From NCBI GenBank assembly GCA_030917485.1, contig JAUPUP010000216.1:1-42967 (forward strand): a stretch of 42,967 nt of DNA. Reading direction: 5' to 3'. Below the pieces are notes generated by a model, which was not told the origin of the DNA, did not search any database, and worked only from the letters and a program-made list of their open reading frames with translations. A program made the translations under genes and the position numbers. Source of the stretch: Pseudomonadota bacterium. Lineage in GTDB: Bacteria; Pseudomonadota; Gammaproteobacteria; Burkholderiales; UBA11063. Positions 1 through 42,967 of the stretch are shown here, piece by piece; position 1 is the stretch's first letter; each line of letters opens with the position of its first letter.

Positions 1-220
1 GGTTATTTGCAACGACTTGGAGTAACTATCTGCCAGAAATTTTTTTGAATTTTACTATATATTATCTATTATATATTTTTTTGTAATTTAATCCCAATAT
101 TGTACTTTATTTGGAGCACACTTTCAAGCAAGTAATGAATACCTGATTTAGGGTCGGTATTATAGAAATTAATTTGCTTTAAAGTTAACCTGATTTTGCT
201 AAAGAAATTAAACTGTCCAT

Positions 221-244
221 AGAAAGCCGCTTTCTTTCTTTTTT
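221..244 (+). terminator. Possible Rho-independent terminator
   Basis: The arms AGAAAG (221-226) and CTTTCT (230-235) pair perfectly around a 3-base loop and are followed by a T-rich tail to about 244. The stem is short and A/T-rich, so it would be weak. It probably ends transcription entering from the left of the window. Confidence 0.4.
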
Positions 245-376
245 CATAGCAAAACCTGCGGAAAATATTTTTTAACTCCTAACTACAGGTATGGATTTTA
301 CTATATCTTGTAATTTATGGGGATTTACTGAATATTTTATTCAAAACTAACTCTGCAAATTTATTGGCAGAAACTG

Positions 377-405
377 TTATACCAATTATGGTTATTTGGT
401 ATAAT
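377..405 (+). promoter_or_regulatory. Extended -10 promoter in an inverted repeat, upstream of tRNA-Ala
   Basis: A perfect TATAAT (400-405) is preceded by TGG (397-399), giving an extended -10 element. No good -35 box is seen 16-18 bases upstream. The -10 box lies in the right arm of a perfect 9-bp inverted repeat, TTATACCAA (377-385) and TTGGTATAA (396-404). Transcription would start near 412, about 70 bases before the tRNA. Whether the palindrome is an operator is inference. Confidence 0.5.
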
Positions 406-483
406 ACCCACCTGAGTATTGTTTTTAAAATCAATTAATTTACTGCTAAAACCAAAGATAGTACCATCATTCACTGCTTTTTT

Positions 484-559
484 GGGGTCATAGCTCAGTT
501 GGTAGAGCGCTACAATGGCATTGTAGAGGTCAGCAGTTCGATCCTGCTTGACTCCACCA
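484..559 (+). tRNA. tRNA-Ala (anticodon GGC)
   Basis: A complete 76-base cloverleaf with encoded CCA. The acceptor stem GGGGTCA/TGACTCC contains the G3-U70 wobble pair that is the universal alanine identity element. The anticodon stem CTACA/TGTAG holds the loop ATGGCAT, giving anticodon GGC, which reads GCC and GCU. The T arm AGCAG-TTCGATC-CTGCT is standard. An extended -10 promoter lies about 75 bases upstream. Confidence 0.97.
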
Positions 560-642
560 GTTTATTATTGCAATATTCCTAATCCAACATTCAAATACTT
601 TGAGTATATAACACTAAGAACCTGCTCAAAATCTGCCAACTA

Positions 643-651
643 TGTTAAAAT
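643..651 (+). promoter_or_regulatory. Extended -10 promoter of the sdh operon
   Basis: TGT followed by TAAAAT (646-651) makes an extended -10 element about 35 bases upstream of the sdhC start. The -35 region (623-628, TGCTCA) is a poor match. Transcription would start near 658, leaving a leader of about 28 bases with the ribosome site TAAGGA at 671-676. Confidence 0.45.
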
Positions 652-685
652 CACGCTATGTGTATTCTTTTAAGGATATTAATAC

Positions 686-1069
686 ATGCAAACTAAATCT
701 CGACCTAAATATATCAATCTGTTTATTCTTGGTTCCAAAATGTCGGTTACGGCGAAAGCCTCCATATTGCACCGTGCGTCTGGAATATTATTGTTTTTAG
801 CTATTCCACTTATTTTATATATTTTACATCAATCGCTGATTAGCCAAAGCTTCTATGATACGCTGTATGGTATTGCAGCACATCCATTAGTAAAATTGCT
901 CTACTTAATATTAATTTGGGCTTTTATGTATCATATATGTTGCGGTGTAAGGTTTTTATTCTTAGATGTGCATAAAGGTGTTGAAATTAAAACTGCTAAA
1001 ACTACCGCTAGAATTGTGATTGTTGTTAGTATTATTCTTACAGTGTTATTGGGGGTTATAATATGGTAG
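686..1069 (+). CDS. sdhC: Succinate dehydrogenase cytochrome b556 subunit SdhC
   Basis: Membrane anchor of complex II, which passes electrons from succinate oxidation to ubiquinone in the inner membrane. The 127-residue protein has the family's N-terminal RPKYINLF motif and three hydrophobic segments. The HRASG motif (residues 29-33) carries the quinone-site Ser and Arg. His83 in the YHICCGVRF motif matches the haem b ligand, His84 in E. coli. TAAGGA lies about ten bases before the ATG. The gene overlaps sdhD by 7 bases, so the two are probably translationally coupled. It opens the operon sdhC-sdhD-sdhA-sdhB-sdhE. Confidence 0.95.
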   Translation: MQTKSRPKYINLFILGSKMSVTAKASILHRASGILLFLAIPLILYILHQSLISQSFYDTLYGIAAHPLVKLLYLILIWAFMYHICCGVRFLFLDVHKGVEIKTAKTTARIVIVVSIILTVLLGVIIW

Positions 1070-1416
1070 AGCGTATTGTTACTGGCGCTAGCTATGGACT
1101 ATTTAGTTGGCTGCAGCAGCGGGTTACTGCGGTTATAATGCTTATGATTGCGGTAGTATTTTTTGTGTTTATTGCATATTTGGGGTTAAACGTGAACTCA
1201 AATATAAGCTCTTGGCAGAATGTATTTCATTGTAATCTTGTACGGATTGTTGCTCAATTATTTTTTGTAGCGTTGTTGCTTCATGCATGGGTTGGTATTC
1301 GTGACTTATGGATGGATTATGTAACGTGTAGCAGGTTAAGATTGACTCTACATGTATTAACTATCATATGGTTGGCTGCAAGTTTAATTTATTCAATTAA
1401 AATTATTTGGGCTTAA
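1063..1416 (+). CDS. sdhD: Succinate dehydrogenase membrane anchor SdhD
   Basis: Second membrane subunit of complex II, which forms the haem and quinone pocket together with SdhC. It has 117 residues, the usual size, with three predicted membrane helices (about 22-42, 60-82 and 95-115). The motif LHAWVGIRDLWMDYV near residues 73-87 is diagnostic: His74 corresponds to the second haem ligand and the following Asp-Tyr to the quinone-site Tyr. It starts inside the end of sdhC. A 148-base gap with short repeats separates it from sdhA, which is unusual within this operon. Confidence 0.94.
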   Translation: MVERIVTGASYGLFSWLQQRVTAVIMLMIAVVFFVFIAYLGLNVNSNISSWQNVFHCNLVRIVAQLFFVALLLHAWVGIRDLWMDYVTCSRLRLTLHVLTIIWLAASLIYSIKIIWA

Positions 1417-1484
1417 TAAAAACCATTACGCATTATTCCGATAACTTTAAGATTAAAATTATAGTTTGATGTGTTTGCGAAAGT

Positions 1485-1538
1485 ACGATTTTAAAAATAC
1501 GATTTAATACAAAAACGATTTATATACCGAAACGATTT
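1485..1538 (+). repeat. Four short ACGATTT repeats upstream of sdhA
   Basis: The heptamer ACGATTT occurs at 1485-1491, 1499-1505, 1515-1521 and 1532-1538, spaced 14, 16 and 17 bases apart. The last two units share a longer match including TATATAC. They lie between sdhD and sdhA, just before the sdhA ribosome site. They may be slipped-strand duplications or protein-binding repeats; the sequence alone does not decide. Confidence 0.55.
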
Positions 1539-1564
1539 ATATACGAAAAAGGAAGTAATACACT

Positions 1565-3331
1565 ATGTCTATACCTGTAATGAAATATGAAGCAGTTATT
1601 GTAGGCGGTGGCGGTGCTGGGCTGCGTGCTGCATTACAGCTATCTGAAGCTGGAGTTAAAACCGTTGTTTTATCTAAAGTATTCCCAACTAGGTCGCATA
1701 CAGCAGCGGCTCAAGGCGGAATTTCTGCATCATTGGGCAATGTTGAAGATGATAATTGGCATTGGCATATGTATGATACAGTCAAAGGAGCCGATTGGCT
1801 TGGTGATCAAGACGCTATTGAGTTTATGTGCCGTCAGGCGGTAGACGCAGTTGTTGAACTAGAGCATTTTGGTATGCCGTTTGATCGGTTAGAAAATGGT
1901 AAGATTTATCAACGTCCGTTTGGTGGGCATATGGCAAACTTTGGTAAAAAACCGGTACGGCGTGCTTGCGCAGTTGCCGATAGAACTGGGCACGCAATGC
2001 TGCATGCATTGTATCAAAGAAATGTAAAGGCAGACACTCATTTTTTAGTTGAATGGATGGCGTTAGATATAATTCGGAACAAAAATGGTGATGTGGTCGG
2101 CATTACCGCGCTTGAAATGGAAACTGGTGAAGTGTACATTATTCAGGCTAAGGCGGTATTGTTTGCAACTGGTGGTGCAGGTAGAATTTATCAATCCTCA
2201 ACTAATGCGTATATTAATACTGGCGATGGCATTGGTATTACTCTGCGTGCTGGATTGCCTATTGAAGATATTGAGTTTTGGCAATTTCATCCAACTGGGC
2301 TAGCGGGTGCTGGTGTTCTGATTACTGAGGGCGTGCGTGGTGAAGGTGGTTATTTACTTAACTGTAATGGTGAAAGATTTATGGAACGCTACGCTCCTAC
2401 AGCCAAAGATTTGGCTTCGCGTGATGTAGTATCACGGGCTATGCAGATTGAGATTAATGAAGGGCGTGGATGCGGTCAAAATAAAGATTATGTATTGCTT
2501 AAGTTAGATCATTTGGGTAAGGATGTAATTGATCAACGTCTGCCTGGTATTCGTGAGATTTCCTTGCAATTTTTAGGAATTGATCCGGTTAAAGAGCCGA
2601 TTCCGGTTGTTCCAACTTGTCATTATATGATGGGTGGGATTCCAACCAATTATAGGGGTGAAGTTGTAGCGCCCAATGGTGAGAATATGGAGGATATCGT
2701 TAAAGGGTTTTACGCTGCTGGAGAATGTGCGTGTGCTTCTGTCCATGGAGCAAACCGACTTGGTACAAACTCACTACTTGATTTGGTGGTGTTTGGTAAG
2801 TCTGCGGGTAACAGTATGGTGGAGTACATCAAACAGCATGGTGATGAATATAAGGAATTGCCAGAAGATGCAGCAGATTTTAGTTTAAACAGGCTGGCCA
2901 AATTAGACAATGCAAATTCCGGTGAATCTCTAGCCGATTTGCGTCATGAAATGCAAAAAATTATGCAGCAGCATGCTGGCGTGTTTAGAACCCAGTCAGT
3001 TTTAGAAGATGGTATTAATAAAATAGAAGCTTTGTATGCTCGGGTACAAAACTTATGCATTCAAGATAAATCCAAGGTGTTTAATACGGCGCGGGTTGAG
3101 GCATTGGAATTTATGAACACTATTGAGGTTGCGTTAGCTACTATGATAACGGCTGAGGCACGCAAAGAATCGCGCGGGGCACAGGCGCGCGAGGATTTTC
3201 CTGAGCGGGATGATGAAAAATTTATGTGCCATACCCTCTATTATAAAGATGGTCGTAAAATAGTGTATAAGCCAGTGCATACTAAGCCGATGACGGTAGA
3301 CTATATACCACCGGCTAAGCGTGTTTATTAA
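1565..3331 (+). CDS. sdhA: Succinate dehydrogenase flavoprotein subunit SdhA
   Basis: Catalytic subunit of complex II, oxidising succinate to fumarate on the cytoplasmic face of the inner membrane. It has 588 residues, like E. coli SdhA. The N-terminal dinucleotide fold has GGGGAGLRA (residues 14-22). His45 in the motif SHTAAAQGG is the covalent FAD attachment site and falls at the same number as in E. coli. The active-site segment [21 protein letters not shown] and the [16 protein letters not shown] segment are present. Flavinylation would need SdhE, encoded three genes downstream. GGAAG precedes the ATG. Confidence 0.98.
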
Positions 3332-3384
3332 AATTTTTGTTATTTTAAGATAGATAATAGTTAGATAAATAATAGGTGATAATT

Positions 3385-4095
3385 ATGAGTAAAAAAGTAA
3401 AATTTTCAATTTATCGTTATAATCCTGAACTTGATGTAAAACCATACTATCAAAATCTGGAAATAGAATTGGATGATTTAGATAAAAAACTATTAACTGC
3501 ATTAATTAAAGTTAAGGAATATTATGACGATTCATTATCTTTTAGGCGTTCATGCCGTGAGGGAGTTTGTGGCTCGGATGCTATAAATATTAATGGTAGA
3601 AATGGTCTGGCTTGTTTAACTGATATCGATTCGCTTAAGCAGCCGATAGTATTACGTCCAATTCCGGGTCTTCCTGTGGTACGTGATTTAATTGTTGATA
3701 TGACCCAGTTTTTTAACCAATATAATTCAATTAGACCGTATGTGATTGATGAGCGTCCAATGCCAGAACGTGAGCGGTTACAGTCGCCACAAGATCGTGA
3801 CAAATTAAATGGCGTTATTGAGTGTATTTTATGTGCTTGTTGTTCTACTGCGTGCCCGTCATTTTGGTGGAATCCAGATAAATTTGTTGGTCCTGCAGCA
3901 TTATTGCATGCCTATCGGTTTATTGCTGACACTAGAGATCAGGCAACTGCGGCGCGTTTAGATAATTTGAACGATCCATACCGATTATTTAGATGTCATA
4001 CTATTATGAATTGTGCTGATGTATGTCCTAAGCATTTAAATCCAACTCGAGCTATTGGTAAAATTAAAGAAATTATGGTTTCTCGAGTAGTATAA
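3385..4095 (+). CDS. sdhB: Succinate dehydrogenase iron-sulfur subunit SdhB
   Basis: Electron-transfer subunit of complex II with three iron-sulfur clusters between the FAD and the quinone site. The motif SCREGVCGSDAININGRNG with Cys57, Cys62, Cys65 and Cys77 binds the [2Fe-2S] cluster. CILCACCSTACP (147-158) and the later CHTIMNCADVCPKHLNP supply the [4Fe-4S] and [3Fe-4S] sites. It has 236 residues from the ATG at 3385. I chose this start because the ribosome site AGGTG (3374-3378) lies six bases before it. An in-frame GTG at 3376 would overlap that site. Confidence 0.97.
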   Translation: MSKKVKFSIYRYNPELDVKPYYQNLEIELDDLDKKLLTALIKVKEYYDDSLSFRRSCREGVCGSDAININGRNGLACLTDIDSLKQPIVLRPIPGLPVVRDLIVDMTQFFNQYNSIRPYVIDERPMPERERLQSPQDRDKLNGVIECILCACCSTACPSFWWNPDKFVGPAALLHAYRFIADTRDQATAARLDNLNDPYRLFRCHTIMNCADVCPKHLNPTRAIGKIKEIMVSRVV

Positions 4096-4132
4096 ATTTT
4101 TAAGTATTTAAACTTTAAAGGCTCAGGAATAT

Positions 4133-4396
4133 ATGGATTATGTAGATTTAGAGAAGCTAAAGTGGCACTCTAGACGTTCTATGTTGGAGTTAGATTTATA
4201 TTTCGATAGATTTTTGCGACAAGATGGTCTGACACAGTTGACTGAGGATGAATTATCTGCTTATAAAGAATTATTAGAGTATGAAGATGATGAAATTCTA
4301 GGTCTGTTTTGGAGAAAGGACATAGTAGAAGACAAAATATTGCAATCGGTTATTGATAAAATATGCAGTTTAAGCAAACATGCTATTTGTAATTGA
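4133..4396 (+). CDS. sdhE: FAD assembly factor SdhE with altered RGxxE motif
   Basis: Small cytoplasmic protein (87 residues) that promotes covalent attachment of FAD to SdhA. Family features are clear: the N-terminal LKWHSRRSMLELD, the DLYFDRFL helix and the C-terminal LLEYEDDEILGLFW segment. The position between sdhB and gltA also fits. One thing is odd: the hallmark RGxxE motif reads Arg15-Ser16-Met17-Leu18-Glu19, so the usual glycine is serine. The Arg and Glu are intact, so the protein is probably functional, but this position is known to be sensitive in E. coli SdhE. Confidence 0.93.
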   Translation: MDYVDLEKLKWHSRRSMLELDLYFDRFLRQDGLTQLTEDELSAYKELLEYEDDEILGLFWRKDIVEDKILQSVIDKICSLSKHAICN

Positions 4397-4469
4397 CGTG
4401 TGAATTGATATAAATGTACAGCTTGTGTAAATATGTGTAATCAACTAATTATCTTGTAGGAGAGTAATC

Positions 4470-5765
4470 ATGACTGAACAAAATAATAAAAAAGTTAAAA
4501 TTGATTTTGGGAGTGAGAATGTTGCAGAAATGCAGGTTCTTAAAGCAACTATTGGGCAAGATGTTATTGATATGCGTAGCTTAGGTAAGCTTTCTGGCAT
4601 GTGGAGTTACGATCCTGGGTTTTTATCTACGGCAGCATGTGAATCAAAAATAACCTATATTGACGGTGATGCTGGACATCTTTTTTATCGGGGTTACCCG
4701 ATTGAGCAATTGGCTGAACATTCAACGCACCTAGAGGGGGCTTATTTATTATTGAATGGTGAGTTACCGACTAAGGAACAAAAACTAGAGTTTGAGACTA
4801 GCGTTATTCGGCATACTATGTTACATGATCAAATACTCAGCGTATTTAAAGGTTTTAGGCGTGATGCACATCCAATGTCTATGGTAACCGGCGTGGTGGG
4901 AGCGTTAGCTGCATTCTATCCAGATGCTTTTGATTTTAAATCTGAAGCAGAGCGTAAAATCACTACGATAAGACTAATTGCTAAAATGCCTACCGTAACT
5001 GCCCTATGTTACCGTTATACTCATGGTTTGCCATTTATGTCGCCTAAAAATAAACTATCTTATGCAGAAAATTTTTTACATATGATGTTTGCCACTCCAT
5101 GTGAGGAATATGTTGTTAATCCGATAATTGCTAAGGCATTTGATCGAATTTTATTATTACATGCTGATCATGAGCAAAATGCGTCAACTTCTGCTGTAAG
5201 ACTGGCTGGTAGTTCGGGTACTCATCCATTTTCAGCAATTGCTGCCGGAGTTGCTTGTTTATGGGGACCTGCTCACGGTGGAGCTAATGAGGCGGTATTA
5301 AAAATGTTAGGTGAAATAGGCAGTGAGGCTAATGTAGATTCTTATGTGGCTGGAGTTAAAGATAAAAAATATCGTTTAATGGGCTTTGGGCATCGTGTAT
5401 ATAAGAATACCGATCCAAGAGCTAAAATTATGCGTAAAACCTGCTATGAAGTGCTTGATGTGCTTGGCAAGCATGATGATCCATTGTTTAAATTAGCTAT
5501 GAAATTGGAGAAGGTTGCATTATCCGATCCATATTTTATTGAGCATAAATTATACCCTAATGTAGATTTTTATTCAGGTATTATTCTAAGGGCGATTGGT
5601 ATTCCTGTATCAATGTTTACTGCAGTTTTTGCTTTAGCGCGGACTGTTGGATGGTTAGCTCAATGGCAGGAGATGATTACCGAGCCAGATTTAAAAATTA
5701 GCCGTCCGCGCCAGTTGTATACTGGTTATGCGGCACGAGACTACGTGCCAATTGATAAACGTTAA
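4470..5765 (+). CDS. gltA: Citrate synthase (type II, hexameric)
   Basis: Condenses acetyl-CoA and oxaloacetate to citrate in the TCA cycle. It has 431 residues, typical of the long Gram-negative type II form with its N-terminal beta domain ([25 protein letters not shown]-type region at about 42-70, seen here as one continuous match). Catalytic histidines are in [12 protein letters not shown] and [11 protein letters not shown], and the catalytic Asp is in [24 protein letters not shown] is also family-typical. The ATG follows a strong ribosome site (AGGAGAG). A hairpin terminator follows the gene, so it probably ends the sdh-gltA transcript. Confidence 0.98.
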
Positions 5766-5789
5766 GACAATGGTAATTTAGTAAAAATT

Positions 5790-5819
5790 AGCTGGGAGCA
5801 TAATAACCTCCTGGCTTTT
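5790..5819 (+). terminator. Rho-independent terminator after gltA
   Basis: A 9-bp stem (5790-5798 with 5808-5816, including two G-T pairs) closes a 9-base loop and runs straight into TTTT. It sits 24 bases after the gltA stop codon. It separates the sdh-gltA transcript from sucA, which has its own promoter just downstream. Confidence 0.75.
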
Positions 5820-5904
5820 CTTATATTAGGGTCCGGTTTATTCTTATAAGGAAACCAAAGATGAAGAGTATATTTTCAAACCAAGCATTTATCTATTACT
5901 GTTG

Positions 5905-5913
5905 TGATATAAT
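5905..5913 (+). promoter_or_regulatory. Extended -10 promoter of sucA
   Basis: TGA followed by a perfect TATAAT (5908-5913) forms an extended -10 element. No good -35 hexamer is visible about 17 bases upstream. Transcription would start near 5920, about 30 bases before the sucA ATG. The terminator upstream supports an independent transcript. Confidence 0.55.
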
Positions 5914-5949
5914 AATCGCTAGTAAAAATTTTAAATAAAGGTAACTTAA

Positions 5950-8799
5950 ATGTCGTCTAACGGAACTCAATTAATGCAGGAACAGTGGAATAGTTCTTAT
6001 TTATTTGCGGGTAATACTGATTTTATTGAAGAATTGTATGATCAATATTTAGAAAATCCACAATGTGTAGAGCCAAAATGGCAAAAATATTTTGATTCTC
6101 TTCAGGATGGTAAGGGTAAGGATGTAGTCCAAGAATACATTAAACAAAAATTTGCGACATATACTCAACATCCTTCTTATATGATGCAAAGCGGTGAAAT
6201 TAGTGACGCTCAAACTAAAGTATGGCGCTTTATAGAAGCGTACCGTACCTGTGGCATGGCACATGCTGATTTAGATCCGCTGCAGCGTAGAAATAAGTCT
6301 AAACCGGATGAGTTAAATGTTGCTAGCTACGGAATTGAGAATGAGTTAGAAAATGAGTTTTATGTTGATTTAGATATTAAAACTTCACAAAAATTTAAAT
6401 TAAAAGATATTGTAGCCCGGTTTGATTTAATCTATTGTGAAAAAGCTAGTTTTGAGTTTAGCCATATTTCAGATTTATCCGAGCGTGCTTGGCTTACTCA
6501 ATATGTTGAAAATAATTATTTAAATTTTAAATTATCTAAAACCGAAAAACTACAGCTATTACAAAAATTAACTGAGGCGGATGGCTTTGAACGCTACCTC
6601 CATACTCGGTATGTAGGACAAAAACGTTTCTCTTTAGAGGGGGGGGATGGCTTAATTCCTGCTCTTGACCGTATAATTCGCACCGGGGCAAAGTCTTCCA
6701 TTAAAGAGGTTTATATAGGAATGGCGCACCGTGGTCGAATTAACAGCCTGGTTAATATAGTAGGTAAGGCACCCCAAAAGATATTTGATGAATTTGACGG
6801 CAATTATCCAGCTTATGATTTTGTAACTGGTGGAGATGTTAAATACCATAAAGGTTATCGGTGTAACTATGTAACAGATAACGGCGCAGTTAAAACTGTG
6901 ATGGCTTATAATCCGTCCCATTTAGAGGTGGTTAATCCGGTTTTAAATGGAATGGTGCGCGCTATCCAAGATAAATGTGCTAACCCAGATAGTATATTAG
7001 GCATATTAGTTCATGGTGATTCAGCTTTAATTGGTCTTGGCACTAATCAAGGTGTACTAAATATGTCTTTGACTCGTGGATATAATGTTCACGGTATGAT
7101 ACACATTGTAGTAAATAACCAGGTTGGGTTTACGACTTCGGACATGCGGGACAATCGCTCATCAAGGTATTGTACTGACATTGTTAAGATGATAGAAGCG
7201 CCAATTATTCATGTTAATGGTGATGACCCTGAAAGCATTGCCTTTGTTGTTGATTTAGCTATACAATACCGACTAAAATATAAAAAAGATATTATGATTG
7301 ATCTAGTATGTTTTAGACGGCATGGTCATAATGAGGCTGATGATCCATCTATAACCCAGCCGTATATGTATAGTCTAGTTAAAAAACACCCCGGACCCAG
7401 AAAAATTTATGCGGATAAATTAATTGCCGAGGGGGTTGTTGATGAAGCAGATGTTGAAGCAATGTTTGAAGAATACCGTTTGGGTTTAACTAAAGGGGTT
7501 CATGTAAAAGCTGATACTATGCAGGCTTTAAAATTGTATGAAAAAATTGATATTCAGCCAATCTTAAAAGCTACACCTATGGATAAGGTGGCAACTGCGA
7601 TTGATAATAAAACTGTGGAAAAAGTTACTTTAGCAGTAACTACATTACCTACGCCTGAATTTAAACCACACCCGACGGTTGCTAGATTAATAGAGACACG
7701 CAAAGCTATGGGCAATGGTACACAAGCGGTTGATTTTGGTATGGCAGAAATGCTGGCATACGGTAGCCTGTTAGCCCAAGGGGTTAGTATTCGTATGAGT
7801 GGCGAGGATACCTGCCGTGGAACTTTTACCCATCGGCACGCTGTGTGGCATGATTTTAATCGGGATGATTTATCCGATAGTGGCTATACTCCGTTGACTG
7901 TACTTGAAAATAAGAGTAAGCTAAATTTATTTGATTCGGTGTTAAATGAAGAGTGCGTACTTGGTTTTGAATATGGTTATGGCATTACTAATCTACGCGA
8001 CTTGGTGATTTGGGAGGCGCAGTTTGGTGATTTTGCTAATGGTGCACAGGTAATCATTGATCAGTTTATTGCTTCCGGCGAAGTTAAATGGGGTGTGCTG
8101 AGTAATTTAGTAATGTTATTACCACACGGCTATGATGGGCAAGGGCCGGAGCACTCATCAGCCAGAGTTGAACGATTTTTACAGCTATGTGCTGAAAATA
8201 ATATGCAAGTGGTTATGCCTTCGACTGCTGCGCAGATGTTTCATATTCTTCGCCATAAAGCATTGACTAATTGGGTTAAGCCCTTAATTATATTTATGTC
8301 GAAACGATTATTGCGTTATAAAGATGCTGCCAGCCAAATTAATGAATTTACTTCTGGCGAATTTAGGCGGATTATGCCAGATGAGGCGGCGGTTGCGGAT
8401 AAAGTAAAAAAAGTTATTGTATGTGCTGGACAGGTGTACTATGATTTTTATAATGAAAGATCAAAACGCAAGTTAGAAAATGAAGTTGCCATTGTGCGCT
8501 TAGAGCAGTTGTATCCATTTCCGGATGAGTTGCTAAAGAAGGAGCTGGCTAAATACAAAAACGCAAGCCAATTTATCTGGGGGCAGGAAGAACCATATAA
8601 TCAGGGCGCATGGGTACAAATTCGTGAGGCATTAGATTTATGCGTGAAAAGCAGCAAGACTAGCAATAGTGGTGTTAATGCTGTTGCTAATAAAGGTTTT
8701 AGTGCGGTTACCCGACCATCTGCTGCAGCGCCAGCCTGTGGTTTAAGCAGTATGCATGCCCAACAGCTTAGCCATTTATTGACTGCAGCATTTGAGTAA
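5950..8799 (+). CDS. sucA: 2-oxoglutarate dehydrogenase E1 component
   Basis: Thiamine-diphosphate decarboxylase that starts the conversion of 2-oxoglutarate to succinyl-CoA. It has 949 residues, close to the family's 930-950. The N-terminal segment SYLFAGNTDFIEELYDQYLENP is the E2/E3-binding region. GMAHRGRIN carries the active-site His, and the GDSALIGLG and FTTSDMRDNRSSRYCTDI segments belong to the cofactor site. The C-terminal transketolase-like domain ends with the usual PSAAAPACGLSSMHAQQL-type tail, preceded by a small insertion rich in Ser and Asn (about 899-912). The E2 (sucB) and E3 (lpdA) genes that normally follow are not here. Confidence 0.97.
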   Translation: MSSNGTQLMQEQWNSSYLFAGNTDFIEELYDQYLENPQCVEPKWQKYFDSLQDGKGKDVVQEYIKQKFATYTQHPSYMMQSGEISDAQTKVWRFIEAYRTCGMAHADLDPLQRRNKSKPDELNVASYGIENELENEFYVDLDIKTSQKFKLKDIVARFDLIYCEKASFEFSHISDLSERAWLTQYVENNYLNFKLSKTEKLQLLQKLTEADGFERYLHTRYVGQKRFSLEGGDGLIPALDRIIRTGAKSSIKEVYIGMAHRGRINSLVNIVGKAPQKIFDEFDGNYPAYDFVTGGDVKYHKGYRCNYVTDNGAVKTVMAYNPSHLEVVNPVLNGMVRAIQDKCANPDSILGILVHGDSALIGLGTNQGVLNMSLTRGYNVHGMIHIVVNNQVGFTTSDMRDNRSSRYCTDIVKMIEAPIIHVNGDDPESIAFVVDLAIQYRLKYKKDIMIDLVCFRRHGHNEADDPSITQPYMYSLVKKHPGPRKIYADKLIAEGVVDEADVEAMFEEYRLGLTKGVHVKADTMQALKLYEKIDIQPILKATPMDKVATAIDNKTVEKVTLAVTTLPTPEFKPHPTVARLIETRKAMGNGTQAVDFGMAEMLAYGSLLAQGVSIRMSGEDTCRGTFTHRHAVWHDFNRDDLSDSGYTPLTVLENKSKLNLFDSVLNEECVLGFEYGYGITNLRDLVIWEAQFGDFANGAQVIIDQFIASGEVKWGVLSNLVMLLPHGYDGQGPEHSSARVERFLQLCAENNMQVVMPSTAAQMFHILRHKALTNWVKPLIIFMSKRLLRYKDAASQINEFTSGEFRRIMPDEAAVADKVKKVIVCAGQVYYDFYNERSKRKLENEVAIVRLEQLYPFPDELLKKELAKYKNASQFIWGQEEPYNQGAWVQIREALDLCVKSSKTSNSGVNAVANKGFSAVTRPSAAAPACGLSSMHAQQLSHLLTAAFE

Positions 8800-8834
8800 A
8801 ATTTGAATAATTTATGAAATGGTTTAGGTAATAT

Positions 8835-9185
8835 ATGACAACGTTTATAGTAGATAATCCAAGATTTGAGATTGTAGAATATATTAAAAAACTGCGTAAG
8901 GCTGGCGCTACTCAGGAGTTGGCTGAGGTACAAGCCCAAGAATTAGAACATGTGATTAATGATGTTTTAAAACATACTGAACATAAAACTAAGGAGTTTA
9001 TTGATAATAAAGAGTTAGCTACTAAACTAGATATCAAAGAAACTAAGCTTGAAATTAAGGAGTTAGAAGTTAAAATTGCATTGGTAGAGTCGCGCTTAAT
9101 TCGCTGGGTAGTGGGTGTTGGCGTCTCTGCTCCTGTTACTTTATGTGGAGCAATATTTGCTATGTTAAAATTTATGCCCCATTAA
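8835..9185 (+). CDS. DUF1640/CCDC90-like coiled-coil membrane protein
   Basis: A 116-residue protein with three parts: an N-terminal segment (about 8-40) containing KKLRKAGATQELAEVQA, a long charged coiled coil (about 40-88) with the LATKLDIKETKLEI signature, and one C-terminal membrane helix (about 90-112). This matches the DUF1640 family, relatives of eukaryotic CCDC90/MCUR1; the bacterial function is unknown. It would be anchored in the membrane by its tail. It follows sucA by 35 bases and may be co-transcribed. Its stop codon overlaps that of the convergent comF gene at the palindrome TTAA. Confidence 0.75.
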   Translation: MTTFIVDNPRFEIVEYIKKLRKAGATQELAEVQAQELEHVINDVLKHTEHKTKEFIDNKELATKLDIKETKLEIKELEVKIALVESRLIRWVVGVGVSAPVTLCGAIFAMLKFMPH

Positions 9186-9883
9186 ACAGTGCGCATTAAA
9201 CAGCAGGCATCCACGGTGGCTGCACCATTTGATTTTAATAGTTGAGCTATGCAATTAATGGTTGCGCCTGTGGTGACTACATCATCAACCAACAGTATTT
9301 TTAGCCCTGATATATCCCTGCTATTACATGTTAATTTAAAAGCATCAGTTAAATTGTGGTTGCGGTCTGCTAGCTTGGTTTGTGCTTGTGCGTCTGTGTT
9401 TTTACAGCGAATCAATATCTTATTATTTATGGGCAGTTTTTTGATCATTCCTCTGGTGTAATCTAAGATTTTATCGGATTGGTTAAATCCACGCTGTTTT
9501 AATTTATCCTTGTGGAGCGGGGTGGGAATAATTAAATCATAGTCGGTAATATGTGCCAATGTGGCTAAATTTTGATAAAGCAGTAATCCAAGTAATGAGC
9601 TGTGCACTACGTTTCCCTTATACTTAAAATCATGTAGTATTTTATTTAATGGCGTGGCGTATTTAAAAGTGCAAAATAAATTGTCATAATAAATATGGCT
9701 ATTTTCACAGTTCAGACATATCTTACTGTTGTTTATGATAGGTATTTTACATAAGCTGCATTTAGATTCTGGTAATAGTTCCAATTCTTCAAAGCAAGTA
9801 GAACAAATTAAGTTGCCACTAGGTAGCCCGCACAGTTTACAATAATGCCAGAATGTTGGAAAAATTTTGGTTAAAAGCCCCAT
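9182..9883 (-). CDS. comF: ComF family phosphoribosyltransferase-like protein
   Basis: A 233-residue member of the ComF/GntX family, cytoplasmic proteins linked to DNA uptake and competence. The N-terminus has a zinc-binding region with Cys15, Cys18, Cys27 and Cys30 and a further set at about 42-59 (CSLCKIPI...CLNC). The C-terminal domain has the PRPP-binding loop ILLVDDVVTTGAT and the family motif KQRGFNQS. It is convergent with the DUF1640-like gene and divergent from the BioC-like gene. A ComF gene back to back with a BioC-like gene is an arrangement I associate with betaproteobacteria. Confidence 0.92.
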   Translation of the reverse strand: MGLLTKIFPTFWHYCKLCGLPSGNLICSTCFEELELLPESKCSLCKIPIINNSKICLNCENSHIYYDNLFCTFKYATPLNKILHDFKYKGNVVHSSLLGLLLYQNLATLAHITDYDLIIPTPLHKDKLKQRGFNQSDKILDYTRGMIKKLPINNKILIRCKNTDAQAQTKLADRNHNLTDAFKLTCNSRDISGLKILLVDDVVTTGATINCIAQLLKSNGAATVDACCLMRTV

Positions 9884-9923
9884 GTTTTTGTGTCCAGTAG
9901 TTAAATTATGTTTAATTTTATAT

Positions 9924-9949
9924 CTTAATGCTAAACCTTAATGCTAAAC
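9924..9949 (+). repeat. 13-bp tandem duplication at the start of the BioC-like gene
   Basis: The 13-mer CTTAATGCTAAAC occurs twice head to tail at 9924-9936 and 9937-9949. Each copy contains an ATG, at 9928 and 9941, in different frames. Only the first is in frame with the methyltransferase, so the duplication creates or preserves the start codon. Confidence 0.8.
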
Positions 9950-10950
9950 TTATCCAAAAGCACTACAATAAAAGTAGTGTTGTAGGCAGACTGAAACAGC
10001 TTGATTTTATTTATCGGGAAATTGCTAACCGCACAGCTGATAGACTAGATTATATCAAATCACCTCCGCCATCTGTTATATTAGATATTGGCAGCGGCTG
10101 TGGAATAGATGCTGAGCTTTTAAGCAACAGGTTTCCTGAATCTTTATTAATACAACTTGATTTTGCCGTGAATATTTTGAAAGATAATCAGCGCAAAAAT
10201 CGTCCTAAAGCTAGCTGGCTAAAAAAAATATTTGGCGTGCCAATATTTGGCTTGCCAGGTCATCATAATAAATGCAATCAATATCTTTGTGCCAATGCGC
10301 TGAACTTGCCACTTCAAAGTCAATCAGTAGATATTGTCTGGTCAAATCTATGTCTGCCATATATTGATGTTAATAGTCTTGTGGATTATTTTAAAGAGAT
10401 CTACCGAGTTTTACGGGTCGGGGGGTATTTTCTAGTTACTGGCTTAGGGGTAGATTCTTTACAACAATTGCGGGATATTGGGTTGCAAACCTTCAATTTT
10501 CCAGATATGCATATTATTGGCGATCATTTAGTTAAACTAGGTTTTACTCATTCGGTAACTGATGTAGAGTATATTAACTTAGAGTATGATAGTCTTGAGC
10601 AATTATTAGACGATATTCGTATTGTTGGTTGTGGTGAGGCAATACTGTCTCAGTCATTCATGCAGAAAGAGATTAAGTCGAATGCAAGTATGACAGCGCC
10701 TGCTACCTCAAATGTAATCGCGTCTAGGGCATCTTTGCCTGCGGCATATTTGCCCACTGCATTTTTGCCTAAGACGTATTTAAGTAAAAAAAATTACCAG
10801 CAATTGAAGTCTAAATTTAATGAATTAATGAATTCCACAAATAAATTTATATTAACTCTGGAGGTATACTACGCTCATGCTTGGAAAGAGCGGGTTCACT
10901 CAACTTTACCAGAAGATAAAAAAATAGTACAGTTTTATCCAAAAAAATAA
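9928..10950 (+). CDS. BioC-like SAM-dependent methyltransferase
   Basis: Probably a malonyl-ACP O-methyltransferase, the step that starts pimeloyl synthesis for biotin. The class I methyltransferase fold is clear: SAM motif I VILDIGSGCGID (about 50-61), the acidic DFAV loop, VDIVWSNLCLPYID as motif IV, and RVLRVGGYFLVTGLG. The C-terminal LEVYYAHAWKERV resembles betaproteobacterial BioC. At 340 residues it is longer than the usual 250-300, partly through a region at about 242-285 with four 5-residue repeats. No ribosome site is visible before the ATG at 9928, which lies in a tandem duplication. No other bio gene is nearby, so the exact substrate is inference. Confidence 0.75.
   Translation: MLNLNAKLIQKHYNKSSVVGRLKQLDFIYREIANRTADRLDYIKSPPPSVILDIGSGCGIDAELLSNRFPESLLIQLDFAVNILKDNQRKNRPKASWLKKIFGVPIFGLPGHHNKCNQYLCANALNLPLQSQSVDIVWSNLCLPYIDVNSLVDYFKEIYRVLRVGGYFLVTGLGVDSLQQLRDIGLQTFNFPDMHIIGDHLVKLGFTHSVTDVEYINLEYDSLEQLLDDIRIVGCGEAILSQSFMQKEIKSNASMTAPATSNVIASRASLPAAYLPTAFLPKTYLSKKNYQQLKSKFNELMNSTNKFILTLEVYYAHAWKERVHSTLPEDKKIVQFYPKK
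10726..10785 (+). repeat. Four 15-bp repeats inside the BioC-like gene
   Basis: Four diverged in-frame 15-bp units at 10726-10740, 10741-10755, 10756-10770 and 10771-10785 encode RASLP, AAYLP, TAFLP and KTYLS. They form a proline-punctuated insertion between the methyltransferase core and the C-terminal helix. They probably arose by repeat expansion. Confidence 0.6.
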
Positions 10951-10974
10951 ATAATGAAGCGCTATTATTTATTG

Positions 10975-10980
10975 TATAAT
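10975..10980 (+). promoter_or_regulatory. -10 box upstream of tRNA-Lys
   Basis: A perfect TATAAT lies 16 bases before the tRNA. Transcription would start at about 10987, giving a short 5' leader. The -35 region is AT-rich with no clear match to TTGACA. Confidence 0.45.
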
Positions 10981-10995
10981 TGTGCTCTCGTTTAT

Positions 10996-11071
10996 GGGGT
11001 GTTAGCTCAGTTGGTAGAGCAGCTGACTCTTAATCAGTTTGTCGCCGGTTCGATCCCGGCACGCCCTACCA
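10996..11071 (+). tRNA. tRNA-Lys (anticodon CTT)
   Basis: A 76-base cloverleaf with encoded CCA. The anticodon stem GCTGA/TCAGT closes the loop CTCTTAA, giving anticodon CTT, which reads AAG. The D arm (GCTCAGTTGGTAGAGC) and T arm (GCCGG-TTCGATC-CCGGC) are standard. The acceptor stem GGGGTGT/ACGCCCT ends in a G1-U72 wobble, which is slightly unusual. The next gene starts 33 bases downstream with no strong terminator between. Confidence 0.96.
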
Positions 11072-11103
11072 CCCTACTATAATAATTAGAGAGGTTATTA
11101 TAA

Positions 11104-13281
11104 ATGCGTAATAAGTTGTTTATTTTATGGATTTGTTGCTTATCTTTATTATTAGTTTCCTGTAGTGGAGGTGGTACTTCTGCGTCGAATGGAAGTTCAG
11201 TTTATTCATTAGGCCAATTACCAAATGGCTCTACAGTGTGGATATCTCAAAGTACATTTACTGCTGAATCTGGCGGTTATACCACTGGTACGATAGGTAT
11301 TATTGGTGGCACTCCTAATAATAGCTACATTATAAGTTTTGGTTCTAATCCCAGCGGTCCTAGCATAAGCAGTAATCCAAATCCATGTGTATTAGTTTCT
11401 GGCAGCGGTAATACTTGCCAAGTTACATTTAATTCAAGTAATGCGGGTGCTGGTACTTATATAGTAACTGCCTACTATACAGCGATTGTAAATTCTAATC
11501 AGCAGGCTATGCATATGCATGCTTCTAACTCTAATCTGGTCCTTTCCGAAAGCAGCGGTGGTGGCACAGCTTTAGCTAATACCATAACCTTTATAGTTAG
11601 TGGTGTTGCTCCAGTAATAGAATCTGGGGTGCTGGTAATAGCAGCTCCTGCAGAAAGTACTATTTTAGCGGGAGAATCAACATTTACTACAGTTATGTTA
11701 TCCGGAAGTCAAAATATAACCACTCCAATTACTGTGACTATAGCTAGCAGTGATAGTTCTATAATTACGGTAGATCCATCAAGTTGTGATTTAACTACTG
11801 AAAGTAATAATTGTACTATAGCAATCATGGGGGTTGCTGCTGGTAGTGCATCTATAAATGCGTCCTCTGCTGGTTATGCAACCGTTTCAGAAGGGGTGAT
11901 GGTTGAATCTGTTCCTCCAGCTAACTACTATTTTACTTGGATGAATGGCACCGAATCAACCTGGCAGCTTGGTGTCTATGGTAGTTTAGGTGTAGGTTCT
12001 CCGACTAACACACCTGGTAGTAGGGTAGGTGCTGCTAATTGGACTGATGAAAGCGGTAATTTATGGTTGTTTGGTGGGCTTTATAATAGTGCTCCGGTGA
12101 TTTATTTTAATGATTTATGGAAATATAATATTAGTACTAATCAGTGGGTATGGGTAGGTGGTGAGAGTACACAAACTATCCAAACAGCCTCTGCCAGGGG
12201 TAATAATGGAGTTTATGGCACTTTAGGTGTAGCATCTGTAAGTAATATACCTGGATCTCGCCAACAAGCGGTTAGTTGGGTAGATGAAAGCGGTAATTTA
12301 TGGTTGTTTGGCGGCTTTGGATTTGGGGCGGCATCAAGCGTAATTACTTCTCCGGGTAATCTAAATGATTTATGGATGTATAATATATCTACCAATCTTT
12401 GGACATGGGTGGATGGGGAAAGTGTAATTAACCAAAGCGGTATATACGGTACTAAAGGTGTTGAATCATCAACTAATATGCCTGGCGCAAGAAATTCAGC
12501 AAGTGGATGGATAGATGAGAATGGTAATTTGTGGTTATTTGGTGGGCAAGGCCGTACCAGCACTGCTACTGCTAGTGGTTCATTAAATGATTTGTGGAAA
12601 TATAACATCAGAACCAGAATGTGGACATGGGTGAATGGTTCTAATCTGGGGAATGAGTCAGGTATTTACGGAACTTTAGGCGTACCTGAGTCTACTAATG
12701 TGCCGGGTGCTAGGTATGGTGCTATGGCTTGGGTAGACGAAAGTGGTCATTTATGGTTATTTGCTGGGCGTGGATATTCAGAAAGTTCTGGTCAAGGCTA
12801 CCTTAATGACTTATGGAAATATGATATTAATGCCAATGCTTGGACATGGATAAATGGTTATACTGGAATCAATAATGCCGGTATTTACGGTACACAAGGA
12901 GTAGAATCATCAACTAATTTGCCCGGTTCTAGGCAATACTCCGGATATGCAGTGAATACTGCTGGTAATTTTGTATTGTTTGGTGGTAATGGTTATGCTG
13001 AAAGCGGAGCAGCAGTAGGAGTTACTGCTGGAACTATGAATGATTTATGGATATATTCTGTCACAAATAATCAGTGGACGTGGGAGAGCGGGTCTACATC
13101 CACCAATCAATACGGAATATACGGCACTAAAGGAATTCCCAATTCTACAAATATACCTGGTTCAAGAGTAGCTTTGTCGTCCTGGTTTAGTGGTGGCAGC
13201 TTGTGGTTGTTTGGCGGGGGTGGATATGCTGAAAGCGGGGAACGCGGCAACCTAAATGATCTATGGAGGTATGCCCCCTAG
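11104..13281 (+). CDS. Outer-surface Kelch-repeat lipoprotein
   Basis: A 725-residue predicted lipoprotein with signal peptide and lipobox LVSC, so the mature protein would begin at Cys20. Residues about 25-265 hold low-complexity Ser/Gly-rich segments and an Ig-like module with ITVTIASSDSSIITVDPSSC. From about 275 come six Kelch-type repeats, each with PGSR/PGAR, DESGNLWLFGG, LNDLWKYNI and WTWVNG motifs, joined by GIYGTxGVxSxTN linkers. The last repeat stops at NDLWRY without its WTW strand. An unpaired FTWMNG strand just before repeat 1 can complete it, as in ring-closed propellers. The ligand or enzymatic activity is unknown. The stop overlaps that of trmJ. Confidence 0.85.
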   Translation: MRNKLFILWICCLSLLLVSCSGGGTSASNGSSVYSLGQLPNGSTVWISQSTFTAESGGYTTGTIGIIGGTPNNSYIISFGSNPSGPSISSNPNPCVLVSGSGNTCQVTFNSSNAGAGTYIVTAYYTAIVNSNQQAMHMHASNSNLVLSESSGGGTALANTITFIVSGVAPVIESGVLVIAAPAESTILAGESTFTTVMLSGSQNITTPITVTIASSDSSIITVDPSSCDLTTESNNCTIAIMGVAAGSASINASSAGYATVSEGVMVESVPPANYYFTWMNGTESTWQLGVYGSLGVGSPTNTPGSRVGAANWTDESGNLWLFGGLYNSAPVIYFNDLWKYNISTNQWVWVGGESTQTIQTASARGNNGVYGTLGVASVSNIPGSRQQAVSWVDESGNLWLFGGFGFGAASSVITSPGNLNDLWMYNISTNLWTWVDGESVINQSGIYGTKGVESSTNMPGARNSASGWIDENGNLWLFGGQGRTSTATASGSLNDLWKYNIRTRMWTWVNGSNLGNESGIYGTLGVPESTNVPGARYGAMAWVDESGHLWLFAGRGYSESSGQGYLNDLWKYDINANAWTWINGYTGINNAGIYGTQGVESSTNLPGSRQYSGYAVNTAGNFVLFGGNGYAESGAAVGVTAGTMNDLWIYSVTNNQWTWESGSTSTNQYGIYGTKGIPNSTNIPGSRVALSSWFSGGSLWLFGGGGYAESGERGNLNDLWRYAP

Positions 13282-14021
13282 AGTAGTTTGGGCAGCAGAC
13301 CACGAATTAAGTCAACTTCTTCCCGGGTTAAGTTGGCTTTTTTAATAATATTTTGTAGCCTACGCTGTACCATATCCCGATTTTTATTGTTATTATTATA
13401 ATATCCGGCATTGTATAAGCTTTTGTCTACATGGGATAAGATACCTTGGTTATCAGCAAAAGTAGATTTGTGTATTGTTTCTGTTTTTAAGTGCTCAATA
13501 GAACCACTAAATTGGCGGCATATTTCATAAGCTATAACCTGCACGGCTTGAGCTAAATTTAATGAAGAATACTCTGGATTTGCTGGAATTGTCACCATGC
13601 GGTTGCACTTTTCTAGTTGTTCTATAGTAAGACCGCTTCTTTCGCTGCCAAAAACAATAGCAATTTTTTCAGCATTGCTTATACTTGATAAAATTTCTGG
13701 TGCACATTCAAACGGAGTTGATAAAAAATTATTAAACTCACGTTTTCTGGCGGTTAGAGCATACTGTAAAGTTGTATGCTCTAATACCTCATCTAAGGAG
13801 TCGGTAATTAAGGCGTTTTCAACTACATCGCGCGCATTACTCGCTAAAGCATATGAGTGGTCATCAGGCATTATCTGCGGAGCTACCAAAGCTAGTTTGT
13901 ATAAGCCCATAGTTTTCATTGCTCGTGCCACTGCACCAATATTGCCATTATGAGAAGTATTGCATAGTACAACAGTAATATTATTTAATGCGCTGTTTTT
14001 ATAGTTATTTGAAGCCGTCAT
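13278..14021 (-). CDS. trmJ: tRNA Cm32/Um32 2'-O-methyltransferase TrmJ
   Basis: A SPOUT-family methyltransferase modifying the ribose at position 32 of tRNA anticodon loops. Family motifs are NTSHNGNIGAVARAMKTMG near the N-terminus, IVFGSERSGLT in the middle and IPANPEYSSLNLAQAVQVI forming the knotted SAM site. A C-terminal helical extension follows, as in TrmJ. The ATG at 14021 gives 247 residues. A TTG at 14033 would overlap the end of purA by 4 bases; neither has a clear ribosome site, so the start is uncertain. It lies downstream of purA on the same strand, 8 bases away, and is probably co-transcribed. Confidence 0.9.
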   Translation of the reverse strand: MTASNNYKNSALNNITVVLCNTSHNGNIGAVARAMKTMGLYKLALVAPQIMPDDHSYALASNARDVVENALITDSLDEVLEHTTLQYALTARKREFNNFLSTPFECAPEILSSISNAEKIAIVFGSERSGLTIEQLEKCNRMVTIPANPEYSSLNLAQAVQVIAYEICRQFSGSIEHLKTETIHKSTFADNQGILSHVDKSLYNAGYYNNNNKNRDMVQRRLQNIIKKANLTREEVDLIRGLLPKLL

Positions 14022-14029
14022 TATTTGAT

Positions 14030-15546
<1,517 letters not shown>

Positions 15547-15691
15547 GTTACTACTCAGCCTATATGACTGATAACTGTGTCATACAGTTAAAGACGCAAT
15601 CCTCATGTACTTGTTGTACATTCCGGTTGCTTTGTTTAACTTATTCCTTGTTCTTTCGTGCATATGCTGGCAGTAACCTCTGAGTAGTAAC
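15547..15691 (+). mobile_element. MITE-like element, copy 1 (145 bp)
   Basis: It begins GTTACTACTCAG and ends with the exact inverted complement CTGAGTAGTAAC, a perfect 12-bp terminal inverted repeat. It is flanked by a perfect 8-bp direct repeat, ATATTGTT, at 15539-15546 and 15692-15699, as expected for a target-site duplication. Inside are two hairpins, TAACTGT/ACAGTTA and a longer one at 15596-15630 with ATGTAC/GTACAT around TTGTT. It encodes no protein, so any transposase must act in trans. A second copy lies on the other side of msbA in the same orientation. Confidence 0.88.
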
Positions 15692-15818
15692 ATATTGTTT
15701 TCAAAAACCAAGCAGAGAATGGTGTGTTTTGTGTAAATAATCGGGTGATTATATTATATATGCTTATATATTTATTGTAATATTTTTTGACAATTAATTA
15801 AAATTTAGGAAACAATCA

Positions 15819-17606
15819 ATGGCATCTGAGAATAAGAAACAAAAAATTAATTTTCAGGCTTCATACAAATTATATAAACGTATGTGGTCTTACATGTCGG
15901 AATATTGGCGGAGATTTATTATTTCAATATTGGCAATGGTGGTTGCAGCAGCAACAGAGCCAGCTTTTGCCAGGATTATGAAGCCTTTGATTGACAACGG
16001 TTTTATTGATCAAAATCAAACTGCAATCATCTTAACCCCGTTGGCGGTGATGGGAATATTTTTAATTCGAGCTATTGCATCATATTTGAATGATTATTTA
16101 ACTAATTGGCTTTCTGGTTCGATTGTTGAAAAAATGCGCCGCATTATGTTTAATCGACTGCTTAAATTACCAGTGCAGTATTATGATGATAATAATTCAG
16201 GCAGAATTATGTCCAGAATTATATTTGATGTTACTCAAATTACTGAGGCTGGGTTTAACGTGGTTACTGTAACATTTAAAGATGGTGTAACAGTTATAGC
16301 TCTTCTCGGTTTGTTATTTTATACAGATTGGCAGCTCACCTTATTTTGTTTTTTTACCTTGCCGTTTGTATTAATTTTGGTGAGGGTTTTAGCTCACAGA
16401 TTGCGTAAGCTAAGCTATCGCAACCAACAGCAATATGGTGAAATGACCCAGATTATAACTGAGGCAGTTTCTGGACAAAAGGTGGTCAAGTTATTTGGCG
16501 GAGGTGCGTATGAAGAAGAGCGGTTTAATCGCAGTATTAATTCAATAAAAGTAAATAATGTAAAACAAGCTGCAACTGCATCATTAAATTCTGGAGTAAG
16601 TCAATTTTTGGTTGCTTGTGCTTTAGGCATGATTTTATATTTTGCCGCATCAAAATCTAAGTCAAACCATTTTACCGCTGGTGATTTTGTGTCTTTTATT
16701 ACAGCAATGATTATGATTTTTGCTCCAATTAAACGGATTACTAGTGTAACTCAATCATTACAAAAAGGTTTAACCGCCGCCGAGTCAGTGTTTGAATTTT
16801 TAGATAATAATGAAGAGCCAAACCAAGGCTCCATACAATTGACTGAAATTAAAAACTCAATATGCTTTAAGAATGTTGTGTTTAAATATCACCACTCTGA
16901 GCATAATATCATAGATAATGTATCTTTTGATATAAGAGTTGGAGAGACGGTTGCCTTAGTGGGAAGTTCTGGAAGTGGAAAAACAACTCTTGCTAATTTA
17001 ATTCCGCGATTTTATAATGTCTTAGAGGGTAGTATATTAATTGATGGAGTAAATTTAGCTGATTTTGAGTTAAACTCTTTACGTGAACATATAGCCTTAG
17101 TTAGTCAAGACGTAGTGTTATTTAATGATACGGTATACAATAATATTGCGTATGGTCTAAAAATGGATAAAGATAACTTTTATGATAAAATAGCTGCAGC
17201 GGCTAAATTAGCCAATGCTCTTGAGTTTATTGAGCAATTACCTAATGGGTTTAATACTTACATTGGTGAAAACGGTACTCGGTTATCAGGTGGGCAAAAA
17301 CAGCGCTTGGCTATTGCGCGGGCAATTTTAAAGAATGCACCGCTACTCATTCTGGATGAAGCAACTTCTGCGCTAGATAATCAATCAGAGAAATTAGTTC
17401 AAGACGCATTAGATCGACTAATGCAGGAGCGCCGTACTACATTGGTTATTGCGCATCGCTTATCTACGGTATTGCATGCGGATAAGATAGTAGTTATGGA
17501 GCGGGGCAAAATTGTTGAAATAGGTTGTCATAATGATTTATTGGCAAAAAATGGGATATATGCAGGCTTGTATAATGTGCAGGCCAATTGGGTGGTGGAA
17601 CATTAA
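15819..17606 (+). CDS. msbA: Lipid A export ATP-binding/permease protein MsbA
   Basis: An ABC exporter half-transporter (595 residues) that flips lipid A-core across the inner membrane. The N-terminal domain has six membrane helices and begins with the family-typical YKRMWSYMSEYWRRF and EPAFARIMKPLIDNGF. The nucleotide-binding domain has Walker A GSSGSGKTT (about 382-390), signature LSGGQKQR (about 489-496) and Walker B LLILDEATSALD (about 509-520). A good ribosome site (AGGAA) precedes the ATG. It is alone between two MITE-like elements in direct orientation; the right-hand one is inserted immediately after the stop codon. No lpxK or kdsB neighbour is present. Confidence 0.93.
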   Translation: MASENKKQKINFQASYKLYKRMWSYMSEYWRRFIISILAMVVAAATEPAFARIMKPLIDNGFIDQNQTAIILTPLAVMGIFLIRAIASYLNDYLTNWLSGSIVEKMRRIMFNRLLKLPVQYYDDNNSGRIMSRIIFDVTQITEAGFNVVTVTFKDGVTVIALLGLLFYTDWQLTLFCFFTLPFVLILVRVLAHRLRKLSYRNQQQYGEMTQIITEAVSGQKVVKLFGGGAYEEERFNRSINSIKVNNVKQAATASLNSGVSQFLVACALGMILYFAASKSKSNHFTAGDFVSFITAMIMIFAPIKRITSVTQSLQKGLTAAESVFEFLDNNEEPNQGSIQLTEIKNSICFKNVVFKYHHSEHNIIDNVSFDIRVGETVALVGSSGSGKTTLANLIPRFYNVLEGSILIDGVNLADFELNSLREHIALVSQDVVLFNDTVYNNIAYGLKMDKDNFYDKIAAAAKLANALEFIEQLPNGFNTYIGENGTRLSGGQKQRLAIARAILKNAPLLILDEATSALDNQSEKLVQDALDRLMQERRTTLVIAHRLSTVLHADKIVVMERGKIVEIGCHNDLLAKNGIYAGLYNVQANWVVEH

Positions 17607-17614
17607 AATTTTTT

Positions 17615-17812
17615 GTTACTACTCAGCCTATATCACTGATAATTGTGTCATACAGTTAAAGTAGCTACTTTCGGCATAAGAAACATGAATAAAGTAACCG
17701 CAGAAACTTCGTTTTCGCAATCCTCATGTACTTGTTGTACACTCCGGTTGCTTTGTTTAACTTATTCCTTGTTCTTTCGTGCATATGCTGGCAGTAACCT
17801 CTGAGTAGTAAC
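17615..17812 (+). mobile_element. MITE-like element, copy 2 (198 bp)
   Basis: It has the same perfect 12-bp termini as copy 1, GTTACTACTCAG and CTGAGTAGTAAC, and is flanked by a different perfect 8-bp direct repeat, AATTTTTT (17607-17614 and 17813-17820). The two copies are nearly identical except for about 53 extra bases here (about 17662-17716), which include the 14-bp palindrome AAAGTAGCTACTTT. The long hairpin is at 17717-17751. The left duplication starts right after the msbA stop codon, so insertion removed or replaced the msbA-hemC spacer. Confidence 0.9.
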
Positions 17813-17839
17813 AATTTTTTTAGAGTGCAATATTAAAAA

Positions 17840-18763
17840 ATGCCACAATTAATACGTATAATATCCAGAAGCAGTCCACTTGCGTTATGGCAGACTAACT
17901 ATATAAAAGATCTGCTGAATAAACTATATTCTCATTTAAAAATTGAAATTATTGGCATAACTACTACTGGTGATAGTATTTTAGATAGATCTTTAGATAA
18001 AATTGGTGGGAAAGGGCTTTTTACTAAAGAGCTTGAAGTGGCGCTATTAAATGGGAGTGCTGATCTAGCAGTGCACTCGGCTAAGGACTTGCCAGCAGTA
18101 TTACCTACAGAGTTTATGCTAAGTGGTTTTTTAGTGCGTGAAGATGCCAGGGATGTTTTTGTAGCTAAATTGTATTCTAGTTTAGATGACTTACCCAATG
18201 GAGCTGTGATTGGAACATCTTCGTCTAGGCGTGCCATGTTGCTGCATAGGTATTATCCGCACTGCCAGATAAAGTTATTACGTGGTAATATTCATACTCG
18301 TTTAAAAAAGCTTAATGATGGGGAATACGATGGTATAGTGTTGGCGGCGGCTGGCTTAAACCGGTTGGGTTTAAGCCAGCTAATTAAGCAATATTTAAAT
18401 AAAGCTCAGTTTATTCCTTCGATTGGACAGGGGGCATTAGCGATAGAGTTATTGAAAAATAATACCGAATTATACAATTTAGTGGATATTTTAAAAGATG
18501 CAGATACAGATATTGCGATCAAGACGGAACGAGAAGTTGGACGCATTTTACAAGCTGGATGCAGCGTTCCAATAGCCGCACATGCGTGGTTTGAGCACGG
18601 ATTACTGCATTTAAAGAGTTGTATATATGACAAACATAAAGGAATAAGCTGTGAATTTTATGGCAGTTCTGTGCGTGAAGAATATTTAAATTTAGCTACT
18701 AATTGTGCAAATGAGCTCTTGGCGCAGGGTGCAAATATTATTTTAGAAAAGTATAAAGGTTGA
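17840..18763 (+). CDS. hemC: Hydroxymethylbilane synthase
   Basis: Polymerises four porphobilinogen molecules into hydroxymethylbilane in haem synthesis. It has 307 residues, the usual size. The N-terminus ISRSSPLALWQT, the TTTGD segment, AVHSAKDLPA with catalytic Asp83 and GTSSSRRAMLL are family hallmarks. Cys241 in LQAGCSVPIAAHA binds the dipyrromethane cofactor. The ATG at 17840 has no clear ribosome site; the MITE-like copy ends only 27 bases upstream, so it may affect expression. It starts the cluster hemC-hemD-hemX-hemY. Confidence 0.96.
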   Translation: MPQLIRIISRSSPLALWQTNYIKDLLNKLYSHLKIEIIGITTTGDSILDRSLDKIGGKGLFTKELEVALLNGSADLAVHSAKDLPAVLPTEFMLSGFLVREDARDVFVAKLYSSLDDLPNGAVIGTSSSRRAMLLHRYYPHCQIKLLRGNIHTRLKKLNDGEYDGIVLAAAGLNRLGLSQLIKQYLNKAQFIPSIGQGALAIELLKNNTELYNLVDILKDADTDIAIKTEREVGRILQAGCSVPIAAHAWFEHGLLHLKSCIYDKHKGISCEFYGSSVREEYLNLATNCANELLAQGANIILEKYKG

Positions 18764-18764
18764 A

Positions 18765-19520
18765 GTGTATTTAATTTGTTGTCCTAATGTTTATGCTCAG
18801 TCTATGATTGATAATTTGGCGAGTATTCATGCTGCGGCTATTGAGTTGCCGCTTATGAAGATAGAGTATATGCATAATAATTTGCCAGATTTAAAGAATA
18901 CTATAGAAAATTTTGACTATGTAATTATTCCATCAAATATTATCCTTGATTACGCCCATAATATTTTAGCTGCAGCTTTTCACCCGCAATTTGCCACTGT
19001 GGGTAAGGCAAGTGGCAGCAAGCTTAGTGGTCAAATAGGCAGGACGGTTATTTATCCAGAGAACGGCAGTGGTGGTTTAGCGCTTTTTGATGAAAAATTA
19101 TCTAAACTAGACTTATCTAATAAATCAGTCTTAATAATCAAGGGTGAGGATGGTAATAAAGAGCTCTATACCAAGCTGACAAATTCTGGAATACAGGTTA
19201 CCACGATTGATTTATATCGGCGGGTTCTACTTAATATGAAACCAGATTATTTAAAAAAAATGCTTTTAATTCAAGGATTGCAAGGTATAATAATCACTAG
19301 TACTGATTTAGTTAAATGGTTATTTATGCAAGCAATTGAGGCGGGTTGTTTTGATTTACTAAAAAGTCGTTTATTTATAACTATACACCCCAACATTAAA
19401 CGGCAGCTAGTTGGGTTTGGCGCTAGTCGTGTGTTAGTTACGCCAAATAGTAAACGCGGAGACATACTGGAATTAATTAAGAAAATCAATGGTTATAAAA
19501 AAATTAATTCATTGTTTTAA
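18765..19520 (+). CDS. hemD: Uroporphyrinogen-III synthase
   Basis: Closes hydroxymethylbilane into uroporphyrinogen III. The 251-residue protein has the weakly conserved two-domain HemD pattern: TVGKASGSKL in the linker region, VLIIKGEDGNKELYTKL (the GxxGR-like segment) and IIITSTDLVKWLF. The GTG start at 18765 lies one base after the hemC stop codon, with AAAGG just upstream. The location directly after hemC makes the call firm despite low sequence conservation in this family. Confidence 0.9.
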   Translation: MYLICCPNVYAQSMIDNLASIHAAAIELPLMKIEYMHNNLPDLKNTIENFDYVIIPSNIILDYAHNILAAAFHPQFATVGKASGSKLSGQIGRTVIYPENGSGGLALFDEKLSKLDLSNKSVLIIKGEDGNKELYTKLTNSGIQVTTIDLYRRVLLNMKPDYLKKMLLIQGLQGIIITSTDLVKWLFMQAIEAGCFDLLKSRLFITIHPNIKRQLVGFGASRVLVTPNSKRGDILELIKKINGYKKINSLF

Positions 19521-19633
19521 CTTTATTGGTTTAGGATATGAGAATCAGCTTGTAAAGCTTATGAAAATATAACTTTGTTGTGGATTAAAAGATAGAGAAT
19601 ATAGAGAAATATAGAAGAAAGGGTTTTTATATT

Positions 19634-20596
19634 ATGGTTGAAACAACTACTCCATTAACTGAATCAACACCAGTTAAAACATCAAAAAAATGTATGAATA
19701 TTTTGATGTATTTTGTTTTATTGCTATTTATTTTTATGTCTGCTGCGCTAGGTTATTTATATTATACAGGTATGCAGTTTAAGCGAATGACTGAATTGCA
19801 GCTTAATAGGTTAGAGCTGCAAAATATATCACAAGCTAAAATGTATCATTTGAATATGATGGGTGTCAGAGAGAATGTGCATGCTATTCAATCTAGATTA
19901 AATCAAGTTTATGCTAATAAAAATGGAATGTTGTTATTTCAGCTTAATGAAATAATATCCTTGGCGAATCAAAGCATAGTTGTTTATAATGATATTGTGG
20001 GCAGTATACGTTTGCTAAGTTATGCTAAAAATATGTTGGAGTCAAATAATGATGCAGCATTTGTTGGACTAAAATTTTCTGTATCGAGTGATTTAACCAA
20101 ATTAAATAATTTGCCACTGATGGATAAAGTAATGTTAAGTGGGAAGCTTGATGGAATGTTGAGTGAAGTATCTAAATTACATTTGGACAAAACTAAGCCT
20201 AATTCAACTGCACCTTTCCAATCGCAATCGTTGAATAATAGCAAATGGTCTCGGTTTATTAATGATATAAAAAACACGTTATTTGGACTAATTAGCGTCA
20301 ATAGTTCAGATAAGTCAATGAGCTTGCTGCCGAATGATGAGGTATTATTAAAAAACGTTATAATGGTTGATTTGTTGGGGGCTAAAATAGCATTGATGAA
20401 TAATGATCAAGCTGGGTGGATATATAACTTAACCAATTTAAAAAGTAAATTAGTGCCTAATTTTGCTAATTATCAAGGGATTAATAATCTTGAACAAGAA
20501 TTGCTAAATTTATTGCAGGTTGATATAAGCAATCACGGCGCCAATATTGATGCAACCCTAACTCAATTAAATAAGTTAAATAATAGTTTTAATTAA
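19634..20596 (+). CDS. hemX: HemX-like membrane protein
   Basis: A 320-residue protein with a Thr/Ser-rich cytoplasmic N-terminus, one membrane helix (about 24-47) and a long helical domain outside the cytoplasm. The domain contains QLNEIISLANQSIVVYNDI, like the QVEYLLRLANQRL-type motif of HemX. The family is often annotated as uroporphyrin-III C-methyltransferase but lacks that catalytic domain; its role in haem metabolism is unclear. The place between hemD and hemY supports the call. A purine-rich tract of repeated ATAGAGAA-like units precedes the ribosome site. Confidence 0.8.
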   Translation: MVETTTPLTESTPVKTSKKCMNILMYFVLLLFIFMSAALGYLYYTGMQFKRMTELQLNRLELQNISQAKMYHLNMMGVRENVHAIQSRLNQVYANKNGMLLFQLNEIISLANQSIVVYNDIVGSIRLLSYAKNMLESNNDAAFVGLKFSVSSDLTKLNNLPLMDKVMLSGKLDGMLSEVSKLHLDKTKPNSTAPFQSQSLNNSKWSRFINDIKNTLFGLISVNSSDKSMSLLPNDEVLLKNVIMVDLLGAKIALMNNDQAGWIYNLTNLKSKLVPNFANYQGINNLEQELLNLLQVDISNHGANIDATLTQLNKLNNSFN

Positions 20597-20634
20597 GTTA
20601 AAATTATAAAATCATAGAAATAAAAGGGCACAAC

Positions 20635-21306
20635 TTGAAAATCATTGCTAAATTTATTTTGATTGTTGGCTTAGCTGTGTTTGCAGCGCTTTATGCTAAC
20701 AATGTATCCGGCCATGTTATAATTTTTTTAGATCGGTATCGGATTGATTTATTACTTACAACCATGATAATTATTATAGTATTAATATATGTTTTAATAT
20801 ATTATATGGTACGATTCTGGATCAATATTCATAAATTACCGGATAGTATACGTAGCTGGAAAAGTAATAAGTCATTAATTAAGGGGCGCAAATATTTAAA
20901 TAATGCCCAAATTAATTACTTGGAAGGACGATTTGCCTTATCTTTTAAAAATGCGATGGAATCATTTGCTAGAAATAAAGAGTGCGATGATAAGTTTTTG
21001 TCATTAATATTGGCATATAAATCAGCAAATATGATGCATGATTATAAACAAGAGGAAGAAGTTTTTAATAAACTTATTAAGTATGACGATAAAAAGCGGT
21101 GTTTTGATAAATTAATGGTTATTGCGGATAATCAATATACAGTACATGATTATAAAGCGTGTTTAGATAATTTAAATTTAGTGCTGCAATTGGATAAGAA
21201 ACACATACCGGCTCGGGTGTTGATGTTGAAAGTACATTTAAAATTAAATGAGTTTTATAGAGCGCGTGAAGATTTAGTGTGGTTAATCAAGCATAATTTG
21301 AGTTAG
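20635..21306 (+). CDS. hemY: Short HemY-like membrane protein
   Basis: A 223-residue protein with two N-terminal hydrophobic segments (about 5-25 and 38-60). These surround GHVIIFLDRYRIDLLLTTM, which matches the HemY N-terminal motif. TPR-like helices follow, such as YLEGRFALSFKNAMESFA. The start is a TTG with AAGGG seven to eight bases upstream. HemY proteins usually have about 400 residues, so this one seems to lack the C-terminal half of the TPR region. No frameshifted remainder is visible downstream, only a terminator and ftsK, so it looks like a stable short form. Confidence 0.75.
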   Translation: MKIIAKFILIVGLAVFAALYANNVSGHVIIFLDRYRIDLLLTTMIIIIVLIYVLIYYMVRFWINIHKLPDSIRSWKSNKSLIKGRKYLNNAQINYLEGRFALSFKNAMESFARNKECDDKFLSLILAYKSANMMHDYKQEEEVFNKLIKYDDKKRCFDKLMVIADNQYTVHDYKACLDNLNLVLQLDKKHIPARVLMLKVHLKLNEFYRAREDLVWLIKHNLS

Positions 21307-21329
21307 CTATATTGTTATTCTTCGAGTAG

Positions 21330-21354
21330 ATACTCAAAGACAAAGAGTATTTTT
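21330..21354 (+). terminator. Weak terminator after hemY, resembling a repeat end
   Basis: ATACTC (21330-21335) and GAGTAT (21345-21350) pair perfectly around AAAGACAAA and lead into TTTTT. This is a weak A/T-rich hairpin, but it is well placed 23 bases after the hemY stop. The sequence AAAGACAAAGAGTAT is identical to the right end of the palindromic repeat before moaD, so it may be a deletion remnant of that repeat. Confidence 0.45.
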
Positions 21355-21400
21355 ACTTCACTTTTAGATTGTTTTAATTCTTTTGATAAGTTATAAAAAA

Positions 21401-23836
21401 ATGCTTGGACGAAAAACTACAAAATTTGCCACCAAAAATCGGGCAACTATATTACCAACTAAACCGGCGCGCTTTATTAATGATATGACCGCAGTATTGT
21501 TATTTGCTGTGGCAATAGTTTTAGGGGGGATGCTGCTAACCTATTCTGGTGATGACGCCTGCTGGTTCACAAGTTCTGATTCTACTATATTACATAATAA
21601 ATTTGGTATTTTAGGCTCATATATTGCAGATATTATTTTATCCGTATTTGGCAGATCTGGCTGGTGGGTAACTGTTGGGATTTTCTATTTGGGCTATCGT
21701 AAAATAATCCGCGACAATATAAACACTGGTAACTGGTATAGTATTTTTCAGGTGATTAGTTTTATATTTTTATTGCTCAGCTCTTCGATTTTTGAGTATT
21801 TGAGTTTATATTATTATATAACTGCAAATTCTTTGCATAATGGTAATGGTGGTATGATTGGGCGCTTATTATATGTCTATCTAGCCAGTAATTTTGGTGA
21901 GCTGCCAACCACTATTTTTACTTTGCTGGTGATTATAACCTCATTTTCTTTTGCATTTAGCTTATCCATATTAACTATTGCTGAAAAAATTGGAATAATT
22001 TTTGAATTTATGTATACAGGAGTTAAACGTTTATTTGGTGGCAGTCAGGAATCTGTTATAAAATCAGAACCAGTAATAAATAACAGTCAGGTTAATGCTG
22101 GTGATATTATTCAAGATCATGATTATAGCAGTATGTTAGATGGTAATGAATTAGGGTTAAGAAACAAATTGACTCCGGCGTTTATTAGTAATAAAAACTC
22201 AAGGTTTAAACGAGATATTTTGTCGCCACTACCAGACCATGCTCAGGAAGATGAAGACAATAACAGTAGTAAAAATGAACAAGAAGATGAAGAGCTTGAA
22301 TTAGGTATTGAGAAACCGGTTAAATTTAAACGAATCAAGCAAAAAATTATGACTGCAGATGGATTGCCAAGTACTTCATTGCTAAATGAGCCGTTGCTGC
22401 AAACCGATACCATTTCGGAAGAAACCCTTGAGTTTGTATCAATGTCTATAGAAAATAAATTAGCTGAATTTGGTGTTGAAGCTAAAATTGTCAATGCTGA
22501 AAGCGGACCCGTAATTACGCGCTATGAATTATTGCCCTCGCGTGGAGTGCGTGGTGAAAAAATAGTTGGGTTGAGTAAAGAGATTGCCCGCGGCTTAGCC
22601 TTAACAAATGTGCGGATAGTAGAGACTATCCCTGGTAAAAACTCTATGGGTATTGAGGTACCTAATTTTAAACGTAAAACTATTTATTTAAAAGAAATTT
22701 TTGATTCACCTATATACAAGCGTAACAATGCCAGCAAGTTAATGTTGGCTTTAGGTAAAGACATTTCGGGAAATGTTGTGTCTACTGATTTAGCCAAAAT
22801 GCCACATTTACTTGTTGCTGGTACTACTGGTTCTGGTAAGTCGGTAGCAGTTAATGTTATGATATTATCTATATTATTTGCGGCTAGAGCGGATGAAGTA
22901 AAATTTATTATGATTGACCCTAAAATGGTAGAGCTTTCATTTTATCAGGATATTCCGCATTTATTAGCTCCGGTAGTAACGGATATGACTCAAGCTGCTA
23001 ATGCTCTAAAATGGACGGTAGGCGAGATGGAACGGCGCTATAGAGTAATGGCAAAACTTGGATGTAAAAATATTGCTTCGCTTAATCAAAAAATTATTGA
23101 TGCTCAGGATGGTGATGAACCATTAATGAATCCATTTAGCGTAGATGATGAAGAAAGAATGGATAAATTCCCTTATATTGTAGTAATTATTGATGAATTA
23201 GCTGATTTGATGATGGTTACCGGCAAAAAAATTGAGCAGTATATTGCTAGAATTGCCCAGAAGGCGCGTGCAGTTGGCATTCACTTGATTGTGGCTACTC
23301 AACGTCCCTCAGTTGATGTTATAACTGGGTTAATTAAGGCTAATATTCCGGCGCGTATTTCCTTTCAGGTGTCAAGTAAAATTGATTCGCGTACTATTTT
23401 GGATCAAATGGGCGCTGAGACCCTGCTTGGGCAGGGGGATATGCTATTTTTGCAGCCAGGTTCTGGAATTACCCAGCGTTTACATGGCGCATTTGTTAAT
23501 GACGATGAATTAAATAAAGTTGTTGAATTTTTAAAGAGTACTGGTAAACCAGATTATATAGATGAGGTATTAACTGGAAGTATTGAGGGTGCAGAATTAC
23601 CTGGGTTTGAAGATGAATCAGGTAATTCTGATACAGAAAAAGATCCTATCTTTGATGAGGCAGTAAAATTTATTTATGACAGCAAACGCTGTTCAATTAG
23701 CTCATTGCAAACTAGATTTGGTATAGGTTATAATCGCGCGGCTCGAATTATGGCGCATCTAGAAAGTATTGGCTTAGTTAAACGAAATGATAGAGGCGGA
23801 TTTGAGTTGTTAAGAAATACTCAGGACGTAAATTAA
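21401..23836 (+). CDS. ftsK: DNA translocase FtsK
   Basis: A membrane-anchored DNA pump that clears chromosome ends from the division septum and activates dimer resolution. It has 811 residues from the ATG. The N-terminal part has about four membrane helices (to about residue 200), then a short acidic linker with [18 protein letters not shown]. The motor has Walker [10 protein letters not shown] (about 474-482) and Walker [12 protein letters not shown]. The C-terminal winged-helix gamma domain ([26 protein letters not shown]) reads polar DNA motifs. It is much shorter than E. coli FtsK because of the short linker. An in-frame TTG at 21383 is an alternative start; neither has a strong ribosome site. 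Confidence 0.95.
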
Positions 23837-23861
23837 TTGTAGTTTGTTTCTTAAAGGTGAG

Positions 23862-24479
23862 ATGGTGAAAAATAAAATAATAGAAAGTAAAATAACTAAA
23901 AGATTGTTAATTGTCGGATGCTTGGGCAGTGTGCTGGGCTGTTCAATGGTAAATGCGCCGGTGGTAGGCAGTGGCAAGGTTAGTTATGGTGATGCGAATG
24001 CGGTGGAAACAGTTAATACTGATTTTGGGTCTACTGATTTAAATACGGTAGCGCAAAGCATGGCGGATGATTTAATTAAGACTGGCGCATTAAACCAATG
24101 CAAGACTTACACGGTATCTCCAGTTAAGAATAAAACTGATCAGTATATTGACACTGAAAATTTGACCCAAAGTATTAAAACTAGATTAATGAAATCAAAT
24201 TTAGTAACCGCTAAATATGTATTATCACAATCTCAAATGCAAAATCAGACTGATGAACTTTCACGTCAAAATGATAGTGGTTTATATAAAAATCCACAAA
24301 AAATTGGCAATATGAAAGCTGCAGAATGTAGATTAGATGGTTTTGTAAGTAATATTAGTAAAACTAATGCTGATATGAAAGACGTATTTTATCAATTTAA
24401 TTTATCTTTAATTAAGGTTGATGAGGGTGTTGAGTTGTGGTCGAATGAAAAACAAATAAGAAAAACTCAGGTTAAATAA
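23862..24479 (+). CDS. lpoB: Penicillin-binding protein activator LpoB-like lipoprotein
   Basis: An outer-membrane lipoprotein probably stimulating a class A penicillin-binding protein. The signal peptide ends in the lipobox VLGC, with Cys27 as the lipidated residue. The mature part has the LpoB pattern: DFGSTDLNTVAQSMADDLI, then a YTVSPVKNKTDQYIDTENLTQSI segment and KAAECRLDGFVSNISK. The ATG at 23862 is four bases after AAAGG; the GTG at 23865 has better spacing and is an equal candidate. It lies 25 bases after ftsK. The related genes ycfL and a COG3014 lipoprotein are found further down, which supports the assignment. Confidence 0.82.
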   Translation: MVKNKIIESKITKRLLIVGCLGSVLGCSMVNAPVVGSGKVSYGDANAVETVNTDFGSTDLNTVAQSMADDLIKTGALNQCKTYTVSPVKNKTDQYIDTENLTQSIKTRLMKSNLVTAKYVLSQSQMQNQTDELSRQNDSGLYKNPQKIGNMKAAECRLDGFVSNISKTNADMKDVFYQFNLSLIKVDEGVELWSNEKQIRKTQVK

Positions 24480-24525
24480 GTGAATGAGTAAATAAGTAAC
24501 TTATAATTAAAATTGTGGAGGTGTT

Positions 24526-25341
24526 ATGAGGTTATTATTAGCATGTTTAGCTGCATTTTATGCAGTGTACGCTATTGCGGCGTCTGTCGAATCTACTACA
24601 ACAAGCACAACAATAAATGCATCTAAAATAGTCGATACAAACAAGATTAATGATGCTCCCACTATTGCAGTACCTAACTTAACGGTAGGCGAACAAGCGG
24701 ATGAGGATTTTGGTACAAGTAATCCAGAAGTTATTAAAGATGTAGCTAAAACTGTATCTAAATTTACTGCTGACATTCGTGGTGCATTGATTAAAACTAA
24801 GCAATTTAAGGTAATTAATGTAAAAGTTGCTGCTAATAATATAGCTTATGGCAGTGATAAAACTATTGTGAGTACTTTAAGTGTTGATGATGAACACGAT
24901 ATTCCTGAAAGTAGTTTTTTGGATGATTCAAACCAAGCATTATTGGCAACTCAAAAATCCAATCTAAATACTGAATATTATTTAGTTGGAGTTATTAATT
25001 ATATCGGTGAAAATGAAGATAGTTATCCAATTAAGGGTACTAATAATCTAACTAAGCAGTATACAGTTGAGGTAGAGGCAGATTTTAAATTGGTGCGCAC
25101 TAAAGATAAGGCAATCATGGCATCATTTTCAGCAACTGGGAGCGCTCACGATGTAAAAATAGTTTCATCTTCAAATAAAGCACAAAAATGGCATCATAAT
25201 ATTGGTAAACTTGTATCAATGGCATCTAAAGATTTAGCTTCTAGTGTAGTTGATGAAATGGAGTCCCAATTTAATTTTATGTTATTGAATCATACTACAC
25301 CAGAGTCTGATATAGTTACAGATGTTCAGGTCTATAATTAA
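24526..25341 (+). CDS. Secreted CsgG/LpoB-like protein
   Basis: A 271-residue protein with a type I signal peptide, cleaved after about residue 19 (YAIAA), and no lipobox. The segment APTIAVPNLTVGE followed by FTADIRGALIKTKQFKVINV resembles the nucleotide-binding-like fold of the CsgG/LpoB/TolB-N type, where a strand is followed by a helix and a VI-V strand. The rest alternates strands and helices (YYLVGVINYIGE, YTVEVEADFKLVRTKDKAI). A strong GGAGG ribosome site precedes it. It probably works with the lpoB-like gene just upstream; its exact function is not known. Confidence 0.65.
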   Translation: MRLLLACLAAFYAVYAIAASVESTTTSTTINASKIVDTNKINDAPTIAVPNLTVGEQADEDFGTSNPEVIKDVAKTVSKFTADIRGALIKTKQFKVINVKVAANNIAYGSDKTIVSTLSVDDEHDIPESSFLDDSNQALLATQKSNLNTEYYLVGVINYIGENEDSYPIKGTNNLTKQYTVEVEADFKLVRTKDKAIMASFSATGSAHDVKIVSSSNKAQKWHHNIGKLVSMASKDLASSVVDEMESQFNFMLLNHTTPESDIVTDVQVYN

Positions 25342-25461
25342 GATAATATAAAAATGGGCAAAATTACTATAATTTTAAAAATTTTATTAACAACTTGCTA
25401 TAGGAATATGTTATTTTATATCGTGAATTTGTGGACTACCCATAAAACCACCTGTTTTATA

Positions 25462-25479
25462 TATAATGTTAGGTATAAT
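25462..25479 (+). promoter_or_regulatory. Two TATAAT boxes upstream of the orphan gene
   Basis: Perfect TATAAT hexamers lie at 25462-25467 and 25474-25479, about 35-50 bases before the ATG at 25514. No good -35 box accompanies either. They suggest that the 627-residue gene has its own promoter instead of reading from the lpoB genes. Confidence 0.4.
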
Positions 25480-25513
25480 TCATCCTGTTTAATTTTTCAT
25501 AGGATGTAATTTA

Positions 25514-27397
25514 ATGTTTGGTAGTAGTGTGGTGTATGGTAGAGGTGTGGCTAATTATAATCAATTTAAGTTTGGTAAGAATAAGTCGGATAAGGATGAG
25601 TTCAAGGCAGCCTTATCTAGATATCAAAATAGCAGCAAAAATTCTGCTGCTCGGGAAGAATTTGTTAATGCTATAAATAATCTCAAAAATAGTGGGTCTG
25701 ATATAGGTAAGGAATTTAAAGAATTATTTAAGCTTAGTAATTCGATACTTTCGTCAATGCGTGGAAATTCTTATTGGGCTGATAAATACGAAGAAATTGG
25801 TTCTCGTTTGTTGCTAGTAAAAGCTGCGGTTAAAGCTGGGGTAGAGAGAAATGATTCTGTTTATTTTGATAGGGGGGTTACCAATCAAGATCTAAAAGGT
25901 AAATTAAGGCAAGAATATCATGGTGAGCTTGCGCGCTATAATCTTATTGGAACAAAAACAAATTGGGGAGATAACAAGCGTCAGGACAAGTTCCGTAAAG
26001 AACTTATAACACTTCATAAGGCAATGCTTGTTTATCCTGATTCTCCTATTTATTCTGTTACTGCATTACTTAAGTTAAAACAAACTTTCTGTAAAATTTA
26101 TGAAGCCATTCCACATAAAACATATAAACCTACTGAAGCATATAAAATGCCAGACAAAGATGATTTTTTGGGTGCTGATATAATATTATATCAAGGTACG
26201 CTGTATCATTTACATACAGTTACAGGTCTGGTAACTAAGTTAGAATTAGATTTAACTGACCAGGATTTGAGTAATTTACATATCATGCCGAACTTGACAC
26301 ATGAGCAGAGCGGAAGAAATCTAGATATCATGCATCAATATTTAAATAATAGATATAAATCATCTATAGTGGGTAAGCTCATATCAGAAAAAGGACTGTG
26401 CAACTCTGAAAGAAGACGTAATCAGGCTATTGCAAATTTTAAAGCTGATGCTGCAACTTTATTAAAGTTAATGCCACAAGATAAAGAATCTATTGTTGAG
26501 TTTTATCAGGACTGTTTGATGTTAAAACCTAGTCAGATTAACCATGATTATATTCCCGAATTATTGGATGTGCTTAGAGATAAATTTTCACCAGATGAGA
26601 TAAATTTACGTGTCGCAGGATTTTTGCAAGGTGCAACTAAAGAAGAACGCATAAATGTATTAACAAGATTTCAGAGAGAACTAAAAAACAGTACAGAAGA
26701 TAAATGTATAAGAAATTCATTTAATCAGTTTATGGCCGACAAAGATTATACGTCTGCAGCAAAGATTGCAGAAATTTTTGGAGAAGAACTTGGAGAGCAA
26801 GCTATAACGGATTTTCTTATAAAGTGCAGTGAAATTGATAATAGCTCAATATATCAATATTCTGCTCCTGTGTCACGTATTGTGCATCATGAGCGTATTG
26901 TTGAAATTATGCAAAAATATATAGATATATTATCTCCACAAAGTTGTGCAACAATTATTAATGCTTTTGCAACTAATTGTAGTCAAACCAAAGTAAATGG
27001 AAATTGGCAATGTGTTTTAAATGTATTTAAAGTGTTAGAGTGCGCTAGGGAAAAGGGCAAAATTGATGTTAACGCCGTTGAAGAATCAGTTAGTCAACTT
27101 TTGCAAAAATGCGAGCCTGAGTTAGAGGGCTTAGTTAATTATTGTACTCGGTCAACAGAGGTGGATCTGGATAATATTAAATGCACTTTTAATGTATTAA
27201 AAACAGTTGACGAAATTATTAGTAGCGCCAAAAAAGATGCTGAGTCATCTACTGATTTAGCAATTATAGCGAATTGTGAAAGTCGTAAACAAAGTATAAA
27301 TGAGTTGCGCTGTAGTTTGGCAACTTATTGTATTAATAGTGGAAATAAACAAGCCATTGATATTGGTAAAGCAATGAATTCTGCTGTGCCTATTTAA
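25514..27397 (+). CDS. Hypothetical all-helical protein (627 residues)
   Basis: I do not recognise this protein. It has no signal peptide, lipobox or membrane helix, so it should be cytoplasmic or exported by a route without a classical signal. Almost all of it looks alpha-helical and charged. The first 130 residues are rich in Lys, Ser and Asn (KNKSDKDEFKAALSRYQNSSKN). The region about 210-240 is more strand-like (DIILYQGTLYHLHTVTGLVTKLELDL). The second half has repeated Cys-containing helical segments such as SPQSCATIINAFATNC and NGNWQCVLNVFKVLECA, which might be TPR-like hairpins. It splits a cluster of envelope lipoprotein genes and is followed by repeat remnants, suggesting insertion. 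Confidence 0.7.
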   Translation: MFGSSVVYGRGVANYNQFKFGKNKSDKDEFKAALSRYQNSSKNSAAREEFVNAINNLKNSGSDIGKEFKELFKLSNSILSSMRGNSYWADKYEEIGSRLLLVKAAVKAGVERNDSVYFDRGVTNQDLKGKLRQEYHGELARYNLIGTKTNWGDNKRQDKFRKELITLHKAMLVYPDSPIYSVTALLKLKQTFCKIYEAIPHKTYKPTEAYKMPDKDDFLGADIILYQGTLYHLHTVTGLVTKLELDLTDQDLSNLHIMPNLTHEQSGRNLDIMHQYLNNRYKSSIVGKLISEKGLCNSERRRNQAIANFKADAATLLKLMPQDKESIVEFYQDCLMLKPSQINHDYIPELLDVLRDKFSPDEINLRVAGFLQGATKEERINVLTRFQRELKNSTEDKCIRNSFNQFMADKDYTSAAKIAEIFGEELGEQAITDFLIKCSEIDNSSIYQYSAPVSRIVHHERIVEIMQKYIDILSPQSCATIINAFATNCSQTKVNGNWQCVLNVFKVLECAREKGKIDVNAVEESVSQLLQKCEPELEGLVNYCTRSTEVDLDNIKCTFNVLKTVDEIISSAKKDAESSTDLAIIANCESRKQSINELRCSLATYCINSGNKQAIDIGKAMNSAVPI

Positions 27398-27427
27398 AAG
27401 TATTATTAAAAAGAATTCTTTACTCCA

Positions 27428-27533
27428 TACTCACCGAACTAGGTACAACGATTGTTGAGGCTTTCAGTTATTACTCAGAGGTTACTGCAAGAGCATAATG
27501 GTTGTTGTGAATTTATAGCGGTGAGTAGGTAAA
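27428..27533. repeat. Degenerate repeat region with a MITE-like end
   Basis: GTTATTACTCAGAGGTTACTGC at 27467-27488 matches the inverted right end of the MITE-like elements with one difference over about 22 bases. A diverged opposite end, GTGAGTAGGTAA, is at 27521-27532. The 9-bp inverted repeat TACTCACCG (27428-27436) and CGGTGAGTA (27519-27527) surrounds it. It looks like an old, internally deleted copy; it carries no target duplication that I can see. Confidence 0.5.
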
Positions 27534-27555
27534 TAATCATCTCGTATAGGTTAAG

Positions 27556-28947
27556 ATGAAGAATATACTTAATTGTTGGGCTATTAGTTTAATCTTGTTG
27601 TTAGCAGCATGTGCTAATAATCCATTAGGCTCTTATACCTCTAATATGTCGCCATCTCTTTTGGCCTTATCTAATGGCAATTCTACTCAAGCCGAAAATA
27701 AAATTAGTGGTAAGAATGATTTATTGTATTACTTAGAGCATGGCACTGTTCTGCGTTTATCGGATAAATATACACAAAGTAATAGTGATTTTAGTTTTGC
27801 ACAACAATATATTGATCAATGGGCAGCGAGCTTTCATAATGGAAATTTAGGGTTAGCTGCTGATACGCTTGAAGCAAGTTTAGTCAATGATAAAGTAATA
27901 GACTATGCTGCCAAAGACTATGAAAAAGTTATGCTGCCAACCTATAAAGCATTAAACTATATGGCTTTGGGTGATATTGATTCGGCTCGAATAGAAATTA
28001 CTCGAATGTATAATATTGAGGATATCATACATGACTATAGAGAAGCAGTGTATGCTAAAACCCAGTCTGATGTAGAAAATAGCAATCCTAAAAAAAACAC
28101 TTCTTTTGCCACTTTTGAGCAGGTTGAAAGTATAAATAAGGGCGAATACGATTTTGAAGCGCTCAATTCACCGCAGGTGTTAGCGTTAAAAAATAGTTAT
28201 CAAAATTCATTTAGTCATTATTTAGCGGGCTTTATATTTGAGGCATTACAAGAGCCAAGCTTAGCCCGACCTGGTTATGTAAAAGCTTTGGAGCTTAATC
28301 CAGGTAATAAATTAATTAAACAAAGCATTGATAACGTAGATAAAGCATCCGCCGCAAATAATAACAACATGACGGATTTGTTAATAATAGAAGAAGTGGG
28401 ACATGCACCACAGTTAAAATCAGTCTCTTTTTCTGTTCCTTTCTTTACTACTAGCGGGCAAAATAAATGCAGCAAGCTAATTACAATTTCTTTTCCTCAG
28501 TTAGTATTTGATGCTCAAAACCATTCTGCTGCTGATATTGGAGTAGATGGGCAATCTTTACAGCCTATGCTATTTACTAATTTTGATTTAATGGCAAGTC
28601 GTTATTTGCATGATAATCTACCTAATATATACTTGAGAAACACTCTTAGAGCAGCTAAAGATTTAGCTCTACAACAATCTGTATGTAGTGAAGGCGGCGG
28701 TATTGCTAGTTTAATTACAACTATTGGCACTAAGTTTTTAGGTACTGCTGATGAGCGAACGTGGGTAACCTTGCCACGACAGATTTATGTTACTCGAATT
28801 AAAATGACACGGGGAAAGCACAATATCAGTGTAAATGTAGGCGGTGCTTTTAAACAAATTCGGGTTAATTTAACTAAAAGTTATGCAGTTTTATCTTTAC
28901 GGATTATTGGCAACAGTGTATACTTTAGTCCTGAGCAAAATAAATAA
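27556..28947 (+). CDS. COG3014-type TPR lipoprotein
   Basis: A 463-residue predicted lipoprotein with lipobox LAAC and Cys19 as the first mature residue. After it, DLLYYLEHGTVLRLSDKYTQSN and SLVNDKVIDYAAKDYEKVMLPTYKALNYM-type helices match the uncharacterised COG3014 family, with TPR-like units such as YNIEDIIHDYREAVYAK and SLARPGYVKALELNPGN. The C-terminal part is more strand-rich. COG3014 genes often stand next to ycfL and lpoB, as here. It probably belongs to the envelope assembly group, but the molecular role is unknown. AGG lies about eight bases before the ATG. Confidence 0.75.
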   Translation: MKNILNCWAISLILLLAACANNPLGSYTSNMSPSLLALSNGNSTQAENKISGKNDLLYYLEHGTVLRLSDKYTQSNSDFSFAQQYIDQWAASFHNGNLGLAADTLEASLVNDKVIDYAAKDYEKVMLPTYKALNYMALGDIDSARIEITRMYNIEDIIHDYREAVYAKTQSDVENSNPKKNTSFATFEQVESINKGEYDFEALNSPQVLALKNSYQNSFSHYLAGFIFEALQEPSLARPGYVKALELNPGNKLIKQSIDNVDKASAANNNNMTDLLIIEEVGHAPQLKSVSFSVPFFTTSGQNKCSKLITISFPQLVFDAQNHSAADIGVDGQSLQPMLFTNFDLMASRYLHDNLPNIYLRNTLRAAKDLALQQSVCSEGGGIASLITTIGTKFLGTADERTWVTLPRQIYVTRIKMTRGKHNISVNVGGAFKQIRVNLTKSYAVLSLRIIGNSVYFSPEQNK

Positions 28948-29007
28948 ATTATGAATTAATCAGATTATAGATTGATAAGTGTTAAATAACATAAAAGAGG
29001 AGCGCCA

Positions 29008-29394
29008 ATGCTAAAGAAAATTATTATCTCAGTTGGAATATTAGTAACTTTATTTGGTTGTGCCAATAGTAATACAATAAAAAGTAAAACCGAGGTAGTA
29101 GGTAAAGTTAGAGATATTGAAGTTACTGATTTACGCACCAAACGGGTAAACGGAGTATTTATCGCTCAAGCAACAATTACTAATACCTCAAATGACACGC
29201 CACAGTCGGTTTATTACCGTTGTCATTTTTATGATGCAAATAAGTTTGATTTGAGTGGTGAAGTTCCATGGAATAGTATACAAATTTATGGTAGTCAAAA
29301 ACAAAATATAACTTGTACTTCTGATTTTAAAGAAACTAGCGACTTTCGAGTTGAAATTAGTTCAACTGGTGCTGCAGTGGAAGTATATAAATGA
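29008..29394 (+). CDS. ycfL: YcfL family lipoprotein
   Basis: A 128-residue lipoprotein with lipobox LFGC (Cys18). The mature part is a small beta-sandwich of the YcfL type, with [30 protein letters not shown], then [27 protein letters not shown]-like segments. In enterobacteria ycfL is directly next to lpoB, and here it closes the lpoB cluster. A very strong ribosome site (AGAGGAG) precedes it. The stop codon overlaps the next start (ATGA), which couples an envelope protein to an aminotransferase gene. Confidence 0.8.
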
Positions 29395-30581
29395 TACAAT
29401 CAGTGATACAACAAGAGTTAGTGTCAAAGAAGTTTCTACCTTTTGCCGTTCCGGATATTGATGAAGATGATATTGCTGCGGTTATCGGCAGTATGCGTTC
29501 TGGCTGGATTACCACTGGACCTAAAACTAAAGAGTTTGAAGAAAAATTTGCGGCATATTTAGGGGGCAATGTTGAAGCAATCGCGGTTAATTCTGCAACT
29601 TCTGGATTACATTTAGCGCTTGAGGCTTGTGGGGTTAAGCCAGGTGATGAGGTGATTGTTCCAACTTTAACTTTTACTGCAACCGCTGAGGTGGTATGTT
29701 ATTTAGGTGCCCATCCGGTGTTCACCGATTGTGATCCAAATAATCTAAATATTGATATTAATCAGATTGAATCTAAAATAACCAGCAAAACTCGTGCGAT
29801 TATAATAGTTCATTTCGGTGGATTACCCTGTGATATGGATAAGATTTTAGCCATTGCTAAACAATATAATTTGCGGGTAATTGAAGATGCTGCGCATACA
29901 CTGCCATCGAAAATAAATAATGTTTTAATTGGGCAGCATGATAGCGATGCAATAGTATATAGCTTTTACGCTACTAAAACCATAACTACTGGTGAAGGTG
30001 GTATGGTTGTAACAAAAAACCCAGAAATTGCCAAGCGCTGCAAAATTATGCGCTTGCATGGAATTAGCCGGGATGCATTTGATCGCTATGTTTCAACTAG
30101 CCCTTCTTGGTATTATGAAGTTGTAGCGCCTGGTTATAAATATAATTTATCTGATATGGCTAGTAGTTTAGGGATTAGTCAATTAGCTAAGGTAGATTTA
30201 TTTCATAAAAAACGCAGTTCTATGGCAAAGCGCTATATAGAAGAACTAGGGGATTTACCTTTAAGGTTGCCTCCAAATGTAAAAAATCCTGTTACTGATG
30301 TTCATTCATGGCATTTATTTGTTATAAATATTTTGGTAGAATCCGGAGTTGCTCGGGATGAGTTTATATTGCGCATGAGTAAGGCCGGAATTGGTACTAG
30401 TGTACATTTTATTCCACTACATATACAGCCATACTGGAAAGAGCAATATAACCTGCAGTCTGGTGATTTTCCGAATGCGATGCATTATTATTCTGGTGCG
30501 GTAAGTTTGCCGTTATATACTAAGATGACGGATGATGATCAAAGTAGGGTAATTGAGACAATCCGAAACATTTTAACGTAA
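29391..30581 (+). CDS. DegT/DnrJ/EryC1 family sugar aminotransferase
   Basis: A PLP-dependent aminotransferase (396 residues) that converts a nucleotide-linked keto-sugar to an amino-sugar for surface glycans. It has the family segments [23 protein letters not shown] and [17 protein letters not shown]. The PLP aspartate is in [11 protein letters not shown]. The catalytic lysine is Lys196 in [14 protein letters not shown]. It is closest in pattern to ArnB/PglE-type enzymes. It overlaps ycfL by 4 bases and is followed by a phosphoglycosyltransferase gene, so the pair probably acts on the same sugar; the substrate cannot be read from sequence. Confidence 0.88.
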
Positions 30582-30605
30582 ATTATAATCATGATAAAGT
30601 CTGAG

Positions 30606-30624
30606 ATTGAAAGCCGAAGAGTAT
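30606..30624 (+). repeat. Copy of the moaD-repeat right end before the glycosyltransferase
   Basis: ATTGAAAGCCGAAGAGTAT matches 17 of 19 bases of the right end of the repeat before moaD (39810-39828). In both places the motif stops within one base of an ATG start codon, and its AAGAG may serve as the ribosome site. No left end is seen here. Confidence 0.45.
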
Positions 30625-30625
30625 A

Positions 30626-31222
30626 ATGTTTGTAAAGCGGATGTTTGATGTGGTTTTATCCTGTTTAGGATTGATTATATTAATTCCGCTATTTATTATA
30701 GTTGCTATTTTAATTAAACTTACCTCAACTGGTTCAGTGTTTTTTTGTCAAAATAGAGTTGGTAAAAATGGGGTTATATTTAAAATTATCAAATTCAGGA
30801 CTATGATAGAAGCATCTGGCGCGCAAATTACCATTGGCAAAGATTATCGAATAACCTCTATTGGACATGTACTCAGAAAATTCAAAATTGATGAATTGCC
30901 ACAGTTAGTCAACGTATTTTTAGGTGAAATGTCTTTAGTTGGACCTCGTCCAGAAGTACCCAAATATGTAGCCATTTATCCAGATAGTATTCGTCAAATA
31001 GTTTTATCGGTACGTCCTGGAATCACTGACTGGGCATCGCTTAGTATGATCAATGAAAGTGAAATTTTAGCTAAATCATCCGACCCAGAGGCAGAATATA
31101 TAAACATAATAATGCCGAAAAAATTAGAGTTTGCGGTCAAATATGTACAAACGAGGACGTTTTGGCAAGATTGTGTTATACTGGTTGCCACATTAAAAAA
31201 AATGTATTCTTTGTCTTCTTGA
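30626..31222 (+). CDS. Undecaprenyl-phosphate sugar phosphotransferase (PglC-like)
   Basis: A monotopic phosphoglycosyltransferase (198 residues) that loads the first sugar-1-phosphate onto the lipid carrier at the inner membrane. It has one N-terminal hydrophobic helix (about 8-30) with the Pro turn (IPLF). KIIKFRTM and the catalytic Asp89-Glu90 in KIDELPQL follow, then LGEMSLVGPRPE and RPGITDWASLS. This is the small form without the extra membrane helices of WcaJ and without an acetyltransferase domain as in neisserial PglB. It follows the aminotransferase by 44 bases. Confidence 0.9.
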   Translation: MFVKRMFDVVLSCLGLIILIPLFIIVAILIKLTSTGSVFFCQNRVGKNGVIFKIIKFRTMIEASGAQITIGKDYRITSIGHVLRKFKIDELPQLVNVFLGEMSLVGPRPEVPKYVAIYPDSIRQIVLSVRPGITDWASLSMINESEILAKSSDPEAEYINIIMPKKLEFAVKYVQTRTFWQDCVILVATLKKMYSLSS

Positions 31223-31233
31223 GGTTAAAATAA

Positions 31234-31809
31234 ATGGTGATTTATACAGCAACAGAGCTCAAAAAAATCAGCGCACATATTAAACGAGGTGGTATAATTG
31301 CATATCCAACCGAATATTGTTTTGGTTTGGGTTGTGATCCATTTAACCGTAGAGCAATTGATAAGATTATTCGCCTAAAGGGGCGCAATAAAAATAAAGG
31401 CTTAATTGTTATTGCTGGTGATGTTTCACAGTTAACTCGTTTAGTAGCTAAATTACCTCCCATAGATGAATATTCTAAGTATTGGCCTGGTCCATACACA
31501 CTAATTTTACCTGTATCGCCTAAGGGAGTGCCAAATAATTTAATTGGACAGCATAACAAAATAGCGGTTAGACTATCCGCCTATCAGCCTGTCATACAAT
31601 TATGCAATTTTTTACAAATGCCTTTAGTATCCACTTCGGCAAACTATAGTGGATGTATGCCCGCCAAATACTCTAATGAGGTTATGCACAGAATTAGAAT
31701 CAATAATTGCAGCGATAGTGAGGGCATTATGTTAGTAACTGGTACTACAGGAGGTGCGGTACGTCCTTCGGTTATTATTGATTGGGATAGCGGGCAAATA
31801 TTACGTTGA
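31234..31809 (+). CDS. tsaC: Threonylcarbamoyl-AMP synthase TsaC
   Basis: Makes threonylcarbamoyl-adenylate from threonine, bicarbonate and ATP for the t6A modification of tRNAs reading ANN codons. The 191-residue YrdC-domain protein lacks the C-terminal Sua5 domain, so it is the short TsaC type. Typical segments are GGIIAYPTEYCFGLGCDP, the KxR motif around Lys49 and Arg51 with NKNKGLIVI, WPGPYTLIL and STSANYSG. GAGG lies upstream of the ATG. It is 11 bases after the phosphotransferase gene and so probably shares its transcript. Confidence 0.93.
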   Translation: MVIYTATELKKISAHIKRGGIIAYPTEYCFGLGCDPFNRRAIDKIIRLKGRNKNKGLIVIAGDVSQLTRLVAKLPPIDEYSKYWPGPYTLILPVSPKGVPNNLIGQHNKIAVRLSAYQPVIQLCNFLQMPLVSTSANYSGCMPAKYSNEVMHRIRINNCSDSEGIMLVTGTTGGAVRPSVIIDWDSGQILR

Positions 31810-31854
31810 ATTTTACCATAAATACCGTAACTGGAAACTATAACAGGGAAAATT

Positions 31855-34746
31855 ATGGATACGCAAACTAATACGATAACCGATAAAATTGAAGTAAAAA
31901 CCACAACTTGTTATATGTGCGCATGTCGGTGTGGGATTAAAGTTACTTTAAAGAACGATGAAATCCGTTTTATTCAGGGTAATCCCGATCATCCCTTAAA
32001 TCAGGGGATTTTATGTGCTAAGGGTTCGTCGGGGATTATGAAACAATATTCACCCGCGCGACTTACTCAGCCAATGCGCCGTAAGCATGGCACTAAGCGT
32101 GGAGATGGTGATTTTGAACCAATAAGCTGGGAAGAAACTTTTACCATTTTGGAACAACGCCTGAGTAAAATACGCGCCACAGATCCGAAAAAATTTGGCT
32201 TATTTACCGGACGTGACCAGATGCAGGCATTGACAGGTTTATTTGCTCAGCAGTTTGGCACTCCAAACTATGCTGCTCATGGCGGATTTTGTTCGGTAAA
32301 TATGGCGGCCGGTATGATTTATAGTGTTGGCGGCTCATTTTGGGAGTTTGGCGGTCCAGATTTAGAACAAGCAAAATTATTAATAATGATTGGTACTGCA
32401 GAAGACCATCATTCTAACCCGTTAAAAAAAGAACTATCTAAATTTAAACGTCACGGAGGGCGGTTTATTTCGGTAAACCCGATTCGCACCGGGTATTCAG
32501 CTATTGCTGATGAATGGGTTGCCGTAAAACCTGGTACTGACGGCGCTTTATTAATGGCATTAATTCATCAACTTATTAAAATTGACGGTTTTGATTATGA
32601 GTATATTACTCGTTATACTAATGCGGCTGAGCTAGTAAATATAGATAGCGCTAGTGATTGGGAGGGTTTATTTGTACACCAATCTGGCAAGCGCGACGGT
32701 GCAGATCGTTTGTGGTGGGATAGTGACCAAAACTGTGCGGTATTAAATCATACTCAAACTAATAAACCTGCTTTAACTGGAGAATTTTGTACTAGTGATG
32801 GCATAAAAGTAAAGCCGGCATTTCAGTTGTTGGTTGAGCGTGTAGCGCAATCAACGCCAGAGTGGGCTGCGGCAATTACGGGTATTTCAGCTACTAAAAT
32901 TGAGAGTTTAGCTGCCGAAATGGCAAATATAGTCAAAAATGGGCAAATTGAACTGCCTATTACTTGGACTGATGTATGGGGCATTCAGCATAAAAGCGTT
33001 AAGGGTACTCCGATAGCCTTTCATTCTATGCGCGGCACTGCAGCACACTCTAATGGTTTTCAAACTATACGCGCATTATCTATTTTGATGATACTACTGG
33101 GAACTATTGATGCACCCGGCGGATTTCGGCATAAAGCTCCCTATCCTAAAAGCATTGACTATTTACCCAAACCCCCAAAAAGCACTGCTGATTTTCAGCC
33201 CAATACTCCTTTGAATGGTTCACCGCTGGGCTGGCCTACGAGTCCGGAAGAATTATTTGTTGATGATTCTGGTAATCCGCTACGCTTGGATAAGGGATTT
33301 TCATGGGAATATCCATTGTCAGTGCATGGTTTGTTGCATAATGTGATTACCAATGCTTGGCGTGGAGATCCTTATCATTTAGATACTCTGCTGATATTTA
33401 TGTCTAACCTAGCTTGGAATTCGAGCATGAATACCGGTGAGATTCGTAATATGCTCCAAGATCAACATCCAGATGGAGAATATAAAATTCCTTTTATCGT
33501 TGTATGTGATGCTTTTTCTTCTGAAATGGTACAGTTTGCCGATTTGGTTTTACCCGATACCACCTATCTTGAACGGCATGATGTAATGTCAATTTTGGAT
33601 CGTCCCATTTCTGAGTATGACGGACCTATGGATTCGGTTCGTGTTCCAATTTTACCGCCTAAAGGTCAGTGTAAGCCATTTCAAGAGGTTATAGTAGAGT
33701 TGGCTGGGCGGCTTAATTTGCCTAAATTCATCAATGCTGATGGTAGTCGTAAATTTAAAGATTATCCAGATTTTGTGATTAATTATGAAACCGAACCTGG
33801 TTCTGGAATAGGGTTTTTATCTGGTTGGCGTGGAGCTGATGGTAAAAAAAGCATTAAAGGCGAACCTAACCCCAATCAATGGGATATGTATGCTAATAAT
33901 AACTGTTTTCATCATTATGCAATGCCAGAAGAGCATCATTATTTGCGTAATTTTAATCGCAATTATCAGGAATGGGCTGTTGAGGTTGGATTTTTGCCTA
34001 AAGTAGAACCAATAATGTTGTCAATCTATTCAGAACAATTACAGCATTTTCGTCTTGCAGCGCAAGGGAAACGCACAGGGCGGCAGCCGCCGGATCATTT
34101 GCGTGAACGAATTAAAACTTATTTTGACCCCTTACCTTTTTTCTACCGTCCATTAGAGGAGGCTTATACAGACTTAATTAAATATCCTCTAAATGCAGTG
34201 ACCCAGCGCCCAATGGCGATGTATCACTCATGGGATTCACAAAATGCCTGGTTGCGACAAATTCATGCCCATAACTTTTTGTATATTAATCAACAAACTG
34301 CATCTAAACAGGGGATAGCAGACGGTGATTGGATTTGGGTGGAATCTATGCATGGTAAGGTGCGCTGCATGTGCAAACTTAGTCAGGCAGTAGAGCCTGG
34401 TACAGTATGGACATGGAATGCTATTGGTAAGGCTAAGGGTGCTTGGAGTTTGAGCAAAGATAGTAACGAATCACAAAAAGGATTTTTACTTAATCACCTG
34501 ATTGCCGAAGAATTACCAGAGCAAGTATCAGTGCAGGGTAACCTTGAGCGCTTATCTAACTCGGATCCCGTAACCGGGCAAGCTGGTTGGTATGATGTAA
34601 GGGTACGTATTTATAAAGCTGGTGCAGACGAAGAGCAAATAACTTCTCCGCAATTTATTCCAGCGCAGGATTATCCGGGAATGAAAAAATCACGACCTAA
34701 ATGGTTAACCTATTTTGCAGGTAAGGGAGATACTAATGACCGTTGA
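31855..34746 (+). CDS. soeA: SoeA-like molybdopterin oxidoreductase, large subunit
   Basis: Catalytic subunit (963 residues) of a DMSO-reductase-family enzyme, best matched to cytoplasmic sulfite:quinone oxidoreductase SoeABC. The N-terminal [4Fe-4S] site is Cys19, Cys22, Cys26 and Cys54 (CYMCACRCG and ILCAKG). The molybdenum ligand is probably Cys146 in HGGFCSVNMAAG. There is no Tat signal peptide, so the enzyme should face the cytoplasm, as for SoeA. The C-terminal domain includes HNFLYINQQTASKQGIADGDWIWV, the cofactor-binding barrel. A formate or other oxyanion substrate cannot be excluded. It heads the operon soeA-soeB-soeC-moaA and onward, and overlaps soeB by 11 bases. Confidence 0.82.
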   Translation: MDTQTNTITDKIEVKTTTCYMCACRCGIKVTLKNDEIRFIQGNPDHPLNQGILCAKGSSGIMKQYSPARLTQPMRRKHGTKRGDGDFEPISWEETFTILEQRLSKIRATDPKKFGLFTGRDQMQALTGLFAQQFGTPNYAAHGGFCSVNMAAGMIYSVGGSFWEFGGPDLEQAKLLIMIGTAEDHHSNPLKKELSKFKRHGGRFISVNPIRTGYSAIADEWVAVKPGTDGALLMALIHQLIKIDGFDYEYITRYTNAAELVNIDSASDWEGLFVHQSGKRDGADRLWWDSDQNCAVLNHTQTNKPALTGEFCTSDGIKVKPAFQLLVERVAQSTPEWAAAITGISATKIESLAAEMANIVKNGQIELPITWTDVWGIQHKSVKGTPIAFHSMRGTAAHSNGFQTIRALSILMILLGTIDAPGGFRHKAPYPKSIDYLPKPPKSTADFQPNTPLNGSPLGWPTSPEELFVDDSGNPLRLDKGFSWEYPLSVHGLLHNVITNAWRGDPYHLDTLLIFMSNLAWNSSMNTGEIRNMLQDQHPDGEYKIPFIVVCDAFSSEMVQFADLVLPDTTYLERHDVMSILDRPISEYDGPMDSVRVPILPPKGQCKPFQEVIVELAGRLNLPKFINADGSRKFKDYPDFVINYETEPGSGIGFLSGWRGADGKKSIKGEPNPNQWDMYANNNCFHHYAMPEEHHYLRNFNRNYQEWAVEVGFLPKVEPIMLSIYSEQLQHFRLAAQGKRTGRQPPDHLRERIKTYFDPLPFFYRPLEEAYTDLIKYPLNAVTQRPMAMYHSWDSQNAWLRQIHAHNFLYINQQTASKQGIADGDWIWVESMHGKVRCMCKLSQAVEPGTVWTWNAIGKAKGAWSLSKDSNESQKGFLLNHLIAEELPEQVSVQGNLERLSNSDPVTGQAGWYDVRVRIYKAGADEEQITSPQFIPAQDYPGMKKSRPKWLTYFAGKGDTNDR

Positions 34747-35416
34747 AACTAATTCAAAAACAAAACAATTGGCGCTGGTGATTGATTTAAATGTCTGTGT
34801 TGGATGCCAAGCTTGTGTAACTAGCTGCAAACAATGGAATACATCGGGTACTGCAGGTCCTTTGGCTGATCATAACCCGTATGATGCGGATCCGGTGGGT
34901 ACGTTTTTCAATCGGGTACAAACTTTTGAGGTTGGTGAGTACCCAGATACAGAAGTGGTTCATTTTCCTAAATCATGTTTACATTGTGAAAACCCGCCAT
35001 GTGTACCGGTATGTCCAACTGGAGCAAGCTATAAGCGTGCTGAAGATGGTATTGTGTTGGTTGATTATGATAAATGTATCGGATGCAACTACTGTAGCTG
35101 GGCATGTCCATGGGGGGTGCGTGAGCTCGATGAGTATAAAAAAGTAATGACTAAGTGTACGTTATGCGTGGATAGAATTGATGATGAAACGCTTGAGGAA
35201 CGAGATCGTAAACCGGCATGTGTGTTAGCTTGCCCGACCAATGCGCGTATCTTTGGCGATATTCATGACCCGGAATCAGATGCAGCTAAGGCAATTGAAA
35301 ATCGTGGTGGGTATCAATTGATGCCAGAATGGGAAACTAATCCATCTAACCACTATCTACCCCGGGATAATAAACGCTTTGCTGAACAAAATCAAGCTGC
35401 TGAGGAACAATTATGA
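34736..35416 (+). CDS. soeB: SoeB-like iron-sulfur subunit
   Basis: Electron-transfer subunit (226 residues) linking the molybdenum site to the membrane anchor. Sixteen cysteines fit four [4Fe-4S] clusters: Cys21/24/27/31 (CVGCQACVTSC), Cys81/84/89/93 (CLHCENPPCVPVC), Cys114/117/120/124 (CIGCNYCSWAC) and Cys141/144/162/166. This is the DmsB/NrfC pattern. The ATG at 34736 has AAGGGAG upstream and overlaps the end of soeA. The frame extends 7 codons further to a TTG, which is less likely. It overlaps soeC by 4 bases (ATGA). Confidence 0.92.
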   Translation: MTVETNSKTKQLALVIDLNVCVGCQACVTSCKQWNTSGTAGPLADHNPYDADPVGTFFNRVQTFEVGEYPDTEVVHFPKSCLHCENPPCVPVCPTGASYKRAEDGIVLVDYDKCIGCNYCSWACPWGVRELDEYKKVMTKCTLCVDRIDDETLEERDRKPACVLACPTNARIFGDIHDPESDAAKAIENRGGYQLMPEWETNPSNHYLPRDNKRFAEQNQAAEEQL

Positions 35417-36396
35417 ATCCACCATACTCGGTAATTTTTTTAACCACTTTAATTGGCATGGGGCAAGGATTGTTCTTAGCTCTAATTGTTGAGCAGTTGC
35501 AAGAGCAAATTCAAGGGATTAGCCAAAATCCGCTATTTTTTATAGTAGGTGGAGTAATTGTATTGTTCCTGCTAGTTGGTGGATTAATTGCTTCGTTCTT
35601 TCACTTAGGTCATCCGGAGCGTGCCTGGCGTGCTGCTGCCAAATGGCGCACTTCATGGTTATCCCGCGAAGTAATTGCGCTACCAATATTTATGGCTATA
35701 GTCTTTATTTATACCCTGTTGGAATTGATGCCGCACTATAACATAACGGTGAGCTTTGGCGGCTTAGCTTATACACTGTCATTATTGCTTGGTTTTTTGG
35801 GCTTGTTAAGCATGTTGCTGTTATTTATCTGTACCAGCATGATTTATGCCTGCCTCAGGTTTTTACAGCAATGGCATAGTCCGTTGACTATGATTAATTT
35901 TATATTGATGGGATGTGCGTCTGGCTTTACTTTGGCGGCAACTTTAGCTGCAGCCAAAGCTGTGGCAACAAACCGGCAATTTTGTATTAATCTGGCAGCC
36001 ATAGCGTTTGGCTTAACCTTTCTTGCTTTAATTTTTCGCTTGTTATCTTTAAGGCGTAATAAAAAACTCCGTCCTAAATCAACAGTGCAGTCAGCTTTGG
36101 GTATTAAAAACCCTAAAATTACTCAAACATCATCAGGGGCGATGGCGCCGAGTTACAATCGACACCTATTTAGTCATGGCAAAACCGTGTTGTTTATTCG
36201 CTCAATTAAATGGATTTTTTTAACCATGGGATTTGGCTTACCGCTATTAATATTAATTACTCAATTAAATAATACCTCATTCATAATTATGCTGCTTGCT
36301 TTAGTGGTGCAATATGTGGGCTTGGTAGCTGAACGCTGGTATTTTTTTGCGGATGCCAACCATCCTCAAAATATATATTATCAGGTGATTGCTTAA
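35413..36396 (+). CDS. soeC: SoeC-like DmsC-type membrane anchor
   Basis: A 327-residue integral membrane protein with about eight hydrophobic helices, of the DmsC anchor type that passes electrons to or from the quinone pool. FHLGHPERAWRAAAKWRTSWLSREVIALP is the family signature; its conserved His and Glu lie near residues 69-73. A hydrophilic segment of about 45 residues (about 213-258) interrupts the helices. The C-terminus has the usual LVAERWYFFADANHPQN. Together with soeA and soeB it forms a complete three-subunit enzyme. Confidence 0.88.
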   Translation: MNPPYSVIFLTTLIGMGQGLFLALIVEQLQEQIQGISQNPLFFIVGGVIVLFLLVGGLIASFFHLGHPERAWRAAAKWRTSWLSREVIALPIFMAIVFIYTLLELMPHYNITVSFGGLAYTLSLLLGFLGLLSMLLLFICTSMIYACLRFLQQWHSPLTMINFILMGCASGFTLAATLAAAKAVATNRQFCINLAAIAFGLTFLALIFRLLSLRRNKKLRPKSTVQSALGIKNPKITQTSSGAMAPSYNRHLFSHGKTVLFIRSIKWIFLTMGFGLPLLILITQLNNTSFIIMLLALVVQYVGLVAERWYFFADANHPQNIYYQVIA

Positions 36397-36397
36397 T

Positions 36398-37369
36398 TTG
36401 TTACAAGATAGTTTTTCTCGCCAGTTCCAGTATATACGCATCTCTGTAACTGAGCGCTGTAATTTTAAATGCCAGTATTGCCTGCCTAATGGCTATCAGA
36501 GAACTTGTGCTGATGATTCGTTATTTGTGGCTGAGATTGATAATTTAGTTGCAGCTTTGGTTGACATGGGGGTATGGAAAATCCGTCTCACTGGTGGTGA
36601 GCCGACCTTACGTCGAGACTTAAGTGAAATTATGCAAATCATTCGTGGATACCCACAAATTCGTGAATTGGGGATAACCACCAACGGGTTTAAATTAGGA
36701 GACAAGATTAACGAGTATTTTAACGCAGGGCTTACTAATCTAAATGTGAGTGTTGACAGCATGGATGGTGAACAATTTAAAAATATTACTCAGGTGGATA
36801 AGCTTGACTATATTATGGATTCAATTAAAACTGCGCGCTCAATTGGCGTGTGTAAAATTAAAATTAATGCGGTTTTGTTGCCACATAGTTTAACTGAATT
36901 GGATATGTTTTTGGAGTATATACGTAATCAGCCAATAAGTGTGCGCTTTATTGAATTAATGCAAACCAGTGATAATGGAGCTTATTTTAAAGCTAACTAT
37001 ATTGACGCAGCAATTTTGCATAATGAATTGTTACAACGAGGATGGCAGCAAATTGCACGGGAAGATGGCGCTGGTCCAGCAATAGAATTCAGTCATACCG
37101 ATTATATAGGTAAGGTAGGTATTATTGCTCCGTATAGAAAAGATTTTTGCAGCACTTGTAATCGCTTACGCTTTACTCATACTGGTGCGTTGCGGTTGTG
37201 TTTGTTTGGAGATGGCAATTATCCATTACGTAATTTACTTCAATCTAAACAGCAAAAGCCTGAACTACAACAAGCAATACTTGTGGCATTAAGCGAAAAA
37301 CCAAAAGCACACCAGCTTGCCAGTTTTAAAACTGGCAATATTCAAAATCTTTCCAACGTAGGTGGTTGA
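36398..37369 (+). CDS. moaA: GTP 3',8-cyclase MoaA
   Basis: Radical SAM enzyme for the first step of molybdenum cofactor synthesis, turning GTP into 3',8-cyclo-7,8-dihydro-GTP. Cys21, Cys25 and Cys28 (CNFKCQYC) bind the SAM cluster, and FCSTCNRLRFTHTGALRLC the second cluster. LTGGEPTLR is the SAM-binding segment, and the C-terminus ends in Gly-Gly, needed for activity. The TTG at 36398 gives the typical start MLQDSFSRQF and has AGGTG about ten bases upstream; another TTG at 36389 is in frame. It begins one base after the soeC stop, so the cofactor genes are fused to the enzyme operon. Confidence 0.94.
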   Translation: MLQDSFSRQFQYIRISVTERCNFKCQYCLPNGYQRTCADDSLFVAEIDNLVAALVDMGVWKIRLTGGEPTLRRDLSEIMQIIRGYPQIRELGITTNGFKLGDKINEYFNAGLTNLNVSVDSMDGEQFKNITQVDKLDYIMDSIKTARSIGVCKIKINAVLLPHSLTELDMFLEYIRNQPISVRFIELMQTSDNGAYFKANYIDAAILHNELLQRGWQQIAREDGAGPAIEFSHTDYIGKVGIIAPYRKDFCSTCNRLRFTHTGALRLCLFGDGNYPLRNLLQSKQQKPELQQAILVALSEKPKAHQLASFKTGNIQNLSNVGG

Positions 37370-38400
37370 TGAGTTATTATAAAATGATAGATGTGAGTGA
37401 TAAACTGACGAATAAACGAATTGCCATAGCTAGTGGCAAAATTTATGTTGGTGAACCAGTGTTTAATTTGATTCGCAACAACCAAATGATTAAGGGCGAC
37501 CCATTACGTTTAGCGGAAATAGCTGCAATAATGGGAGCAAAGCAAACTAGTAATCTAATTCCTTTATGTCACCCCATAGGCTTAGATAAAGTTGAATTTA
37601 TTAATGAACTTGTAGAATCTGATTTTGCGGTACAAGTTTATTGTATTGCCACTACCAGCGCTAAAACAGGGGTTGAGATGGAAGCTTTGGCTGGAGTTAC
37701 CACAGGGCTGTTAACTATTTATGATTTAAGTAAAATTTCTGAACCAAGCCTTACTATTAGCGATATTCGTTTATTAGTCAAAATTGGTGGCAAGAGCGGT
37801 ACTTGGTTTAATCCTCAGATAAATGTGTTACCCAGTTGGATAGATCAATATATCCCTAAACCAATAAATTTATCAGCAATTAACTTTGCTACAATTACCC
37901 TTAGTGATAGGGCAGTTACAGGTGTTTATGCCGATAAATCTGGTGAACTGCTACAGCAATTATTGAGTGAATGTGGAGCAACTAGTTTAGGATACTATTT
38001 ATTAGCTGATGATGCTCAAGCATTAAAATATAAAATCAGTGAATTACTAAATAATCGAATGAGTCTAAATAATCCAATGGGTACAAGTAATCCAATGAGT
38101 GCAATGCTTAACCTAATTATTACTACAGGCGGTACTGGAATTGCGGAGCGTGATATAGTACCCGAAGCAATTTTGGCGCTTGGCGGACGTGAAATACCTG
38201 GTATCGGTGAGTTATTACGCATTTATGGCAGCAAGTTTACTAGCTTTAGCTGGTGCAGTCGCTCCTTGGCCTGTGTAGTCGACAATATCCTGATTATTGC
38301 CCTGCCTGGCAGCAGCAATGCTGTGCGTGAAGGGGTTGAGTGTTTAGTGCAAATTCTACCCCACTTAATTAAAATGGTACAAGGCGGTAACCATGATTAG
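37369..38400 (+). CDS. moaCB: Bifunctional MoaC-MoaB/MogA molybdenum cofactor protein
   Basis: A 343-residue fusion. Residues 1-150 are MoaC, cyclic pyranopterin monophosphate synthase: SNLIPLCHPIGL with His68, GVEMEALAGV, Asp119 and Lys122, and GGKSG with Lys142. Residues about 165-343 are a MoaB/MogA domain, which adenylylates molybdopterin, with ITLSDRAVTGVYADKSG, the TTGGTGIAERD motif and PGSSNAVREGVE. An 18-bp repeat inserts NNRMSL/NNPMGT/SNPMSA at about 228-245. The ATG overlaps the moaA stop (TGATG), and AGGTGG lies ahead of it. Such fusions are known in proteobacteria. Confidence 0.92.
   Translation: MSYYKMIDVSDKLTNKRIAIASGKIYVGEPVFNLIRNNQMIKGDPLRLAEIAAIMGAKQTSNLIPLCHPIGLDKVEFINELVESDFAVQVYCIATTSAKTGVEMEALAGVTTGLLTIYDLSKISEPSLTISDIRLLVKIGGKSGTWFNPQINVLPSWIDQYIPKPINLSAINFATITLSDRAVTGVYADKSGELLQQLLSECGATSLGYYLLADDAQALKYKISELLNNRMSLNNPMGTSNPMSAMLNLIITTGGTGIAERDIVPEAILALGGREIPGIGELLRIYGSKFTSFSWCSRSLACVVDNILIIALPGSSNAVREGVECLVQILPHLIKMVQGGNHD
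38050..38103 (+). repeat. Three 18-bp repeats in the MoaB domain
   Basis: Imperfect in-frame units at 38050-38067, 38068-38085 and 38086-38103 share the AATAATCSAATGRGT pattern. They encode six residues each (NNRMSL, NNPMGT, SNPMSA) in a surface-loop position before the conserved TTGGTG motif. The number of units could vary between strains. Confidence 0.6.
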
Positions 38401-39619
38401 CTATGCCCAGTCTTTAGAGTTATTAGAGCAAAATGGAGTGTTGGCGGTAACTGAAACTATTAATACTCAAAGCAGCCTAGAGCGTATTAGTTGTTGTGAT
38501 GTATATAGTCCGCGGGACTTGCCGAGCTTTAATAATTCAGCAATGGACGGCTTTGCTTTAAGATATAATGAAACTTTAAATGCAAGCCGGGATAACCCGC
38601 TAATATTCACGATTATTGATACGATAGCTGCCGAAGTTATACCGCAAAAAACTGCAGGTGGATATATGCAATGCAGTGAAATAATGACTGGCGCTGCGGT
38701 ACCATTAGCTTATGATGCGGTTATTCCTGTTGAATTAGTTGAGGAGCTTATTGAAAATGGCAAGCGCTGTATCAAACTAACTGCACCTGCAACTAGATTT
38801 GCCAATATTCGGTTTAGCGGTGAAGATGTTGCTGCAGGAACTATTGTATTGCGTGCTGGGCAACAAATAGGCGCAAGTGAAATTATGTTATTATCTGCTT
38901 TAGGTATTGCAACTGTTCAAGTATATAAACAGTTGACCATTGCTATAGCCAGTAGCGGTAATGAAATTAGTGATAACTATGCTGCACCGCTACACTATGG
39001 TGAAATCTATAACGCTAACTCACCACTTTTAGTTAATTTAGCTGCTGCGCAATGTTTTTCTGCTCGTTATGCTGGAATTTTAAATGATGAAAGTCAAGCG
39101 CTGATAAATTTTGTTGAGAATAGTTCAGAACAAATTTTAATTACTACTGGTGCAGTGTCTAAGGGGCGGTGGGATTTTATTCCAGAGACCTTGCGTCAGC
39201 TTGGGGCAGAGATTATATTTCATGGGGTGGCTATCAGACCTGGTAAACCCATATTATTTGCGCGCTTGCCGGATGGGCGTTTTTTCTTTGGGTTACCGGG
39301 AAACCCGGTTTCGAGTATGATCGGTTGGCGTTTTTTTGTAATCCCTTTGTTTTATGCTATGTGGGGTAAAGCCAGAGAAATTCCTATAAAATTAAAGTTA
39401 TGTACAAAATTTAAAAAAAACAATCAACTCCTACATTTTCTGAAAGCAGAAATGTTTATTGATAATGGACAGGCTTTTGCTGCCATCAGTAAAGATCAGG
39501 AATCATTTAAAATAAAAGCCCTTACTTTAGTTAATATTTGGGCGATAATAGGCGAAAATCAACATGAAATGGTGGATGGAGATATAATTATGGCTGTTCC
39601 ATTATATGCGAGATTGTAA
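38393..39619 (+). CDS. moeA: Molybdopterin molybdotransferase MoeA
   Basis: Inserts molybdenum into adenylylated molybdopterin. The 408 residues are the usual length. Diagnostic segments are DLPSFNNSAMDGFALR, EIMTGAAVPLAYDAVIPVE, the ITTGAVSKGRWDFIPETL domain and FGLPGNPVSSMIGWRFFV. The ATG at 38393 lies inside the end of the moaCB gene (8-base overlap). A gap of about 210 bases with a palindromic repeat follows before moaD, the only large gap in the molybdenum run. Confidence 0.95.
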   Translation: MISYAQSLELLEQNGVLAVTETINTQSSLERISCCDVYSPRDLPSFNNSAMDGFALRYNETLNASRDNPLIFTIIDTIAAEVIPQKTAGGYMQCSEIMTGAAVPLAYDAVIPVELVEELIENGKRCIKLTAPATRFANIRFSGEDVAAGTIVLRAGQQIGASEIMLLSALGIATVQVYKQLTIAIASSGNEISDNYAAPLHYGEIYNANSPLLVNLAAAQCFSARYAGILNDESQALINFVENSSEQILITTGAVSKGRWDFIPETLRQLGAEIIFHGVAIRPGKPILFARLPDGRFFFGLPGNPVSSMIGWRFFVIPLFYAMWGKAREIPIKLKLCTKFKKNNQLLHFLKAEMFIDNGQAFAAISKDQESFKIKALTLVNIWAIIGENQHEMVDGDIIMAVPLYARL

Positions 39620-39661
39620 TAAATTCTCTGCTTTTAAATTTTCAAGTACAAGCGCTATATG

Positions 39662-39678
39662 TTAGGGACACGTCCTAA
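39662..39678 (+). terminator. Weak hairpin after moeA
   Basis: TTAGG (39662-39666) pairs with CCTAA (39674-39678), plus one G-T pair, around a short loop. The sequence after it is only moderately T-rich (GTTTATTATGTTT). It may attenuate transcription between moeA and moaD, or be part of the repeat region that follows. Confidence 0.3.
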
Positions 39679-39704
39679 GTTTATTATGTTTAAAATATAC
39701 TTCT

Positions 39705-39828
39705 ATACTCGCAGTATTTCGATTTTGGATGCGAAATATTGCGTAAGATACGACGACATGTACAAATAAGTACATGAGGAGTAGATTACAAAATATGACA
39801 AAATCCAAAATTGAAAGACAAAGAGTAT
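39705..39828. repeat. 124-bp palindromic repeat before moaD
   Basis: The left end (39705-39730, from ATACTC to ATTTTGGAT) and the right end (39803-39828, from ATCCAAAAT to GAGTAT) are inverted repeats matching at about 21 of 26 positions. Inside are two hairpins: 39710-39721 with 39732-39743 (11 of 12 pairs) and CATGTAC/GTACATG at 39757-39776. The loop of the first hairpin is complementary to 39803-39811. The element stops exactly at the moaD ATG. Its internal hairpin resembles the one in the MITE-like elements. It could be a mobile repeat, a structured leader, or both. Confidence 0.6.
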
Positions 39829-40083
39829 ATGCAAATTTATTTTCATGGTTTTGGTGCCACACGTATATTAAGTGGTTATATGCTTGAAATTGATCCGCTG
39901 ACCAGTATCGCTGGAATTCGCAAGAAACTTATGCAGTCAATTGAAGCTCAAGAAAAATATGCCTCCGTATACGATATTTTGAGTACTACTGTATTTGCCA
40001 CTGAGCAGCAGGTTTTTTCTGATGAACAACTAATTGTGAGCGATACCACGCTCCATTTATTGCCTCCGGTGTGCGGTGGATAA
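39829..40083 (+). CDS. moaD: Molybdopterin synthase sulfur carrier MoaD
   Basis: Small ubiquitin-like subunit (84 residues) carrying sulfur as a C-terminal thiocarboxylate. It ends in LLPPVCGG; the Gly-Gly tail is essential for activation by MoeB. The chosen ATG gives MQIYFHGFG, fitting the first beta strand of the fold. A TTG at 39811 is in frame but would place the inverted-repeat end inside the coding region. The 3' end overlaps moeB by 8 bases, so carrier and activating enzyme are coupled in translation. Confidence 0.88.
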   Translation: MQIYFHGFGATRILSGYMLEIDPLTSIAGIRKKLMQSIEAQEKYASVYDILSTTVFATEQQVFSDEQLIVSDTTLHLLPPVCGG

Positions 40084-41152
40084 GCCATATTTAGGACAAA
40101 GCTGTTTAGAACAGGGATATCTGGCGCGCTATCTAGCGCAGCAAATTTTACCCGAGATTGGTAAAATAGGTCAGGATAAACTCATGGCAAGCAAGGTTTT
40201 GGTTGTTGGGTGTGGCGGTTTAGCAGCATCGGCATTGACTTATCTGACAGCCGCAGGAGTAGGGGAACTAACTCTTATTGATGATGATGTCGTAGAATTA
40301 GGCAATCTTAACCGCCAAATATTGTTTACTGAAGCAGATGTTGGGCAAAATAAGGCAGAAAGTGCCAAACTGCGCTTGTCTCAGCAAAATCAGCATGTTA
40401 AAATTAATGCCATTACTCAAAAATTTAACTTAGCCAATGGACTTAGCTTAGTTAATTGTCATGATTTGGTGCTTGATTGTAGTGATGCATATTCATCTAA
40501 ACTAGCTATAAATTATTGTTGCAGCTTGACCCGTAAGCCATGGGTTTATGCTTCTGTTTTGGGATGGGATGGGCAGGCTGCCCTTTTGACTTTACATAAT
40601 CGTCATGCTCCGTGCTATAAATGTTGGCAGGAGAGTGCTCCTCATGGGTTGCGCAACTGTGAGGCAAATGGTGTTTTAGGCGCTGCTGTAAGTACAGTTG
40701 GCAGCCATCAAGCAGGCTTGGCATTACAATACTTACTTGGTTATTTGCATAATGCTAATTGTTTGTGGGTGTTTGATTTGTGGGCGATGGAGCAGAAAAA
40801 ATTTCAATTAAGCAAACGCCATAATTGTAAATTTCATTCAGACAAACTGGAAAATCTGCCTTTCTGTAGTTATGAGGAGTTACGACTATGGGATGAGTAT
40901 ATTTTGCTTGATATACGTAGTGGCGACGAATGGGATATTGGGCATTTGCCACAAGCGCGCCATGTATCGCCTGGAATTTTAATGGAAGTCGAGAAGTATT
41001 ACAAAACAACACAGAATTTGGTAATTTATTGTAATCAAAATACCTTAAGCCAGCTTGTGGTAGAAAATTTACGTAATTTGGGGTATCGTGCCTTTGTTTT
41101 AGATGGTGGCTATCAGGCCTATGCTCATTTAGCGGTAAGGAAATTAGATTAA
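40076..41152 (+). CDS. moeB: MoeB-type adenylyltransferase with C-terminal rhodanese domain
   Basis: Activates the MoaD C-terminus by adenylylation (residues 1-255) and probably delivers sulfur through its rhodanese domain (about 262-358). ATP-binding VVGCGGLA (43-50), LNRQILF with Arg80 and Cys195 in RNCEANGVLG match MoeB. The rhodanese loop has Cys319 (IYCNQN). The zinc site has Cys180 and Cys183 as usual, but the second pair is Cys251-Lys-Phe-His254 rather than Cys-x2-Cys. The fusion resembles MoeZ and eukaryotic MOCS3. It starts with GTG inside moaD. Confidence 0.92.
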   Translation: MDKPYLGQSCLEQGYLARYLAQQILPEIGKIGQDKLMASKVLVVGCGGLAASALTYLTAAGVGELTLIDDDVVELGNLNRQILFTEADVGQNKAESAKLRLSQQNQHVKINAITQKFNLANGLSLVNCHDLVLDCSDAYSSKLAINYCCSLTRKPWVYASVLGWDGQAALLTLHNRHAPCYKCWQESAPHGLRNCEANGVLGAAVSTVGSHQAGLALQYLLGYLHNANCLWVFDLWAMEQKKFQLSKRHNCKFHSDKLENLPFCSYEELRLWDEYILLDIRSGDEWDIGHLPQARHVSPGILMEVEKYYKTTQNLVIYCNQNTLSQLVVENLRNLGYRAFVLDGGYQAYAHLAVRKLD

Positions 41153-41592
41153 TGCAACAAACTATAGTTGAATTTTGTGGGCAGCCGATAGACATAAACG
41201 CGTATTTATTACAGACGGTTAATTTTGAGCATGGTGCTCAGGATATTTTTATCGGCAAAGTACGTGATTTTAATCAAAATCGTGAGGTAGTGGGTATTGA
41301 ATATGAGGTTTTTACTCCGCTGGCATCTATTACCCTTGAGCAGGCTTGTGTTAGGGCTAGAATGGAGATTTGTCCTAATTTGGATATAATTATTGTCCAT
41401 CGTTTTGGCTACCTTTGTGTTGGTGAGATTAGCGTTTTAATTTGTGTTGGTTCTAAGCACCGTGATGAAGCTTTTGTTGCCTGCCGGTATCTTATTGAAG
41501 AAATCAAGCATCAGGTTCCGATATGGAAACAAGAGCACTATATTGATGGTAAAAGCGAGTGGGTAAAAGGTCATGCTTTGTGTCAGGCATAG
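41152..41592 (+). CDS. moaE: Molybdopterin synthase catalytic subunit MoaE
   Basis: Large subunit of molybdopterin synthase, which adds two sulfurs to cyclic pyranopterin monophosphate using thiocarboxylated MoaD. It has 146 residues. Lys119 and Lys126 in EIKHQVPIWKQEHY correspond in position to the catalytic lysines of E. coli MoaE. VHRFGYLCVGEISVLI and SKHRDEAF are also typical. The ATG shares one base with the moeB stop (TAATG). Confidence 0.95.
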   Translation: MQQTIVEFCGQPIDINAYLLQTVNFEHGAQDIFIGKVRDFNQNREVVGIEYEVFTPLASITLEQACVRARMEICPNLDIIIVHRFGYLCVGEISVLICVGSKHRDEAFVACRYLIEEIKHQVPIWKQEHYIDGKSEWVKGHALCQA

Positions 41593-42194
41593 CTGATTTA
41601 GCAATCTGCATTTTAGCTGGCGGAGCTTCCTCACGCATGGGGCAGAATAAGGCAGAGCTGCGTTTATCCAAACAGTTAACCTTGCTTGAAGAGATGTTGA
41701 GCCGATTTAGCTGTAATAAGCAATTATTAGTATTTAGTAGTGGCGGAAAAAGTTGCCATGGCTATCCGCAAGTTCCAGATTTATTTAGTTCACGTTTAGG
41801 TCCTGTAGCGGGAATTGTTAGCTCCATTTTATGGTTGAAGCAGGTACATCCGGAAGTACAAAACTGTATATTTATTCCGGTTGATTTGGCGTACCTAAAT
41901 TATAGTGACTTATCTGGCTTAATTAGATCAAACTATGAGATAACTTATTTTAAAGATAATCCACTACCGTTAAAAATAAATATTTCAGCAGCGGTACAAC
42001 AAATTTGTATAGACATGATATATGAGTTACAGCATTTATCTGGTTATTCAGTATATAAATTTATTCAAAAATTTAAGCATCATAATGAAATAGAAAATTA
42101 TAATCCGCATTGCTTGACTAACTTAAATTATTTTACAGACTGGGAAAAGTACCTTAATGAATATTCGTTTAGATCAAACGACAATCCGAATTAG
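41580..42194 (+). CDS. mobA: Molybdenum cofactor guanylyltransferase MobA
   Basis: Attaches GMP to molybdenum cofactor to give the bis-guanine dinucleotide form used by DMSO-reductase-family enzymes, such as the SoeA-like protein here. The nucleotide-binding segment LAGGASSRMGQNKAEL (12-27) is clear, followed by VPDLFSSRLGPVAGIVSSI and FIPVDLAYL, where the usual CD is replaced by VD. I chose the GTG at 41580, with AAAAGG nine bases upstream; the frame also opens at a GTG at 41559. It has 204 residues and overlaps moaE by 13 bases. Confidence 0.9.
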   Translation: MSGIADLAICILAGGASSRMGQNKAELRLSKQLTLLEEMLSRFSCNKQLLVFSSGGKSCHGYPQVPDLFSSRLGPVAGIVSSILWLKQVHPEVQNCIFIPVDLAYLNYSDLSGLIRSNYEITYFKDNPLPLKINISAAVQQICIDMIYELQHLSGYSVYKFIQKFKHHNEIENYNPHCLTNLNYFTDWEKYLNEYSFRSNDNPN

Positions 42195-42462
42195 GATTAC
42201 TCAAGCTGAATTTTATCAACTAAAAAAAACCGGGAGTATAAAATTTGATTTTGTATATTTGCCACTACTGGTAAGCATAGTGGTACATCCTCTGGCTAAA
42301 ATTGGAGCGATTTTGCCAAAGCAAATCAATCTTAGTTTAGTTGAAAGTGAATTAAACTTGTTGCTCACTCCAGAAATTAAAAAAAGTGGATTAAAATTAA
42401 TGGTGTTATCAGTTGATAATCATGAAATTGCTGTTGATCTGCAAGTGGATTTGCATGAGTAG
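42157..42462 (+). CDS. Small DUF7009-like protein in molybdenum cluster
   Basis: A 101-residue protein without signal or membrane helix. The opening MNIRLDQTTIRIRITQAEFYQL resembles the small proteins, classed as DUF7009, that occur in molybdenum cofactor gene clusters, but I cannot confirm it by search. The rest alternates predicted strands (FDFVYLPLLVSIVVH, LKLMVLSVDNHEIAVDL). It overlaps mobA by 38 bases and is followed by modA, so a role in molybdenum metabolism is likely by position only. Confidence 0.65.
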   Translation: MNIRLDQTTIRIRITQAEFYQLKKTGSIKFDFVYLPLLVSIVVHPLAKIGAILPKQINLSLVESELNLLLTPEIKKSGLKLMVLSVDNHEIAVDLQVDLHE

Positions 42463-42486
42463 TTGTATCGAATTAGCAGTGGTTAC

Positions 42487-42512
42487 GATTATTCGAATCT
42501 ATTTGAATAATC
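42487..42512. promoter_or_regulatory. 26-bp palindrome upstream of modA
   Basis: GATTATTCGAAT (42487-42498) and ATTTGAATAATC (42501-42512) are inverted repeats matching at 11 of 12 positions around a CT centre. The outer 8 bases of each arm match perfectly. No T-run follows, so it does not look like a terminator. It lies 25 bases after the DUF7009-like gene and 38 bases before modA, a position suited to an operator. It does not resemble the ModE site. Confidence 0.55.
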
Positions 42513-42539
42513 TGGGTAAAATGGAAGTTGTTAAAATCT

Positions 42540-42543
42540 AGGG
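42540..42543 (+). promoter_or_regulatory. Ribosome binding site deciding the modA start
   Basis: AGGG at 42540-42543 lies 7 bases before a GTG at 42551 but almost touches the ATG at 42545. The spacing therefore favours the GTG. Confidence 0.5.
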
Positions 42544-42550
42544 AATGAAA

Positions 42551-42967
42551 GTGTTAAAAAACATATTACTGTTGCTTTTTATTGTGATTAACGCTGCTGT
42601 CGCTGCTGCTACATTGAATATTGCTGTTGCGAGTAATTTTAGCCAGCCGGCTAGACAGCTTGCTCTCAAATTTGAGCAACAAAGCGGTGTATCAGTACTT
42701 ATCTCGACTGGATCGACCCAAATTTTAGCTAAACAGTTGGCTAATGGTGCGCCATATGATGTTTTTCTTGCTGCAGATGAATCGACGCCAGCCAGGCTTG
42801 TAAGTGATGGTTATGCTCTGGCTGGTACTCAGTTTACCTATGCGCGTGGACAATTAGTTTTATGGAGTCATCAATCTGGATTTATAAAGGGAGATGACAA
42901 AGTTTTATTTACTAATAAATTTAAACATCTGGCAATTGCCAATCCTAAGTTAGCTCCATATGGAGCA
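42551..42967 (+). CDS. modA: Molybdate-binding protein ModA (5' part)
   Basis: Periplasmic binding protein of the molybdate ABC transporter; the gene runs off the window end. It begins with a signal peptide (LKNILLLLFIVINAAVAAA, cleaved after about residue 18). The mature start LNIAVASNFSQPARQLA, then VSVLISTGSTQILAKQLANGAPYDVFLAADESTPARLV, are diagnostic for ModA; the Ser residues in ASNFS and TGST bind molybdate. The next expected motif IANPKLAPYG is at the window edge. GTG at 42551 fits the ribosome site better than ATG at 42545, two codons upstream. modB and modC would be expected just beyond. Confidence 0.93.
   Translation, partial: MLKNILLLLFIVINAAVAAATLNIAVASNFSQPARQLALKFEQQSGVSVLISTGSTQILAKQLANGAPYDVFLAADESTPARLVSDGYALAGTQFTYARGQLVLWSHQSGFIKGDDKVLFTNKFKHLAIANPKLAPYGA

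Follow-up and report, generated by a model that had tools for sequence, protein, structure and literature searches.

In two species of the genus Aquella, many right ends of a short IS630-type repeat lie on the start codons of genes, and this association is very probably non-random. The repeat in front of moaD in the DNA analysed here (the window, a stretch of 42,967 nucleotides) is almost certainly a member of this small non-autonomous transposon family. The best explanation overall, to which we give a probability of about one half, is that IS630-type MITE copies have been retained as leaders at start codons. As judged from the sequences, what appears to be new is the one-end, right-only abutment of start codons in two species; an IS630-type MITE is itself of a known kind. 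Promoters, IHF sites and RNase sites are known cargo of small bacterial transposons. If our explanation is true, mobile DNA would rewire translation instead of transcription, via one end placed on the starts of polA, glmM, dnaJ, secE and mnmG, and genes would be seen turning dependent on a transposon end; the right-end pattern is countable in public genomes.

The repeat between moeA and moaD

The genes around moaD form a tight run, in which neighbours touch or overlap (37369/37366, 38400/38393, 40083/40076, 41152/41152 and 41592/41559). The sole exception is the gap of 209 nt between the moeA stop (39619) and the moaD ATG (39829). The features of this gap, and further parts of the repeat family in the window, are listed below.

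570–608, − strand: solo left-end remnant of the repeat family, directly after a tRNA gene (484–556)
30582–30625, + strand: second right end of the repeat in the window, solo; it fills a 44-nt gap and abuts the sugar-transferase ATG at 30626
39620–39703, + strand: stretch from the moeA stop to the repeat, 84 nt, containing GGGACACGTCC
39704–39829, + strand: whole repeat, belonging to subfamily A of the IS630-type MITE family in Aquella; its right end is the A of the moaD ATG
39704–39730, + strand: left terminal inverted repeat, starting with TA
39710–39743, + strand: hairpin 1 of the sequence-only reading (arms 39710–39721 and 39732–39743), absent from the minimum-energy fold
39743–39789, + strand: apical hairpin 2 with internal loop, the place of GGGACGCGTCCC-type modules in some other copies
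39777–39781, + strand: AGGAG within the internal loop of the apical hairpin, a candidate Shine-Dalgarno sequence for the leader frame
39795–39887, + strand: putative leader frame of 30 codons, MTKSKIERQRVY..., overlapping the moaD start in another frame
39803–39829, + strand: right terminal inverted repeat, with 18–20 of 28 positions as in the IS630-type ends of the genus
39829–40083, + strand: moaD, so named by its position and neighbours; the small MoaD-like product ends in GG

The 84-residue moaD frame has no match in NCBIfam or Pfam; its start agrees with those of MoaD-like frames in three relatives, G010, G002 and G007 (G numbers denote the compared genomes, and G000 is the genome of the window). 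In these relatives the moeA–moaD gap is ∼14, ∼14 and ∼5 nt, respectively, and the element is absent from all three, which bears out the claim of the sequence-only reading that it interrupts an otherwise tightly overlapping operon. The 84-nt stretch left of the repeat is also missing from the three relatives. It has no second copy among the own-genome survey loci fetched, and on this ground it was ruled out as another repeat.

The repeat is 126 nt in length and carries no transposase frame. Its arms are 27 nt each and 81% complementary, so the imperfect inverted ends, previously noted as 26 bp, are real; its last base (39829) is the A of the ATG, and the reported coincidence of repeat end and moaD start holds as well. 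In a pattern search, TATACTC-N11-ATTTTGGAT occurred without mismatch at these two sites of the window only; with up to three mismatches, five matches were obtained in the window compared to 1.21 expected, and none of 100 shuffles reached five.

The predicted RNA fold is one single long hairpin of −45.1 kcal/mol; shuffled sequences gave a mean of −16.35 (sd 2.9), and none of 200 equalled it. The sequence-only reading had proposed that the loop of hairpin 1 is perfectly complementary to the right end just before the start codon, and that the RNA could switch between two folds. The complementarity is indeed exact, as ATTTTGGAT (39722–39730) is the complement of ATCCAAAAT (39803–39811); however, this pairing makes up the innermost third of the terminal repeat, 17 nt 5′ of the ATG. 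The two folds are alternatives of very unequal energy. Forcing hairpin 1 gave −29.5 kcal/mol, at a cost of ∼16 relative to the long hairpin, and a balanced switch between two pseudoknot-free folds was rejected on these energies. In the predicted fold, the stem base includes the A of the moaD ATG as a paired base; for this reason, control of moaD translation by a putative leader element is plausible. When the window was searched with Rfam, only two tRNAs reached the gathering threshold, and the repeat matched no known RNA family.

A dispersed family with IS630-type ends

BLAST with the element found 42 places in G000. R1, a covariance model of the repeat's right half, gave 86 matches in G000 and 81 in G005; the G000 list counts at least two copies a second time via their opposite strand. 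With up to 150 candidates scored per genome, R1 matched in 12 of the 23 genomes of the genus, and G009 and G011 are without any R1 match genome-wide. In a DNA search of 61 genomes, matches were found in eight, all within Aquella, which is assigned to the family Neisseriaceae in NCBI; the 38 genomes from other families gave no match. The 42 BLAST places and 86 model matches in its own genome, together with the IS630-type ends described below, support the earlier guess that the element is a mobile repeat.

An IS630-family transposase gene (Pfam DDE_3) is present in G000, on C14. The right end 3′ of this gene reads GTCCAACTTTCAAGTTGATTGAGTATA, and related IS630 copies and remnants have left ends such as TATACTGCTCGTAATTGAAATGTGGACT. 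Compared to these IS630 ends, the repeat ends are identical at 15–25 of 28 positions; the best match (25/28) is the left end of the left-extended subfamily C, and the window copy has 18–20/28 at its right end and 15–17/28 at its left end. Because of the shared ends, we regard the repeat as an IS630-type MITE, similar to RUP. The copies are short and dispersed, they have terminal inverted repeats and no transposase frame, and empty orthologous sites were found, all of which belongs to the description of a MITE. TA is present at both ends of many copies. A TA target duplication would fit this pattern; the ends themselves read TATA and moaD offers no aligned nucleotide-level empty site, and for the window copy the TATA ends leave the duplication ambiguous. 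One pair of ends, 1 kb apart on C129, was considered as the autonomous parent and rejected, the interval being an ordinary-looking 292-residue frame.

The copies have common end points and differ in size by GGGACGCGTCCC-type modules in the apical loop or by a left extension. We examined the fold across 17 distinct near-full-length copies from eight genomes, with the structure derived from the same sequences. The consensus hairpin preserves 96.1% of the pair cells. Covariation, to which the sequence-only reading had looked for support, was checked among the repeat copies and is there: changes on both sides occur in 23 of 42 pairs (71 cells; the shuffled mean is 10.8, and 0 of 500 shuffles reach 23), with a covariation score of 0.328, compared to 0.153 for shuffled and 0.021–0.073 for slid alignments. 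Judged from this alignment, the pattern shows that the hairpin is kept, whether at the level of RNA, of folded DNA or of inverted DNA; pair covariation alone would not prove RNA function, since mobile inverted-repeat DNA can give the same result. Subfamily A is probably older than B, C and D, considering its greater divergence.

Two further variations were observed. In some G000 copies (e.g. L041, L042 and L046), the apical loop contains one to three GGGAC-N-GTCCC-like palindromic modules, which look like small hairpins gained one at a time. Tandem arrays with a period of ∼126 nt are present in L196 (G005:C150:19000–23300), L197 and L009 (G021); their inner copies are without the GAGTATA end.

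Right ends at start codons

We called an end fused if it lies −6 to +5 nt from an ATG that opens a frame of at least 70 codons. The counts rest on fetched stretches around 85 of the 86 matches in G000 (C57 omitted), 81 of 81 in G005 and 46 of 47 in G021; nearly all genomes are drafts, and starts were predicted from frames. Throughout, the two kinds of ends were located by different models (87 vs ∼45 positions), and the 20 sequences from which the right-end model was built include some fused copies. In G000, 22 of 82 distinct right ends are fused compared to 0 of 59 left ends (Fisher p = 2e-6). For G005 the corresponding numbers are 16 of 57 and 0 of 50 (p = 1.4e-5). The bias was not shown in G021 (right ends 4/42, left ends 1/33; p = 0.38). 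When only copies bearing a left arm were taken, and compared to the same left ends as above, fused right ends numbered 8 of 55 in G000 (p = 0.002) and 13 of 41 in G005 (p = 9e-6), with copies near a locus edge dropped (6 of 82 and 1 of 57, respectively).

Among right-facing copies located no more than 150 nt from a start, 22 of 52 are fused in G000 and 16 of 20 in G005, whereas random landing on TA upstream of genes would predict 8.8% and 7.4%, respectively (binomial p = 1e-10 and 3e-15; for this expectation, frame length served to call the genes in these stretches). Within G000, subfamily A accounts for 21 fused copies out of 44 and B, C and D together for 1 out of 38, with the subfamilies defined after the data were seen. 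The left arm is undetected in 13 of 21 fused but only 8 of 55 non-fused copies of G000; in G005, 13 of 15 fused copies keep it. The most frequent offset in G000 is −1 (TATG; 13/22), and the G005 offsets range from −3 to +4. The closest match of the window copy, on C13, is 90% identical, and both are fused at offset −1. Six short fused copies of G000 (L049, L175, L172, L019, L166 and the one at 30625 of the window) consist of the last ∼35–45 nt only and are without AGGAG.

The fused frames are real genes. We searched 21 of the 22 fused G000 frames by Pfam (a 102-residue frame was left out); the matches are PolA, MnmG, an exo/endonuclease, UppS, GalE, SecE, a GFO/IDH oxidoreductase, a HhH-GPD glycosylase, GlmM, DnaJ, RapZ, an ABC protein, BolA, SbmA, an M50 peptidase, GpsA, PlsY, MurD and the sugar transferase of the window, and moaD and a 233-residue frame gave none. 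For UppS, RapZ, GlmM, DnaJ, MnmG, GpsA, PlsY, GalE and the window sugar transferase, the Pfam match starts within 10 residues of the N-terminus. The six of 16 fused G005 genes searched by Pfam are ETF-QO, RnfH, glycogen phosphorylase, an asparaginase-family, a LysE-type and a polyketide-cyclase-family protein. No cross-species pair was found among the fused sets of G000, G005 and G021 by blastp at 1e-8, so that the fusions look like separate events. In the 265 nt upstream of glmM, the model matches in G000, whereas all of the 17 other species lack a match there. For ten genes in G009, G011 and G003, starts were located at 19 of 30 loci, some of them doubtful, and none of these 19 has a model match (E 0.1) upstream; the other 11 loci were missed by the seed pattern and left out of this count.

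Outside the fusion count, the repeat lies just upstream of the start of coaE in both G000 (L161, C153) and G021 (L197, C98). It also lies just upstream of a MSGIINIATKAAYLAGN gene, which we take to be suhB-like, in G000 (L033, C10) and G021 (L198, C47). Since these two genes carry the repeat in both genomes, some copies were perhaps inherited, and the two insertions possibly come from a common ancestor.

Pairing of the fused leaders with the anti-Shine-Dalgarno sequence averages −1.9 kcal/mol in G000 (n = 21), −2.5 in G005 (n = 15) and −2.0 in G021 (n = 4), compared to −5.0 for native leaders (n = 24) and −3.3 for shuffles; such weak pairing is odd for housekeeping genes. No displaced Shine-Dalgarno sequence was seen by eye left of the full-length fused copies. 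Native genes have a G peak at −11 (n = 23), and in the window the spacing from AGGAG to the leader ATG is 13 nt, farther than in native genes. A leader ATG is present in 20 of 22 fused copies vs 41 of 60 others in G000 (p = 0.047), in 12 of 16 vs 18 of 41 in G005 (p = 0.043), and in 0 of 4 fused copies in G021. Among the 21 fused G000 copies listed, the leader frame is open to or past the gene start in 17; 14 of these end within 30 nt of the ATG or read in frame into the gene (polA), a count that is weak because early stops are likely in AT-rich DNA. Changes in the leader codons are not in excess at third positions (22/40/25 in G000 and 13/25/26 in G005), and an internal stop occurs in 3 of 20 fused leaders of G000 and 3 of 12 of G005; a conserved leader peptide was ruled out on these two grounds.

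Retained leaders as a proposed explanation, rivals and known repeats

The order of events that we infer is insertion, displacement and retention. An IS630-type transposase would once have mobilised the copies, with TA dinucleotides as its sites, and a copy landing with its right end on a start codon would displace the gene's native ribosome-binding region. Because its right ∼40 nt would now act as the leader of the gene, such a fused copy could no longer be removed. In G000 the left half would then be free to decay; most fused copies of G005 still have the left arm, so such decay is not a general outcome. Retention by dependence is the reason that we favour for the fused copies, at roughly even odds. 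In the moa operon, the copy would add a long RNA hairpin, with the A of the moaD ATG in its base. Translation of moaD may then be initiated mainly by ribosomes that have loaded at the AGGAG of the element and read the short leader frame, opening the base of the stem before they restart at the moaD ATG. moaD would thereby be uncoupled from moeA and its expression probably lowered, as expected from the pairing of the start codon's A in the stem base. Coupling to the leader frame is our favoured start mode for the fused genes, although only tentatively: the higher frequency of the leader ATG in fused copies of G000 and G005 speaks for it, and the long AGGAG spacing, the unconserved peptide, the six short copies and the four fused G021 copies speak against it. 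Shine-Dalgarno-independent initiation on the A-rich right end is a possible alternative. A wider reading, in which the MITE right end is a portable translation leader, put repeatedly on the starts of unrelated housekeeping genes, independently in at least two species, and driving translation without the usual Shine-Dalgarno sequence via an element-borne leader frame or a Shine-Dalgarno-less initiator, is doubtful in our judgement; the copy at moaD would then be an example of such a leader.

Targeted insertion is still a live rival beside retention, although we consider it rather unlikely. The transposase, or the transcribed or translated state of the DNA, would steer oriented insertion of subfamily A to TA at starts, and no function would be required. 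The leading offset of −1 in G000, which creates TATG, agrees with such a bias, as do the fused sets of G000, G005 and G021, which share no orthologous pair and look like independent events, and the fusion of both the window copy and its best match on C13 at −1. However, the G005 offsets are scattered, and subfamilies B, C and D of G000, with similar or better IS630-type ends, are fused in 1 of 38 cases only. These same subfamilies, and G021 with no clear bias, behave as expected of neutral MITE insertions without consequence, which come to lie at start codons by chance; for the family as a whole this is very improbable, given the excess of right over left ends (22/82 vs 0/59 and 16/57 vs 0/50) and the binomial values of 1e-10 and 3e-15 against TA sites.

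Two other explanations assign a function to the element. The element may be a putative RNA element of the Correia or NEMIS kind, in which RNase III cuts the hairpin and sets the stability of the moeA and moaD message, the position at the start codon being secondary. The long stem of −45.1 kcal/mol and the double changes in 23 of 42 pairs (0/500 shuffles) are in line with this, and Neisseria Correia elements bind RNase III and are cleaved or protected, according to passages of PMC2649163. However, 13 of 21 fused G000 copies, in which a left arm is undetected, cannot form the long hairpin, and we regard this explanation as unlikely. The right end, which is purine-rich and lies directly 5′ of the ATG, might also donate a conventional ribosome site, with AAAGAG as a usable Shine-Dalgarno sequence. 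At offset −1, however, the GAG ends 3 nt 5′ of the ATG, compared to the native G peak at −11, and the fused leaders pair more weakly than both native and shuffled ones. Since they pair so poorly (−1.9 and −2.5 vs −5.0 kcal/mol native), simple donation by AAAGAG is unsupported and disfavoured, and we consider it highly improbable.

RUP of pneumococcus is a 107-bp non-autonomous repeat of 108–110 copies, with IS630-like ends and TA targets, and is mobilised by IS630-Spn1 (PMC2229807, PMC3049150); it is over-represented between convergent genes (PMC3049150). Like RUP, the Aquella repeat is non-autonomous, with IS630-type ends and putative TA targets. Different from RUP, it resides in an unrelated host, and start-codon fusion by one end is not described for RUP in the passages cited. 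Correia elements (CREE, NEMIS) of Neisseria are mostly 104–108 or 153–157 bp in length, with target duplication and hairpin RNA (PMC2649163). They share with the Aquella repeat the family Neisseriaceae and the hairpin RNA; this likeness is drawn from descriptions, and the ends of the Aquella repeat read TATACTC-N11-ATTTTGGAT. By a table footnote, the final A of one Correia element in Neisseria is the A of an ATG, and the distances stated in the same table are 22–138 bp (PMC2649163). In the part of the paper cited, fusion is thus a single footnote, with no family-wide one-end pattern, different from the Aquella repeat.

ERIC is structured once transcribed, with orientation-dependent effects (passages of PMC2229807), and boxC is able to provide a start codon (passages of PMC3049150); in the portions cited, start-codon abutment by one defined end is not described for ERIC, BOX and other small repeats. 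Our literature search on MITE and IS630 repeats together with start codons or ribosome sites found no systematic one-end association, and a word search of one review (PMC10969869) gave no mention of start codons, ribosome sites or IS630.

Several Xenorhabdus genomes (L279, L282, L285, L295, L301, L305, L318, L321 and others) contain a different repeat whose terminal ∼20 bases, ACTTGAAAGACGAAGAGTATA, agree with those of the Aquella repeat; the part to the left of them is dissimilar. Inspection by eye of the 15 places listed showed no consistent start-codon fusion. ACTTGAAAGACGAAGAGTATA is present at 13 of these 15 places, with most of its positions fixed by the search pattern, and its occurrence in both Aquella and Xenorhabdus points to a widely shared IS630-type end.
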